Source of the DNA: Candidatus Poribacteria bacterium
Lineage (GTDB): Bacteria > Poribacteria > WGA-4E > WGA-3G
NCBI GenBank assembly: GCA_003635315.1
Contig: PYJD01000040.1
Span: forward strand, 129,276-193,275
Direction of reading: 5' to 3'
DNA: 64,000 nt
Positions 1-64,000 of this stretch are shown in pieces (within the stretch, counting starts at the first letter, position 1; each line of letters starts with the position of its first letter). The notes below the pieces were generated by a model, which was not told the DNA's origin, ran no database searches, and saw only the letters and a program-made list of their open reading frames with translations. Position numbers and translations under genes: made by a program.

Positions 1-1
1 A

Positions 2-646
2 CCTGCTGAAGCAAACGATCTATCCACTCGCACAACACTGAATCTACCCTTCTTCAAAAATATACAGTTGAATTTAGGATATTTTTATATTCCGTTTGCT
101 ACCATTGTCATTGTAGGCGCCTCTAATGCTGTTAATCTAACTGATGGAATGGATGGATTAGCAATCGGTTGCACTCTGTTTGTCGCTGGTACATTCGCAG
201 CATTAGGATATATGGCAAGTCATACTATTGTTGCTACTCACCTTAATATATACCATCTACCTATTGGGGGTGAAGTAACAACGATCTTTTGTGCAACATT
301 GGTAGGGGCTGGATTAGGATTTCTTTGGTACAATGGACATCCTGCTCAGCTCTTTATGGGCGATACTGGTTCACTTCCTTTAGGTGCAACTCTCGGAACA
401 GCAGCGTTATTAATCAAGCAAGAATTTCTTCTCATCATCGTTGGTGGTATCTTCGTTGCAGAGACTTTATCTGTCATCATACAAGTACTATCATATAGAC
501 TCTTTGGGAAGAGAGTCATTAAGATGTCCCCACTACATTTCCATTTTCTATTATCTGGATGGAAAGAATCCAAAGTTGTTATCCGTTTTTGGATTGTGGC
601 ATTTATCCTAATGCTTATTGCATTAAGCACATTAAAATTAAGGTAA
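2..646 (+). CDS. mraY: Phospho-N-acetylmuramoyl-pentapeptide-transferase, C-terminal part (5' end outside window)
   Basis: Frame is open back to base 2 (PAEANDLSTRTTLNLPFFKN...). Motifs NLTDGMDGLA, FMGDTGSLPLG and SPLHFHFLLSGWKE are typical of MraY; dcw context. Confidence 0.95.
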   Translation, partial: PAEANDLSTRTTLNLPFFKNIQLNLGYFYIPFATIVIVGASNAVNLTDGMDGLAIGCTLFVAGTFAALGYMASHTIVATHLNIYHLPIGGEVTTIFCATLVGAGLGFLWYNGHPAQLFMGDTGSLPLGATLGTAALLIKQEFLLIIVGGIFVAETLSVIIQVLSYRLFGKRVIKMSPLHFHFLLSGWKESKVVIRFWIVAFILMLIALSTLKLR

Positions 647-654
647 ACCATTGG

Positions 655-2154
655 ATGGAACATCTCCAATCTAATATTATTGAGGGGAAATTGCTTAATC
701 CAGGAATGGGAACATATAACAATAAGAAAATCACAGTTTTTGGAGCAAATCGTAGTGGAATCGCAATTGCAATTCTACTACACGGTAATGGTGCGAAAAT
801 ATCAATCACTGATTCACGGAAAAAAGATGAATTGTCTGACGAATTACGCCAATTAAATGAATTGGAAATAGATTTCTTTCTTGGCGGACATAGTGAAGAT
901 TGTATCAAAGATAGTGATTTGATTGTTGTTTCTCCAGGTGTTCCTTTAGATATACCTATTCTTGAAAAAGCAAAACAAGACGGTATCAAAATATTAGGAG
1001 AATTAGAAGTCGCTGCCAGACATTGTCCTGCTCCAATTATCGCAATTACTGGTACAAAAGGTAAGTCCACAACAACTCTATTAACTGCTGCAATTCTTGA
1101 AAAGTGTAATATTTTCAATAGTGTAGTGGTCGCAGGTAATATAGGGGTTCCATTATCAAGTAAGATCACAGAACTAACCCCGAAAGATATATGTGTTGTT
1201 GAAGTAAGTAGTTTTCAGTTAGAAACTACTAAACTATTCTGTCCGTTGGTAAGTGTAGTATTAAATCTATCAAGAGACCATCTTGATAGACATGGAACAA
1301 TGGAAGCATATTTCACTGCAAAAAGTAAGATCTGTAAAAATCAAACTGAATCAGAATGGATTGTATTAAACATAACTGATGAATATGAACGTAGATTCGC
1401 TGAAAATACATACGCTCAAAAAACCTACTTTTCAGATGATATTAATAGTCATACCTCATCTAATAACTGGATAAAAGATAAGGCAAGTAGAATTGGTGCT
1501 GAATTGCGAATCAAAAATGAAAAAATCGGTCTGTATTCACTAAATCATGGCAGAGCAAACTATGTTTGTGATACAGAAGAATTACCTTTAGCAGGAGCAC
1601 ACAATATACGGAATGTTCTTGCAGCCATAGTGGTTGGAACAATATTGGGTATACAACCCTCAATAATGCGGAAAGCCTTATTAGATTTTACTCGAACCCA
1701 CCCAGCATTAGAACATGCATTTGAGAAAGTCGCTACGATAAATGGCGTGGATTATATAAACGATTCTAAGGCAACAAACGTCATAGCAACAAACGCTGCC
1801 CTTGAATCTATAGATAGAATAAGTATGGATCAGCAATACTCAAAAAGAGTGATCTTAATTATGGGTGGATATGATAAAGGAAACGATTATTCCTCTCTTG
1901 TTGAACCAATACAGAGGCATGTAAAATCACTTATTCTGCTTGGAGAACATACACATAATATCCAAACTACATTTAATGACTGTTGCAACATTGATCATGT
2001 ATCCAAAATGGATCAGGCAGTAGAATTAGCAGAAGACATTTCGGATCATGGGGACATAGTGCTTCTATCTCCTGCAAACGCAAGTTTTGATATGTACTCC
2101 GATTATAAAGCTCGCGGGGAAGCTTTTAAAAAAGCGGTATTGGATCTATCATAA
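655..2154 (+). CDS. murD: UDP-N-acetylmuramoylalanine--D-glutamate ligase (start chosen at ATG 655; ORF open from 559)
   Basis: GTKGKSTTT P-loop, NLSRDHLDRHGTMEAY, YINDSKATN, GGYDKG motifs; dcw order. Confidence 0.95.
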   Translation: MEHLQSNIIEGKLLNPGMGTYNNKKITVFGANRSGIAIAILLHGNGAKISITDSRKKDELSDELRQLNELEIDFFLGGHSEDCIKDSDLIVVSPGVPLDIPILEKAKQDGIKILGELEVAARHCPAPIIAITGTKGKSTTTLLTAAILEKCNIFNSVVVAGNIGVPLSSKITELTPKDICVVEVSSFQLETTKLFCPLVSVVLNLSRDHLDRHGTMEAYFTAKSKICKNQTESEWIVLNITDEYERRFAENTYAQKTYFSDDINSHTSSNNWIKDKASRIGAELRIKNEKIGLYSLNHGRANYVCDTEELPLAGAHNIRNVLAAIVVGTILGIQPSIMRKALLDFTRTHPALEHAFEKVATINGVDYINDSKATNVIATNAALESIDRISMDQQYSKRVILIMGGYDKGNDYSSLVEPIQRHVKSLILLGEHTHNIQTTFNDCCNIDHVSKMDQAVELAEDISDHGDIVLLSPANASFDMYSDYKARGEAFKKAVLDLS

Positions 2155-2218
2155 GAATTTGAAATAAAACATTAAATAACTCATCCGAACACCTAATTTA
2201 CAACAGTAATGATGACAT

Positions 2219-3415
2219 ATGATCAGTCAAAATAATATCAGTTATCCCAATGCCTCACCCACATCCATAAAGAATAATCCTGCAAATATAACTGGTACTG
2301 GTAGGGTAGATCCTGTATTACTTACCGTATCTCTTGTGTTAGTAGGGATAGGTATTCTAATGGTATATAGTGCTGGTCATGTACTCTCTGCTAAACAATA
2401 TGGAACAAGTTATCATTACCTCAAAATACAAGCAATTGCATGTTTCATTGGAATAGTGGGAATGGTGGTGTGTACCTACATTCCCTTTAGATTTTATGAG
2501 AAGTATAGTACATTACTTCTATTTTTATCTATTGTATTGTTAGTTCTGGTCTTTACACCACTGGGGTCGAGTGTGCAGGGTGCTGAAGGAGGAAGATTTA
2601 ATCGATGGATTGCTTTTGGCGGAATACAATTTCAACCTGTTGAGTTTGCCAAGATTGCATTAATTATTCACATGGCACATTTTCTGGCTCGGAATCCAGA
2701 CAAGATAAAAAGTCTATTTTATGGAGTTATGCCAAATGTATTGATTATAGGATTAATGTTCGGTCTTGTAGCAAAACAGCCAGATTTTGGTTCAGCTGTT
2801 TTGTTAGCCGCTACTGCCGGTTGCTTACTTTTCATTGGAGGGATTAGGATATCACACACACTCCTATTGACAGGGATTGGAATTGCTTTATTAGCAGGTT
2901 TTATTATTAGTGATCCGTATCGTATGACAAGAGTCACTGATTATTGGGAAACTGTCCAATCACCTAATTCCGCTGGTTATCAGTTAGAACGTTCACATAA
3001 TGCACTTGCATGGGGTGGATTCTATGGTGTTGGAATTGACGGTAGTGCAGCCAAGATAGATTATCTCCCGTATCCTCATACAGATTTTATTTTCGCAATC
3101 TTAGGTGAAGAATTTGGTTTTATAGGTACTACTGTTGTTGTTTTACTCTTTATGATATTCTTATGGAGCGGGATATCGATTGCTCGAAGAACAGATGATA
3201 GGTTTGGTGCTATATTCGCTACGGGGTTAACTATCATAATTGCTCTTCAAGCTTTTATTAATATAGGAGTTGTAACTGGATTACTTCCAACAAAAGGTAT
3301 TACTCTTCCATTTTTAAGTTATGGTGGTTCATCACTTGTTATCAGTTTAGGATGTGTGGGGATATTACTCAATATATCTCGAAGTTCCAAACGGAAAAAT
3401 ATTGATTCAAGTTAA
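2219..3415 (+). CDS. ftsW: Peptidoglycan polymerase FtsW (SEDS family)
   Basis: Multiple TM segments; QPVEFAK, KQPDFGSA, PYPHTDFIFAILGEEFGFIG, LPFLSYGGSS motifs; between murD and murG. Confidence 0.95.
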   Translation: MISQNNISYPNASPTSIKNNPANITGTGRVDPVLLTVSLVLVGIGILMVYSAGHVLSAKQYGTSYHYLKIQAIACFIGIVGMVVCTYIPFRFYEKYSTLLLFLSIVLLVLVFTPLGSSVQGAEGGRFNRWIAFGGIQFQPVEFAKIALIIHMAHFLARNPDKIKSLFYGVMPNVLIIGLMFGLVAKQPDFGSAVLLAATAGCLLFIGGIRISHTLLLTGIGIALLAGFIISDPYRMTRVTDYWETVQSPNSAGYQLERSHNALAWGGFYGVGIDGSAAKIDYLPYPHTDFIFAILGEEFGFIGTTVVVLLFMIFLWSGISIARRTDDRFGAIFATGLTIIIALQAFINIGVVTGLLPTKGITLPFLSYGGSSLVISLGCVGILLNISRSSKRKNIDSS

Positions 3416-3494
3416 GTTCTTAAGCAACACTACACAGAATCCATATACCATTCAACTATGTTGCTGGGTTCTGTCATTACATACTTAGGTAAAT

Positions 3495-4772
3495 GTGAGA
3501 AAAACAATACAACGACAAGAGTCTAATGACGATGTCGACAGTAATGGAAATAATGAAAAGATAAATAAGTTATTTGTTCTGGCAGGTGGTGGAACAGGTG
3601 GACATATTTATCCTGCAATTGCAATTGCACATTCTTTAAAACGCATAAACTCCGAGACTGATATCGTTTTCATCGGAGGACGTGGTCGTTTAGAAGCTAC
3701 CATTATTCCGGAAAAAGGTTTCAAGTTTTATCCTATTTCTGTTGAAGGATTTCCTCGTAAAGCTACATTGAAATGGATCCCCGTCATTCTAAAAATGTTT
3801 CAAGGACTTTTCCAATCCTATAAATATTTAAAAAGACTTAAACCTGATGTTGTAATTGGAACAGGAGGGTATGTATCAGGTCCTGTTCTATTCGCTGCAT
3901 CTCTACTTAGAATCCCAATTGTAATTCAAGAACAGAATGCCTCCCCAGGTTTGACTAACAGGATACTTTCAAAACGTGTAAAGGCAGCTTACTTGGCATT
4001 AGATTCTGATGATCATCCTTTTCCAAATAATATCAAGAAAATTACGGGGAATCCTATTCGACTGGAAATTACCACATTTCCTCGCGATCACAATACTTAC
4101 AACAAGTATAACTTATCTCCAAACAGAAAAACTGTATTTGTTATGGGAGGAAGTCAAGGGGCAAAGGTAATTAATGATATTATGATAAGAACATGTCCAT
4201 TAATAGTAAGATCTATATTAATGCAAGAATCACATAAAAGGTCACCACAAGTCGAGAAAATAGATGAAATGAACACTATTCCTTTACAAATTGTACATCA
4301 AACTGGAAAAACTGGAACAGAAAATGTCGAAGATGCATATTCAAGTCATGATATCCCTCATTATGTAAGTCCATTTTTTGATCAAGTAGAAGAGATATAT
4401 AGTATTGCAGATGTAATGATTTGCAGAGCTGGTGGAATGACTATTTCTGAAGTGACAGCCTGTGGTATTCCCACTATTTTTATACCGTTACCTGCTGCTG
4501 TTGGTAATAACCAAGTTAGCAATGCATATACAGTGGCTAATGCTGGCGCTGCTGTAGTTTTAGAACAGGATAACTTACAACCAGAAGATGTTGTCGCGGA
4601 ATTGGTACGGATCACTACAGACGAAGAATCCTATCAAAATATGAAGACCGCAAGTTTGAATCTTGGACGCCCAAAGGCAAGTGATACCATAGCAGAATCT
4701 ATATATAATATAGCATGTTCAAATGACTCAATAAAAAACCCTCAACAGTCAAGGGTTAATAACTTCATTTAA
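3495..4772 (+). CDS. murG: UDP-N-acetylglucosamine--N-acetylmuramyl-(pentapeptide) pyrophosphoryl-undecaprenol GlcNAc transferase
   Basis: AGGGTGGHIYPAIAIA, GTGGYVSGPV, QEQNASPGLTNR, MGGSQGA, CRAGGMTISE motifs; GTG start. Confidence 0.95.
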   Translation: MRKTIQRQESNDDVDSNGNNEKINKLFVLAGGGTGGHIYPAIAIAHSLKRINSETDIVFIGGRGRLEATIIPEKGFKFYPISVEGFPRKATLKWIPVILKMFQGLFQSYKYLKRLKPDVVIGTGGYVSGPVLFAASLLRIPIVIQEQNASPGLTNRILSKRVKAAYLALDSDDHPFPNNIKKITGNPIRLEITTFPRDHNTYNKYNLSPNRKTVFVMGGSQGAKVINDIMIRTCPLIVRSILMQESHKRSPQVEKIDEMNTIPLQIVHQTGKTGTENVEDAYSSHDIPHYVSPFFDQVEEIYSIADVMICRAGGMTISEVTACGIPTIFIPLPAAVGNNQVSNAYTVANAGAAVVLEQDNLQPEDVVAELVRITTDEESYQNMKTASLNLGRPKASDTIAESIYNIACSNDSIKNPQQSRVNNFI

Positions 4773-4773
4773 C

Positions 4774-6162
4774 TTGGGTATCTCTATGTTCGGTAAAACA
4801 CAACATATACACATCATTGGAATCGGTGGTTCTGGATTAAGTGGTATTGCAGAAGTACTTCTTGACCATGATTTTCATGTTTCTGGCTCTGATATACAGG
4901 AATCTTATACTACAGAACACCTAAGAAAATGTGGGGCTTTGGTCTGGAACAAGCATGAAGCATCAAATATAGATGGAGCTGATGTAGTTGTAATATCACC
5001 CGCGATTCCTGATGAGAATCCTGAACTACAAGCTGCTAAAATCGGCAAAATCCCAATTATTCGTGGGGCTGAAATGCTAAATGAGATTTCTCGTTTACGT
5101 TATAGTGTGGCTGTCAGTGGAACGCATGGAAAAACCACTACTACTGCAATGACTGCTGCTGTCTTAGATAGACTTGATCCGACAATTGTACTTGGAGGTA
5201 AATTAGTCAATGGAAGTAATGCACGGAGAGGACACGGGGAGGTAATGGTTATTGAAGCAGATGAAGCCTATGGTTCTATTGAGATGTTCTACCCGACAAT
5301 CGCTGTTGTTACCTCCGTTGATGCAGACCATTTAGATTATTATAAGAATATTCAAGAAATTGGTGAAACATTCTTAACATTTATAAACAAAGTGCCTTTT
5401 TACGGTTCTGCGATATTGTGTCTTGACCAAGAAAACATACAAAAACTCATCCCAAAAGTCGATAAAAAATACATTACCTATGGTCTTGATACTCGAGCAG
5501 ATTTGATTGCAGAAGAAATAGAAATTGAGGGTCCCACATCACATTATCAAGTTCGATTAAAAGGTGAATCCTGTGGAAAAATACATCTAAAGATGCCTGG
5601 AAGACATAACATTGCAAATTCATTAGCAGCAATTGCAGTAGGGTTTGAAATGGATATTCCATTTGAGGAGATGAGAATCGCACTCGAGTCATTCCAAGGT
5701 GTACATAGGAGATTCGAGGTATTAGGAACTGTTGATGATATTGTAGTGGTTGATGATTACGCACATAACCCCGCAAAATTGATGGCTGCCCTAAAAGGAG
5801 CAAGAGAAGGTTACAATCGACGGATTATTGCAGTCTTTCAACCACACAGGTTCGGACGAGTTCAAACTCTTGAGGACGAATTTTGTCGGTCTTTTTTCCA
5901 AGCTGATGTATTAATTGTTACCTCTATATATGGGGCTGGTGAAGAACCTATAAAGAATGTAACCGGGGAGAATCTGGCGAAGGCAATTAAGGATCATGGA
6001 CATCCACAAGTTATATATATTTCTGATATGGATGAGGTTGTACAACAATTGATGAAAATCACTCAACCAAATGATTTGGTCATGACTCTTGGAGCTGGAG
6101 ATATTGTAAAAGTTGGACATAAATTTCTCGAACAACATAGTGAAAACACAGAAATTACATGA
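4774..6162 (+). CDS. murC: UDP-N-acetylmuramate--L-alanine ligase (TTG 4774 or ATG 4786 start)
   Basis: HIIGIGGSGLSGIAEVL, GTHGKTTTTAM, DDYAHNPAKL, FQPHRFGR motifs. Confidence 0.94.
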   Translation: MGISMFGKTQHIHIIGIGGSGLSGIAEVLLDHDFHVSGSDIQESYTTEHLRKCGALVWNKHEASNIDGADVVVISPAIPDENPELQAAKIGKIPIIRGAEMLNEISRLRYSVAVSGTHGKTTTTAMTAAVLDRLDPTIVLGGKLVNGSNARRGHGEVMVIEADEAYGSIEMFYPTIAVVTSVDADHLDYYKNIQEIGETFLTFINKVPFYGSAILCLDQENIQKLIPKVDKKYITYGLDTRADLIAEEIEIEGPTSHYQVRLKGESCGKIHLKMPGRHNIANSLAAIAVGFEMDIPFEEMRIALESFQGVHRRFEVLGTVDDIVVVDDYAHNPAKLMAALKGAREGYNRRIIAVFQPHRFGRVQTLEDEFCRSFFQADVLIVTSIYGAGEEPIKNVTGENLAKAIKDHGHPQVIYISDMDEVVQQLMKITQPNDLVMTLGAGDIVKVGHKFLEQHSENTEIT

Positions 6163-7091
6163 GAAAAGCTAAGAAACATTTACGAAGTAAAGAAGGGGTA
6201 AATCACCGGATTTATCAACCCAAAAGGGTTAAGAACAAGAATTACCGGGCACGACGGACGACTATTTTAATCAGTACTGTCATTACCCTTCTATTTCTTG
6301 CTAAAATTTTTCTGGGGTTCTTCAATATTGAACATGTAACATTTGCACTTTTCGGAAATATACATTATACTGAAGGACAGGTCTTTGATGTATTGGGTGA
6401 AAATCTTGATAATATAATTACTGATTCTGAAGAGAAAACCGCTCTATATATCAAGGATAATTTAAGCTATATTGAGGATGCTAATGTAACCAGAAATCTA
6501 ATAAAACGTCTGTTAACTATTGAAATAACAGAACGAAAACCTTTTGCACGCGTAAACTTTAAAGTCATAGATAATACTTCGATAAACAAGGATAATACTA
6601 AACACTATAGCGAAAGTCTACTATTAATTGATGATGAAGGTTATGTCTTAGAAACAATATCAATAGAACAGTTTCCACATTTAATCATCATCATAGATGA
6701 AGGTGAAGTAATACCTGAAATAGGCAAACAAATAGAATCACATACTACACATATCGGTATCCACATCCTAAAAACAATAAATACCAAGGAACGTACTATA
6801 GCAAAACACCTAAAATCCATAGACCCCCGAGTATCACAAAAAATTACTATTAAGATTGATAGTTTACCTATACCGATATGGATTTCTGAAGATATGATAG
6901 ATACAGGTTTACATAAAATCAGTTTGTTTGTAAGGAATAACATGATATCACATATACAAAATCAAGAAACACAAATAGCTAATAACATAACAAAAGATCA
7001 AAGTTCCAAGGGTATACCTGTATATGAAAAATATGAGTATTTAGATATACGTTATGAAGACACACTTTATTTAGGAGGATCCAACAAATAG
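6159..7091 (+). CDS. ftsQ: FtsQ/DivIB-type cell division protein (POTRA domain, single TM)
   Basis: Position between murC and ftsA (4-nt overlap with murC); basic N-terminus, one TM helix, POTRA-like region (..VTRNLIKRLLTIEITERKPFA). Confidence 0.75.
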   Translation: MRKAKKHLRSKEGVNHRIYQPKRVKNKNYRARRTTILISTVITLLFLAKIFLGFFNIEHVTFALFGNIHYTEGQVFDVLGENLDNIITDSEEKTALYIKDNLSYIEDANVTRNLIKRLLTIEITERKPFARVNFKVIDNTSINKDNTKHYSESLLLIDDEGYVLETISIEQFPHLIIIIDEGEVIPEIGKQIESHTTHIGIHILKTINTKERTIAKHLKSIDPRVSQKITIKIDSLPIPIWISEDMIDTGLHKISLFVRNNMISHIQNQETQIANNITKDQSSKGIPVYEKYEYLDIRYEDTLYLGGSNK

Positions 7092-8327
7092 ATGGCAAAA
7101 GGAACGATTATCACCGGATTAGACATCGGCTCAAGTAAGATCTCAGTGGTTGTATGCCACAGCCTTCCCGGTCTTGATGGTCAGATGGAAATAATCGGTG
7201 TTGGGTCAGCAAATTCAAGGGGTTTACGAAGGGGGGTTGTAGTTGATATTAATTTGACTGCAGATGCGATACGAGAGGCAATTTCAGATGCTGAACTCAT
7301 GTCCGGTGTAAATATTGAGTCTGTCTGTTTAGGAATTTCTGGTGAACATATACATGGGCAAACTTCCCGTGGGGTCGTTACTGTGAAAAACCCATCACAG
7401 ATTAGTAAGGATGATGTTGATAGAGCTGTTCAATCCGCAAGATCAATCGCCGCTATACCCGATGGACAAGATGTTCTTCATGTCATAGAACAGAATTTTG
7501 TTATTGATATGAATAATCAAATTAAAGAACCGGTTGGGATGTCGGGATCACGATTAGAGGCAAACGCATACATTATCACTGGCAGCACAAGTGGAATTCA
7601 AAGCCTATTAAATAGTGTTGAACAGGCTGAAATACCAAGTGTTGACACTTTAGCTGTTGCTCCCGTTGCATCTGCCAAAGCTGTTCTTCAAAGAGACGAA
7701 CGGGAAGTAGGGGTCGTTCTTGTTGATATTGGTGACCAAACAACTGAAATCATCATCTACAAAGAAGATGCCATTGACCATATTGTTGTTTTCCCAGTTG
7801 GAGGACAACATGTTACAAATGATATTGCACAATACCTAAAGGTTAACTTGCCAATTGCAGAAGAACTAAAAATAAATAAAGGGTGCGCTTGGACACAATG
7901 GGTAACAGAAGATGATTCCACTTCTATTCCTATTTCTTCGGGATCCAGTCCTCCACGCTTTATTAGTAGATTTGAATTAGCACAAATCATTGAATATAGA
8001 ATGGTAGAAATACTTGAAGGAATTGGTAGTGAAATTGGGGATATTCAACTTCCAGGTGGATTAGTCCTAACGGGGGGTACAGCACTGATGGATGGATTGA
8101 CTGAACTGGCGGAACAGGTCTTACCTTTACGCGCACAGGTCGGATACCCAAAAGAACTAAAAGGACTAACAGATAGAGTCAATTACCCTATATATGCTAC
8201 AAGTCTCGGTTTAGCCATGTATGGTGAAGATTTACGCCGTGAAGAAAGACATGCACGATTACTCAGAAAAAGTTCCACTCCCATTGGGGGGATTTTCAGA
8301 CACATTAAAGAGTGGTTCGGTTATTAA
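7092..8327 (+). CDS. ftsA: Cell division protein FtsA
   Basis: ITGLDIGSSKISVVV, VDIGDQTTEI, LTGGTALMDGL actin-fold motifs; amphipathic C-terminal HIKEWFGY. Confidence 0.95.
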   Translation: MAKGTIITGLDIGSSKISVVVCHSLPGLDGQMEIIGVGSANSRGLRRGVVVDINLTADAIREAISDAELMSGVNIESVCLGISGEHIHGQTSRGVVTVKNPSQISKDDVDRAVQSARSIAAIPDGQDVLHVIEQNFVIDMNNQIKEPVGMSGSRLEANAYIITGSTSGIQSLLNSVEQAEIPSVDTLAVAPVASAKAVLQRDEREVGVVLVDIGDQTTEIIIYKEDAIDHIVVFPVGGQHVTNDIAQYLKVNLPIAEELKINKGCAWTQWVTEDDSTSIPISSGSSPPRFISRFELAQIIEYRMVEILEGIGSEIGDIQLPGGLVLTGGTALMDGLTELAEQVLPLRAQVGYPKELKGLTDRVNYPIYATSLGLAMYGEDLRREERHARLLRKSSTPIGGIFRHIKEWFGY

Positions 8328-8792
8328 ATTTAACTCTATTATGCTATATACATCATAAATTGTTAGGGATCTCAAAGGACTGTTCTGTCTAAGTAAATTT
8401 ATACCCAAATTTCTTCTGTTCTATTTCTTACAATACGCAATCTATTGCTTTATTAAGTAATTAACAGTATAATAACCTAAAGGCTTAGTAGAATTAATAT
8501 ACACAATAATATCTTACATGTCTTTAAAGTACGAATAGACTGAATATACTATATAACATTAAAATTAAAGCCCCTGATTGTACGTATAAAACGATATTAA
8601 TATACCCTTAAATAGTTAGTAAGAGAATTCAGATTAATAACATGGCTTAATTGGAAAGATATAATTTATGAAATTAGTTATAATGTATACTGTTTTATGT
8701 GAAGGAGGAATTAAGTTACCGCTGGGAAGTCAACATGTCTCTAAATTAATGGTATTACCAAGATGAGTTGCCAAAGGTGACTGAAATTACTG

Positions 8793-10112
8793 ATGATACA
8801 ATTTGAACAAGAAGAATTTGAAAATGCAAGTGCAAAAATTAAGGTTATAGGGGTAGGTGGAGCTGGTGGCAATGCTGTTAGACGGATGATTGAAGCTGCT
8901 CTCACTGGCATTGAATTTTATGCAGTTAATACTGACTCCCAAGCACTTAATACATGCCACGGAGCAACACAAATACAGATAGGAATGAGCACAACAAAAG
9001 GATTAGGGGCTGGGGCTAATCCTGAAGTTGGAAGGGAAGCCGCTGAAGAAGATAGAGAGACTTTACAAGAAATTGTTGATTCTGCAAATATGGTTTTTGT
9101 TGCTGCCGGAATGGGGGGAGGTACAGGAACTGGTGCTGCTCCTGTCGTTGCTTCTCTTGCAAAAGAAAAAGGGGCACTCACTATTGGTGTCGTCACCCGT
9201 CCATTCAACTTTGAAGGAAAACTCAGGGCAGAAAAAGCTGAAATAGGTTTGGAAGAATTAAGAAATAAATCTGATTCGGTTATTGTTGTGCCAAACCAAT
9301 GCTTGATTGACAACTATGACAGAAAACTCCCTATTCAAGATGCTTTTAAATACGGTGATCAAATTTTATTGCACGCTGTTCAAAGCATTTCCGATATTAT
9401 TACTGAGGCTGGAGAAATAAATCTTGACTTTGCTGATGTCGAAACTGTCATGCGTGATGCCGGAACTGCACTAATGGGTATGGGGAAAGCTACAGGAGAT
9501 AACCGCGCACAATTAGCTGCCGCCGCCGCTATTTCATCACCCTTACTTGAAGAAACCAGTATCGCTGGCGCTGTCGGCATGATTGTAAATATCACCGCAC
9601 CACCAGACTTTAATATGCACGAATTAGACGAAGCTATGAAGGTTATTACTGATGCATCGGAAGATGCACAACCTATCTTCGGTTTAGTTTGTAAAGACGA
9701 ATTGGAATTAAATGATGAGGTTTTGGTTACTGTCATCGCAACAGGATTTGACCCACCTTCAGAAGCCACACCTAATCCAACTGGCAGATATAATCCACAA
9801 GGAGGGAATCCTCAGGGCGGTCAATCTAACCCTATGCTACAAGGTAGTCGAGTACGATCATCGGAGACTGGTACACCTGGACGCAATCAACGTTCTAATT
9901 GGGATAGAACTCCACAAGGGAGAGGGGAGGAAGCACAGAACAATACTCCTACCAGACGAAACAATACTCAAAACACCCCAACCCCTCAAGGACAGGAAAA
10001 TCCTGAAGAAGAAAAAGATAATAATGAAGAACAGGATCAGAACCAAGAAAAACAGTGGGATATACCTACATTTCTTAGAGTTCAACAAAGAAGGGATAAA
10101 CGAAAGAATTAG
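8793..10112 (+). CDS. ftsZ: Cell division GTPase FtsZ
   Basis: GVGGAGGNAV, GMGGGTGTGAAPV tubulin signature; C-terminal conserved peptide DIPTFLR after a Q/N/P-rich linker. Confidence 0.97.
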   Translation: MIQFEQEEFENASAKIKVIGVGGAGGNAVRRMIEAALTGIEFYAVNTDSQALNTCHGATQIQIGMSTTKGLGAGANPEVGREAAEEDRETLQEIVDSANMVFVAAGMGGGTGTGAAPVVASLAKEKGALTIGVVTRPFNFEGKLRAEKAEIGLEELRNKSDSVIVVPNQCLIDNYDRKLPIQDAFKYGDQILLHAVQSISDIITEAGEINLDFADVETVMRDAGTALMGMGKATGDNRAQLAAAAAISSPLLEETSIAGAVGMIVNITAPPDFNMHELDEAMKVITDASEDAQPIFGLVCKDELELNDEVLVTVIATGFDPPSEATPNPTGRYNPQGGNPQGGQSNPMLQGSRVRSSETGTPGRNQRSNWDRTPQGRGEEAQNNTPTRRNNTQNTPTPQGQENPEEEKDNNEEQDQNQEKQWDIPTFLRVQQRRDKRKN

Positions 10113-10163
10113 ATTATAAATTACTTTTTCTATACAGTATAATATACAATTAGAGGGATTATA

Positions 10164-11906
10164 TTGAACTTACGTGAACACACAAAACAATTACTCTCAA
10201 CAGAAAGGTATGTGGATTCTGATTGTAATGATATAAATAGATTCAGAAAATCAAGTCGATTTGCTCTGGTATACCCCAGTACATATCATCTCGGTATGTC
10301 GAGTCTTGGTGTACAAGTTATTCATGCCACATTAAATAATCGAAGTGATACTTCCTGTGAACGCGTCTTTATTCCTGAACCTAAATATGTTCAGGAACTC
10401 ATAAATAAAAAATCACCACTCTTTTCTTTAGAAACCCAAACACCCCTTCACGATTTTAATATTGTTGGATTTTCTGTCTCGTTTGAATCCGATTATATCA
10501 ATATACCTCGAGCTTTAGAATTAGGAAACATTCCTCCACTGGCAATTAATCGTACCGCATGGGATCCAATTGTTGTTGCCGGAGGAATAAACATCTCCTA
10601 TAACCCGGAACCTATAGCTGATTTCATTGATGTGTTTGTTGTTGGTGAAGCTGAAGAAATTATTCATAATTTCATGGAACAATACCACCAATGGAAGATT
10701 TCTAACGCTACAAGAGATGAGTTGTTAAGTACTTTGGGAACTCAACCCGGTTTATACGTTCCCAGTTTCTATGATATTTCATACAATCAAGATGGTACAG
10801 TAAAGAAAGTTGAGACAAAGGGAGATTTTCCAGAAAAGATTACTTCAGCAGCTGTACCTATACTTGATAATGTAGAGACATGTACAAAGATACATACCCC
10901 TGATACTGAATTCTCAAATGCACATTTAATTGAAATCGTACGCGGTTGTGGTAGACAATGTCGATTCTGTGTAGCAGATTATGCAAGGAGATGGCCAAGA
11001 CACAGATCTGTTGAAAATACCCTTGCACTTGCTGAAAAAGCTCGTGGAATTACGGATAGAATTGGTTTAGTAGGGGCTTCAATTTCAGACCATCCACAGA
11101 TTAATGAAATCGCTTCCGGTTTAGTCAATAAAGGCTTCCGCATTTCCTGTGCATCCCTTAGAGCAGAAACAGTTGAATCACCATTATTGGATGCATTGGC
11201 AGATAGTGATCAGGGAACAATTACAATCGCACCAGAAGTTGCCACAGAAAAACTTCAAAAAATTGTAAATAAAGGTATTCCACGCGAACGTCTCTACTAT
11301 ATCTTTGAAGAAGCTTTAAAACGTGATATTCTCAATCTCCGACTCTATTTTCTTATTGGTGTACCTTATGAAACACCTGAAGATGTTACGGCAATTGCAG
11401 ACATGGCAAAGGAGATGCGGACAATTCTTTTACCTCACGCCAAACGCTCTGGCAAAATTGGTCGTATCAGTTTTACTATTTCTCCTATGGTGCCAAAACC
11501 ACATACACCATTTCAATGGGTTCCAATGGAACCCCCAAAAACTATTTCCAAAAAACTGAATTATTTAAAGCATGAAATTAATCGACTTGGAAGTATTAAG
11601 GTTTCATCAGCAAGCGCACGTTTAGCACATCAAGAAGCTGTTTTCGCGCGGGGTGATCGCAGACTTGGCAAGGTCATCTATGAGCTGGCACAAGGCACCA
11701 CATGGAACAATGCATTTCGGAAATATAGTTTAGCTCCGGATTTCTATGCTTTACGTCAACGGGATTTTAATGAAATTAATCCATGGGATCATCTGGATTT
11801 AAACGTTAAACCGCAATTCCTACAACTTGAACATAATAAATACGAAAAGGGTTTTATGACCAGTCAATGCGACACAAGTGTTTGTAAAAAATGTGGGGCA
11901 TGCTAA
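10164..11906 (+). CDS. B12-binding-domain radical SAM protein (TIGR03960-like)
   Basis: LVYPSTYHLGMSSLGVQVIHATLN, EIVRGCGRQCRFCVADYARRWPRHR radical-SAM Cys motif; Cys-rich C-terminus CDTSVCKKCGAC; TTG start. Confidence 0.85.
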   Translation: MNLREHTKQLLSTERYVDSDCNDINRFRKSSRFALVYPSTYHLGMSSLGVQVIHATLNNRSDTSCERVFIPEPKYVQELINKKSPLFSLETQTPLHDFNIVGFSVSFESDYINIPRALELGNIPPLAINRTAWDPIVVAGGINISYNPEPIADFIDVFVVGEAEEIIHNFMEQYHQWKISNATRDELLSTLGTQPGLYVPSFYDISYNQDGTVKKVETKGDFPEKITSAAVPILDNVETCTKIHTPDTEFSNAHLIEIVRGCGRQCRFCVADYARRWPRHRSVENTLALAEKARGITDRIGLVGASISDHPQINEIASGLVNKGFRISCASLRAETVESPLLDALADSDQGTITIAPEVATEKLQKIVNKGIPRERLYYIFEEALKRDILNLRLYFLIGVPYETPEDVTAIADMAKEMRTILLPHAKRSGKIGRISFTISPMVPKPHTPFQWVPMEPPKTISKKLNYLKHEINRLGSIKVSSASARLAHQEAVFARGDRRLGKVIYELAQGTTWNNAFRKYSLAPDFYALRQRDFNEINPWDHLDLNVKPQFLQLEHNKYEKGFMTSQCDTSVCKKCGAC

Positions 11907-11993
11907 TTATTGAATGTATTAAACTACTAAAAAGTGATTATTCTATCTTTTAATGAATAATCAGAATATTGACTCAATGAAGGAGGCAAAGCA

Positions 11994-12767
11994 GTGTTAA
12001 AACTTAAAAAATTACCAACGCTTCTACTTCTAACCTTTATTTTTGTTACCATTACCTCTCTTTCTTATGCTGGTTTAGACGACAAATCGCTTGTATTATA
12101 TCTCTCCTTTGATGAAGGGGCAGGAAACACAGCTAAAGATGGGTCTGAATACGGACATGATGGAGAACTAATGAAAGGTCCAAAATGGGTTGATGGAAAA
12201 AGCGGAAAAGCAATTGAATTTGATGGGACAAAAAGCCAATATGTTATTGTTCCTATCAATGACACCTTGCAATTAAGAGAACAGTTTTCCGTTGTATTTT
12301 GGGTCAAACGTGGAGATACACAAATACGAGCTTGGAATTATATGGTTGCCGGTGGATCCCTAAAATGGGCTGTCATTTTTAATAAAGATAACCAAAAAAC
12401 TTTCGTTTACACAAATGGAGGTGGATGGGGTCTTAGAGGTCAAACCGATGGTACTCAACCTGAAGACTGGGTACATATCACCTTAACACATGATACGAAA
12501 TCTGCAGTAAACATCTATTACGATGGCAAAAAAGCCGGTGGTGGAGGAAAACCACCTACTGTTGCTGAAATCGATGGTTCTGTGATGGTCGGCGCAAGAC
12601 ATCCCGGTCAAGAATTCTTCACTGGGGTGATTGATGAGGTTTATCTCTTTGATCGTATTATTACTGAAGATGAGATCAATACTATCAAAGACGGGGGGTT
12701 TACACCAGTAAAACCGGCAGATAAATTATCTACCACATGGGGTGTCATTAAGGCAAAACGCCATTAG
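11994..12767 (+). CDS. Exported LamG/ConA-like lectin domain protein
   Basis: Signal peptide; LVLYLSFDEGAGNTAKDGSEYGHDGEL, FTGVIDEVYLFDRIITEDEI typical of LamG-like jellyroll domains; preceded by aaggagg. Confidence 0.85.
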   Translation: MLKLKKLPTLLLLTFIFVTITSLSYAGLDDKSLVLYLSFDEGAGNTAKDGSEYGHDGELMKGPKWVDGKSGKAIEFDGTKSQYVIVPINDTLQLREQFSVVFWVKRGDTQIRAWNYMVAGGSLKWAVIFNKDNQKTFVYTNGGGWGLRGQTDGTQPEDWVHITLTHDTKSAVNIYYDGKKAGGGGKPPTVAEIDGSVMVGARHPGQEFFTGVIDEVYLFDRIITEDEINTIKDGGFTPVKPADKLSTTWGVIKAKRH

Positions 12768-12777
12768 TAAGATTATT

Positions 12778-12814
12778 CTCAAGGGCAGTTATATTTCTGC
12801 CCTTGAGTTTTATT
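12778..12814 (+). terminator. Rho-independent terminator after the LamG gene
   Basis: Perfect 11-bp stem CTCAAGGGCAG-ttatattt-CTGCCCTTGAG followed by TTTTATT. Confidence 0.88.
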
Positions 12815-12875
12815 AAATCCCCTTATCCTCTAATATATCGGAATCGGTTCTGTGCCACATTCCGCTTCATCTCTA

Positions 12876-12988
12876 ATACCAATTCTGATATATAATGTCT
12901 CTCTTGTAGCATAAACTTTCCAGTTTGTGCCACATTCCGCTTCATTTCTAATAATAGGTAATGGGACAAAAATTAATTGAAATGGTAT
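12876..12988. repeat. MITE-like intergenic repeat, copy 1
   Basis: Ends ATACCAATTCT ... TGAAATGGTAT; internal GCATAAACTTTCCAGTTTGTGC hairpin shared with copies at 52997 and 59391. Confidence 0.7.
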
Positions 12989-13075
12989 CAGTTAACTTCA
13001 ATATCCAGTAAACCAATATATTTCCAACACGTACTCACCATTCTTAGATCCTGCAGACTCCAATTACTAAGACTA

Positions 13076-14347
13076 ATGCGTATATTAATAAATGCTACTA
13101 TACTTATTATATGTGGCATAATATGCAATCTCTCCTATGCCGACCAAGTTAATGAATATTACAAAAGCGGCAAAAGATATATGGATGATGGACGATTTCA
13201 CAAAGCTTTAAATGAACTAAATAAAGCCATTGCCTCCATAAATACACATACAAGTCCTGACCTAATCTCCGAGATTCATTACAATATCGGTTCCGTTCAT
13301 TTCCACCTGGAAGAATTTGAAAAAGCAATCTCAGAATATAATAAAGCCATTGAAATCAAGAGTGATTCTCCAATTTTTTACAACGCTTTGGGTATAGTCT
13401 ATTCTGAAACCAAACAATATAAAAAAGCATTAGATACATATCACAAAGTAATAAAATATTCCCCAAAAACAGCGGAACCCTATTTCAATATTGGATTAGT
13501 TCAATACAATCAAGGCAACTTCTCTTCTGCAATTGATGCCTTCAGACAGGCAATTGGTGTTGATAAAAAATGGACTGATGCCTATATCGGGTTGGGTGAT
13601 ATATATCTTAAACAAGGAAAACTCTCTAAATCAGAACAGGAATATAATAACGCCTTACAAGTAAAATCCGATAGTATTGGCGCATTAATTGGTTTAGGTA
13701 AGGTATACTTGAGACAAGACAATACTGACAAAGCAAAACCTATTTTTCAACAGGTTATTAAAATCCAGAAAGACTATACAGATGCACATTTCCAAATTGC
13801 ACAGCTATATATTAAAAATGGAGAGAAGGATAAAGCTGAAAAAACTATGGAATACTTCAAAGTTCTAAGGGATACAGATCCACTTCTCGTAAAAGCACAA
13901 AAATGGGTGAAAATACATCCTGATGATCCAAAAGGATATAATAATTTGGGAATTCTACTCCTTACGCGACGATGTTATGAGAAGGCAATTCTAAACTATA
14001 AAAAGGCTATAACCCTTTCTCCTAACTTAGCTTCAGCACATTATAACTTAGGACTTGCATACCATAAACAAGAAAAAAGAGAACTGGCGATCAATGCCTA
14101 CCTACTTGCCATCAAAAACGACTCAGAACTCGCTATCGCACATAATAATTTGGCAGTCTGCTATTCTGAATTAAACACAAATCTAAACAAAGCACTCTCC
14201 CATTCGCTTATTGCAACTAAGAAGATTCCATCAAATCCAAATTACTGGGATACTTTGGCAACTATCTATAAACAACTTGGTTCTATACAAGAAGCACAAC
14301 AAGCTCGTGAAAAACAAATTTCACTTTTAAGGCAATCACAAAAATGA
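13076..14347 (+). CDS. Exported TPR-repeat protein (start chosen at ATG 13076; ORF open from 12977)
   Basis: Signal peptide MRILINATILIICGIICNLSYADQ; many TPR units (YNALGIVYSETKQYKKALDTYHKVI, AHYNLGLAYHKQEKRELAINAYLLAI). Confidence 0.9.
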   Translation: MRILINATILIICGIICNLSYADQVNEYYKSGKRYMDDGRFHKALNELNKAIASINTHTSPDLISEIHYNIGSVHFHLEEFEKAISEYNKAIEIKSDSPIFYNALGIVYSETKQYKKALDTYHKVIKYSPKTAEPYFNIGLVQYNQGNFSSAIDAFRQAIGVDKKWTDAYIGLGDIYLKQGKLSKSEQEYNNALQVKSDSIGALIGLGKVYLRQDNTDKAKPIFQQVIKIQKDYTDAHFQIAQLYIKNGEKDKAEKTMEYFKVLRDTDPLLVKAQKWVKIHPDDPKGYNNLGILLLTRRCYEKAILNYKKAITLSPNLASAHYNLGLAYHKQEKRELAINAYLLAIKNDSELAIAHNNLAVCYSELNTNLNKALSHSLIATKKIPSNPNYWDTLATIYKQLGSIQEAQQAREKQISLLRQSQK

Positions 14348-16041
14348 GATGGTTCGGGTGTATTTTTCTCTGTCTTGTTTTCATGAACCCTATCCTTCAT
14401 TCTGAAGTAAAATTTGTTGATGTCACAAAAAATGCTGGTATAGACTTTACTCATTTTGATGGTCGAACCGGTGAGAAATACCTAATAGAAACACTCGGAT
14501 CTGGCGCACTGTTTCTTGATTATGATAATGATTCATATCTCGACCTATATATAATTAACGCAACAAATATCCCACCCCATACCCCATCTTTAAAAAACAA
14601 CTCTCCCACTAAATATCATCCAATTAACTCTCTGTATCGTAACAATGGTGATGGCACATTCACTGATAAGACTGAGGCAGCAAGAATCGGAGATACTGGC
14701 TATGGTGTCGGCTGTGCTGCAGCTGACATAAATAATGATGGTTTCACAGACATTTTCATTACAAATTTTGGTATAAACCGACTCTATCTAAACAATAGTG
14801 ACGGAACTTTCTCGGATGTAACCAAACGAGCAGGAGTTGGAGATGAACGGTGGGGAACTGGTTGTGCTTTCCTCGACTATAATTTAGATGGATATGTTGA
14901 CCTATATGTTGTCAACTATATGAAGTATTCTGTTGAAAATGACCGTGGTTGGGAATCACGTGGTCAACGAATATACTGCAGTCCAGTTGATCAACTGGAT
15001 AGAACTCAATTTCAAAGTGAACCAGATATTCTCTATAAAAACAATGGAGACGGAACATTCACAGATACTACAAATGCTGCAGGTATCTTACATCGATCAC
15101 TTGGACTCGCAGTCGCAGTGGGGGATTATAATAATGATGGGTATCCAGACATACACGTAGCAAATGATATGGAACCAGATATACTATATAAGAACAACAG
15201 AGATGGTACATTTACTGATACGACAGATTTCACAGGCACAGGTTATGACGATAATGGAATCCCTGGAAGTGGTATGGGAAGTGCTTTTGGGGATTATAAT
15301 AATGATGGATTCCTTGACTTACTTGTAAGTAATGCCCCAACACAACACGCAATCCTATATCGGAGTGAAGAGGCACAATTTTATCAGGACACTTCATTTC
15401 TATCTGGAATTGGTGCTATTACACTCCCTTATTTTAAATGGGCAGTAGAATTTATCGACTTTAACAACGATGGGTTATTAGATATCTATGTTTGTAACGG
15501 ACATCTACAGGATAACATACATCAGTTTTCCGATGACACATACCCACAGGTAGATCTTCTTTTTCAAAACAATTATAAAAATGGTAAATATACCTTCCAA
15601 GAAATCTCGCAGACAACAGGGTTAGTCCGTTTAACAAATACTGTAGGACGAGCAGCAGCTTTTGGTGATTATGATAATGATGGAGATATAGATGTATTTC
15701 TTAATCACTCAAATCAACCCGCAAAATTACTACGAAATGATGGTGGAAACTCACAGAATTGGATAATAGTAAATGCTATTGGAACAAAGAGTAATACATC
15801 CGGCATAGGTACCAAGATATTTCTAAAGACAGGTGAATTAACTTTGTATAGAGAGATTCACAGTGGTTCAAGCTATCTATCCCAAAACGATCTCAGATCA
15901 CATTTCGGTTTAGGTAAAAACAATACTATTGAAACACTTGAGTTACAATGGTCTACAGGTAAAAAAGAGATAATTCGAAATATAAAAAGCAATCAAATAA
16001 TCACCATCAAAGAAGGCTATGGTATAGTAAAATCCCAATGA
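14344..16041 (+). CDS. CRTAC1-like FG-GAP/VCBS repeat protein with ASPIC/UnbV C-terminal domain
   Basis: Repeated LYRNNGDGTFTD and DYNNDGYPDI units; C-terminal HFGLGKNNTIETLELQWSTGKKE; ATGA overlap with the TPR gene. Confidence 0.92.
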   Translation: MRWFGCIFLCLVFMNPILHSEVKFVDVTKNAGIDFTHFDGRTGEKYLIETLGSGALFLDYDNDSYLDLYIINATNIPPHTPSLKNNSPTKYHPINSLYRNNGDGTFTDKTEAARIGDTGYGVGCAAADINNDGFTDIFITNFGINRLYLNNSDGTFSDVTKRAGVGDERWGTGCAFLDYNLDGYVDLYVVNYMKYSVENDRGWESRGQRIYCSPVDQLDRTQFQSEPDILYKNNGDGTFTDTTNAAGILHRSLGLAVAVGDYNNDGYPDIHVANDMEPDILYKNNRDGTFTDTTDFTGTGYDDNGIPGSGMGSAFGDYNNDGFLDLLVSNAPTQHAILYRSEEAQFYQDTSFLSGIGAITLPYFKWAVEFIDFNNDGLLDIYVCNGHLQDNIHQFSDDTYPQVDLLFQNNYKNGKYTFQEISQTTGLVRLTNTVGRAAAFGDYDNDGDIDVFLNHSNQPAKLLRNDGGNSQNWIIVNAIGTKSNTSGIGTKIFLKTGELTLYREIHSGSSYLSQNDLRSHFGLGKNNTIETLELQWSTGKKEIIRNIKSNQIITIKEGYGIVKSQ

Positions 16042-16219
16042 ATTAATTGATACCTAATACCAAGAGCAATCTTCAACTCATACTATTAACGCAACATTAT
16101 CCCTTTAGAAAAACTGTTATTAGAGGTCAAAAAATCCACTCCCTTCTAATATTCTGCCAGAAAAAAGTAAAAATATTTGAAGAAAATTGAATGAATAAAC
16201 ATCACATATATGCAAAAGA

Positions 16220-16248
16220 GTTGACAGAATAGTAAACATACGTTACAA
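16220..16248 (+). promoter_or_regulatory. Sigma70-type promoter
   Basis: TTGACA - 17 nt - TACAAT. Confidence 0.6.
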
Positions 16249-16305
16249 TAACATATAGAGAATGATTTATATACTAACACTAAAATATAAAATAAGTAAA
16301 ATCAA

Positions 16306-16791
16306 ATGATTAAAGAAAATTTATACACAGTAAAACTAATACCTATCATGTCATACATTTTTATGGAGAATATAGTGTTAAGAAATCCATCAAGAGTACT
16401 TTTTTATTTTTTAGCAGAAATTCGTAAATTGGCTGTAAACATAGGTGGCTACTTACTTTATAGCGACTATGCTAAAATTGGGGTTACAGAAAAATGTTAC
16501 GATTTCGTAACTTTTTCACATAAAAATAACATACTGTTTTCTGACTGTCCAGTACAATCAAACTATCAAGTAAACAAAGACAGAAAAACTTACAATTATC
16601 TGTTGTGGAGTATTTCCAGAAAAAAAATGGAAAACACAAAAACACACAATTTCAGAATTTTAACTATTCTAAAAAAAACACCGATGAACACAGACTGTGA
16701 CAGGGCGGACAGAAGTTTTTCTAATGGCACACCATGTGACAAAAAGTGTAACATATTAAATGATATGATATTTATATTATTACTATTGTGA
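16306..16791 (+). CDS. Hypothetical ORF, uncertain
   Basis: 161-codon open frame in AT-rich DNA downstream of a good promoter; composition unlike the other proteins and no recognised domain. Confidence 0.25.
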   Translation: MIKENLYTVKLIPIMSYIFMENIVLRNPSRVLFYFLAEIRKLAVNIGGYLLYSDYAKIGVTEKCYDFVTFSHKNNILFSDCPVQSNYQVNKDRKTYNYLLWSISRKKMENTKTHNFRILTILKKTPMNTDCDRADRSFSNGTPCDKKCNILNDMIFILLLL

Positions 16792-16856
16792 AATGCTAAA
16801 TAGGAGGAAATTAGATAAAATTACCTTCATCTACGCATCCAACAATTTTGTCATAC

Positions 16857-16885
16857 TTGACAGACTTACAGAAATAGGATATTAT
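16857..16885 (+). promoter_or_regulatory. Sigma70-type promoter of the PhyH gene
   Basis: TTGACA - 17 nt - TATTAT, about 70 nt upstream of the ORF start. Confidence 0.65.
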
Positions 16886-16951
16886 GCCTCTACTCATGTC
16901 ACAAGAATAAATTATAACTATTTATCCTTTCTGTAGAAGCAATGCAAAGGA

Positions 16952-17779
16952 TTGAAAATGCCAATAACAGATGCTATGCCAGAACTCAAGAGAGAACTGA
17001 GATTCTTTCCTGTAGAAAATGACATCCCATCAACCTTAACATCTGAACAGATCCAACAATTCAATGAAGATGGTTATATCTGCCCACTTGATGTATTCTC
17101 TGAAGATGAAATTTCAAAACATCGAGAATACTTCAACCAACTTATGGACAAAGTTTTAGAAGAGGGTGGTAATAGTTATTCAATCAATGGTTGGCATACA
17201 AGAAGTGCAGGTATTCATGATCTTGTAACCGACGGAAGAATATCTGATTATGTTCAAGATTTACTTGGAAAAGACCTAATCTGTTGGGGAACACATTACT
17301 TCTGTAAGTTGCCAGGAGAAGAGAAACAGGTCAGTTGGCACCAAGATGCTTCCTACTGGCCCCTGTCACCAAGTAAAACTGTAACCGTATGGTTAGCAAT
17401 TGATGATGCTTCAGTTGAAAATGGAGCAATGACTGTTATTCCAAAATCACATCTACATGGACAAATTGCATTTGAACGGAGTACTGCTGAGGAAAAGAAC
17501 GTATTAGGACAAACTGTAATCGACGCAGAACAATATGGTGACTCTCCTGTGCCTTTTGAAATGAAAGCTGGACAGCTCTCACTACATTCAGATCTATTAC
17601 TACATGGGTCGGAACCAAACACATCCGACAGACGACGATGTGGTTTGACTATGCGATTTGTTCCACCTGAAGTAAAAGCAGCCAATAACTGGAACCAACG
17701 CGCAATTATCACAAGAGGAGATGATCCAAGTGGACATTGGGTGCACAATCCTCGACCAACTGAAGATTCTATAAACTAA
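16952..17779 (+). CDS. Phytanoyl-CoA dioxygenase family protein (Fe(II)/2OG oxygenase)
   Basis: FNEDGYICPLDVFSEDEI, SWHQDASYWPLSPSKTVTVWLAIDDASVENGAMTVIPKSH (HxD motif), distal His HSDLLLHGSEPN. Confidence 0.92.
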   Translation: MKMPITDAMPELKRELRFFPVENDIPSTLTSEQIQQFNEDGYICPLDVFSEDEISKHREYFNQLMDKVLEEGGNSYSINGWHTRSAGIHDLVTDGRISDYVQDLLGKDLICWGTHYFCKLPGEEKQVSWHQDASYWPLSPSKTVTVWLAIDDASVENGAMTVIPKSHLHGQIAFERSTAEEKNVLGQTVIDAEQYGDSPVPFEMKAGQLSLHSDLLLHGSEPNTSDRRRCGLTMRFVPPEVKAANNWNQRAIITRGDDPSGHWVHNPRPTEDSIN

Positions 17780-17870
17780 CTATGTAGGTATTGAAATTTG
17801 AACTGTATTATTCTATCATATCACAACAATACACCATCAGATTGCTCGCTTATTTCTATCATGTGAATTA

Positions 17871-19127
17871 ATGCTACCAAGACGTATTCTATTCGCTGCC
17901 TTTGCAATTTCTGCTTCTGCGAGTTTTCTCCTATGTGGCTATGAGTTTATCCGGGCAGTTTCGACATCTCTATATGTAACTTACTATACTGCTGAGAACT
18001 TACCAAGAGTTTGGATTGCCGTTTTCCCTGGGGTATTGCTATTTATCTATTTCTATGGACGTCTACTATCAGCATTTGGCGCGACACGTGCTTTGGCAAT
18101 CACATCACTCTTTTCAAGTGGTCTAATTTTTCTATGTTTTTTAGCATTAAAAATGGGTTTCCATTTTGCTGCTGCTATTATATATGTCTTTCGAGAGGCA
18201 TATATCGTAATAATTATTGAACAAATCTGGTCATTTGTAAATAGTACATTAACCTCAAAGCAAGCAAAGACAATTAACGGTCCGTTCTGTGCTATCGCCT
18301 CTGTCGGATCTGTTGTGGGTGGAGTACTGGTAGGAATGTTTGCAGTATCAGTAGGGTCTATCAACTTACTACTCGGTGCTGTTATATCATTAATTCCAAC
18401 GGCATTCTTTGCTGTAATCGCATATAGTCTCGCAGGTGAACCAAAACCAACTGAGTTAGAAGCAGGAGGAAAGTTAGGACATCTCGGAGTTAAAACGCTG
18501 TTTAGGTCAAAATACTTGTTGATGGTAGCAATATTAGTTATTAGTACACAAGTCATATCGTCTGTTCTTGATCTACGCTTCAATGGATTTGTTGAAGCTG
18601 AAATCACTGAAACTGATTCGATGACTTCATATTACGGAATTTTCTACGCAAGACTGGCTGCAATTTCTGCAATATTACAATTGATTGTTGTTCCTTTTGC
18701 ACTACGGTTAGTATCAATTAGAGTCATCCATGTTCTAATCCCAATTATACATCTACTGAATGGACTAATTCTATCTATTTCTCCATCACTTAAAACTGGT
18801 GCAAGGGCATTTCTTACTTTCAAAGCCTTAGATTATTCACTCTTTCGAGCAGGTAAAGAACTCTTTTATATGCCTTTATCTTATGATGAAAGATATCGCT
18901 GCAAACAAATTATTGATTCCTTTGGGTATCGATCAGCAAAGAGTGGTAGTGCAAGTATCCTTGAGTTAGTACGTCTAATTGTAGTAAGAATTCCTGGTAT
19001 CGCTTTATCAATAACTGCTATGGCAATTTCATGTGTTTGGGCTGTTCTTGTCTCAAGTATATCATCACAATATATTAAGCTTGAAAAAACAGTTAAAACG
19101 GTTGACAATAGTGATACTAATATGTAG
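17871..19127 (+). CDS. MFS-like membrane protein resembling ATP/ADP (NTT/Tlc-type) translocase homologs
   Basis: About 12 hydrophobic segments; FLLCGYEFIRAVSTSLYV..ENLPRVWIAVFPGVLLFIYFYGRL and EQIWSFVNSTLTSKQAKTINGPFCAIASVGSVVGG recall NTT-like bacterial proteins. Confidence 0.55.
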   Translation: MLPRRILFAAFAISASASFLLCGYEFIRAVSTSLYVTYYTAENLPRVWIAVFPGVLLFIYFYGRLLSAFGATRALAITSLFSSGLIFLCFLALKMGFHFAAAIIYVFREAYIVIIIEQIWSFVNSTLTSKQAKTINGPFCAIASVGSVVGGVLVGMFAVSVGSINLLLGAVISLIPTAFFAVIAYSLAGEPKPTELEAGGKLGHLGVKTLFRSKYLLMVAILVISTQVISSVLDLRFNGFVEAEITETDSMTSYYGIFYARLAAISAILQLIVVPFALRLVSIRVIHVLIPIIHLLNGLILSISPSLKTGARAFLTFKALDYSLFRAGKELFYMPLSYDERYRCKQIIDSFGYRSAKSGSASILELVRLIVVRIPGIALSITAMAISCVWAVLVSSISSQYIKLEKTVKTVDNSDTNM

Positions 19128-19167
19128 AATACATGTAATCTACGACTCTAATTGGAGGGAGAAGACT

Positions 19168-19926
19168 GTGAAAAATGCTACTTATGTAAGTATTCTGATA
19201 CGGGTATTCATTTCTGGAACTCTGATATTTTTTATCGGATTGATAGTCGGTTGTGCAATGACGCCTCAACCCAGTATTGATGTCTTCATTGAACCTGTTG
19301 AAAGTTCCACACACACATCAATGAATCCTGAAACAGGTGCTGTAACTATAGTCCAAAAAGGGGTGGCTGTTACAATTAGACCACTCGACGAAGTAGAACT
19401 CTTCTCATTAACTGAAAACCCACGCATTAATCCGTTTATAATTGTTGAAAATAATGGGAATGTAAATACAATTTACACAGTTTTTGAATTAGTAGTTCAT
19501 AATCTTGAATCCTCTCGTGTCCTTGTTGATGAATCTGCATTACTCATTGATCATGGCGGTTCTCAATACGCTAATCTCCCGTATGACTACTTTAAAGATC
19601 TATATCAGAATATTGATAACGATGCACAAACTGCCATACCACCAAGGCATCATCCTTATGTACGTAGACATTATCCATACTACCAGACATACTTAGATCT
19701 GGAAGCTTTGAAAGATGGACATGCCATTGTAGCTGACAGCCTTTTTGAAAGTGGAAAGTTATTTCACGGGGCTAAACGTAGTGGATATATAGTTTTTGAC
19801 AAATTAGGTCTTGACACAACAGATATGCATATAATTGTGCCTGAAGTTCGTATCGTTGTCTCAGAAAATAAACAGGAAAAACTAAAGTTCAAATTTGATT
19901 TCAGACAAGTTGTTGCTGAGAAATAA
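19168..19926 (+). CDS. Hypothetical lipoprotein (start chosen at GTG 19168; ORF open from 19033)
   Basis: N-terminal TM plus lipobox-like LIVGC; GGAGGGAG upstream of GTG. Confidence 0.6.
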   Translation: MKNATYVSILIRVFISGTLIFFIGLIVGCAMTPQPSIDVFIEPVESSTHTSMNPETGAVTIVQKGVAVTIRPLDEVELFSLTENPRINPFIIVENNGNVNTIYTVFELVVHNLESSRVLVDESALLIDHGGSQYANLPYDYFKDLYQNIDNDAQTAIPPRHHPYVRRHYPYYQTYLDLEALKDGHAIVADSLFESGKLFHGAKRSGYIVFDKLGLDTTDMHIIVPEVRIVVSENKQEKLKFKFDFRQVVAEK

Positions 19927-19989
19927 GAATTCATACATTTTAATCTAACAACAATTCCGTTGCTGTAGTATCTTAAGGAGTACGTTTTA

Positions 19990-21189
19990 ATGAGAAATTG
20001 GTTAATTGGACTACTTTTAGTGCCTTTTGTATTTGTACTGAGTTGTGATTCAGGAAATCAAGTAAGAGTCGCAGTAGCAGGTCCATTTACTGGAAATGCA
20101 GCTGCTTTCGGTGAGATGATAAAGCGTGGGGCAGAACTTAAGGCAAAGGAAATTAATGAAGCTGGTGGCATTAAAGAAATTAATGAAAACGGAGAAATCA
20201 GAGCAAGGCAACTCACGCTCGTTTTTGGTGATGATGTAGGAACTGAAAAAGAAGCTAAAGCTGTTGCTACACGTTTTGCTACTGATAGACGTATCTTGGC
20301 TGTTGTCGGACACTTTAACAGTTCATGTTCCTTAGCTGGTAAAAGTATATATAAGGAAAACGGGATTGTGGAATTGTCACCCGGTTCTACTAATGTTGAT
20401 GTATGTCAAGGAAGTGATTGGACTTTCAGAAATCTATATCGCGACGATTTCCAAGGAGCTTTTATTGCCAGATATATTAAGAATATTCTCACTGAATATA
20501 AAACTGTAAGCGTTCTCTTCGATAATGATGATTATGGAAGGGGATTAAAAGATGCATTTACTGCAGAAGCAAGAAGAATTGAGTTAGAGGTAGTTTCGGA
20601 AAAAGCATACGATCGAGATACTACGGATTACACCGCACAACTTACAAGCATAAACGCTGATAATCCCGATATTATCTTTGTGTCCGGCCTGTATGGACAA
20701 GCCGCATTGATAGTTAAGCAAGCACGTAACCTCGGTATCACCGCGCAATTTTTCGGTGCTGACGGTATTGATTCTCCGGAATTTCTAAAAAATGCTGGCG
20801 CTGCAGCAAATGGAACTTTACTAACAACACCCTTCACTTTTGGGGCAGGCGGTGAAGAAGCAGCAAAGGTAGCAGAGGCTTTTGAAGCTGAATATGGGGT
20901 GCCTCCTGATACTTGGGCAGCACTAACTTATGATGCAATGGGGATGATTGCCGAAGCAATTGAGAAAACATATAATAGTAAGGCTACACTCGCTGAAAAC
21001 CGAAAAGCTATACGCGATCATTTAGCTGGATTAGATACACCTGAGGAGGGATACACAGGGATCACAGGATTGACATATTTCGACACAAATGGAGATACTG
21101 TGAATAAACCTGCATACGTAAAAATCGTAAAAGACGGCAATTATACCACAGCTGAAAAACAAATGCTCGATATCGCATCACAGAACTAA
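19990..21189 (+). CDS. Branched-chain amino acid ABC transporter substrate-binding protein (LivJ/K-type, lipoprotein)
   Basis: Lipobox VLSC; VAVAGPFTGNAAAFGEMIKRGAELKAKEINEAGGI; VSVLFDNDDYGRGL; upstream of livH/livM-like genes. Confidence 0.92.
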   Translation: MRNWLIGLLLVPFVFVLSCDSGNQVRVAVAGPFTGNAAAFGEMIKRGAELKAKEINEAGGIKEINENGEIRARQLTLVFGDDVGTEKEAKAVATRFATDRRILAVVGHFNSSCSLAGKSIYKENGIVELSPGSTNVDVCQGSDWTFRNLYRDDFQGAFIARYIKNILTEYKTVSVLFDNDDYGRGLKDAFTAEARRIELEVVSEKAYDRDTTDYTAQLTSINADNPDIIFVSGLYGQAALIVKQARNLGITAQFFGADGIDSPEFLKNAGAAANGTLLTTPFTFGAGGEEAAKVAEAFEAEYGVPPDTWAALTYDAMGMIAEAIEKTYNSKATLAENRKAIRDHLAGLDTPEEGYTGITGLTYFDTNGDTVNKPAYVKIVKDGNYTTAEKQMLDIASQN

Positions 21190-21204
21190 TATCTCTTTCT
21201 AATC

Positions 21205-21226
21205 CTCTAACATAAGGGAGTTAGAG
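21205..21226 (+). promoter_or_regulatory. Intercistronic hairpin between substrate-binding protein and permease genes
   Basis: CTCTAAC-ataaggga-GTTAGAG, 7-bp perfect stem. Confidence 0.45.
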
Positions 21227-21253
21227 AATTCCGTTACTAAAAGGTATTCCTAT

Positions 21254-22285
21254 ATGGATGTATTTCTTCAACAATTAATTAACGGTCTGGTTCTTGGTGG
21301 AATATACGCTCTAATCGCCGTCGGCTATACGATGGTTTATGGTATAATTCAACTAATTAACTTCGCTCATGGCGAAGTTTTCATGTTAGGGGCATACTTT
21401 GCATTCACATTAGTCGCATTTTTCCATCTACCATTCTGGGTGGCTGTTCCAATCAGCATGCTGCTCTGTGCTGGTTTTGGGTTGTTGATGGATTTTGTTG
21501 CATACCGACCTATCAGAAATGCACCGCGCCTATCCGCTTTAATTACCGCTATCGGTGTATCTATTGCTCTACAGAATATAGCAAGAATTATCTGGGGTGC
21601 TAAACCCCAACCATTTCCTGAAGAAACCCTTCCATCATTCCTACAACAAGTTAACCCGCTTGAAGAACCAAATATATACTTTTCATTCTTAGGGATAAAC
21701 TTTACTGAAGTAGCAATTAAATTTCCCGGAAATGTTTCATTGGCTTATCTTGATCTTTCTATAATTCTTCTCGCTGTCATCTTAATGGTCGGGTTAAACC
21801 GTATTGTCTCCTTAACAAAGATAGGTAAAGCAATGCGTGCATGTGCACAGAATCGCACCGCTTCAAATCTAATGGGTATCAAGACAAATCAAGTTATAGC
21901 AATTACTTTTGCCATTGGATCCGCATTAGGAGCTATCGCAGGGGTGATGGTGGGTGTCCGTGAATACATTGAACCTACCATGGGATACTATAAAGGTGTC
22001 GCAGCCTTTGCAGCAGCTGTTCTTGGTGGAATTGGTAATATTACTGGAGCAATGGTGGGTGGACTTCTTATGGGAATTGCAGAAGTATTTGGCGCGGGTT
22101 ACATTGACCCAATTATTGAATTTATAGCAACAAATGTTGGACTCGGTGAATATTATGAGGCTGGTACTATCTCGAATAGTTATGGATCCGGATATCGCGT
22201 TGCTATTTCTTATATCGTCATGATTATCGTGATCCTAATACGACCAACAGGTTTATTTGGTAAATCAACAGGACATCGTGCTTAA
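21254..22285 (+). CDS. livH: Branched-chain amino acid ABC transporter permease (LivH-type)
   Basis: LINGLVLGGIYALIAVGYTMVYGIIQLINFAHGEVFMLGAY signature; AVLGGIGNITGAMVGG. Confidence 0.93.
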   Translation: MDVFLQQLINGLVLGGIYALIAVGYTMVYGIIQLINFAHGEVFMLGAYFAFTLVAFFHLPFWVAVPISMLLCAGFGLLMDFVAYRPIRNAPRLSALITAIGVSIALQNIARIIWGAKPQPFPEETLPSFLQQVNPLEEPNIYFSFLGINFTEVAIKFPGNVSLAYLDLSIILLAVILMVGLNRIVSLTKIGKAMRACAQNRTASNLMGIKTNQVIAITFAIGSALGAIAGVMVGVREYIEPTMGYYKGVAAFAAAVLGGIGNITGAMVGGLLMGIAEVFGAGYIDPIIEFIATNVGLGEYYEAGTISNSYGSGYRVAISYIVMIIVILIRPTGLFGKSTGHRA

Positions 22286-22310
22286 TAAGTAGACATACCT
22301 TTCATATAAA

Positions 22311-23405
22311 TTGAATACTGTAATCGGATTGAAACTGATGTCAAAAAATATAATACCCAATTCCATTTTCGAATATTATAAAAGCAAGTCTTCATTCATA
22401 CTGAATCAGCTAACCCTGACACGTTTCATCTTATTCTTAATTATACTATTCCTTCCCACAATACTATTTAGTTTAGATGCAATTATAAAGTTCTTCTCCG
22501 ATAGAAATATCTATATTGATCTACCGAGTGGTGATTATATACTCTACATCTGTGTCCAGGTTTGTGTTTATATTTTGCTGGCTATAGGATTAAATATTGT
22601 TTGTGGATTTACAGGATTATTAGACCTTGGTTACGTAGCATTTTATCTTGTTGGAGGGTATACAGCAGGTCTTTTGATGACCAATCATGGGTTTAATTAT
22701 TTCTTAGTACTCCCTTTGGCTATCTTAAATGGTGGCTTATGGGGATTAATACGAGGAGCACCAACGCTTCGTCTCACAGGGGATTATTTCGCTATTGTCA
22801 CATTCGGTTTTGCTGAATTACTATTTCGGGCTGTCAAAAATGAAATCTGGTTAATTCAAGATATTAACGGGTTTGTTAAAGATATTCCATCAGTAAATAT
22901 ACCGTACACCAAGATAGTGTTATACCAGAATTGGCATCATTATTACCACATTCTTATTCTTATCGGAATCGTTATTTTCATTACCTATAGGTTGAAAAAT
23001 TCTCGCGTCGGAAGAGCATGGATCGCAATACGAGAGGATGAACAAGCAGCAGCTTGTATGGGAATCAATGTAAGTCGTTATAAGTCTCTGGCATTTGCAA
23101 TTAGTGCTGCAATTGGAGGTCTTGGTGGGGCATTCTTAGCTCCATTCTGGGGAATTATTAGTGCAAAAGCATTCGAATTTTGGGAATCAATTTTAATTCT
23201 CTGTATGGTTATACTTGGCGGTAAAGGTAGTATTAGAGGGGCAATCATAGGAGCAGTTTTCCTCGGTTCTTTAAGTGAAATCTTACGTGAAATACTACTT
23301 AGGGTCCCTCAATTCTCAAGCGCTCGTATTTTAATATTTGGTGTTATTCTTGTATTACTGATGCGTTTCCGTCCTGACGGACTCATCTATAAAAAATCAG
23401 TATAA
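22311..23405 (+). CDS. livM: Branched-chain amino acid ABC transporter permease (LivM-type)
   Basis: LAIGLNIVCGFTGLLDLGYVAFYLVGGYTAGLL; SRVGRAWIAIREDEQAAACMGINVSRYKSLAFAISA; VILGGKGSIRGAIIGA. Confidence 0.93.
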   Translation: MNTVIGLKLMSKNIIPNSIFEYYKSKSSFILNQLTLTRFILFLIILFLPTILFSLDAIIKFFSDRNIYIDLPSGDYILYICVQVCVYILLAIGLNIVCGFTGLLDLGYVAFYLVGGYTAGLLMTNHGFNYFLVLPLAILNGGLWGLIRGAPTLRLTGDYFAIVTFGFAELLFRAVKNEIWLIQDINGFVKDIPSVNIPYTKIVLYQNWHHYYHILILIGIVIFITYRLKNSRVGRAWIAIREDEQAAACMGINVSRYKSLAFAISAAIGGLGGAFLAPFWGIISAKAFEFWESILILCMVILGGKGSIRGAIIGAVFLGSLSEILREILLRVPQFSSARILIFGVILVLLMRFRPDGLIYKKSV

Positions 23406-23469
23406 TCGTTTTCTCACTAATTCATTTTAGGTCTCTAAAACACTGAACACTACATCATCACATACAATC

Positions 23470-24480
23470 TCAAGTCTTCCAGACTCTCGGAATTAGCAAT
23501 TCCAATACCAACAACACTAAAGCGAACCCTATAAACCATTGATACCTATCTTGGTATTCCCCATTAGTTCGAATCCTATATTTTTGCTTCTCAAGCTTGG
23601 ATAAATCAGAGACCAATTTCGATACCCCTTCATTTACATGATAATACTGTCCATTTCCCATTGTAGCAACTTCCCTAAGATGCTGTTCATCCAATTGAGT
23701 TAATACCAGCTGTCCATTCATATCCCGTTTATAACCCTTACTTTCTTCTGGAAGCAATATCGGAATCGGTTTGCTTGCTATCCCAACCCCAACGCAATAT
23801 ATATGTATACCGTTCAATTGAGCTGAATCTACTTCTGTAAGTGTCTCTACACTGTGATCCTCACCATCAGTAAATAAGACTATTGCCTTATGTGCCCTTG
23901 AATTAATTAATCCTGCATTGAATCTGTTTTGTTCAATTATCAACCTTGATGATGCAATATTTATCGCATTTCCTATATTTGTTCCTCTGTGGACAATGGT
24001 TTCAGAGGAAACTGCACCTAAAAATTCTCTTAGCGTATGGAGATCATAGGTTAAGGGACATACAATAAAACTCTCTTCAGCAAAATAAAGTAACCCAACT
24101 CGATTTCCTCCAAGTTGGGTTAACAACTCTGACATGACCTGTTTTGCTTGTGTTAGACGTCTATCTGAATTTGCCTCTTTTGCAAGCATACTTGTGGATA
24201 TATCTAAAGCAAGTACTACATCTAACCTTTCAGATACACTCTCTGGTTTTGCTCCCCATTGTGGACGTGCTAATCCTAAACACATTAAAACAAAACATAA
24301 CAGTAGCAATATTACTCGAATTTTGTATTTCAGAAACTGAGGAACAGGTAAACTTCTTTGAAATAATAGGAAAGACTTTTTCTTACGAATATAACCGTAA
24401 ATTAGGAGTAGTGCTATGATTGGAAATCCAAACCATAATACATTTAGATATTCAGGACTACCAAAACGAAACCAATTCAT
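23470..24480 (-). CDS. BatA-like membrane vWA-domain protein
   Basis: TM segments flanking a vWA domain with MIDAS DISTS (VVLALDISTSMLAKE) and TDGEDH. Confidence 0.85.
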   Translation of the reverse strand: MNWFRFGSPEYLNVLWFGFPIIALLLIYGYIRKKKSFLLFQRSLPVPQFLKYKIRVILLLLCFVLMCLGLARPQWGAKPESVSERLDVVLALDISTSMLAKEANSDRRLTQAKQVMSELLTQLGGNRVGLLYFAEESFIVCPLTYDLHTLREFLGAVSSETIVHRGTNIGNAINIASSRLIIEQNRFNAGLINSRAHKAIVLFTDGEDHSVETLTEVDSAQLNGIHIYCVGVGIASKPIPILLPEESKGYKRDMNGQLVLTQLDEQHLREVATMGNGQYYHVNEGVSKLVSDLSKLEKQKYRIRTNGEYQDRYQWFIGFALVLLVLELLIPRVWKT

Positions 24481-24625
24481 AGCTAATGACAGTCTATAAG
24501 AAAAAGGAAAGAAGGAGAACTGTTATATTGATAACACTAAGTAATTACGAAAGGGGTGTTTACTAAGATAATGTATAACACCTTATAAGTAGGATATGAA
24601 TCAATTAAAAATTCAATAGGTTAAT

Positions 24626-26335
24626 CTAAATATTTGAATTCAGGAGGTTTATACGTTTGTTATATTTCTCAACTTCTGATGTAATTCTTGGTTGATCCCA
24701 ATTGTTTTTCTCTCCTATGAATTCAGCAACGGAACCTGCAATATCTGTCCCTTGTCCTTGCGTCCATCCTATACGAGTACGTCTCCAGAGTAAATCCTCA
24801 AGTGTAATAGCCATTTCCCCCCAACATGAATACACGATTTCCGCCTTAATAAATGGCAACCTTTCTGAGATCGGTTCAGAAAGTGTTGAATCATCAACTA
24901 TAAGCTTTTTGATGTGAAGATAGCCTTCCATACCGTATCGATGGATTAATCTATCTCTGCCATCCGTTAATGTTAAGCATTTTAATGTATCTATATCTGA
25001 GGTATCACTCATTTTAATATCATCTGATATTGCCGCTGGAAGTGGCAATAATGCTGTTTTACAGTCTCTTTCAACATTTAGAGATTCGGCAATATAATCA
25101 ACGGTTTCTTCTGCAATCTGTCTATGGGTTGTTAATTTCCCTCCATATACATACAATATACCACTTTGACTATCAGTGATGAGATGATCTCTTGACACAA
25201 ACTCAGAACGAGAGCTGATACGACTCGCTAATCCATTGTTAGCAATCAGAGGACGGACACCAGCATAAGATCCTATTATTGAATCTCTACTTAGTGATAG
25301 ATTCGGATATACACGTTTGGTTTCTGAAAGTAGGTATTCTATCTCCTTCTTAGATGAACAAACTGATTCAAGTTCATTTTCTGGAGTAGTTTCAGTTGTT
25401 CCAACTATTGAAGTGTCATGTTGACCAGGTAAAATGAATATTGCCCTCTGTTTTTCATTATTATTTTTTTCAGACTGAGTGATTGCTACTATACCATACG
25501 GAACTGATGTAGATGTATCGGCACATCGAGGGAGAATTATGTGTATTCCTTTCGCCTTATCTGTTACCAGTCGTGAGTGTCCATCATAACTTGGATCTTT
25601 CTCCCATATTTTATCTGTCCACGGTCCTGTAGCAGATACAATCCGTCTTGATGAAATCTCAAAACGGTCACCTGAAATAACATCCTCTACCGATACCTTG
25701 AACATCGGATCAGACTTATCAGGCATCTTGTTATAACCAAGAAAACGGACATAATTGGAAATTACCCCACCATGTTGATGAGCATCCTTGAGAATTGCCA
25801 ATGTTAATCTTGCATCATCTACCTGACTATCCCATAATACTACGCAACCCTTTAGATCATCAGTAGCAATAGGTCCAAGTAGTGTTTCTATTCTTTTACA
25901 ATCTCGTATAACTTGAGATTTTTCATCTTGGTTTGATTTTGACAGACGATTATATACCCTTGCAGCGACATCAACTCCCAAGAATGGATACGGGTCATCT
26001 TTATAGCAGAGTATGGCTATAGGAATAGGTTTTACAAGATTAGGGGCAGTGTGATGGAGTATTTCACGTTCTTTGCGTGATTGTCTCACTAAACCGATAT
26101 CTAACTTCGAGATATAACGAAAGCCTCCATGAATTAACTGAGAACTCGCGCTACTCGTCCCACATGCAAAATCACCTTGATCAATTAATCCTGATCTTAT
26201 TCCACCATTTAAGGCAAGATCCCGGATTAATCCTGCACCTACAATCCCTCCTCCGATTACTAATACATCTAAAGGTTCTGCTTGTAATGTCTTGATATTA
26301 TCTGAACGAGTTAAATGTGAAAATTCTGCTGACAT
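24626..26335 (-). CDS. glpD: FAD-dependent glycerol-3-phosphate dehydrogenase
   Basis: LDVLVIGGGIVGAGLIRDLALNGGIRSGLIDQGDFACGTSSASSQLIHGGFRY; YAGVRPLI; YVYGGKLTTHRQIAEETVD. Confidence 0.93.
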   Translation of the reverse strand: MSAEFSHLTRSDNIKTLQAEPLDVLVIGGGIVGAGLIRDLALNGGIRSGLIDQGDFACGTSSASSQLIHGGFRYISKLDIGLVRQSRKEREILHHTAPNLVKPIPIAILCYKDDPYPFLGVDVAARVYNRLSKSNQDEKSQVIRDCKRIETLLGPIATDDLKGCVVLWDSQVDDARLTLAILKDAHQHGGVISNYVRFLGYNKMPDKSDPMFKVSVEDVISGDRFEISSRRIVSATGPWTDKIWEKDPSYDGHSRLVTDKAKGIHIILPRCADTSTSVPYGIVAITQSEKNNNEKQRAIFILPGQHDTSIVGTTETTPENELESVCSSKKEIEYLLSETKRVYPNLSLSRDSIIGSYAGVRPLIANNGLASRISSRSEFVSRDHLITDSQSGILYVYGGKLTTHRQIAEETVDYIAESLNVERDCKTALLPLPAAISDDIKMSDTSDIDTLKCLTLTDGRDRLIHRYGMEGYLHIKKLIVDDSTLSEPISERLPFIKAEIVYSCWGEMAITLEDLLWRRTRIGWTQGQGTDIAGSVAEFIGEKNNWDQPRITSEVEKYNKRINLLNSNI

Positions 26336-26527
26336 AGTTTTTTCGTTTATATGTAAATGGTTTTTTAGATTGATATATGTATTAGAAATGTATGTTAGGT
26401 GAATAATTATTACAAATTAACTTACGGAAAAAATCTATTTTGTATACAAGAACCAATAAAGTTTATGTGAAAATCGTAAATTAGACTTAATAGGGAACTT
26501 TATTCAAATATAACAAAGTTTAACCTA

Positions 26528-27949
26528 TTAATTATCTAAAGAATTGACAATTTTCTGTGAATTTTCTGAGATTTTGCGAATTGCTGTAAGAATACGTTCA
26601 GCAGCTCCAGAAACTGGCTTTGTTAGTAAAGGCAAAAATATTAACTGTGAACAGATTGTCTCTGTAACCGGAAGGTCTCCAGGTGAATATCCTTCATAAT
26701 CTCCACCTATTTCAGATGAGCACAATGAACCGCGACCATTCATAAATATGTCAATACCTTCAGAAAAGAGCGGTAACGTATGAAGTAATGGATATGGATT
26801 ACTGTTTGTTGGGAGACCTCCTGAGAAAACAGGTACACCGTCTCCAACCAATAATGGATAAGGATTATTATTAGCTAAGACTCCTTCTCTTCGTAATGCT
26901 TCTGCAAAAACAGGAGCAGGAAGACCATGCATCTCTTCCTGAATATAATGAATTGGGAAACCAAAAAATGCTGCTGGTTCCGCACCTTCGTACCTATCAA
27001 TAGGACTTACACCACTAATTTCTTGAAGTCCTTTGTTGATTTCTCGAATATATGTGCGACGATTCGTATTTAACTCATCAAGTTTCTCTAACTGTATAGA
27101 TGCTATACCAATGGCTAATGGATGGGCACGATATTTTACTCCTAATCCCATCGGAGGTAAATGAGAATAAGTAAGTTCAGACGGATTTAGCTTAGGATCT
27201 CCAATACTATCAATAGAACGATTAACTTGACCTAATAAACAAGCACGTTCGAATATCTTAATATCGTTTGTAGCAAGTACACCACCTTCTCCAGCACTCA
27301 CAGCCTTACTCCCCTGCAAACTCCATGCTCCAACATGTCCGATACTTCCGACTGTCTTTCCTTTGTAAGATGCACCATGTGCATGTGAACAATCTTCTAA
27401 TACAGCCACACCTGTTTCCTTACTTAATGCCATCAAACTGTCCATATCACACACATTTCCCCAGAGATGAACAGCGACGATAGCTTTAGTTCTGTCAGTT
27501 ATACGTCTTTCTATATCATCCACATCTATAACTAATGTCTTAGGATCAACTTCGCAGAAAACGGGTCTTGCCATCAACATAAGCGCAGGTGTGATAGAAC
27601 CCATCCAAGTATATGTTGGACAGATAACTTCATCCCCTGGACCAACACCCAGACCAAACATAGCACTATGTAAGGCTGCTGTACCATTTGTTGTACATAC
27701 CGCGTATTCTGTATTATGTCGTATACGCCAATTACGTTCGAAATCTTGAAGTATGGAAGACTTACCAGACAATTCGTTCCGTTCGGTCATTTCCTGTACG
27801 ATTCTTGGTTCATCCTCAGTTATCTGCTTCCATTGATCTAATATAGGAAAGGGTTTCTCTTTAGAAATATCAAATACTGGACTTCCACCTAATATGACAG
27901 GTAAATCCTTGGAAAAGTATTCTGATCTTTTGTCGACTGTTTTATTCAT
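26528..27949 (-). CDS. DegT/DnrJ/EryC1/StrS family PLP-dependent aminotransferase
   Basis: TTNGTAALHSAMFGLGVGPGDEVICPTYTWMGS, LEDCSHAHGASYKGKTVGSIGHVGAWSLQGSKAVSAGEGG. Confidence 0.92.
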   Translation of the reverse strand: MNKTVDKRSEYFSKDLPVILGGSPVFDISKEKPFPILDQWKQITEDEPRIVQEMTERNELSGKSSILQDFERNWRIRHNTEYAVCTTNGTAALHSAMFGLGVGPGDEVICPTYTWMGSITPALMLMARPVFCEVDPKTLVIDVDDIERRITDRTKAIVAVHLWGNVCDMDSLMALSKETGVAVLEDCSHAHGASYKGKTVGSIGHVGAWSLQGSKAVSAGEGGVLATNDIKIFERACLLGQVNRSIDSIGDPKLNPSELTYSHLPPMGLGVKYRAHPLAIGIASIQLEKLDELNTNRRTYIREINKGLQEISGVSPIDRYEGAEPAAFFGFPIHYIQEEMHGLPAPVFAEALRREGVLANNNPYPLLVGDGVPVFSGGLPTNSNPYPLLHTLPLFSEGIDIFMNGRGSLCSSEIGGDYEGYSPGDLPVTETICSQLIFLPLLTKPVSGAAERILTAIRKISENSQKIVNSLDN

Positions 27950-28121
27950 CAGTTTGCCTTAGGATGTAATTAATTAAATCTATTTTATCCGATTGTAAAT
28001 AAGAGAATCTATCATTCCTCTTATATGATTTATTCGCTTATTCAAATTGATTAATAATTTTGTTACACGGCAATTGTACCCATATTATTCAGTACTGATT
28101 TAATGCCAGTGAATATCTGAA

Positions 28122-28150
28122 TTGAGTTTGTATAATACCTATGTTATACT
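28122..28150 (+). promoter_or_regulatory. Sigma70-type promoter of the ABC permease pair
   Basis: TTGAGT - 17 nt - TATACT. Confidence 0.55.
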
Positions 28151-28282
28151 AACAAAAACACAATATCCAAGTAATATAATCAACCTAAATTATGGGTTAT
28201 ATTATACCAAGTTTATAATTTGCTGTCAATCAATGAGACTACCTCAGAATTATAAATACTATAGAATGCATCTACAATTAAA

Positions 28283-29347
28283 GTGATGTCAACGAACCAT
28301 TCTATTCAAATAAGACATCTCCTACATACTTTCTTACCCTCTGTAATTGCAATCATCGGATTTTTCGTCTTATGCGGTGTCACCCTAATCATTAGAGGAC
28401 AAAATCCATGGGAGTTCTATCAACTTATCCTTATCAGTGGTTTCTCAAGTATAGATGATATTGGTAGTATCTTATTTAATTCAACCCCCTTAATCTTTAC
28501 CGGACTTGCCGTCGCAATTGGTTATAAGGCTGGTTTATTCAATATTGGTTGTGAAGGACAACTCTATGTTGCTGGGTTTGCAGCTACTTGGATAGGAATA
28601 CATTTGGATTTACCATCATTTCTTATAATTCCGTTATGTCTAACAGCTGCAATTTTTTTCGGTGGAATATGGGGTGCAATTCCTGGAATCCTTAAGGCAA
28701 GATATGGAGCACATGAAGTAATTAATACGATCATGATGAACTTCATTGCATTTGCAATTATGAGTTATTTAGTTACCTCGGTCTATCAAGATCCCGGCCA
28801 AATGGAACCCCAGACTGCTGAAATACACGATTCTGCCAAACTACCAAAATTAGCAGGATTAATACCCATACTTCCTCAAAGCAATTATTTAAATGCCAGT
28901 TTTCTGATTTCTTGTGTTGTTGTATTCATGTCTTATATCTTATTAAAATACACACGTTGGGGATACGAACTTCGATTAGTCGGAAATTCATCTGATGTAG
29001 CAGCTTATGGAGGTATAAACCCTGGAACAGTTACAATTTGGGTAATGACGCTAAGTGGAGCAATAGCAGGTTTGGCTGGGGTTGCTGATGTCTTAGGATA
29101 TCACTACAGATTCGTCCATAGTTTCTCACCAGGATGGGGATTCACAGGAATTGCAGTTGCTTTAATGGGTAGAAATCATCCATTTGGTGTATTTGCTGCA
29201 GCAATATTGTTTGGTTTTCTCAGCAAAATTGCATTGGATGTCGAACTACTATTGGATATACCTCATGGTTTGTTTATCGCTGGTCAAGGTTTACTTATTT
29301 TAGGATTAGTCTGTATGGAAGGATACACAAAAATCAAAAATCAATGA
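28283..29347 (+). CDS. ABC transporter permease (nucleoside/simple-sugar BPD2 type, YufP-like)
   Basis: FNIGCEGQLYVAGFAATWIG; GIWGAIPGILKARYGAHEVINTIMMNFIA. Confidence 0.88.
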   Translation: MMSTNHSIQIRHLLHTFLPSVIAIIGFFVLCGVTLIIRGQNPWEFYQLILISGFSSIDDIGSILFNSTPLIFTGLAVAIGYKAGLFNIGCEGQLYVAGFAATWIGIHLDLPSFLIIPLCLTAAIFFGGIWGAIPGILKARYGAHEVINTIMMNFIAFAIMSYLVTSVYQDPGQMEPQTAEIHDSAKLPKLAGLIPILPQSNYLNASFLISCVVVFMSYILLKYTRWGYELRLVGNSSDVAAYGGINPGTVTIWVMTLSGAIAGLAGVADVLGYHYRFVHSFSPGWGFTGIAVALMGRNHPFGVFAAAILFGFLSKIALDVELLLDIPHGLFIAGQGLLILGLVCMEGYTKIKNQ

Positions 29348-30186
29348 TTTTACAGTTTATTCCAAGTACTCTAAGAATGACTACCCCTTTAGGATTTGCC
29401 GCATTAGGTGGTATATACTCCGAACGCTCAGGTATCATAAATATCGCTTTAGAAGGGATGATGCTAATAGGGGCATACGGATATGTAATAGGTGCGCAAA
29501 TATCTGGTTCGGAATGGATTGGACTACTATTCGGTATTAGTCTTGGTATAATCTTAGCGTTAATACACGCTGTAGCAACTATTACTTTTCATGCAGAACA
29601 CATTGTTTCTGGATTAGCAATCAACATATTCGCATTAGGAGTCACGGAATATCTCATACCCACTACTGAACGTGTACCTGGTTTACCAGAGTTAAAACTA
29701 CCGCTACTCGGCGTATATAGTATTTTAGTTTTTTTATTACCATTAATAATGATTTTAAGTCATTTATTTCTGTATAAAACTCCATGGGGATTACGTTTGC
29801 GTGCCGCAGGTGAATCGACTGAAGCATTAAAAACCCTCAGTTTAAATCGGGCAAGTTGGCAGTATTTCGCAGTAATTATAAGTGGTGTTTTGGCATCACT
29901 TGGTGGTTGTTTTCTTTCCTCAAATGTACACATTTTCACAAAGGGAATTACAGCAGGAAGAGGTTATGTCGCATTAGCAGCTGTAATATTTGGTAATTGG
30001 CGTCCACTCAACGGTGTAGCAGCATGTCTTCTATTCGGTTTTGCTGCCACCTTAGGATTAGAAAATCGATGGGGAATTCCAGATCAATTATTAAAGTCTA
30101 TTCCACATATATTGACAATGGTTGTTCTGGCAGGATTGGTGGGAACATCAAAACCCCCGATAGCTTTAGGTAAAATTAATACCTAA
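29344..30186 (+). CDS. ABC transporter permease (nucleoside/simple-sugar type, YufQ-like)
   Basis: RMTTPLGFAALGGIYSERSGIINIALEGMMLIGAYG; ATG/TGA overlap with the upstream permease. Confidence 0.88.
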   Translation: MILQFIPSTLRMTTPLGFAALGGIYSERSGIINIALEGMMLIGAYGYVIGAQISGSEWIGLLFGISLGIILALIHAVATITFHAEHIVSGLAINIFALGVTEYLIPTTERVPGLPELKLPLLGVYSILVFLLPLIMILSHLFLYKTPWGLRLRAAGESTEALKTLSLNRASWQYFAVIISGVLASLGGCFLSSNVHIFTKGITAGRGYVALAAVIFGNWRPLNGVAACLLFGFAATLGLENRWGIPDQLLKSIPHILTMVVLAGLVGTSKPPIALGKINT

Positions 30187-30322
30187 TATCTATAAAATAG
30201 TTTAATTTGGACAGTTTTAAGCTTTATGAATCCAAAAGTAGAAAAGAGGTTACCTTTTTAGTTTCACAGATTTTTTTAAAATGGCGACAAACAGAACTGG
30301 TATATTTTCCGCTTAGACATTT

Positions 30323-30351
30323 TTGACAGTCGCTTTCCTGTATGATATACT
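30323..30351 (+). promoter_or_regulatory. Consensus-like sigma70 promoter of the HigB-like/TPR operon
   Basis: TTGACA - 17 nt - TATACT. Confidence 0.7.
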
Positions 30352-30404
30352 AATTTAGGTGAACAACCTGACATTACTGACTAAAAGGTGGATCTTGTTT
30401 ATAA

Positions 30405-30683
30405 ATGGAGATAATCGGTGTCGAAAAACTGGACGAATTTGCACAGACACATCCAAATACTAGATCCGCATTTAACCGATGGTTTAGTTTAATAGATGAA
30501 GGAACCTTCAAAACAATTGTTGAATTGCGAGAGACATTTCCTCACGCTGATCCAGTACCAGCACGTTCAGGAAAGCTATCACAAACAGAAGGAAGAACAA
30601 CCTTGACAGTTTTCAACATTGGTGGCAACAAAGCACGTCTCACTGCGTTCATTCAATATAGACAACAAATAGTCACTATCTGA
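30405..30683 (+). CDS. HigB-family (PF09907-like) mRNA interferase toxin, C-terminus truncated by in-frame TGA; readthrough would end at 30731
   Basis: KLDEFAQTHPNTRSAFNRWF..FPHADPV..TLTVFNIGGNKARLTAFIQYRQQIVTI matches the HigB family pattern; after TGA 30681-30683 the same frame reads RVETHAEYSKRNLRR-TAA. Confidence 0.8.
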   Translation: MEIIGVEKLDEFAQTHPNTRSAFNRWFSLIDEGTFKTIVELRETFPHADPVPARSGKLSQTEGRTTLTVFNIGGNKARLTAFIQYRQQIVTI

Positions 30684-30734
30684 CGGGTGGAAACGCACGC
30701 TGAATATAGCAAAAGGAACTTGAGGAGGTAAATT

Positions 30735-32249
30735 ATGTTAACCGGGACACAATCTACATATCATACACCGTCAATACCAAGTCCTTTACCATTGAACCCC
30801 ATCCTACTTGATGAAACATTGAACAACCTTCAATCATTCAAGTCCTTTGAACCTATACACATTCAAACCCAAATTCGATTATCGGCACATAACGTACCCA
30901 TGACCTACCCTGAGAGCGCGTACCAATGGGTGACAGAAGTATTAGATGGATTAATTGATTTCGGTAAAAGACACGGACATTACGGTGTTATCAAGTTAAC
31001 GAAAGACGAGTATCAGTGGCTGGACGATATACTTGAAGAGTTAATCTGTTCCGTTGGTGAAAATGAAAACCACCCCTTAGCACCATTGATGGATTTTATT
31101 ATTCGGATCATTGCCAACTATGAACAGACTTATGTTCCAAAACTGACCGAACGGTTTCCAGAGTTAACAGAGGAAGGAACAACAGAAGCTGCAAGTGAAA
31201 ACAAGCAAAGTTCCGCGAATACGTCTAAACCGGGCGATAAGGAACTTGCATCGCGTGCCTTTTTTTCTATTGGTTCCCTACTTTATCATGGGAAGCGGAC
31301 AGAAAAAGCCATTTCTGCCTATGACACGGCAATTGTATTAAAACCCGATTTTTGGGAAGCCTCCTACAATTGTGGAATAGCACGGTACGATTTCAGACAA
31401 TATGCCGAGGCAATGCTCAACTTTAACAAAGCAATAGAATTCAACTACAACTTTGCTGCTGCGTATCACAATCGAGGAATTCTGAAATCTGAATTGCAAG
31501 ACTATGAAGCGGCAATTGCCGATTTTAATGAAGCGATATTATTAAAACCTGATCATGTTGAAGCCTACAACAACCGAGGTATAGCGAAGTCTAAACTTGA
31601 CCAATGTGAATCTGCGATTAACGATTTCGCTAAAGCGTTCGAGTTGAATCCAAACCAGGCTGATATCTACTATAACAGTGGATATGTAAGTTACCAACGA
31701 AAGAACTTCCAAGATGCGATTAACAACCTTAACAGAACAATTGAAATGGATTCAAGTAATTTTGCAGCATACTACTACAGAGGATCTGCAAAACTACTAC
31801 TTGATAACGCTCAAGGTGCAATTGACGATTTTGATAAATCAATCAAAATGAAACCGGAAATCGCTGAAACCTACTATTGTAGGGGAGTGGCTAAAAAGCA
31901 GCTTGGCAGTTCCCAAGCTGCGATTGACGATTTTGATAAAGCAATCGCGTTGAGGTTCAATTCCGCTGAAGTTTATCTTAATCGTGCTGATGCTAAGGGA
32001 AACTCTGGGCAATATGATGATGCTTTAATTGACTATGCTGAAGCAATTCATATAAAATCTGATTATGCAGAAGCTTATGCTAACCTTGGGATGGCAAAAG
32101 TTCGATTGGATCGTATTGATGAAGCAAAATCGGATTTACAGACTGCGTTGGAATTAGCAGAACAGCAGGGAAATAATGACCTTAAAGCCTTTGTTGAAAG
32201 ACATATACAAGAACTTAAAAACCCAACATCACAAACTGATGAAACATAA
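30735..32249 (+). CDS. TPR-repeat protein with HigA-antitoxin-like N-terminal segment
   Basis: About 9 TPRs (AAYHNRGILKSELQDYEAAIADFNEAILLKPD...); residues 85-143 VIKLTKDEYQWLDDILEELICSVGENENHPLAPLMDFIIRIIANYEQTYVPKLTERF resemble the HigA N-terminal region; directly downstream of the HigB-like gene. Confidence 0.8.
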   Translation: MLTGTQSTYHTPSIPSPLPLNPILLDETLNNLQSFKSFEPIHIQTQIRLSAHNVPMTYPESAYQWVTEVLDGLIDFGKRHGHYGVIKLTKDEYQWLDDILEELICSVGENENHPLAPLMDFIIRIIANYEQTYVPKLTERFPELTEEGTTEAASENKQSSANTSKPGDKELASRAFFSIGSLLYHGKRTEKAISAYDTAIVLKPDFWEASYNCGIARYDFRQYAEAMLNFNKAIEFNYNFAAAYHNRGILKSELQDYEAAIADFNEAILLKPDHVEAYNNRGIAKSKLDQCESAINDFAKAFELNPNQADIYYNSGYVSYQRKNFQDAINNLNRTIEMDSSNFAAYYYRGSAKLLLDNAQGAIDDFDKSIKMKPEIAETYYCRGVAKKQLGSSQAAIDDFDKAIALRFNSAEVYLNRADAKGNSGQYDDALIDYAEAIHIKSDYAEAYANLGMAKVRLDRIDEAKSDLQTALELAEQQGNNDLKAFVERHIQELKNPTSQTDET

Positions 32250-32614
32250 CCAACATAGGTAAAATTATATAATGTCAACATTCAGATTCTCTTACATAAG
32301 CTTTTGTTCATGTATATCGTGTCGAGTATTCCCCAATTGTCAGACAATTCCAAAATACTAAGAATATATGCATAAGACGAATGTTCAATCGACTGCTATC
32401 GTAACAGAATTGCCCACCACGTTTCATTAGTTCACTGTCTGGTATTGGACAACCTATCTGCTGAATCCCCTCAAGAACGAATAGTTTAATATGAAGAATA
32501 GCGGATATGGTATCAAAAGACACACTAAATCTGTGACATATCAATATTCACAACTGTAATATATTCTACTCGAAGAATCTAAAACCAAATACCCTTAATC
32601 CAGATGTAATACGA

Positions 32615-32643
32615 TTGCATGCTGTGTTTAGGTATGATAGAAT
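32615..32643 (+). promoter_or_regulatory. Sigma70-type promoter of glnE
   Basis: TTGCAT - 17 nt - TAGAAT. Confidence 0.5.
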
Positions 32644-32671
32644 AATGAATTATAGTTACCTATAGAGAGTA

Positions 32672-35600
32672 ATGATGAATTACGAAGAACTCCCTTTTCC
32701 CCAACATATATTAGATGAAATTCGTCATATTCTATCCGATACTTCCAATAGAAATGGAAATATGGATAGAGAATCTATACTCCGCAGTTTACATGAACTC
32801 GCTACTGAAGACTTAGAAACCCAAATCTGTTTTGCTGATATAGTAACCAAAATATTAGCTACCTCACTTGACTCCCCATATCCGGAAGCAGCATTAAATC
32901 GATTATCTCGTTTTCTTGTCGTTACCTTTAACCGTAGATGGATCTATCAACTTTTACGTGATGCTCCTTTTCTGATTGAACATGTGATAATCTGTTTTGG
33001 TAGTTCAACCTATTTGTCAGAACTTCTGATTCGTTACCCCATCTATTTTTATGACATAATTGATGCTAATGTGATGAACAAACAGAAGTCGAAAGAAGGT
33101 ATGTATCAAGAACTTAACGCATTACTGAGTAGGTACCGGGATCTTGATCAGCAACTGACAATTATTCGAAGGTATAAACGTAGGGAGAGTCTTCGTATAG
33201 CTCTAAGAGATATCCTGCAGGTTGATAGTGTTGAAACAACCACTTTAGAAATGAGTAATTTAGCAGAAGCTACACTTCAACTCTGTTATGAAATTGGTTC
33301 TGGACAAGTAATGATTCCCAAATTAGGAACACCTCAAAATGAAGACGGAACTGAACCATGCCGTTTTGCAGTTATAGGGATGGGAAAATTCGGTGGATTT
33401 GAGCTAAACTTTAGTTCCGACATTGACCTAATATTTGTATACTCGGATGAAGGAAAAACAGATAAAGGAATTGATAATGGCGAATACTATTCAAGACTCT
33501 GTGAGTTTATTATCAAAGCAATGAGCGAGGTGACTTCAGAAGGATATGTATTCCGGGTTGATATACGATTACGTCCAGAAAGTAGTGCCGGTGTGATCAT
33601 TCGTTCTATAGAAAGCTATGAGAGTTATTATGAAGGATGGGGAGATTTATGGGAGAGACAAGCACTTATAAAAGCAAGACCGGTTGCAGGAGACATTGCT
33701 TTTGGAGATGAATTCGTCCGAATGATTCATCCATTTGTCTATCAACGTTATTTAGACGGTGTTTCACTTAACGAAATCAAAGCAGACATTAGGAATACAA
33801 AGGCACGGATTGAAGAACGACTTATTAGTGAAAAAACAGATATTGACCGACATGTTAAACTCGGACCTGGTACTATAAGAGATATTGAGTTCACAGTACA
33901 GTGTCTACAGATGATACATGGAGGTAAGAGAAAGTCATTATGTTCTCAGAATACTTTGGTAACACTAACAGAATTGAAGAATGCACAATTGCTGAAAGAT
34001 GAGGATGCTCAAATACTCATTGATGCCTACAGATTCTTTCGAAGAGTTGAAAATGCAATCCAAATTGAATCTGACCAACAAAGATATTCAATACCATCTA
34101 AGAAAGAAGAAGAGATACAACTGGCAATAATGCTTAATTATAAGGATGCTGCTTTGGATACTTTTCAAACTGATTACAATACCCATAGAGCAGGTGTACG
34201 CAGTGTATTTGAAAAGGTAATGGATATACATGAACCTGACCAATTGGATTTAGCGGTGTTACTCAATCAAGATGATACCACAGAAATTCAGGAACAATTA
34301 GGTAAGTTTGGTTTTGAAAATCCGAGGAATGCTCATCGTTTATTAGGGCAACTTGCTAATGGGGGCGAAGGTCAACAGTTTTCACCATCTGTCAGAAGGA
34401 CTTTCTTTCAATTCGCTCCAATTCTTCTAAAGTCATTGAGTGAATCTCCAGATCCAGACATGGCACTCCGGTATTTTGAAGCATTTGCTGCCAAAGTGGG
34501 GGCACGAAGTAGTTATTATAATCTGTTTATGGATATGCCTGACGTGTTAGGAGCTTTGACCTGTGTCTGTGGTACAAGTCTATTTTTGGCTGATTTATTA
34601 ATTACACATCCGGAACTATTTGATTTACTAACGAATCCAAGATTCATTGAAAGTGCAAAGTCATTACATGAAAAACAGGAAGAGGTACGACAATTAATTG
34701 AGGATACCCCTTCTTCCCAAACCCTGAAAGCAATTAGACGGTATAAGAATGATGAAATTTGGAGGATTGCTTTACGCCACATACTTGGAAATGCAGACCT
34801 ACCAACGACAACATCCGAACTCTCTGACTTAGCTGAAGCAATATTGCAAGCCTTATATCCCTTAATTGATGATCGTATACGTAGAGAACACGGAGATCCA
34901 AAATCCCAAGATGGTTCTGATACTTCATTTGCTATAATAGGAATGGGTAAGCTTGGAGGACGAGAATTGAATTTCAGTTCGGATTTAGATGTGATGCTTG
35001 TATATTCTGAAGATGGGAAAACTACAAATGGTATGTCAAATTCAGAGTATTACTCCATGCTTGGTTTAGAAATGGTTAAACAACTTGGAGGAGATCATGG
35101 GATGAGTATTTATGAATTGGATCTTAGACTTCGTCCGTATGGTACAGGCGGTGCAATAGCTTTACCATTGTCAGGTTATCAGAATTACTATTTACAATCC
35201 GGAGAAATTTGGGAACGTCAAGCCTTAACTCGTGCTCGGGTAGTCGCAGGAGATATAATGGACTTAGGCGAAAAATTCATGGACATTGCACAGACTTTTT
35301 GTTTCCAAGAATCACTCTCAACAGAAGGTGTCGCAGAAATTGTTCATACCCGTCAACGTAAGGAAGTACAAGCTACACGTACTACAAGAACACGACGAAG
35401 ACGAAGTGGAAAAACACAAAGACCTTCTACGAATGTAAAATCTGGATACGGAGGACTTGTTGATATTGAATTCGCTGTTCAGACCCTACAACTCATTCAC
35501 GGTAAAGATGAAACTTCTATACGTGTTCCGAATACACTACTTACCATTGAAAGATTAAATGGAATAGGAGTATTATCAACGACACAAACTACAGATTTAT

Positions 35601-35827
35601 CGGAGGCATATAAATACCTAAGACGGGTGGAAAATGCACTACGGATTGTCCATGATCGCGCATTAGACGCATTACCGACAAATCGGGCAGAATTGACACA
35701 ATTAGCACGGAGACTCGGTTATACTGAGACAGAAAATACACCTATTGTTGAAGCATTCCTCCAAGATTATGGTAAGTGGACAGAAAAAACTCGTGCACTC
35801 TTCAATGAAATACTTGTTTCACAATAA
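32672..35827 (+). CDS. glnE: Bifunctional glutamine synthetase adenylyltransferase/deadenylyltransferase
   Basis: Two GlnE nucleotidyltransferase repeats: FAVIGMGKFGGFELNFSSDIDLIFVY and FAIIGMGKLGGRELNFSSDLDVMLVY; GTIRDIEFTVQCLQ and GGLVDIEFAVQTLQ. Confidence 0.95.
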   Translation: MMNYEELPFPQHILDEIRHILSDTSNRNGNMDRESILRSLHELATEDLETQICFADIVTKILATSLDSPYPEAALNRLSRFLVVTFNRRWIYQLLRDAPFLIEHVIICFGSSTYLSELLIRYPIYFYDIIDANVMNKQKSKEGMYQELNALLSRYRDLDQQLTIIRRYKRRESLRIALRDILQVDSVETTTLEMSNLAEATLQLCYEIGSGQVMIPKLGTPQNEDGTEPCRFAVIGMGKFGGFELNFSSDIDLIFVYSDEGKTDKGIDNGEYYSRLCEFIIKAMSEVTSEGYVFRVDIRLRPESSAGVIIRSIESYESYYEGWGDLWERQALIKARPVAGDIAFGDEFVRMIHPFVYQRYLDGVSLNEIKADIRNTKARIEERLISEKTDIDRHVKLGPGTIRDIEFTVQCLQMIHGGKRKSLCSQNTLVTLTELKNAQLLKDEDAQILIDAYRFFRRVENAIQIESDQQRYSIPSKKEEEIQLAIMLNYKDAALDTFQTDYNTHRAGVRSVFEKVMDIHEPDQLDLAVLLNQDDTTEIQEQLGKFGFENPRNAHRLLGQLANGGEGQQFSPSVRRTFFQFAPILLKSLSESPDPDMALRYFEAFAAKVGARSSYYNLFMDMPDVLGALTCVCGTSLFLADLLITHPELFDLLTNPRFIESAKSLHEKQEEVRQLIEDTPSSQTLKAIRRYKNDEIWRIALRHILGNADLPTTTSELSDLAEAILQALYPLIDDRIRREHGDPKSQDGSDTSFAIIGMGKLGGRELNFSSDLDVMLVYSEDGKTTNGMSNSEYYSMLGLEMVKQLGGDHGMSIYELDLRLRPYGTGGAIALPLSGYQNYYLQSGEIWERQALTRARVVAGDIMDLGEKFMDIAQTFCFQESLSTEGVAEIVHTRQRKEVQATRTTRTRRRRSGKTQRPSTNVKSGYGGLVDIEFAVQTLQLIHGKDETSIRVPNTLLTIERLNGIGVLSTTQTTDLSEAYKYLRRVENALRIVHDRALDALPTNRAELTQLARRLGYTETENTPIVEAFLQDYGKWTEKTRALFNEILVSQ

Positions 35828-35899
35828 TTTAGTTCAAACCAGTAGGTATTCAGACCAATCTATCTGTTAGGAGTAAAAAAAACAGATAAATCTTTGCAA

Positions 35900-36514
35900 T
35901 TATTCTAATACACCCAGATATTCTGACGCACGATCAGCACTTAATGTGGGTGACATTATCCCCGACATGACTGCAACTCCTGCAGCACCGATTCCCATAC
36001 ATTCTTTCACATTGATTGGTGTAATACCACCAAGAGCATAGACTGGTAACGCCACCTGTCTCACTAAAGTACCAAGGTTATCAATCCCAACAGCCCTTGA
36101 TTGAGGTTTGTTTTTGACTGAATAGATTGGACTATATGTGAGAAAATTTGCTCCTTCTAATTCCCGTTTTTTGGCTGTATCTATACCATGTATTGAACAA
36201 CCGATTTGCAACTCGGCGTTGAAAGGGTTCATTAATTCATCTACTGATGAGTCTATATCTGGTAGATGCACCCCTACCGCTCCGATATCTATAGCAACCT
36301 GTATATTCGTATTGATGTAAAGGCTTACATTGTTAGATCTACACAACTCCGATATAGGAGAAGCCAACTTATACAAAGCCTTACTATCTAAGTCTTTTTC
36401 GCGTACTTGTATTGCTTTCACTCCTGACTGAATTATGTCAGATACTACGGTGAGTAAAGGTGTTGGATGGCATAGATGTCTATTTGTAATAACATATAAA
36501 TTGAAATCTATCAT
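35900..36514 (-). CDS. Thiamine phosphate synthase / TenI-like TIM barrel protein
   Basis: YVITNR, VKAIQVREKDLDS, GVHLPD, LTYSPIYSVKNKP, ALGGITPINV motifs. Confidence 0.82.
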   Translation of the reverse strand: MIDFNLYVITNRHLCHPTPLLTVVSDIIQSGVKAIQVREKDLDSKALYKLASPISELCRSNNVSLYINTNIQVAIDIGAVGVHLPDIDSSVDELMNPFNAELQIGCSIHGIDTAKKRELEGANFLTYSPIYSVKNKPQSRAVGIDNLGTLVRQVALPVYALGGITPINVKECMGIGAAGVAVMSGIMSPTLSADRASEYLGVLE

Positions 36515-36518
36515 TGTT

Positions 36519-37889
36519 CTATGTTGATTTCCTGAGCCTTACTGCAAATGCCCCATCAATACCATGTACGTGTGGGAACGTTTGTAGATAACCTTCTGGC
36601 GTGATGATTGTCTTTTGTTTGTCAATTAATGCAGAACTTGGTGATTCAACATTAAACATAGGAAAATTCTTTAAAAAACGTTGAATTACATCTTCATTTT
36701 CAGCTTTCTCAATTGTACATGTACTATAAACTAATAGACCTTTTGGTTTGATATGTTTTGCTGCGTTCCTTAATAGATTGTATTGAAGTTGTGAAAGAGA
36801 TTGTAGCTGTTTAGAGGTCTTATTCCATCGAATATCAGGATGGCGTCGCAGTGTCCCAAATCCAGAACAGGGAGCATCAATAAGTACAGAATCTGCATCC
36901 TTAATAAAACTGAGATCAGATTTTACTGCATCTAATTTTCTTGTTTCTACATTCCTGATACTCATTCGTCTACAATTTTCTTCCAATCTCAGAAGCTTTT
37001 TCTCCGACGTATCAATAGCAACAATCTTTCCAGAATTACGCATTAAAATTGCCATGTGTGTAGTCTTCCCACCAGGTGCAGCACATAAATCTACAACATA
37101 TACAGGTGAATCAGACATAAGTAGGTGACACACTAACATTGCACTCTCATCTTGTACATAGACATTCTCGTGATTGAGAATACTTTTAATGTTCTTATCC
37201 ACGGATATATGGGAGGAATCATCCTCTGAAGTTTTTAAATTACTATCAAATACTATACCCTCGGGTACAAAGTTGGAGAGACGTGTAGAAAAACCATTCT
37301 TACTAAGCATTTCTCGTAGTTCTTCAGGAGTTGTTAGGGGCGTATTCGTCCTAATAGATATAGGGGCAATTTGATTACTGGCTATACAGAAATCCAATGT
37401 CCATTCTACACCCCAATCCTTGATCCATCTCTCAACTAACCATTTTGGATAGGAGTAGGAATTTGAGATATGATCTATAGGATCTGTATCCAGTTGAGGA
37501 TAGGTTAACGCTCCACCATCGCGTTGTATTGAACGTAAAACAGCATTAATGAAACCCTTCGTTTTTCGACTTTCTTTCACAAGATCTACTGTTTCATTGA
37601 TGGCTGCACGGTCAGGAATGCTGTTAAGATGGAGTAATTGGAATACCCCAAGTCGGAGGATTGTACGACGTTTTATGTCCAATCTAAAACGTGGATTTAT
37701 AAAATGTCCTAATACCCAATCCAATTGTTGCTGCCAACGGACAACACCATAGACAAGGGCATTGACAAATCTATGTTCTCTACTTTTTAAAGTGTTTTTC
37801 TGGAGAGCTTTGTCAACGACTGACGCTATAGTGACATCGGATGCGGAAAGTTCTAATAGACATTCCAATGCGACTTCGCGTGCATTCAT
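36519..37889 (-). CDS. rsmB: 16S rRNA (cytosine(967)-C(5))-methyltransferase
   Basis: N-terminal NusB-like domain (REHRFVNALVYGVVRWQQQLDWVL), VVDLCAAPGGKTTHMA, DAPCSGFGTLRRHPDIRW, YSTCTIEKAEN. Confidence 0.94.
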   Translation of the reverse strand: MNAREVALECLLELSASDVTIASVVDKALQKNTLKSREHRFVNALVYGVVRWQQQLDWVLGHFINPRFRLDIKRRTILRLGVFQLLHLNSIPDRAAINETVDLVKESRKTKGFINAVLRSIQRDGGALTYPQLDTDPIDHISNSYSYPKWLVERWIKDWGVEWTLDFCIASNQIAPISIRTNTPLTTPEELREMLSKNGFSTRLSNFVPEGIVFDSNLKTSEDDSSHISVDKNIKSILNHENVYVQDESAMLVCHLLMSDSPVYVVDLCAAPGGKTTHMAILMRNSGKIVAIDTSEKKLLRLEENCRRMSIRNVETRKLDAVKSDLSFIKDADSVLIDAPCSGFGTLRRHPDIRWNKTSKQLQSLSQLQYNLLRNAAKHIKPKGLLVYSTCTIEKAENEDVIQRFLKNFPMFNVESPSSALIDKQKTIITPEGYLQTFPHVHGIDGAFAVRLRKST

Positions 37890-37943
37890 TAGTTAAATAC
37901 CAACACGCTTTAGTTAGGTGTGGTGGAGAGAGAATAGAGTGAA

Positions 37944-38207
37944 TTATGCGGTTAACGAGTTCAGTTTTTGTGCTAATCTGGACTTCTGACGATTCGCAGT
38001 GCCTTTTTTAATGACACCTTTACCTGCTGCTCTGTCCAAAAGACTAAATGTCTGCTTAGTCAATTCCTGTGACTTTTCTATATCACCATTCTGGAGTGCT
38101 AATTCTGTATTCTTTATTGCAGTCCTAAGTGTAACTTTCCGGTGTCTGTTCCGAACACGTTTTTTCGCATCTGCTCGTACATGCTTTTTCGCTGATAATC
38201 TATGCAA
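37944..38207 (-). CDS. rpsT: 30S ribosomal protein S20
   Basis: HRLSAKKHVRADAKKRVRNRHRKVTLRTAIKNTE..LDRAAGKGVIKKGTANRQKSRLAQKLN. Confidence 0.95.
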   Translation of the reverse strand: MHRLSAKKHVRADAKKRVRNRHRKVTLRTAIKNTELALQNGDIEKSQELTKQTFSLLDRAAGKGVIKKGTANRQKSRLAQKLNSLTA

Positions 38208-38359
38208 GAGTAATACTCCTATTTAATTTTTTAGTTAATACCACCCATAATAATACTATAAAATTCTTGATATGTCTAATATTTTTCGAATTTAGTGTGT
38301 GGTCCTTTGAGTATTTATACAGATAACAATTTAATCAGATTCAAACATCGAAAAGTTTT

Positions 38360-39970
38360 CTACCGAATAATGACAAGTTTCTCAATATTCGTATATGTTT
38401 CACCCTCTGCAGTAATTGTGATGTGACAAATATAGATACCACCTGATACTGCCAATCCGTATGAAGTTTTCTGATTCCACCAAGTTCGCCATATACGTTT
38501 GTCAAGTCTATCTCCAATTCCATCAATTCTCTTGATAATATTTCCATGAACATCATATATATGAACGATCATACTTGAAATCTCCATATTACCTTCAACA
38601 CGGAATTCAGTCGGCTTATCAAAACGAACTGGATTAGGTGCTAAAATTAAATCCTTCCATACAAAATCTTCTTTAAGGATTACCGTACGTTTAACTGAAA
38701 CCGCACCTAAAGGATACCTTGCGACAACAATAACAGTGTTTTCACCTGGAGATAACGGGATGTTTGCACTATATGTACCTGTTTCTCTATCAATTTTTAC
38801 ATCAGCACTACTTGGATGAATTACAATATCAATTGGAAAATTAGTGGTAAATGTTCCTGTAACTGATTTGGGGTTTTCGTTTACCTCTGAAGGCAAATTT
38901 AAGGTTAGTTGAGGTATATCTCTGGTTGGTTGTAACATATCCACAAGAACACTGTCAATAGTTACAAGCAATAGTCTGGTAACCTTCGTTACCAGATTGA
39001 AATTCACCTTCTCAATTGTGTCTTGAAATGTATGATAGAAAGGGTTTGCATTGTAATTTTGCGAGTCTCTCCAAGGTGTTGAACTCTCAATTAATGTAAC
39101 TGCAGAATATCCAGAATCCCAGAAAGTTTTATGCGATGAAATATCGACAAATTCGTCAACAGTCCGGCGTATTTTCAATCCAATATCATACCAATTGTTT
39201 GCTATTTCCAAGGATCGACTCAGCCAAACCGAATCTCTATTAGAGATCACTTCAACTAAATCACTTTTCCAATTGTAACCAATCATATCCAAATTGAATA
39301 CTCCAACAATATCTTCAGAATTCTGATTGCGTCTAATTAAACCTATTTGATTTACTGTATTATCTCTTAAAACAGCTTTTCGAACATAATTACGACTCCC
39401 TAAAAAACCGAGTTCTTCGCCTCCTAAGGCAATAAACCTAATTTCATGATCGTATTCATATTGACTAAGGATATTCGCCAATTCTAAGAGTGCAGCCAAA
39501 CCTGTTCCGTTCTTATTGGCTCCTGGAGCACTTGTTGCTAATGGATTCCAATCTGGTTCACGAACAGCCTGTGAATCAAAATGTGCAGATATTATCAATA
39601 CCTTTTTGCTTGTAGAAGTTATCTTAGGTGGGAGAATAGCTATAATATTCTTTATACCTGCTACTTTCTGTTCAATTACCTTTAGTCGTGGGGATCGGGT
39701 GAACATCCTCTTGATATATCTTATAACATTGTCTGTAGCTTCTTGGTGATGTGTATTTCGTGTTTGGTAGGTACGCGGTTGTGGAAAGAATGATATATTC
39801 TCTTGAAGTGATTTCACATGTGAAATGAGGGATTCGGTTGATATCTTAGTTAGAAGTTCATCACCATGATTCGTAGATGCATAGATAGAATAATTCAAGG
39901 AAAACAGGATAATAATAGTGTAATGATGGATAATAAGTTTACAGAAGAATCTATCTAATCGTCTTGACAT
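38360..39970 (-). CDS. Exported M28-family metallopeptidase with C-terminal FlgD/T9SS-like sorting domain
   Basis: ISAHFDSQA..TSAPGANKNGTGLAALLELA, ALGGEELGFLGSRNYV; C-terminal LAPNPVRFDKPTEFRVEG..SGGIYICHITITAEGE..KLVIIR. Confidence 0.88.
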   Translation of the reverse strand: MSRRLDRFFCKLIIHHYTIIILFSLNYSIYASTNHGDELLTKISTESLISHVKSLQENISFFPQPRTYQTRNTHHQEATDNVIRYIKRMFTRSPRLKVIEQKVAGIKNIIAILPPKITSTSKKVLIISAHFDSQAVREPDWNPLATSAPGANKNGTGLAALLELANILSQYEYDHEIRFIALGGEELGFLGSRNYVRKAVLRDNTVNQIGLIRRNQNSEDIVGVFNLDMIGYNWKSDLVEVISNRDSVWLSRSLEIANNWYDIGLKIRRTVDEFVDISSHKTFWDSGYSAVTLIESSTPWRDSQNYNANPFYHTFQDTIEKVNFNLVTKVTRLLLVTIDSVLVDMLQPTRDIPQLTLNLPSEVNENPKSVTGTFTTNFPIDIVIHPSSADVKIDRETGTYSANIPLSPGENTVIVVARYPLGAVSVKRTVILKEDFVWKDLILAPNPVRFDKPTEFRVEGNMEISSMIVHIYDVHGNIIKRIDGIGDRLDKRIWRTWWNQKTSYGLAVSGGIYICHITITAEGETYTNIEKLVIIR

Positions 39971-40162
39971 TGGATGGAAATTTTGATAATATGTAATTTG
40001 TTGTATTAATCAAATATAGTGATTTTCCTTATACTTTTTAACTGCCATCTTTTATGTATTATTACACGCTGCATACATAAAGTATATCCCATATTACTGT
40101 ACCCACACATCTGATTTTAACAGTTATTGCGAGTAAATGCAAACAAGATTAGGAGTTGTATT

Positions 40163-41143
40163 ATGCCTGCAAACTTACCTCCAACCTACTATAAACTCAA
40201 ACATCAGCATGAATCAGCCAAAACAGATGAGGAACGGTTAGACCTTCTTGAGGAAATGTTGCGGATCGTACCTAAACATAAGGGTACAGAGAAGGTAGTC
40301 TCTGATCTTCGTAAACGCATAGCTGTAATAAAAAAAGGTCCATCAGGTAAAGGTGCAAAGGGTTCTGGTAAGAAAGGATTTAGTGAGCACATTCCTAAAC
40401 AGGGGGCAGGTCAGATAGTATTACTCGGCCCACCAAATAGCGGTAAATCTTCAATTCTATCTAACTTCACAAAAGCAAAAGCAGAAGTCTCCCCAACTCC
40501 TTATACCACAACTACTCCTGGAGTAGGGATGCTTCCATATGAGAATATCCAATTCCAATTAATAGATACCCCCTCTATAATGCCTGATTTTATCTCACCC
40601 GCGGTGTTAACCTTAGTTCGCAATGCAGACCTATGTTTGGGGGTGGTGAGTTTAGCAAATGATAATATATTAGATGAACTGGATATGTTGCTTTCTGTAA
40701 TAAATGAACAAAGAGGCAACAATGGTGAAGAAGATGTAGAGGATCCTACAAATAACGAAATACCTATTGTGATTGCAAACCAAGTAGACACAATAGATGC
40801 GCATGATAGATTAGAGATTCTCACTGAATTTTACGGAGATGAACTTGAGATCATACCTCTATCCACAGAAACAGGTGAAGGTAAAGAAAAATTATTACAA
40901 TACCTTTATGAAACTTTAGAAATCGTTCGTGTTTACCCAAAAGCTCCTGGAAAACCGATCGAACGAGACGACCCAATTATCCTTACCAACGGTTCAACTG
41001 TTCTTGATGCTGCGATGGGATTACATAAAGATTTTGCTGAGTTCAAATTCGCCAGAATATGGGGACCAGAATGGCACGATGGTCAACCTGTCAGTCGGAA
41101 TGATGTAATTCATGATGGAGATGTGGTTGAATTTCACATGTAA
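40163..41143 (+). CDS. DRG/Obg-like GTPase with C-terminal TGS domain (start chosen at ATG 40163)
   Basis: LLGPPNSGKSSI (G1), QLIDTPSIM (G3), NQVD (G4); C-terminal TGS WGPEWHDGQPVSRNDVIHDGDVVEFHM; AGGAG upstream. Confidence 0.87.
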   Translation: MPANLPPTYYKLKHQHESAKTDEERLDLLEEMLRIVPKHKGTEKVVSDLRKRIAVIKKGPSGKGAKGSGKKGFSEHIPKQGAGQIVLLGPPNSGKSSILSNFTKAKAEVSPTPYTTTTPGVGMLPYENIQFQLIDTPSIMPDFISPAVLTLVRNADLCLGVVSLANDNILDELDMLLSVINEQRGNNGEEDVEDPTNNEIPIVIANQVDTIDAHDRLEILTEFYGDELEIIPLSTETGEGKEKLLQYLYETLEIVRVYPKAPGKPIERDDPIILTNGSTVLDAAMGLHKDFAEFKFARIWGPEWHDGQPVSRNDVIHDGDVVEFHM

Positions 41144-41193
41144 TGGCTTACTAACAAAGTCATTAATATGTATGACCTTTCAACTGGATTATA

Positions 41194-42783
41194 ATGATGA
41201 ATAATAAGATGAGATCATTTAAATATCTATTCTTCTCTTTATCTATCCATTTCATCATACTTATGTTATGGGTACAGTTCATACATGAGGATTCTACAGA
41301 TAATCCATTTGAAGACACATACATCGTTGATATATACACAATTCCTCGACCGATAATTGTGAAACCACCTGAACCAGTTAGATCCCCACCACCTGCTAAA
41401 CTCCCCTCTTCTGACGACAATATATCAGATAAAACACCTTCTGTGCCCAAACCTTCAGTCAATGTTAATGCCGATTGGCAAACTCTCAATGATCCGGTTA
41501 TCACAAGCACAGGAGTTCCTCGAAAAGATAAGTTAAAGAGCTTACAAGACCACAAAATCACTAATTCAGATAATCATTCTCAATCCAATAATTCCACCCT
41601 ACCAAATCAACCTAAGATCCAATTTACAGTTAGAACTATAGATCACGGACAATTTTCACATCTAACCCAGGTAACGATGTCGGATGAAAACATCCAAGGA
41701 GATACACAAAATATCGGTTTAGATTCAAACAGGAATCTAAATGACATATCACCAACAGTGGGCACCCCTATAGTTCACTACGGAAGTCGACGCGGTGATG
41801 CACTTCGAGCAACTGGTATGGGGAATTCTTGGGGTGGTGGTAGCAATACAGGAACTGATAAAAGTGGTGGTTTATATATTAAAATGATGAAGGAAATCGG
41901 TCATGATCTGGTAACAGCGACCACCACTGATAAGGTTGATATAGTTTTTGTTATTGATGAGACAGCAAGTATGGTTGACAATATACGTGGTATTCGTGCA
42001 TATTTTGAGTTTATTTTTGATTCTTTTCAAAGAAATGGACAGGATGTATCGGTTGGATTAGTTACGTTTACTGATAAAACTAAGATATATGGACAAACCA
42101 ATGACATCGGAACATTCAAAAACTGGCTTTTTAAGATTAATGTAGACCATGGTGGAGATATATCAGAATCAGGTTTAGATGCTCTCATGACAGCAATAAA
42201 AGACATCGAATTACGAAATGACGCACAACGCTACTTTATACTTGCAAGCGACGCTGCATTTCACGATGCAGATTACGATGGTAGATCTTCATATAGTTTA
42301 GATGAAGTTATTAATACTCTCCAAAGAGAACAGATTCGTGTTGAAGTGATCGGACTGGATTATCTACCAATTAAACAGATTGCCTTGGCAACGGGTGGAA
42401 AATGGAGAGGAATTCCTGGAAGAGGTTATCTTGAATATGTTCCACCATTGACCCTCACAGAAAAGATGCTATCTAAATTGGGAACATTGGCTATTGATGG
42501 TTATACCTTAGGTGATAAAATCACTGTATATGTTAATAATCCACCACGACCCAAACGGATGAAATTAACTTGGAAGATACTTAATCCTTTAGGCGAAAGA
42601 TGTTTCGGACCAATTACAGAGAGCACAGAAATTCCTGAAAACGATATTGATAAGATAGAGTTTGCCCCAGTCTTGAATAGTCAAGAGTTTCAAACTATCC
42701 CGGGTATTTATACTGTCATATATCGACTTGAGAATGATCAAGGACATAAGAGTATTCTCAGAAGAACACTTACCTACCAATAG
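41194..42783 (+). CDS. Membrane-anchored vWA-domain protein
   Basis: N-terminal TM and proline-rich segment; VDIVFVIDETASMVDNIRG MIDAS-type motif; ILASDAAFHDAD. Confidence 0.82.
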   Translation: MMNNKMRSFKYLFFSLSIHFIILMLWVQFIHEDSTDNPFEDTYIVDIYTIPRPIIVKPPEPVRSPPPAKLPSSDDNISDKTPSVPKPSVNVNADWQTLNDPVITSTGVPRKDKLKSLQDHKITNSDNHSQSNNSTLPNQPKIQFTVRTIDHGQFSHLTQVTMSDENIQGDTQNIGLDSNRNLNDISPTVGTPIVHYGSRRGDALRATGMGNSWGGGSNTGTDKSGGLYIKMMKEIGHDLVTATTTDKVDIVFVIDETASMVDNIRGIRAYFEFIFDSFQRNGQDVSVGLVTFTDKTKIYGQTNDIGTFKNWLFKINVDHGGDISESGLDALMTAIKDIELRNDAQRYFILASDAAFHDADYDGRSSYSLDEVINTLQREQIRVEVIGLDYLPIKQIALATGGKWRGIPGRGYLEYVPPLTLTEKMLSKLGTLAIDGYTLGDKITVYVNNPPRPKRMKLTWKILNPLGERCFGPITESTEIPENDIDKIEFAPVLNSQEFQTIPGIYTVIYRLENDQGHKSILRRTLTYQ

Positions 42784-42811
42784 AAAACCTACTATTTCCA
42801 TAAAACCAATT

Positions 42812-43987
42812 ATGAAGACAGAAATATTCAATCAGAGTCGTTCCCATTTTAAGGATATTGTAGCGATTCGTCGGGATATACATCAGCATCCTGAAATCAG
42901 ATTCGATGTTCAACGAACAGCGGATATCGCTGCTAACGCCCTTAATAATCTCGGTATTAGTGTAAAAACGGGTATTGGAAGAACCGGTGTTATAGGTGAT
43001 CTTGATGTCCCAAGTGCATCTAAGCGGATCGGTTTACGCGCAGATATGGACGCACTTCCTATACAGGAACAAACAGATGTTCCATTTAAATCAAAGATTG
43101 ATGGTAAGGCACACCTATGTGGGCACGATGCACATACTGCGATGCTCATTGGCACAGCGAGAATATTATCTCATTTCAAAAACGAGCTAAAGAATAACGT
43201 AAGATTCATCTTTCAGCCTTGCGAAGAAGCGTTTCCTGGAGGCGCGGAAGCAATGATTGAAGATGGTGTCTTAGATGGTGTTGATGAAATATATGGTTTC
43301 CATGTGTTTCCACTCTACCCAGTAGGTCAATATGCCACCTGCAATGGACCAATGCTCGCACAATCTGATACCTTTGAAATTACGATTACGGGTAGAGGAG
43401 GACATGCAGCGTTTCCACATCTGACCGTTGATCCAATTATTCTCGGCACACAGTTTGTAAATGCAGCACAATCAATTGTATCAAGAAACACGAACCCGTT
43501 AGATTCTGCAGTAGTTAGCATTACAGAGTTTCATGCAGGGGACACCAAAAATGTCATTCCTCCCAAGGTGGTAATTGGTGGAACTGTACGTACCCTTGAC
43601 AAAGATGTCCAACTCTCAATAAAGACTAAGATTGAGAATATACTTAGTGGCATCGTTAATGCCAACGATGCCACATATTCTTTTACCTACCAAGAAGGTT
43701 GTCCTGTGACCTACAACCACGAACCTTGTGTAGATACAGCAGTTAAGATTGGTGAGTTGTTGGTAGGTGAAGAAAATGTAAATTACCCTATCTTACCAAT
43801 ACTCGGAGGTGAAGATTTTGCATGTTATTCACAAGAAATACCCGCATGTTTTATCATGGTTGGAGCTGGAAACGAGGAGAAAGGGATTATAAATATGTGT
43901 CATCATCCACAGTTTGACATTGATGAAGACTGTATGATTTACGGAATGGCATTAGCATCTGGAATTGCTTTGATAGGTAATAATTGA
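42812..43987 (+). CDS. M20-family amidohydrolase (IAA-amino acid/hippurate hydrolase-like); start chosen at ATG 42812
   Basis: VAIRRDIHQHPEIRFDVQRTADI, LRADMDALPIQEQTDVPF, HLCGHDAHTAMLIGTA, GGEDFACY. Confidence 0.93.
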   Translation: MKTEIFNQSRSHFKDIVAIRRDIHQHPEIRFDVQRTADIAANALNNLGISVKTGIGRTGVIGDLDVPSASKRIGLRADMDALPIQEQTDVPFKSKIDGKAHLCGHDAHTAMLIGTARILSHFKNELKNNVRFIFQPCEEAFPGGAEAMIEDGVLDGVDEIYGFHVFPLYPVGQYATCNGPMLAQSDTFEITITGRGGHAAFPHLTVDPIILGTQFVNAAQSIVSRNTNPLDSAVVSITEFHAGDTKNVIPPKVVIGGTVRTLDKDVQLSIKTKIENILSGIVNANDATYSFTYQEGCPVTYNHEPCVDTAVKIGELLVGEENVNYPILPILGGEDFACYSQEIPACFIMVGAGNEEKGIINMCHHPQFDIDEDCMIYGMALASGIALIGNN

Positions 43988-44003
43988 AGTAAGGACTGAA
44001 TAA

Positions 44004-46307
44004 ATGAAATATATTGTAAATAGGTTTCGTAAAGATCTATCTGTTTTAACTATTGCCTTTTTAATCCTTGCAGGAATTAGTATAAATAAAACCGTATTCC
44101 CCCAAAATCCATCCAACATAGATCAAACGGCAAGAATTAAGGCTCTCAATGCTATACAGGATGCTAACAATCTATACTATGACCGTAGTTATAAAGAAGC
44201 AATAAATGCATATAAGAAGTTACTTAAAACAGATTTAACCCAAACCCAAAAAGACTCAATGCGACTTATGCTTGGTCAGAGTCACGCTAAACTTGGAGAA
44301 GATGCAGACGCACGTAGTATTTTCATGGAATTGATCAATGAGAATCCTAATGGGTCTTATGCTACACAAGCTGTCCATCAATTAACCTCCCTTTTTAGTC
44401 AACGTTACCAATATAACGAAGCACTTCTTCAATGCCAACAGATCCTAAAACAACACCCTAATACTTCTGCTGGTTCAATTGCTGCCTACCTGTCTGCTTA
44501 CTATTTTTATGTTGAAGGTAAGATAGATAAAGCAATGGAAGGGTATAAGTTCTTTTTAGACACATATCCCGAATCTATATATCGATCATCTGCAGTGAGT
44601 AATCTTGTAAGATTATATACAGAAAATGAGCGTTTTGATGAAGCTGAAAAACTGATTAAGAAACGTATAGAACTGAATCCTACAGATACGACCCTTATTG
44701 AGGAATTAGCATCAATATACCGACAGCAAGAATTCCATCAGAAAGCATTAGATCTATATATTAGTATCCTTGATAAGAATCCTACCAACACAACTATACG
44801 ACGAAAACTGGGAACGCTATACCTTGAACTTGGAGATAAGAAACAGGCAATTATTGAGTGGGAGAAGATTGTAGCAGGGCAATTTGATAAAGATCAACAG
44901 ATGGGATCAATTTTCCTCGCCAACAAACTGTATGATGAAGCAATTGATGCATATCGGAAAGCAATTGCTTCAAATAGGAGCTATGGTTATCTTTATACAC
45001 AGTTGGCTTCAGCCTATAAAATTCAGACTAAAATAGATGAGGCTGCAGACATCTATATTGACGGTTTAAAAAATGTTGGTACAAGTGTAAGTAGTCGGGA
45101 AACAATATGGAGGGCTATGGTTGACATATATGTTGGAGAAAGACAAAAACCTTTACAGAATAAGCTAATTGCCAAACTTCAAGCTGCATATAATAAAAAT
45201 CCAAACAATATAATTTCCGCACTTACTTTAGGAGAACTCCTATTCTATGCGGAACAATTAGAGGCTTCATTGGAGATATTTGTAAAATTGTATCCTATAT
45301 ATTCTACTTCCATAGATTCAACTATTATCAGATTCGCAACAATCTTAGAACGTAATCATAACCCTTATGCAATTGAATTTTACAAAACACTACTAAAGCA
45401 TTCTCGGGATATGAGACAGATTACAAGCTCCAGGCTGAAACTCGCGAAACTATACCAGAAAGAAAAGCTGTGGAACGAAGCTGCAGATCTATTACAGAAA
45501 CTTCAGAAGAATAACTCATTTACAATAGACAGTCAGATACTATTGTCCTATATCCAATTACACGGACAAAATAATCCGAAAGCTGCCCAAAAGACAGTAT
45601 TGCCATTATTAAAACAGCAGTTAGAAGCCGAAAAATTTGTTGAAATACAACTCATCTTAAGCGAATGTTACATTTTACAAAAACAATACGAACTTGCAAG
45701 ACAGGTATTGATCCCAATTGCTAATAATATCAGTAAATCAAAAGCACATGCACGAAAGCTAATTGCTGATTCGTACTTTTTTGGAAATAATTATGATACA
45801 GCAATCAAGGAATACAAAAAATTAGTTCAGATCTCAAGGTATGATCATCTCACCAATGATGCACTGGATAAAATAGTATTGATTCAAGATAACAAGGATT
45901 TTCTCACCCTTCCATTAACAGAATATGCTAACACACTCCAACTCTACTTATCTGGAAACATAGATGCAGCTATCACACAATGTGAGGATACAATTACACT
46001 ACATCCCAAGTCATTAATTGTTGATGATCTGTGGATGTTACTTGGCACAATACATCGTTCACAAAAATCCTATGGTGATGCATTACATTCATATCGACAA
46101 GTCGTATCACAGAAGACTTCATTAGCAGTCGAAGCATTAGCTGAAATAGCGAGTATTTACGAAGAAAGAGAAGACCTTACAAATGCTGCTGAAACATATA
46201 CCACCCTTCTTACAACCTATCCAGACAACAGCATAATTCCACACGTTCGGCAACAGTTGGATACGCTAACAAAGCGGATTAATAATCAAGAATCTGGCAC
46301 GCCATAA
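44004..46307 (+). CDS. Exported multi-TPR protein
   Basis: N-terminal hydrophobic signal; many TPR motifs (YDRSYKEAINAYKKLLKTD, HQKALDLYISILDKNP, GDALHSYRQVV). Confidence 0.9.
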   Translation: MKYIVNRFRKDLSVLTIAFLILAGISINKTVFPQNPSNIDQTARIKALNAIQDANNLYYDRSYKEAINAYKKLLKTDLTQTQKDSMRLMLGQSHAKLGEDADARSIFMELINENPNGSYATQAVHQLTSLFSQRYQYNEALLQCQQILKQHPNTSAGSIAAYLSAYYFYVEGKIDKAMEGYKFFLDTYPESIYRSSAVSNLVRLYTENERFDEAEKLIKKRIELNPTDTTLIEELASIYRQQEFHQKALDLYISILDKNPTNTTIRRKLGTLYLELGDKKQAIIEWEKIVAGQFDKDQQMGSIFLANKLYDEAIDAYRKAIASNRSYGYLYTQLASAYKIQTKIDEAADIYIDGLKNVGTSVSSRETIWRAMVDIYVGERQKPLQNKLIAKLQAAYNKNPNNIISALTLGELLFYAEQLEASLEIFVKLYPIYSTSIDSTIIRFATILERNHNPYAIEFYKTLLKHSRDMRQITSSRLKLAKLYQKEKLWNEAADLLQKLQKNNSFTIDSQILLSYIQLHGQNNPKAAQKTVLPLLKQQLEAEKFVEIQLILSECYILQKQYELARQVLIPIANNISKSKAHARKLIADSYFFGNNYDTAIKEYKKLVQISRYDHLTNDALDKIVLIQDNKDFLTLPLTEYANTLQLYLSGNIDAAITQCEDTITLHPKSLIVDDLWMLLGTIHRSQKSYGDALHSYRQVVSQKTSLAVEALAEIASIYEEREDLTNAAETYTTLLTTYPDNSIIPHVRQQLDTLTKRINNQESGTP

Positions 46308-46324
46308 TTCATAGACTAACAAAT

Positions 46325-47992
46325 ATGTGGAAGAAATCATTTATTCTTCACAGTCTAATTTACGCTGTTTTATCTTCTTTCATCCCACCTATACTTGCAC
46401 AAGAATCTAACGTTATTTATACTGACCATACAGATGCTGCAGGTATAAATTTTATGCATCTTAACGGTATGTCCGATCAGAAATATCTCCCTGAAACAAT
46501 GGGTTCAGGTTGCTTATTCTTCGATTTTGATAATGATGGATTTCTTGATATCTATCTTGTTAATAGTGGGACTACATGTACGAATATTAATAGATCCCGA
46601 ACCGAATTAAATGAAATAAACAAACTGTATCGCAATAACAGAAATGGTACATTTTCTGACATCACACATAAAGTTGGAATGGGTAGCAATGACGGATTTG
46701 GTATGGGATGTATTTCCGCAGATTATGACAATGATGGAGACCAAGATCTTTACCTAACCAACTTTGGTAGGAATCAACTCTACCGAAATAATGGCGATAG
46801 TACGTTTACAGATGTAACGAAGATGGCAGGTGTAGCAAATGCACAATGGAGTGTGAGTGCCTCTTTTGGAGATTATAATCTTGACGGTTTTATTGATTTA
46901 TATGTAGCAAATTATCTTGATTATAATGTTGAGACGGCACATTCATGTACCCTTGAAGGAGTACATATCTACTGTGGACCACATGAATATCCTGGAGCAC
47001 CTGACACTCTCTATCGGAATAATGGAGATGGTACATTCACTGATGTAACTGCACGTTCGGGGGTGATGAATTCTGGTAAAGGGTTAGGGGTATTATTTAC
47101 CGATTACAACAACGATGGATATCCTGATATCTTTGTAACAAACGATGCAGTTGAGGACTACTTATATCGCAATAACCGAGATGGAACGTTTACAAATGTT
47201 GCTGTTGAAGCAGGTATAGCGTATAACTCGGAGGGGCGTGCAACAGCAAGTATGGGAATTGCACATGGTGATTACGATAACGATGGTGTTATGGACTTAT
47301 TTGTAACGAACTTTTCTTTAGAAGTCAATAGTTTATTTCATAATGATGGTGATGGTTACTATACAATGACCACCTTTGAAGTAGGGCTTGCTGAACCCAG
47401 TTTTTCAAGACTTGGATTCGGTACTCAGTTTTTAGATGTTGATAACAATGGCACTTTGGATCTATTGGTAGCAAATGGACATGTATGGGATAACGTCAAA
47501 CAGATCACACCCACCCTATCATACAAACAGACATGCCAACTGTTTCTTAACAACGAAAAAGCGAACTATCGTGATATAACAAACTCAGCAGGTACATTCT
47601 TTAAGCGTCCTGTAGTTGCAAGAGGGACATCCTGCGGGGATTATGATAACGATGGGGATATAGATGTCCTGATTTCCTGTTCCGGTGGAATACCAGTCCT
47701 TCTTCGAAATGACACAATAACAAAGAATAGATGGTTGAAGATTCAATTAACAGGAACGACAGGCAACAAAGATGCAATTGGAACAAAGGTGTATTTAACA
47801 ACTAATAAGACAACATATTTAAGGGAAGTTACATCAGGTGGTAGTTATGCATCTGGTAATGACTATACTCTTCACTTTGGTCTTGGTGCTACTGAAACTG
47901 TAAGTTCAATTAATATACATTGGTTAGGTGGAAACGTACAACATCTTGAAAATGTGTCTACTGAACAAATCCTAAGAATAAATGAAAATTAA
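46325..47992 (+). CDS. CRTAC1-like FG-GAP protein with ASPIC/UnbV domain
   Basis: Repeats DYDNDGDQDLYLTNFGRNQLYRNNGDSTFTDVT; C-terminal LHFGLGATETVSSINIHWLGG. Confidence 0.92.
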   Translation: MWKKSFILHSLIYAVLSSFIPPILAQESNVIYTDHTDAAGINFMHLNGMSDQKYLPETMGSGCLFFDFDNDGFLDIYLVNSGTTCTNINRSRTELNEINKLYRNNRNGTFSDITHKVGMGSNDGFGMGCISADYDNDGDQDLYLTNFGRNQLYRNNGDSTFTDVTKMAGVANAQWSVSASFGDYNLDGFIDLYVANYLDYNVETAHSCTLEGVHIYCGPHEYPGAPDTLYRNNGDGTFTDVTARSGVMNSGKGLGVLFTDYNNDGYPDIFVTNDAVEDYLYRNNRDGTFTNVAVEAGIAYNSEGRATASMGIAHGDYDNDGVMDLFVTNFSLEVNSLFHNDGDGYYTMTTFEVGLAEPSFSRLGFGTQFLDVDNNGTLDLLVANGHVWDNVKQITPTLSYKQTCQLFLNNEKANYRDITNSAGTFFKRPVVARGTSCGDYDNDGDIDVLISCSGGIPVLLRNDTITKNRWLKIQLTGTTGNKDAIGTKVYLTTNKTTYLREVTSGGSYASGNDYTLHFGLGATETVSSINIHWLGGNVQHLENVSTEQILRINEN

Positions 47993-48014
47993 TAAGACGA
48001 ATTTTTAGTCCAAT

Positions 48015-48040
48015 ATTCAAAATGAAATGACATTTTGAAT
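48015..48040. terminator. AT-rich intergenic hairpin after the CRTAC1-like gene
   Basis: ATTCAAAATG-aaatga-CATTTTGAAT perfect 10-bp stem, no clear T-tract. Confidence 0.4.
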
Positions 48041-48052
48041 TATGGCATTAAT

Positions 48053-48080
48053 ACACCCTTTCCATTGATAATCGCTTCAT
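48053..48080 (+). promoter_or_regulatory. Candidate ECF-type promoter (paralog of 50307-50335)
   Basis: ACACCCTTTCC-11 nt-CTTCAT aligned with the GCAACCTTTCC...CGTCAT upstream of the sigma-WD40 gene. Confidence 0.4.
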
Positions 48081-48118
48081 CTATTATTGTATACTTAAAA
48101 TTATCATGGTGAAATTTG

Positions 48119-48181
48119 ATGGATTAAGACGACGTTGAATTGATTCATAAGATTATAACAGGTGATGAATCTGCCTTTAAG
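48119..48181 (+). pseudogene. Remnant of an ECF sigma N-terminus upstream of the WD40 gene
   Basis: ATG GAT TAA GAC GAC GTT GAA TTG ATT CAT AAG ATT ATA ACA GGT GAT GAA TCT GCC TTT AAG = MD*DDVELIHKIITGDESAFK, aligning with MEIDDIQLIQQILAGDGSAFG of the 50373 gene. Confidence 0.8.
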
Positions 48182-48192
48182 GAGAATACTAT

Positions 48193-50202
48193 ATGGAAAA
48201 ACAAAAACACTCAATCCCTGTACCAGTAGGTTCATTTGAAGGTGATGAAACAACTTGGGCACTTCCCAATGGTGCGATTGCCAGATTAGGAATAGGTAAT
48301 AGCGTCACAATGACATTATCCCCAGATGGTACGCTTCTCGCCATTGGAAGTTATCTCGGCATGTGGTTGTATGATGTTACTAAACGTACACCCCTATCAC
48401 TTTGGGAAGCAGGAACACAAATTTCGACTGTCGCCTTTTCTGCCTGTGGAGAATGGATAGCAACAAGCAGCTGGGGCGGTCCCATCAAAATCTGGGATGT
48501 GGAAAGCCGTAATTGCTTAACAGAATTGCCGCGAGATGAAAGTGGAGACAATTCCGAACTTGTCTTTTCACCCAATCGAGAATGGTTTGCTGTAGGAGGA
48601 ACAAATAGGAGTTCTAATCCAGAGAAGAAACTATATTGTAGTGTTGAAGTTTGGCGGCTTCCAGAGAATCTACACTCTAATCGTCTTAAGCGAGAATTAT
48701 TGTATGTGGGGACCAATCCGCTTGCTTTTTCACCAGATGGCAGTTTATTCGCTTTTGCTTCACCCGATGGAGCACCTGAACCGTTTAATACAAACGGATA
48801 TCCTGTAATTGATGGAAGATGGTTGTTAGATGCAAGCCAAGTCGTAGTCTATGAATTAGCAACAGGAAAACATCTTACCACTCTTGATGGGGGTGAAGTT
48901 GTTAGTTCTATCTCCTTTTCACCGTGCGGGAAGTTTATGGCTGTATGTAACCATAACGGTATTACCAAGGTATGGAAAGTCCCAGCACAACCCTCAGCAT
49001 TACTGCAACCTTGGCACCTGCATAAGGATTATCAGGAAGTGGACGACAACGGTAGACACGATATCAGTTACGCACCAGAAAACCGACTCTTATCCACTGT
49101 TTACGCGTACAAAGATGGTACACTTTCAGTGCATGATTTAGATAACAATGAAATACTTTATCAACACACCAAAGAAACTGGACCCTATAACCCTGACTAT
49201 TCCCATGGAACCCGTCTGGCATTCGAGAGTGAAAACGATGTGCATATTTGGATTGAGGGCGAAGACCAACTAATCTCTTTGGGGCATATTGCTGGATTTT
49301 TTGTAGGTCCTCTGCAGTTTTCTTTAGATGGAAAGGCGTTAATCACAACAGACAGGAATGATGGTATTCTCAGTTGGGATATTACACATCCCAATGACCG
49401 ACCTCACATTTTTAAACCCCTCGGCATAAAACCAAATTCAGATAGATGGGGAGAACGTTATTTTTCTGTGGAGGCATCGTCTGAAGGAAGACACTTTGTC
49501 ACCTCCGGTGATGGAAGCAGTGTATGCCTTTGGGAATTGGGAGCAGATAAACCGATCGCATCGTTTTCTATACAAGCTGAAGTGTCTGACGCGGTTTTCT
49601 CCTCTACTGCCAATTTACTCGTCTGCATAGACGAGAATGGTAAGGTCTATATCTGGGATATCGCAACAGGTGAAATCTACGACACCTATACGACAGAAAA
49701 AACACATACTTCACCCTACATCACATTTAGTCCAGATGGCACAAATCTTATCAGTCATTCTGGTCAAATCTATGATGTTGTTCAACGTAAACCTCTGGAC
49801 TTGTATTCAACTGAGGATGGAATACAATTCTTGGCGTTTTCCCCGAATCCCTCCCAAATCTGGTGTGATTGTCCAGGATGGGATAATCTGACAATAGATT
49901 TACGGGATATCCTTCGGGATGAAGAAGTGTTGGAAATTCCTAAACCGGAGTGGTGGGAACCAAAATATATTGAAACGTTTTCATTATCTAATTGTGGACA
50001 ATATGTCGCTTGCAGCCCTGATACCTGCACACGTGATGGGTATATATGTGTTTGGGACATTCGCAAAGGAGATGAACCTATTGTTACGTTTGAGTTGACA
50101 GAAGGGGTATCTTCTCTTGCCTTTTCTCCAGATAGGACACTTTTAGCAAGTGCTGGTACAAGCGGTGCAATCCTGCTTTGGGATCTAACGCCTTATCTGT
50201 GA
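48193..50202 (+). CDS. WD40-repeat protein (paralog of the WD40 part of the 50373 gene)
   Basis: N-terminus MEKQKHSIPVPVGSFEGDETTWALPNGAIARLG matches an internal segment of the neighbour; WD40 units (VSSLAFSPDRTLLASAGTSGAILLWDL). Confidence 0.9.
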   Translation: MEKQKHSIPVPVGSFEGDETTWALPNGAIARLGIGNSVTMTLSPDGTLLAIGSYLGMWLYDVTKRTPLSLWEAGTQISTVAFSACGEWIATSSWGGPIKIWDVESRNCLTELPRDESGDNSELVFSPNREWFAVGGTNRSSNPEKKLYCSVEVWRLPENLHSNRLKRELLYVGTNPLAFSPDGSLFAFASPDGAPEPFNTNGYPVIDGRWLLDASQVVVYELATGKHLTTLDGGEVVSSISFSPCGKFMAVCNHNGITKVWKVPAQPSALLQPWHLHKDYQEVDDNGRHDISYAPENRLLSTVYAYKDGTLSVHDLDNNEILYQHTKETGPYNPDYSHGTRLAFESENDVHIWIEGEDQLISLGHIAGFFVGPLQFSLDGKALITTDRNDGILSWDITHPNDRPHIFKPLGIKPNSDRWGERYFSVEASSEGRHFVTSGDGSSVCLWELGADKPIASFSIQAEVSDAVFSSTANLLVCIDENGKVYIWDIATGEIYDTYTTEKTHTSPYITFSPDGTNLISHSGQIYDVVQRKPLDLYSTEDGIQFLAFSPNPSQIWCDCPGWDNLTIDLRDILRDEEVLEIPKPEWWEPKYIETFSLSNCGQYVACSPDTCTRDGYICVWDIRKGDEPIVTFELTEGVSSLAFSPDRTLLASAGTSGAILLWDLTPYL

Positions 50203-50306
50203 TTGTTTTATTTAATTGTCAATCTTTCTGTGTAGACACATGCACTTCTTAACAACCGAATTATAGATTTTACAACATATTGATTTTTTCAATTTATGAC
50301 AACCAT

Positions 50307-50335
50307 GCAACCTTTCCACTTCAAAATCGCGTCAT
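50307..50335 (+). promoter_or_regulatory. Candidate ECF-type (autoregulatory) promoter
   Basis: GCAACCTTTCC-12 nt-CGTCAT, like generic ECF AAC / CGTC promoter elements. Confidence 0.5.
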
Positions 50336-50372
50336 TAAACAATTGTAAGCACATGTTTTATGAGGCAGACTA

Positions 50373-52985
50373 ATGGAAATAGACGACATTCAATTGATTC
50401 AGCAGATATTAGCAGGTGATGGATCTGCTTTTGGTGAATTAGTCCAAAAACACCAAAAAAGTGTTCATGCCCTTGCATGGCGGGAAATTGGTGATTACCA
50501 CATTGCTGAAGAAATCACGCAGGATACCTTCTTACAAGTGTATAATAAATTATCAGACTTAAGAGACCCAAATCTATTCGCTGGATGGTTACATGCCATC
50601 GCTAAACGACATTGTATTGCATGGTTGCGTAAGAAAAAACTTGCAATGCAATCATTGGAATTAGTAAATGATGATATAATTGAGAAAATTGATTATTCAT
50701 CTTATTTGGCAGAACAACGCGAAAAAGCATCAGCAGAACGACGTCGTGAAATCGTTGAGAATCTTCTGGAAAAGTTGCCAGAGACCGAACGCACAACAAT
50801 GATTCTCCACTATCTCGGGGAAATGTCGTGTAAAGGAATAAGTAAGTATTTAGGTGTGTCTCTGAACACAGTTAAAAGTCGGCTCAACCGAGCGAGAAAT
50901 CGTTTAAAACAAGAAGAACCCATTTTTCAAGACACCCTTGATCAAGGACAAGGAAAAGACTTTATGGAAAACCAAACACGTTCAAGTCCCTTACCAGTAG
51001 GTTCATTTGAAGGTGATGTAACAACTTGGGCACTCCCTGAAGGTGTAATTGCCCGGTTGGGGCGCGGAAGTGAACCTGCAATGGCGTTCTCACCTGATGG
51101 ACAGTCCATTGTCATTGGCACATGCACAGGACTCTGGTTATATGACCTCACAACACTTTCCCCTGTTGCACTTTGGGAGATAGAACATTCGTATGTCGAA
51201 TCTGTTACCTTTTCACCTAACGGAAAATGGTTAGCCGCCAGTTTATCAGAACGATTACTAAAGATTTTGGATGTCCAGACTGGGACTTGTTTGACACAAA
51301 TCAAATCTGAGAGTCATAATGAATGCGTGACCTTTTCCCTTGACAATAGGTATATCGCAGTTAATTCTTCTGTCTATGATAGCACCCCGATTGTTGAAGT
51401 CTGGTATGCGGATACTGGCAAACCGTTTGCAAAATTCACCGCAGACGAGGAAAGAGCTGGACATTACCAACCTATTAGTTTCTCACCTGATACTCGACTG
51501 ATTGCGTCTACGTGCATGTCTCCTAACTCTGATGATGCTGGGTCAATATTAGTGTGGGACATGAAAAGCCGCGAACTAATTGCATGCCTCTCAGCACATA
51601 CCCTTTGGATAACTACTCTTTGCTTTTCACCATGTGGACAGTTTCTCGTCTCTGGTGGTAAAGATGGCAAGGTGTACGTTTGGGGTGTCAATACTTGGAA
51701 TCAAGTCCGAGAATATGCCGATTATGGTAAGGTGTATAGTATTATCCCATCCTATTCACCTGATGGAAAACTACGTGCAGCGATTGTAAATTATGATGAG
51801 AATGGTCCCGCAACAATCTCTATTCGAGACCTTGAAAGTAATCAGCAACTTTATAATGATAAACTCTGGGGAAACACAATTGATTCTCCCTCTATCGGTG
51901 ATTGGGGAAACAATGTTCTGTTTTCAAACGGTTCCCAACTTGCTTATGAATACCGACATGAATTTATCAACGTTTGGACTGTTGATAATCCTATCAAACA
52001 ACAATTTACACACTCACCTATCTCGTTTCCGACAGAGATTGTATTCTCTCAGGATGGTAATACATTAGCAGTTGAATATTTTCATGAGGGTGTTGTGTTA
52101 TGGGATATTGAAAGTAAACATTCGCGTCCAGCAGTTCAAGTGAAATCTGCAGGTAAAAATCAGTTTCTGTATAAAACCGTTAGCGGTAAACTCTATGTCG
52201 CAAGTATCAAGAATGTCACTGTTACCCTCTGGGAAGCTGATGGCAATGGAATACCACTTCTTGAAGGAACTAATCGTGATTACTGGAGCGCGAGACCTGC
52301 CTTAACACCGACAGGAACGATTTTCGCTTATGCCAGTGAAGATGGCACAGTACAAGTGTGGGATGTGCTAAATAGAAAGAAACTTCATGAATTCACGCAT
52401 CCTCTTGAGTCATCTAAGGACGACAATGATGAAGATGAAGGAGATTTTGTTGATGAGTTGACATTCAGTCAGGATGGAAAATTACTCGTAAGTGAATCAA
52501 AGTCTAATAATGTTAAACTGTGGGATCTGGAACTTGGTGAAGAGATAAAACCGTTACAAGGTGATAAAATCGGGAGCGTCCGATTTTGCAGGTGTGGACG
52601 GTACCATGCTTACCTGGAAAAAGAAGGAAAGCGATATTGGGATATTGAGAAACGGGAATACTGCAAGGAGATAACCTGCTTGTGTAACCCGACATGGAGT
52701 GAAATAGAAAAAAGGTTGTCAATGCCACCAAAATTCGAACATTTTAAGCCTCCAGATGCATATTCTTTGTGTGGACAATACCTGGCAATAGGAACATCAC
52801 ACAAGGACCTAAATAAGTATCCTATTGATGTATGGGAAGTCTCAAGTGGTAAGCATCTTGTCACCTTAATAGGACCTTCAGATAGATTGGATAATCTCGC
52901 CTTTTCTCCAGACAATAAACTCTTAGCCAGCGCAAGTTATGATGGTACTATTCTGCTTTGGGATTTGACACCTTATATATCCTAA
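50373..52985 (+). CDS. ECF RNA polymerase sigma factor fused to WD40 repeat domain
   Basis: Sigma2 (AFGELVQKHQKSVHALAWREIGDYHIAEEITQDTFLQVYNKL) and sigma4 (LPETERTTMILHYLGEMSCKGISKYLGVSLNTVKSRLNRARNRLK), then WD40 repeats to LDNLAFSPDNKLLASASYDGTILLWDL. Confidence 0.93.
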   Translation: MEIDDIQLIQQILAGDGSAFGELVQKHQKSVHALAWREIGDYHIAEEITQDTFLQVYNKLSDLRDPNLFAGWLHAIAKRHCIAWLRKKKLAMQSLELVNDDIIEKIDYSSYLAEQREKASAERRREIVENLLEKLPETERTTMILHYLGEMSCKGISKYLGVSLNTVKSRLNRARNRLKQEEPIFQDTLDQGQGKDFMENQTRSSPLPVGSFEGDVTTWALPEGVIARLGRGSEPAMAFSPDGQSIVIGTCTGLWLYDLTTLSPVALWEIEHSYVESVTFSPNGKWLAASLSERLLKILDVQTGTCLTQIKSESHNECVTFSLDNRYIAVNSSVYDSTPIVEVWYADTGKPFAKFTADEERAGHYQPISFSPDTRLIASTCMSPNSDDAGSILVWDMKSRELIACLSAHTLWITTLCFSPCGQFLVSGGKDGKVYVWGVNTWNQVREYADYGKVYSIIPSYSPDGKLRAAIVNYDENGPATISIRDLESNQQLYNDKLWGNTIDSPSIGDWGNNVLFSNGSQLAYEYRHEFINVWTVDNPIKQQFTHSPISFPTEIVFSQDGNTLAVEYFHEGVVLWDIESKHSRPAVQVKSAGKNQFLYKTVSGKLYVASIKNVTVTLWEADGNGIPLLEGTNRDYWSARPALTPTGTIFAYASEDGTVQVWDVLNRKKLHEFTHPLESSKDDNDEDEGDFVDELTFSQDGKLLVSESKSNNVKLWDLELGEEIKPLQGDKIGSVRFCRCGRYHAYLEKEGKRYWDIEKREYCKEITCLCNPTWSEIEKRLSMPPKFEHFKPPDAYSLCGQYLAIGTSHKDLNKYPIDVWEVSSGKHLVTLIGPSDRLDNLAFSPDNKLLASASYDGTILLWDLTPYIS

Positions 52986-52996
52986 TAATATTCAAC

Positions 52997-53114
52997 TAAT
53001 ACCATTTCTAATTGAAAATGCGTCTTTATCGTAGCATAAACTTTCAGTTTGTGCCGTTCTCAGTTTCATTTCTAACAGACGGTAATGAAGGTAAATATAA
53101 TAGAAATGGTATTA
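52997..53114. repeat. MITE-like intergenic repeat, copy 2 (most intact)
   Basis: Perfect 14-bp terminal inverted repeats TAATACCATTTCTA / TAGAAATGGTATTA; internal GCATAAACTTTCAGTTTGTGC. Confidence 0.8.
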
Positions 53115-53161
53115 TAGTAGATTCCTCTTGACAATCAACAAATTAAAATTTAGAATTTTAG

Positions 53162-53971
53162 GTGGAGGTAAATATGAAAACATTTTCTTTAAAAACTATT
53201 GTACAAAATCAACAATTGAAGAGTTCGAAATTAATTCTTTCATGTATAATCATCTGCATAGTCACATCAATGTCAGTTGGCGTAATGGATGTATGTGCTG
53301 CTGATTCATTTGGCGATCCATTTGATGGTGCGAAATTGAAAAATGGTAATTGGAAATGGCAGAATGAACCACCAAAATGGGATGTTGGGAAAACACGTGA
53401 AGGTTTTCTCTACATCAATAGTGAACCAAATCGAAATCTTTGGGCTGGAGATGCATCCCATTTTCTTTATCAGGAAACCGATACGGACATGTTTGATGTG
53501 GAAACCCAATTTGTAGCAAAATGGGATACTACATCTGCAGTTAACGGTCTATTGGTAAAAAGCCCTGGTGATAACAATTGGGTGACAATCAAATTTTGGT
53601 CGCGGGATGCTGGACCTAAAGGACAGATACAATATCAGACCAGACAAGCTGGAATGGGACCACCAGATGTACATTGGAAAGATGAATTTGGTGATTTTGG
53701 TGATGCCCTACTTGCTCTAAGACTCAAAAAAGAAGGGGATACCTATACTGCATGGTATAAAACCGAGAATGATAAAGATTGGGTTGATATTGGAGAGGGT
53801 AATTTCACCTTGAATCCACCACTACAACTCGGTATATACGCAGGGGTTGCTGCCGGAGCAGGTGAACTTGAAGTGGAATACGAATATTTCAATGATAATA
53901 TGAATCCGTTCCCTGTTGAACCTGGGGGTAAAGCAACTACTACATGGGGAGACGTCAAGAGACAATTCTAA
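53162..53971 (+). CDS. Exported DUF1349-like (ConA-like fold) protein; alternative start ATG 53174
   Basis: Signal peptide; FDVETQFVAKWDTTSAVNGLLVKSPGDNNWVTIKFWS, LQLGIYAGVAAGAGELEVEYEYF. Confidence 0.78.
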   Translation: MEVNMKTFSLKTIVQNQQLKSSKLILSCIIICIVTSMSVGVMDVCAADSFGDPFDGAKLKNGNWKWQNEPPKWDVGKTREGFLYINSEPNRNLWAGDASHFLYQETDTDMFDVETQFVAKWDTTSAVNGLLVKSPGDNNWVTIKFWSRDAGPKGQIQYQTRQAGMGPPDVHWKDEFGDFGDALLALRLKKEGDTYTAWYKTENDKDWVDIGEGNFTLNPPLQLGIYAGVAAGAGELEVEYEYFNDNMNPFPVEPGGKATTTWGDVKRQF

Positions 53972-53985
53972 GGAGGCTATTCACC

Positions 53986-55836
53986 ATGCGGAACAGTTTA
54001 CTTATTATTATTATCTGTGTTATTCTCGTCTCTCCACTATATGCTGCACCATTTGTTGATGTTAGTAATCTTGCAGGTGTTACGCACCGGGATATACCTG
54101 TTGACATTGATTCCGGGACTTGGTTAGGTCCCGGAACTGCAGCTGTAGATTTTGATAACGACACCTGTTGGATGGATATCTTTGTTATTGGTGATGGTGG
54201 TCTCCCTAATGCCCTATACCATAATAATGGGGATGACACTTTTCAAGAGATTGCTGAAAGTGCAGGTATTGCAAATACCCCTAAGGCAAGAGGATGTGTT
54301 TGGTTTGACTATGACAATGATGGGTGGCGGGATCTATACGTGACATGTGATGGACCAAACTTTCTATTTGCTAATAACGGGGATTGTACATTTACGGATG
54401 TTAGTCAACAAGCAGGGGTTGCTGATGATCTTCATGGAACGAGTATTGCAGTAGCAGATTATGACCACGATGGATGGTTAGATATCTATGTTGCAAACTG
54501 GGGTCGTCCAGCATCTCTTTTAGTATTTGATCCTGCCCCCAGAACCAACCGTTTATATCGAAACCTTGGTGATGGTACATTTGAAGAGGTCGCTGAAACT
54601 GCTGGGGTTGCAGATGAAGGTATTGCTTGGGGCGCAATTTTCTTTGATTACGACAATGATACATGGGCGGATTTATTCGTAGCCAATGACCACGGTCCCG
54701 ATAAACTCTATCGTAATAAAGGTAATGGCACTTTCGAGGATGTTTCGAATGAATCTGGAATTGTAACACAGATTAGAGGAAAACCTACTGGTGCGATGGG
54801 TCTTTGTGTAGGAGACTATGATAACGATACTGACCTTGACCTATTTGTCACCAATTACGATGAGGATTTACTCTGGCGGAACAACGGTGATGGTACATTC
54901 TCAAATGTCGCTGAAGAAGTTGGGGTAGCCAATGAAGGTGTTGGTTGGTATGCAAGTTTTGTTGATTTTGATATGGATGGGGACAGTGATTTATATGTGG
55001 TCAATGGTGATGTTGATAACTCACAGAAGACAAATGTAAACCGTCTATATGAGAATCATAAAGGGCAGTTCGTTGATAAAGCAGGGACTTATAACCTTGG
55101 AGTTGATGCTGTTGCCCGTGGTGCCACCGCTGGCGATTTTGATAACGACGGCGATGTAGATTTTTATATTGTCAATAATACAGGGAACACTTTACTCAAA
55201 AACAATGTAAATCCAGATAATGACAGGCTTAAAATAAGACTACGTGGTATTGAAAGTAATCGTGATGGTATAGGGGCTCGTGTAGAACTAAAAATAGCCG
55301 ATCACATTCAAACACAAGAAGTCGTTTGTGGTACAGGTTTCTTAGGTAGTGATAGTTTAGAATTGGAATTTGGTTTAGCAAAAGCTAATAGGATTGACTC
55401 AATTACAGTGAAATGGCCATCTGGTATTGTAGATACGTATGGCAGAATGTGGAGTCCGAGTCATATTTCAGTTATTATTTTTACTGAAGGTGAAGCCAAA
55501 CAACTCATGGTTGCTGTTGAACCGAAAGGAAAACAAACTGTTACTTGGGGAAGAGTGAAAACAGCTGAAGTGTTCCAAAATTATCCAAATCCATTCAACC
55601 CTGAAACCTGGATTCCCTACAAATTAAATGAATCAGTTGGTGTGAATATATCAATCCTTTCACCAACTGGAGAATTAGTCAGACATTTCAATCTTGGAAA
55701 ACAGGCACCAGGTGATAAGACCCTATATTGGGATGGAAAAAATACGGATGGAGAAAGAGTTGCCAGTGGAATCTATTTTTATCAGTTTGAAGCAGGGAAT
55801 ACACAGACTTTGAAAAAAATGTGGCTCATGAAATAA
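53986..55836 (+). CDS. Exported FG-GAP/ASPIC-UnbV protein with C-terminal T9SS/FlgD-like domain (start chosen at ATG 53986)
   Basis: FG-GAP repeats (DYDNDTWADLFVANDHGPDKLYRNKGNGTFEDVS), LEFGLAKANRIDSITVKWPSG, C-terminal NYPNPFNPETWIPYKLNESV..ASGIYFYQFEAG; AGGAGG upstream. Confidence 0.92.
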   Translation: MRNSLLIIIICVILVSPLYAAPFVDVSNLAGVTHRDIPVDIDSGTWLGPGTAAVDFDNDTCWMDIFVIGDGGLPNALYHNNGDDTFQEIAESAGIANTPKARGCVWFDYDNDGWRDLYVTCDGPNFLFANNGDCTFTDVSQQAGVADDLHGTSIAVADYDHDGWLDIYVANWGRPASLLVFDPAPRTNRLYRNLGDGTFEEVAETAGVADEGIAWGAIFFDYDNDTWADLFVANDHGPDKLYRNKGNGTFEDVSNESGIVTQIRGKPTGAMGLCVGDYDNDTDLDLFVTNYDEDLLWRNNGDGTFSNVAEEVGVANEGVGWYASFVDFDMDGDSDLYVVNGDVDNSQKTNVNRLYENHKGQFVDKAGTYNLGVDAVARGATAGDFDNDGDVDFYIVNNTGNTLLKNNVNPDNDRLKIRLRGIESNRDGIGARVELKIADHIQTQEVVCGTGFLGSDSLELEFGLAKANRIDSITVKWPSGIVDTYGRMWSPSHISVIIFTEGEAKQLMVAVEPKGKQTVTWGRVKTAEVFQNYPNPFNPETWIPYKLNESVGVNISILSPTGELVRHFNLGKQAPGDKTLYWDGKNTDGERVASGIYFYQFEAGNTQTLKKMWLMK

Positions 55837-55934
55837 TTATAGGATCAGTGGAACTTTCTTTTTCTATACTTTGAATTCTTTACGAATAAATGATACATCT
55901 GGATAGTTGTTTCTGACTGAAAGATGAATGAGAG

Positions 55935-56840
55935 ATGTATAATATATACCTAAGATGGTGGGGTTGTGGTGCATTTGATGTACGGTTCAACGACATCAAC
56001 ATCACATTTGATCCATATCTGTTTAACCAGAACTTAGCAGAAGTTGAACCTATCTACGATTATATCTTTATTTCCCACGAACATTTTGATCATTGCCACC
56101 CAACCACATTGCGGAAGTTATGTCAAGGTAATCGTTTTAAGAAACTCTTTGTGAATGCTGGGTGTCTTACCCCCGCACATCCCATTAATGAAAAATATGG
56201 TGATGCAGCATTTGAACGCGATCTACCTATTACAAAACATGTCCCTTCAGATAAAGTAGAGATCTTATACCCTAAACATCTTAATGAAACTCAAGGATTA
56301 TCACGATCTTTTACTGGTACAGAGACATTTGAACTTGAGAACATATCAATTGAAACGATTGAGAGTGGAGAAAACCAATCTCCTGATCTCCCTACCAACG
56401 GATATCTTATCTCACATCTCCAGCAAAACATATCAGTCCTTCATACAGGGGATTTACACGAACCTTATCCTTCTTTAGCGAATCTTCGTGGGAAAGTTGA
56501 CTTTCTTATTCACATGAAACTCGGTCTTGGCAATGGTGTCTCAGATAGATTGGTTGAGTTGATAGATTTAATTCAGCCGCGATTCATGATTCCCACACAT
56601 TATCGAACCGATAGAAAATCAGACCCGATTCCAGAAGGACATTGGCCACCAAATGTGACAGACGAAAATGCCTTTATTGAATCAATCCGAGAGATCGTTG
56701 GTACTAAAACACATATACTTCCATTCACTGCTGGGATCGAGTATGAAATAAAAATGCCTGAAAAAGAAATTAACTGGAAATGGAACTGGTACAATACTTG
56801 GACTATTCCTCCTTGGCGTGAAACTAATCATACAAAATAG
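55935..56840 (+). CDS. Metallo-beta-lactamase-fold hydrolase (UlaG-like)
   Basis: YIFISHEHFDHCHPTTL; VLHTGDLHEP; PRFMIPTHY. Confidence 0.85.
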   Translation: MYNIYLRWWGCGAFDVRFNDINITFDPYLFNQNLAEVEPIYDYIFISHEHFDHCHPTTLRKLCQGNRFKKLFVNAGCLTPAHPINEKYGDAAFERDLPITKHVPSDKVEILYPKHLNETQGLSRSFTGTETFELENISIETIESGENQSPDLPTNGYLISHLQQNISVLHTGDLHEPYPSLANLRGKVDFLIHMKLGLGNGVSDRLVELIDLIQPRFMIPTHYRTDRKSDPIPEGHWPPNVTDENAFIESIREIVGTKTHILPFTAGIEYEIKMPEKEINWKWNWYNTWTIPPWRETNHTK

Positions 56841-56906
56841 TAGTTACTACATTTTAATGATAATCCGATAATCTATACATTCCTTACCAGAATCGGAGAC
56901 TATTCT

Positions 56907-57929
56907 GTGTCATCAAACTCCAGCATACGCGTTGCATTTTACGGATGTGGTAATTTTGCCAAAACCACACGAATTCCGAACCTTTTGCAGATTGATAACG
57001 TTAATATCATAGCAGCGTGTGATAGTAATAAGGAGACGTTAGAAGAGAATGCAAAGCAGTTTAATATCCCACAGGTATACCACACAGATAATGGTGGGGC
57101 AAAAGCAATGCTTGAGTCTGAGGATTTTGAAGTCTTATACTCGATCGTACCTGCGTATGTAAGAACAGATGTTGAGGTAATCGCTGCTGAAAAAGGAATC
57201 CATATATTCAGTGAAAAACCCCAAGCATTAACTATGAAGGTCGCAAATAGGATAGACAATGCAATACGAAATGCGGGGGTAATCAGTACGGTAGGATTCA
57301 GAGAACGGTATCGACCAATTTTCCAAACAGCACGTGATTTCTTATCTGATAAAGAAATCATACATGTCCGATTTCAGAGTTTTGGTGGGTTACCACCTGT
57401 AGCAGGTAGTGAAGCAAAAACTTGGTGGGCGGATATGGAAAAATCTGGTGGTCGTGCTCTGGATTGGGGTGTACATGCAACGGATTATAGTCGGTTTATG
57501 ACCGGATTAAATATCTCTTATTCACAGGCATTCTATTGTGAACGTCCATCATATTCGACACCACTCTCTTGTATTTTCAATTACCGTTTTGAAAACGGGG
57601 CAACAATGAATCTTAACTTTGTTTCTGCTGGTTCAAACCCTAAGAATGAACCATGGTTCACTGTATTCTATGAGGGTGGATGTCTCACAATCTACCAGTA
57701 TGATCGGATTGAAGTAAATGGTGAGATGTTCTACCGAGCAGAGGAATTCAATCCGTGGTTAGAACAAGATAAGACATATATTCGTGCAATCAGAACTGGA
57801 AATGCAGAATTACTACAAAGTGATTATCACGATGGTTTGTATTCATTAGCACCTGTATTGGCGGGATGGGAGTCTGCTCGAAAAAATGGAGTATGCATGG
57901 ATTTAGATATCTTCATGGATGATCATTAA
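56907..57929 (+). CDS. Gfo/Idh/MocA-family oxidoreductase
   Basis: RVAFYGCGNFAKTTRIPNL, HIFSEKPQALT, GGRALDWGVHATDYSRFM. Confidence 0.92.
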   Translation: MSSNSSIRVAFYGCGNFAKTTRIPNLLQIDNVNIIAACDSNKETLEENAKQFNIPQVYHTDNGGAKAMLESEDFEVLYSIVPAYVRTDVEVIAAEKGIHIFSEKPQALTMKVANRIDNAIRNAGVISTVGFRERYRPIFQTARDFLSDKEIIHVRFQSFGGLPPVAGSEAKTWWADMEKSGGRALDWGVHATDYSRFMTGLNISYSQAFYCERPSYSTPLSCIFNYRFENGATMNLNFVSAGSNPKNEPWFTVFYEGGCLTIYQYDRIEVNGEMFYRAEEFNPWLEQDKTYIRAIRTGNAELLQSDYHDGLYSLAPVLAGWESARKNGVCMDLDIFMDDH

Positions 57930-57982
57930 AATTGTAATTATTCGATATAGTTAAAAATGTTATTTTAGGAGGATAAATACTA

Positions 57983-58198
57983 ATGGACGCAAAATTGAAG
58001 AAAATACAAATTACACCGATGAAGTTTAGTAATGATGGTGATGTTCAAAAGGAAGAATTCGCAACAATAACTATTGAAGTTCCAATGGATAGTGCTGGAC
58101 AACGAGATGCAATTGTTTCTGTCCTGCAACTTCTTAGTCGGGAATGGGTTGTCCTGAACGTTGAAGGAAAAAGTCCTGGTGTAGCCGGAACAGTTTAG
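57983..58198 (+). CDS. Small conserved-looking hypothetical protein
   Basis: 71-aa ORF with AGGAGG upstream, tightly placed between two operon genes. Confidence 0.6.
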   Translation: MDAKLKKIQITPMKFSNDGDVQKEEFATITIEVPMDSAGQRDAIVSVLQLLSREWVVLNVEGKSPGVAGTV

Positions 58199-58205
58199 TG
58201 TCGTT

Positions 58206-59339
58206 ATGAAGAAAAGTTATTTGTTTACTCCCGGACCAACACCAATACCCTCTGAATCGTTGTTAGCAATGGCGCAGCCAATTGACTACCATCGGAGTGA
58301 AGATGCTGTAGCATTAATTAAGGATGTCTTAGAGAAACTAAAGCACGTATTTCAGACTGAGAACGATGTAATGTTTCTAACATCGTCTGGTACTGGAGCA
58401 ATGGATGGTGCAGTGTCCAATCTCCTATCACGTGGTGATAAGGCATTAGTCATCAGAACTGGAAAATTCGGTGAACGTTGGGGAGAAATATGCACCGCTT
58501 ATGGTGTTGAAGTGATACCGATAGATGTTGAATGGGGTAATTCCGTTGCACCTGAAATAGTTGAGGAACATCTTACAACTAATCCCGAGATTAAGGTTGT
58601 ATATTCCACACTTTGCGAAACTTCAACGGGTGCATTGCACGATATACAAACACTGGCACAAATAACGCAATCCACTCCGACGCTTCTTGTTGTAGATGCT
58701 GTGAGTGCGTTGGGTGCTGATGATCTACAGATGGATCAATGGGGTGTTGATGTTGTTGTTTCATGCTCCCAAAAAGGTTTAATGACCCCACCCGGTTTGG
58801 CATTTGTAGCACTGAATAATCGTGCATGGGATGCAGTGGAACATTCCAATCTACCGAAATACTATTTTGATTTTCGCAAAGCACATAAGAGTGGAATAGA
58901 AGGGTCGGTACCATATACGCCTGCGATTACACTACTAAACGCTTTGCAATGTGCCCTAAATCTAATCTATGAAGAGGGAATCAACAATACTATAAAACGT
59001 CATCAGCAGATGGCACTCGCAACACGGAGTGCAATCAAAGCAATTGGATTACCACTGTTTGCATCATCTCCTGCAAATACATTAACATCAATTCGGCTTC
59101 CGATGGAAGTTGATGGGAAGGCTTTTGTGAAAATGATGCGTGAAGATTATGGAATTACTTATGCTGGTGGACAAGGTGAATTAAGTGGTAAAATTCTACG
59201 AATTGCTCATCTGGGTTGGATGAATGAAAACGATGTAATTGTTGCTATTTCTTCTTTTGAAAGAGGTTTAGCGGAAATTGGTTATGATATTTCACTTGGT
59301 GTAGGTGTTGCCGCTGCCCAAGAGGTCTTTTCACTTTAA
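58206..59339 (+). CDS. Class V PLP-dependent aminotransferase (alanine-glyoxylate/serine-pyruvate type)
   Basis: FTPGPTPIPSESLLAMAQPIDYHRS, LTSSGTGAMDGAVSNLLSRGDKALVI, VVSCSQKGLMTPPGLAFVALN. Confidence 0.92.
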   Translation: MKKSYLFTPGPTPIPSESLLAMAQPIDYHRSEDAVALIKDVLEKLKHVFQTENDVMFLTSSGTGAMDGAVSNLLSRGDKALVIRTGKFGERWGEICTAYGVEVIPIDVEWGNSVAPEIVEEHLTTNPEIKVVYSTLCETSTGALHDIQTLAQITQSTPTLLVVDAVSALGADDLQMDQWGVDVVVSCSQKGLMTPPGLAFVALNNRAWDAVEHSNLPKYYFDFRKAHKSGIEGSVPYTPAITLLNALQCALNLIYEEGINNTIKRHQQMALATRSAIKAIGLPLFASSPANTLTSIRLPMEVDGKAFVKMMREDYGITYAGGQGELSGKILRIAHLGWMNENDVIVAISSFERGLAEIGYDISLGVGVAAAQEVFSL

Positions 59340-59390
59340 ATCTTAACAAAAAGTGATTTCTGGTGAAAATCTATAATAAGATGTCTCTTT

Positions 59391-59546
59391 TTGTAGCATA
59401 AACTGTCAGTTTGTGCATTCATTGTTTCATTCCTAACAGCAGGTAATCAAATGTCTCTTTTTGTAGAACAAACTATCAGTTTGTGTAGTATTTCAAGACA
59501 TAAATATTACTTAATCAAGGGAAATTCATTTATAGAATTGGTATTA
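59391..59546. repeat. MITE-like intergenic repeat, copy 3 (left end degenerate, hairpin unit duplicated)
   Basis: ATGTCTCTTTTTGTAG followed by GCATAAACTGTCAGTTTGTGC (59396-59416) and GAACAAACTATCAGTTTGTGT (59466-59486); right end TAGAATTGGTATTA. Confidence 0.65.
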
Positions 59547-59599
59547 CATATTGCGGATTGATATATTCAATATTTTTCGCGAAAGCGTAAGGAAAAACA

Positions 59600-60367
59600 A
59601 TGCTAAAGAATCATCGTACAATCAAACCCATTCTTGGATGTCTGATAATTTTTACCATTACCGTCATTAGCACATGGATTTGGACACAACAAACAGACAT
59701 TATTGACAGTTATAGCAAACTATCCTTGAAAGAATTTCTTAACGTAATTGATAAATTAGAACCTGATACTTACATACCATTGCTTAAAGAAAAAGCAAAA
59801 ACATCGGATGCATTTGCCGATCTTTCTGAGAAAGAATATGCAGCGTTTCAAATCGCTGTCCGCCGTGCATATCCTCAAGCCATAAAAAATGCTTACGAAA
59901 AAAACGGTTTGGAGGTACCGCCACCTGGATATACTTATCTTGAGATTGATGGCGAATCCCCATTACTCGTCAAGTTCAATACTCCTATCGTCCGCGTCAA
60001 CCCTAACGCCTCAATGGGATATCAGCGATGGGATCAACTGAGTCAGGAAGAGTGGAATAGGTATAAAGCGCTTGATTTTATCACTCGTAGAAAAAGATGG
60101 AACGATAATCCGATTTCTAGAGAAATGGTAGAACTCGCGGCAGAATGGAAAAAACCACTGCAAGAAAAAGCATACGGTCCCAGGCCTGGGGCTACTATTT
60201 ACGCTCATTATAATCGTCCTAAAACCGAAGAAGACCTTGTGTATGAGAGGCAACTTCAAGAAGATGCTCTCTCAAAACTAAAACACCCACAGATATCTCA
60301 CAGTATTGATCCAAAAATTGTTGAAAATCTTCTCAGCGACCTCAAAGAATTACTTAATAAAAGGTAA
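59600..60367 (+). CDS. Hypothetical protein with N-terminal TM/signal anchor
   Basis: 255-aa ORF with TM segment ILGCLIIFTITVISTWIW; no recognised domain. Confidence 0.6.
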   Translation: MLKNHRTIKPILGCLIIFTITVISTWIWTQQTDIIDSYSKLSLKEFLNVIDKLEPDTYIPLLKEKAKTSDAFADLSEKEYAAFQIAVRRAYPQAIKNAYEKNGLEVPPPGYTYLEIDGESPLLVKFNTPIVRVNPNASMGYQRWDQLSQEEWNRYKALDFITRRKRWNDNPISREMVELAAEWKKPLQEKAYGPRPGATIYAHYNRPKTEEDLVYERQLQEDALSKLKHPQISHSIDPKIVENLLSDLKELLNKR

Positions 60368-60498
60368 TTTAAGGAATATTACTTTTGGATATCTTACGCT
60401 TAGATAACTTACACTCTCATTTACAAAAGACATCTTCCCTAAAAAAAACGCCCTAAGGAATTTATAGTAAACATTAGATTTATTTAGACACTTTACTT

Positions 60499-60540
60499 GT
60501 AGGAGTGTCCTCCTGGTCGCGACCGGGAGGTCGCTCCTAC
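60499..60540. repeat. REP-like GC-rich palindrome
   Basis: GTAGGAGTGTCCTCCTGGTCGCGACCGGGAGGTCGCTCCTAC: 18 of 21 positions pair Watson-Crick plus 2 G:T. Confidence 0.75.
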
Positions 60541-60750
60541 AGAAGAGTTGTGGGATGCGAACATATGTTGTGCCAATAGAAAATGTTGTATTAATCTTAT
60601 TGTTCACTATAAAAGGGCAGATTTCTCTGTTAGAAATTCTATTGCTTTTCAATACCATCAAGTATATAATTTAGGAATGCTAAGACTTAAACTACTGACA
60701 TAATAATAAGTTTAGATGGAGATTTACCGAAACCTCATAAATGATATAAT

Positions 60751-62025
60751 ATGTCTGAAACCACCCTTTTTGATACCTCCTATGAAGAACGAAAGAAACC
60801 TTTATTAGAGCAAACTTTATCACGGTTACAACCTATCTATAGCAAATCAGAATTAAATGCTTTATGTATAGATAGTATAAGCCGTGAAGGGTTATCACAA
60901 CGTTCAGGTCGTGGTTTTGTGAATCGAGATATTCTTGAAACAATTCTCGGCAATCTGTTGGAGTGTGTCGCGCCGGGATCTCATAACATCCCCCACCTTC
61001 AAAATCAGAAACATGGTCTCTCAGAAGCCATTGAAGAAGTTGTAGACCAGTTATACGCTATGGTGACACAGTCATTTATTGCTGTCACCGACGAAACGGA
61101 TCTTGAGACTACACTTGAAACTGTATTTTCACTTCTGTGGGAACTTCCTCGTTTTAAAAGTCGTGCCCTCTGGAATCGATTCTCATCTCTGAAAGATCCA
61201 GCTGTTTGGGACGCTTATTTACTCCATAATGGTATTTCACGTGAGAAGATCGCTGCTATCGATTTTCGATCGCAAATTGATAATGCAATTAAGGAGAGAA
61301 CATTCGATCCATACAAGGATTTTTTGGCAAGTTTAAATCTCGCTTCAGTATTGGAATATCAACTCCAACTCGTTGTCAGTACCTATCCCGGATGGCGGGT
61401 TTTATTCTACCATGATGTGGCACATGCCTTGACACGCAATGGTCCCCCTGAAGACAACTCAGACCTAAACCGAGTTCCTGTGCCACTCCTACCGCGCGCA
61501 ATTGCTGAACTCGGTGGTCGGTATTACCAAGCGGATTTACATCCTGAAACAGAGATTGGTGATGCGAATTTATTAGAACACCCACATAGAGGTGTTACCA
61601 CAGGACAAACAGGTATCATCGGTTCTGGATGTGTGATATATCCATGCACGCTTGGTGGATTAAGTGTAAAAGTTAAACAACGTCACCCTGTTATAGGAGA
61701 TTTCGTTGAAATCGGTACAGATACAAGTCTACTCGGACCAGTAAAAATTGCCGACTATACGACGATTGGTACAAATACTGAGATCTATGGTTTTGTCGAA
61801 ATTGACCAAAAATGTCGTATCGGATCGTCAGTCGTAATAGGAACAATCCGCGGTGCATCCGACCATCCCGGCCAGATTGTGATAGGGGACGAGGTACGCA
61901 TTGGTGACGGAACAGTTATCGAAAACACATCAGAAATGGATCTAATTATCCCTACTCGTGCTCAAATTCCCGCAAGAAGTCACGTTGCCAACGACGGTTT
62001 TGGCTTTCCCCGCTATATAACCTAA
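60751..62025 (+). CDS. cysE: Serine O-acetyltransferase-like protein (left-handed beta-helix)
   Basis: LYHDVAHALTRNG, DLHPETEIGDANLLEHPHRGVTTGQTGIIGSGCVIYPCTLGGLSVKVKQRHPVIGDFVEIGTDTSLLGPVKI hexapeptide repeats. Confidence 0.8.
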   Translation: MSETTLFDTSYEERKKPLLEQTLSRLQPIYSKSELNALCIDSISREGLSQRSGRGFVNRDILETILGNLLECVAPGSHNIPHLQNQKHGLSEAIEEVVDQLYAMVTQSFIAVTDETDLETTLETVFSLLWELPRFKSRALWNRFSSLKDPAVWDAYLLHNGISREKIAAIDFRSQIDNAIKERTFDPYKDFLASLNLASVLEYQLQLVVSTYPGWRVLFYHDVAHALTRNGPPEDNSDLNRVPVPLLPRAIAELGGRYYQADLHPETEIGDANLLEHPHRGVTTGQTGIIGSGCVIYPCTLGGLSVKVKQRHPVIGDFVEIGTDTSLLGPVKIADYTTIGTNTEIYGFVEIDQKCRIGSSVVIGTIRGASDHPGQIVIGDEVRIGDGTVIENTSEMDLIIPTRAQIPARSHVANDGFGFPRYIT

Positions 62026-62087
62026 CTCTTTTCATTGTTCAATATCCTTGAGCATCATCTCCTAAAAAACATTGGAACATCGTAATT

Positions 62088-63650
62088 ATGAAAAAAATAG
62101 AACGCGCCCTCATCAGCACTTATGACAAGACAAACCTATCAGATTTAGTAAATACCCTGGGAAAATGGGATGTAGAAATCCTATCAACTGGAGGAACTGC
62201 AAAACATCTACGTGATGCTGAAATTAAGATCGTTGATGTTTCTGATTATACAGGTTTTCCGGAAATGTTAGAAGGTAGAGTCAAAACACTTCATCCCAGA
62301 ATACATGGTGGCTTACTGGCACAATGGGATAACGAAACTCATGTGGATCAAGCTTCTGCTCATGGAATAAAACCCATTGATATGGTGATATGCAACCTTT
62401 ACCCTTTTGAAGCAACTATTGCCAAACCTGATGTAACGCTTATGGACGCAATAGAAAATATTGATATTGGCGGTCCGACGATGATTCGTGCTGCTGCAAA
62501 GAATTACCATCATGTTTCTGTCCTAACAGATCCAACTCAATATGCAGACATAATCTCAGAATTGAATAACAATGATGGTTGTATTTCTGATGAGAGACGA
62601 TTAGAATTGGCAAAATCTGCATTCCTACATACTGCACACTATGATAGTGCAATTTCAAACTACCTGATAAATTTAGATTCTAATAAGGAATTTGAGGATT
62701 TCTTAACTCTAAACTATGAAAAAGCGGATTCTCTCAGATATGGTGAGAATCCTCACCAAGATGCTGCTTTTTATAGAACAGAAACGAAACCTTCACCTTG
62801 TGCAGCGTGGGCAAAACAACTCAACGGACCGGCGTTATCTTATAATAATATTCTTGATTTAGATGCAGCATTAGAAATTGTAAAAGATTTCGACACACCT
62901 ACCTGTGCCATTATCAAACATAATAATCCGTGTGGACTTGCTTCAGCTGAGAATCTTCAGGATGCTTTCACAAATGCACTTGATTGCGATAGAACTTCTG
63001 CTTTCGGTTCGATTGTCGGTTTAAATCGTAAGGTAACAATCCAAACAGCAAACACGATACGAGATGCTGCGAAATCTGGTGTGAAGATTGAGGCTATTAT
63101 TGCCCCAAGTTATACAGAAAAAGCATTGACTGCATTATCGCGTGTTGAAAATCGACGTATCCTTGAAACAGGTTCGTTATCAGATGTTGGACCAATAATG
63201 CAAATGCGTCATATCAATGGGGGAGTTCTTGTTCAAGAACAGGATGCACACAATATTGATAAGAGTGATTTGAATGTTGTCACTAAACGTGAACCTACTG
63301 AACAAGAGTTACAATCGTTGCTCTTTGCCTGGAAAGCGTGTAAACATGTCAAATCCAACTGTATTTTACTTGCGCAGGGCACGCATACTGTCGGTATTGG
63401 TGCGGGACAGATGAGCCGTGTAGATGCTGCAATTATCGCTGTTCGAAAAGCGGGTGAAAAGGCAAACGATTCAGTTTTGGCTTCCGATGCATTCTTCCCA
63501 TTTCCCGATGGCGTAGAGATTGCAGGTGATGCTGGCATTAAGGCAATTATCCAACCCGGTGGCTCCGTCAATGACGAATCTGTAATTAAGACCGCAGATA
63601 AATACGGTATGTCAATGGTATTTACAGGTATCAGACATTTCCGTCATTAG
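62088..63650 (+). CDS. purH: Bifunctional AICAR formyltransferase/IMP cyclohydrolase
   Basis: RALISTYDKTNLSDLVNTL, LSTGGTAKHL, GRVKTLHPRIHGGLLA, NIDIGGPTMIRAAAKNYHHVSVLTDP, KHNNPCGLA, GAGQMSRVDA. Confidence 0.97.
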   Translation: MKKIERALISTYDKTNLSDLVNTLGKWDVEILSTGGTAKHLRDAEIKIVDVSDYTGFPEMLEGRVKTLHPRIHGGLLAQWDNETHVDQASAHGIKPIDMVICNLYPFEATIAKPDVTLMDAIENIDIGGPTMIRAAAKNYHHVSVLTDPTQYADIISELNNNDGCISDERRLELAKSAFLHTAHYDSAISNYLINLDSNKEFEDFLTLNYEKADSLRYGENPHQDAAFYRTETKPSPCAAWAKQLNGPALSYNNILDLDAALEIVKDFDTPTCAIIKHNNPCGLASAENLQDAFTNALDCDRTSAFGSIVGLNRKVTIQTANTIRDAAKSGVKIEAIIAPSYTEKALTALSRVENRRILETGSLSDVGPIMQMRHINGGVLVQEQDAHNIDKSDLNVVTKREPTEQELQSLLFAWKACKHVKSNCILLAQGTHTVGIGAGQMSRVDAAIIAVRKAGEKANDSVLASDAFFPFPDGVEIAGDAGIKAIIQPGGSVNDESVIKTADKYGMSMVFTGIRHFRH

Positions 63651-63718
63651 TTTTGACTAGGTATCCGTAATTTTTCGCAACAAAAGCGTCAATTTAGAGA
63701 TTACATGTGCAGAGTCAT

Positions 63719-64000
63719 TCAATTGTCGATGTTTGCTCCTAAAAGAGTGAGTGCTTCTTTAGGTCTTGCTGCAAAATAGCGGAACGCAGTAGCTATTTCT
63801 GTGTTCCCAGAAGTTCGAAATAGGCTAATGGTTGCATTTCGTAAGGCACACATCACCTGAGGTATGTTGCCACACCGGACTTGAGACGCATCCTCATCAA
63901 ACAAGACATCCCGAGTGCGGTGCGACAGATTCTCTATCGACCAATGTCCACGACGGAGCGTGAGAATCCGTTTTGCTGACCCACACTCAGGCGTTAGACT
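63719..64000 (-). mobile_element. ISAs1-family transposase, C-terminal part (continues past right edge)
   Basis: Reverse-strand frame is open to the edge: SLTPECGSAKRILTLRRGHWSIENLSHRTRDVLFDEDASQVRCGNIPQVMCALRNATISLFRTSGNTEIATAFRYFAARPKEALTLLGANIDN, typical ISAs1/DDE C-terminus. Confidence 0.88.

Follow-up and report, generated by a model that had tools for sequence, protein, structure and literature searches.

A gene on the forward strand at positions 50373 to 52985 of the 64,000-nucleotide stretch of poribacterial DNA analyzed here (the window) joins an ECF sigma factor to a long array of WD40 repeats in a single protein of 870 amino acids. Taken together, sequence comparisons across related genomes point, at about even confidence, to a soluble one-protein ECF regulator that would activate its own transcription, give rise to two products, and have its sigma part gated by its WD40 part.

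Architecture and conservation of the fusion gene

The open reading frame extends from an ATG to a TAA codon and contains no internal stops. Pfam recognized Sigma70_r2 at residues 23 to 89 (7.6e-12), Sigma70_r4_2 at residues 126 to 178 (1.2e-14), and WD40 models across residues ~236 to 867, and the general ECF model of NCBIfam, TIGR02937, scored 92.7 bits, well over its cut-off of 42.9. The module encoded at positions 50373 to 50918 (+) is an ECF sigma factor (group 4 of the sigma70 family), containing sigma2 and sigma4 and lacking sigma1 and sigma3. An earlier sequence-only reading had described a sigma2-sigma4 ECF module and a long WD40 part in the same frame; the single ATG-started frame and the Pfam support for both halves bear this out.

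The two halves are connected by a QDTLDQGQGKDF-type linker (50919 to 50963, +) that is devoid of a transmembrane helix. Hydropathy analysis ruled out membrane anchoring of the fusion protein as a whole (19-residue maximum of 1.05), and there is therefore no membrane route for it. The AlphaFold model, built from 6 sequences, is of low confidence (mean pLDDT of 61.6, pTM of 0.48) and too weak for the analysis of sigma-WD40 contacts; it features helices up to residue 181, a disordered linker (residues 182 to 221), and then strands in regular succession, consistent with about 14 WD40 blades. Among solved structures, the best Foldseek matches of this model were WD40 propellers of the double or highly repetitive kind (2ymu, AIP1, and Utp21), and the WD40 part is predicted to form two propellers with about 14 blades.

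The genome assembly that contains the window has a size of 4.33 Mb and a completeness of 90%, and the genus set comprised 18 genomes, its own included. Across this set, the contiguous sigma-WD40 frame was found ten times, spread over nine genomes of a single poribacterial genus, namely, the window, G036 (85% identity), G037 (two copies), G046, G043, G038, G042, G034, and G045, the last of which was matched over residues 1 to 763 only. The G046 copy, 74% identical to that of the window, sits on a single-contig chromosome of 5.3 Mb (locus L031 is this chromosome and L032 is contig G037:C129; each was counted once). A frameshift or an assembly join between the halves, which the sequence-only reading had named as what would refute its proposal, was ruled out as the cause of the fusion by these orthologues in nine genomes, one of them a single-contig chromosome. 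Compared with the window fusion, dN/dS in the orthologous fusions ranged from 0.11 to 0.21 in the sigma half and from 0.24 to 0.40 in the WD40 half, confirming that both halves are under purifying selection.

The orthologues are found in tight same-strand arrays of sigma-WD40 genes (of both sigma groups described below), WD40-only genes, and sigma-helix-WD40 genes, frequently separated by gaps of 13 to 100 nt, and the neighbors without WD40 repeats differ between loci. In the window, the array is down to two genes, a WD40-only gene starting at 48193 and the fusion at 50373. This pair is flanked on both sides by proteins with FG-GAP and UnbV/ASPIC domains (46325 to 47992 and 53944 to 55836; Pfam), the second of which also carries FlgD_ig and a Por-type secretion tail. 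No anti-sigma gene was detected among the neighbors of the fusion in the window by Pfam, and the array neighbors of the orthologues were compared as well, in agreement with the lack of an adjacent anti-sigma gene noted in the sequence-only reading.

A sigma family with exchangeable tails

A search with the window protein revealed 20 related ECFs in its genome (group A, the window protein included), and the sigma parts of the others were 48 to 59% identical to it. None of the 20 is a bare ECF; every one is extended. A membrane helix (19-residue hydropathy of at least 1.8) is located about 37 residues past sigma4 in 17 of them, followed by a common PYSLDAQSEMSVEIVDAPIVQ-type stretch and a variable outer domain, which may be a WD40 domain, a BNR/sortilin-like propeller, leucine-rich repeats, a C-type lectin, or others. 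Two members have soluble helical tails, and the window protein has a WD40 tail without a helix. Membrane-helix loci in this genome include L034, L035, L036, L037, L038, L039, L041, L043, L044, and L045. Most of the membrane paralogues lie behind near-identical promoters, and they are possibly many sensors for one promoter.

The 9 sequences that represent the window clade in the sigma tree (support of 100/99) are nested among membrane forms, and the helix-less state requires several changes. By this placement, the window gene is a soluble offshoot of a mostly membrane-anchored family. A distant sigma group with about 27% identity (group B) is also found on soluble WD40 tails; it forms its own clade (support of 100/100), and its sigma-WD40 lineage spans two genera. 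The sigma part of the window protein contains two cysteines, C81 in sigma2, which is present in all group-A members, and C153 in sigma4, which is present in only some of them.

Promoters and probable autoregulation

A predicted autoregulatory ECF promoter, TGCAACC-N17-CGTCA (TGCAACCTTTCCACTTCAAAATCGCGTCA), was identified by motif conservation at positions 50306 to 50334 (+), 38 nt before the ATG of the fusion gene. The pattern TGCA[AC]C-N17/18-CGTCA is located just 5' of the start in the majority of the group-A sigma genes that this genome encodes. Its exact form had 17 matches genome-wide versus 1 for the reversed control, and most of the matches away from sigma genes fell within long reading frames and appear coincidental. 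The stricter pattern TGCAACC-N12-AATCGCGTCA had 23 matches in the 18 genomes, each before a family sigma gene, and 0 when reversed. The promoter is intact in every intact fusion of the window clade. Group-B genes have a separate, strongly conserved promoter that resembles TTTAAACC-N17-CTCCTCTATA (at loci that include L031, L081, L083, L086, L088, L089, L097, and L100). Since family-specific promoters stand upstream, positive autoregulation is likely in both sigma groups, and the motif at 50306 to 50334 strongly suggests that the window sigma factor recognizes this promoter in a positive feedback loop.

In a search of this genome for further targets, the window-clade motif, with up to 3 mismatches permitted, matched only the promoter of the fusion gene itself. 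The looser pattern had an intergenic match at C43:32425 (L116, G000:C43:32425-32453, -), in a region nearly the same as the promoter of the L034 sigma gene. The gene behind it was read by eye as that of a TonB-dependent receptor, based on TonB-box and plug-like sequence, and is a candidate regulon member.

Origin and decay of the fusion

The WD40-only relatives begin with AAGGAGATattttgATGGAAAAC, and the junction sequence of the fused genes is CAAGGACAAGGAGATAATTTTATGGAAAACC; the fusion linker equals the 5' leader of the WD40-only genes, AAGGAGAtaatTTTATGGAAAAC. From this match, the linker codons can be recognized as the former leader, ribosome binding site (RBS), and ATG of a WD40 gene that once stood alone. 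In the WD40 tree, a quick one with long branches of which only starred groupings were used, WD40-only genes are basal to the fused genes and also interspersed among them. The G045 fusion combines a sigma part of the window clade with a WD40 body of another sub-lineage, as seen from the sigma and WD40 trees.

The opposite process, loss of the sigma part, was observed repeatedly. The neighboring WD40-only gene in the window (48193 to 50202, +; 669 amino acids) encodes a paralogue with 28% identity, and its 5' end derives, in accordance with the tree, from a sigma-WD40 gene that lost sigma codons through a deletion. Ahead of it lies a 60-nt relic of a sigma start (48119 to 48178, +) that corresponds to codons 1 to 20, has a TAA at codon 3, and abuts the RBS of the WD40 gene, AAGGAG (48179 to 48184). 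Its alignment with the first 20 codons of the fusion scored 72, and none of 2,000 shuffles scored as high (mean of 19.8, maximum of 37). A decayed promoter copy, TACACCC...CTTCA, precedes the relic at 48052 to 48079 (+) and was recognized by eye in comparison with 50306 to 50334; a search for the intact motif at this position gave no match within the mismatches allowed. In G039, the sigma relic before the WD40 gene is frameshifted. At L032, the sigma part is gone and the reading frame begins exactly at the former internal ATG. In G040 (L085, 2868 to 3158), sigma residues 109 to 193 are left, with a stop; the promoter before the WD40 gene has been preserved, and this gene seems to have turned into a simple target of the family promoter. 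Relatives consisting of WD40 only are common, and since the WD40 part has stayed intact after sigma decay (window 48193, G039, and G040), it is of use without a sigma factor of its own.

The repeated decay of sigma parts (window 48119, G039, and G040) and the presence of the same sigma clade on different WD40 bodies (G045) would fit a scenario in which recombination within tandem WD40 arrays occasionally fuses a sigma factor by chance, leaving debris with no selected function. We consider this scenario highly improbable: the sigma part of the fused orthologues is under purifying selection (dN/dS of 0.11 to 0.21), every intact fusion of the clade has retained its promoter, and a second, independent sigma-WD40 lineage extends across two genera.

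A probable embedded translation start

A Shine-Dalgarno (SD)-like AAGGA at positions 50950 to 50954 (+) is located 9 nt before the in-frame ATG of Met198, with a duplex energy of -5.4 kcal/mol. Initiation at this site would yield a predicted nested product consisting of the WD40 part alone (50964 to 52985, +; 673 amino acids), whose ATG is conserved and aligns with the starts of stand-alone WD40 genes. The other internal Met codons have a mean duplex energy of -2.7 kcal/mol (standard deviation of 2.4), and the window SD is thus of moderate strength, since 13 of 102 of these codons score as well. In the window clade, the embedded ATG is present in 10/10 orthologous fusions and a clear SD in 8; the SD is lost in the closest relative, G036. 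Within this clade, the SD codon is not exceptionally conserved (GGA in 8/9, with 34 of 143 four-fold columns as conserved), and the proposal of a nested start consequently rests on the group-B lineage.

The group-B set contained 30 non-redundant genes from two genera, and in all 30 an SD precedes an ATG whose position differs by at most one codon. The residues around the site vary (RGGK, KGET, KGVS, RGEV, EGVN, and so on), and the SD Gly codon underwent 2 third-base changes on the tree versus a mean of 7.7, the lowest value of 25 four-fold columns; one of the two changes (L148) still leaves AAAGGAGG. Similarly, in a first group-B set of 21 genes, the SD Gly codon was GGA in 20/20, and elsewhere the major-base fraction had a mean of 0.58 and was at most 0.76. 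The membrane class has no such conserved SD and ATG at the matching place. Tandem gene conversion was dismissed as the cause of the conservation, as it would have homogenized the flanks too, yet these vary. Internal initiation is the simplest reading of the group-B conservation. With an RBS and an ATG kept at the junction, free WD40 protein is probably made from the same mRNA, which would thus give two products, sigma-WD40 and WD40 alone.

A simpler explanation, which takes up the suggestion of the sequence-only reading, is that the WD40 part is an in-cis sensor or anti-sigma domain comparable to the extensions of ECF41, ECF42, and ECF57, that the full-length protein alone matters, and that the RBS and ATG persist as a fossil of how the gene arose. 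Other ECFs are indeed controlled by C-terminal extensions (PMC8999054, PMC3426412), and a fossil would agree with an embedded site that in the window clade is no more conserved than others and has lost its SD in G036. We nevertheless judge this explanation rather unlikely, given that nucleotide-level conservation of the site in group B and in 16/16 sampled sigma-FtsZ genes (see below) is hard to account for by a fossil, and that WD40-only copies are intact after sigma loss.

Fusions to FtsZ and DNA polymerase III alpha

A group-B-like ECF is fused to an FtsZ-type GTPase domain at G000:C24:43031-44227 (L040:10029-11228, -; Pfam Tubulin, 2.4e-44). Relatives of this gene were found at L174 to L178 and L187 to L189, and the sigma-FtsZ query had a match at an E value of 1e-40 or better in 59/59 family genomes searched; among the matches listed, most of the 59 genomes have full-length sigma-FtsZ and a few have FtsZ or the sigma part alone. 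The short form, to which the L040 gene belongs, ends before the T7 loop, and longer forms contain the whole FtsZ. Several of the long forms continue in the same frame with PHP and DNA polymerase III alpha domains, resulting in proteins of 1,350 to 1,440 amino acids (sigma-FtsZ-DnaE; L179 in G083, L180 in G081, L181:957-5012 (-) in G075, and L185:567-4880 (-) in G041). A separate dnaE of normal size is also present in 5/5 triple-fusion genomes checked (G083, G081, G082, G041, and G044), and the one dnaE found in the genome of the window is unfused. The window itself also contains the canonical ftsZ of this genome, which is unfused, at about 8805 to 9401 (G000:C40:138080-138676). At the sigma-FtsZ junction, an SD and an ATG were present in all of the genes sampled.

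The joining of the cassette to unrelated proteins led us to take seriously a second alternative, in which the sigma part is a self-expression module, and the WD40 part or other partner is the output: the sigma factor would autoactivate its gene and the WD40 genes behind it, and the WD40 part would have no control over it. This would be in line with the strict promoter occurring before sigma genes only, with the range of partners (WD40, TPR-like helical repeats, FtsZ, and FtsZ-DnaE), with the broken sigma gene of G040 whose promoter is intact ahead of the WD40 part, and with the WD40-only genes behind the fusion in tight arrays. However, an uncontrolled ECF would be constitutively on, most paralogues display binding domains outside the cytoplasm, anchored by a membrane helix, an arrangement that resembles a sensor, and at least one family promoter precedes a TonB-dependent receptor gene and not a sigma gene. 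We therefore hold it to be unlikely.

More generally, we tentatively propose, at slightly below even confidence, that these genes represent a poribacterial device in which an autoregulatory promoter and an ECF cassette are placed in-frame on the 5' end of a gene that is itself intact, with selection still acting on the RBS and start of that gene; the device would have been used with WD40 (in two independent sigma lineages), FtsZ, and FtsZ plus DNA polymerase III alpha. As the device keeps the RBS and start of the joined gene, the protein would be made both sigma-tethered and free, and the result would be a self-activating switch with a built-in competitor.

Proposed mechanism

For the window gene, we favor the two-product regulator introduced at the outset. 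Its sigma part would recognize its own upstream promoter and thereby establish positive feedback, and use of the embedded start would provide fused sigma-WD40 and free WD40 from one mRNA. Contacts of the WD40 propellers, either with a protein partner in the cytoplasm or between the propellers themselves, may decide whether the sigma part is free for RNA polymerase. The loop might then be damped by free WD40, which would rise with the feedback, and by the products of the WD40-only neighbors, through competition for that partner or through capping of the fused form. A purely in-cis role of the WD40 part appears too simple because WD40-only relatives persist without a sigma factor and the junction keeps an RBS and an ATG. 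If true, the nested start would create a self-limiting positive feedback loop within a single gene.

Long-extension ECFs are common in poorly studied phyla. The family described here is a natural series in one genome, with one sigma type, one promoter type, and many sensors that are either membrane-bound or soluble. It makes two questions testable, namely, whether many sensors converge on one promoter and whether a free sensor produced from an embedded start limits its own sigma factor.

Comparison with known systems

The sequence-only reading had stated that WD40-extended ECFs have precedent, and the literature substantiates this, since C-terminal WD40 extensions are reported for ECF57 and for ECFs of Planctomycetes (PMC8999054, PMC8567305). 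A paper on eukaryote-like repeat proteins of Poribacteria describes abundant WD40 and does not mention sigma factors (PMC3909097). A search of the open-access literature, with subscription journals largely outside its reach, turned up neither a paper on poribacterial ECFs nor one describing nested starts in ECF genes. Sigma-WD40 ECFs are hence already known; for the membrane-anchored series, the shared promoter, and the embedded start, the literature searched offered no counterpart.

Like the window gene, ECF57 consists of an ECF sigma2-sigma4 module followed by WD40 repeats, with no need for a dedicated anti-sigma factor. ECF57 has two cysteines that may link sigma2 and sigma4, and the window protein has C81 and C153, the latter not conserved in the family. 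ECF57 belongs to Planctomycetes, whereas the window gene is from Poribacteria, and PMC8999054 does not describe for ECF57 an embedded RBS and ATG, an autoregulatory promoter that is shared, or WD40-only paralogues located in the same array. ECF41 and ECF42, with SnoaL-like or TPR C-terminal extensions, resemble the window protein in being soluble one-protein ECFs with a fused regulatory domain, but their extensions have another fold and are much smaller than the WD40 part. To our knowledge, ECF41 and ECF42 have no nested start.

ECF48, ECF52, ECF53, and IutY (ECF243) are membrane-fused ECFs that are released by proteolysis. They are similar to the 17 membrane paralogues (of 20) in the succession of a sigma part, one membrane helix, and an extracytoplasmic domain, whereas the window protein has no helix after sigma4. 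The paralogues differ from them in that Pfam detected no zinc-finger anti-sigma domain, and propellers, leucine-rich repeats, and lectin domains are present instead. Finally, the two tandem propellers of the low-confidence window model are reminiscent of the double WD40 propellers of Nostoc 2ymu, AIP1 (1nr0), and Utp21 (4nsx), from which the window protein is distinguished by the attachment of its propellers to a sigma factor.
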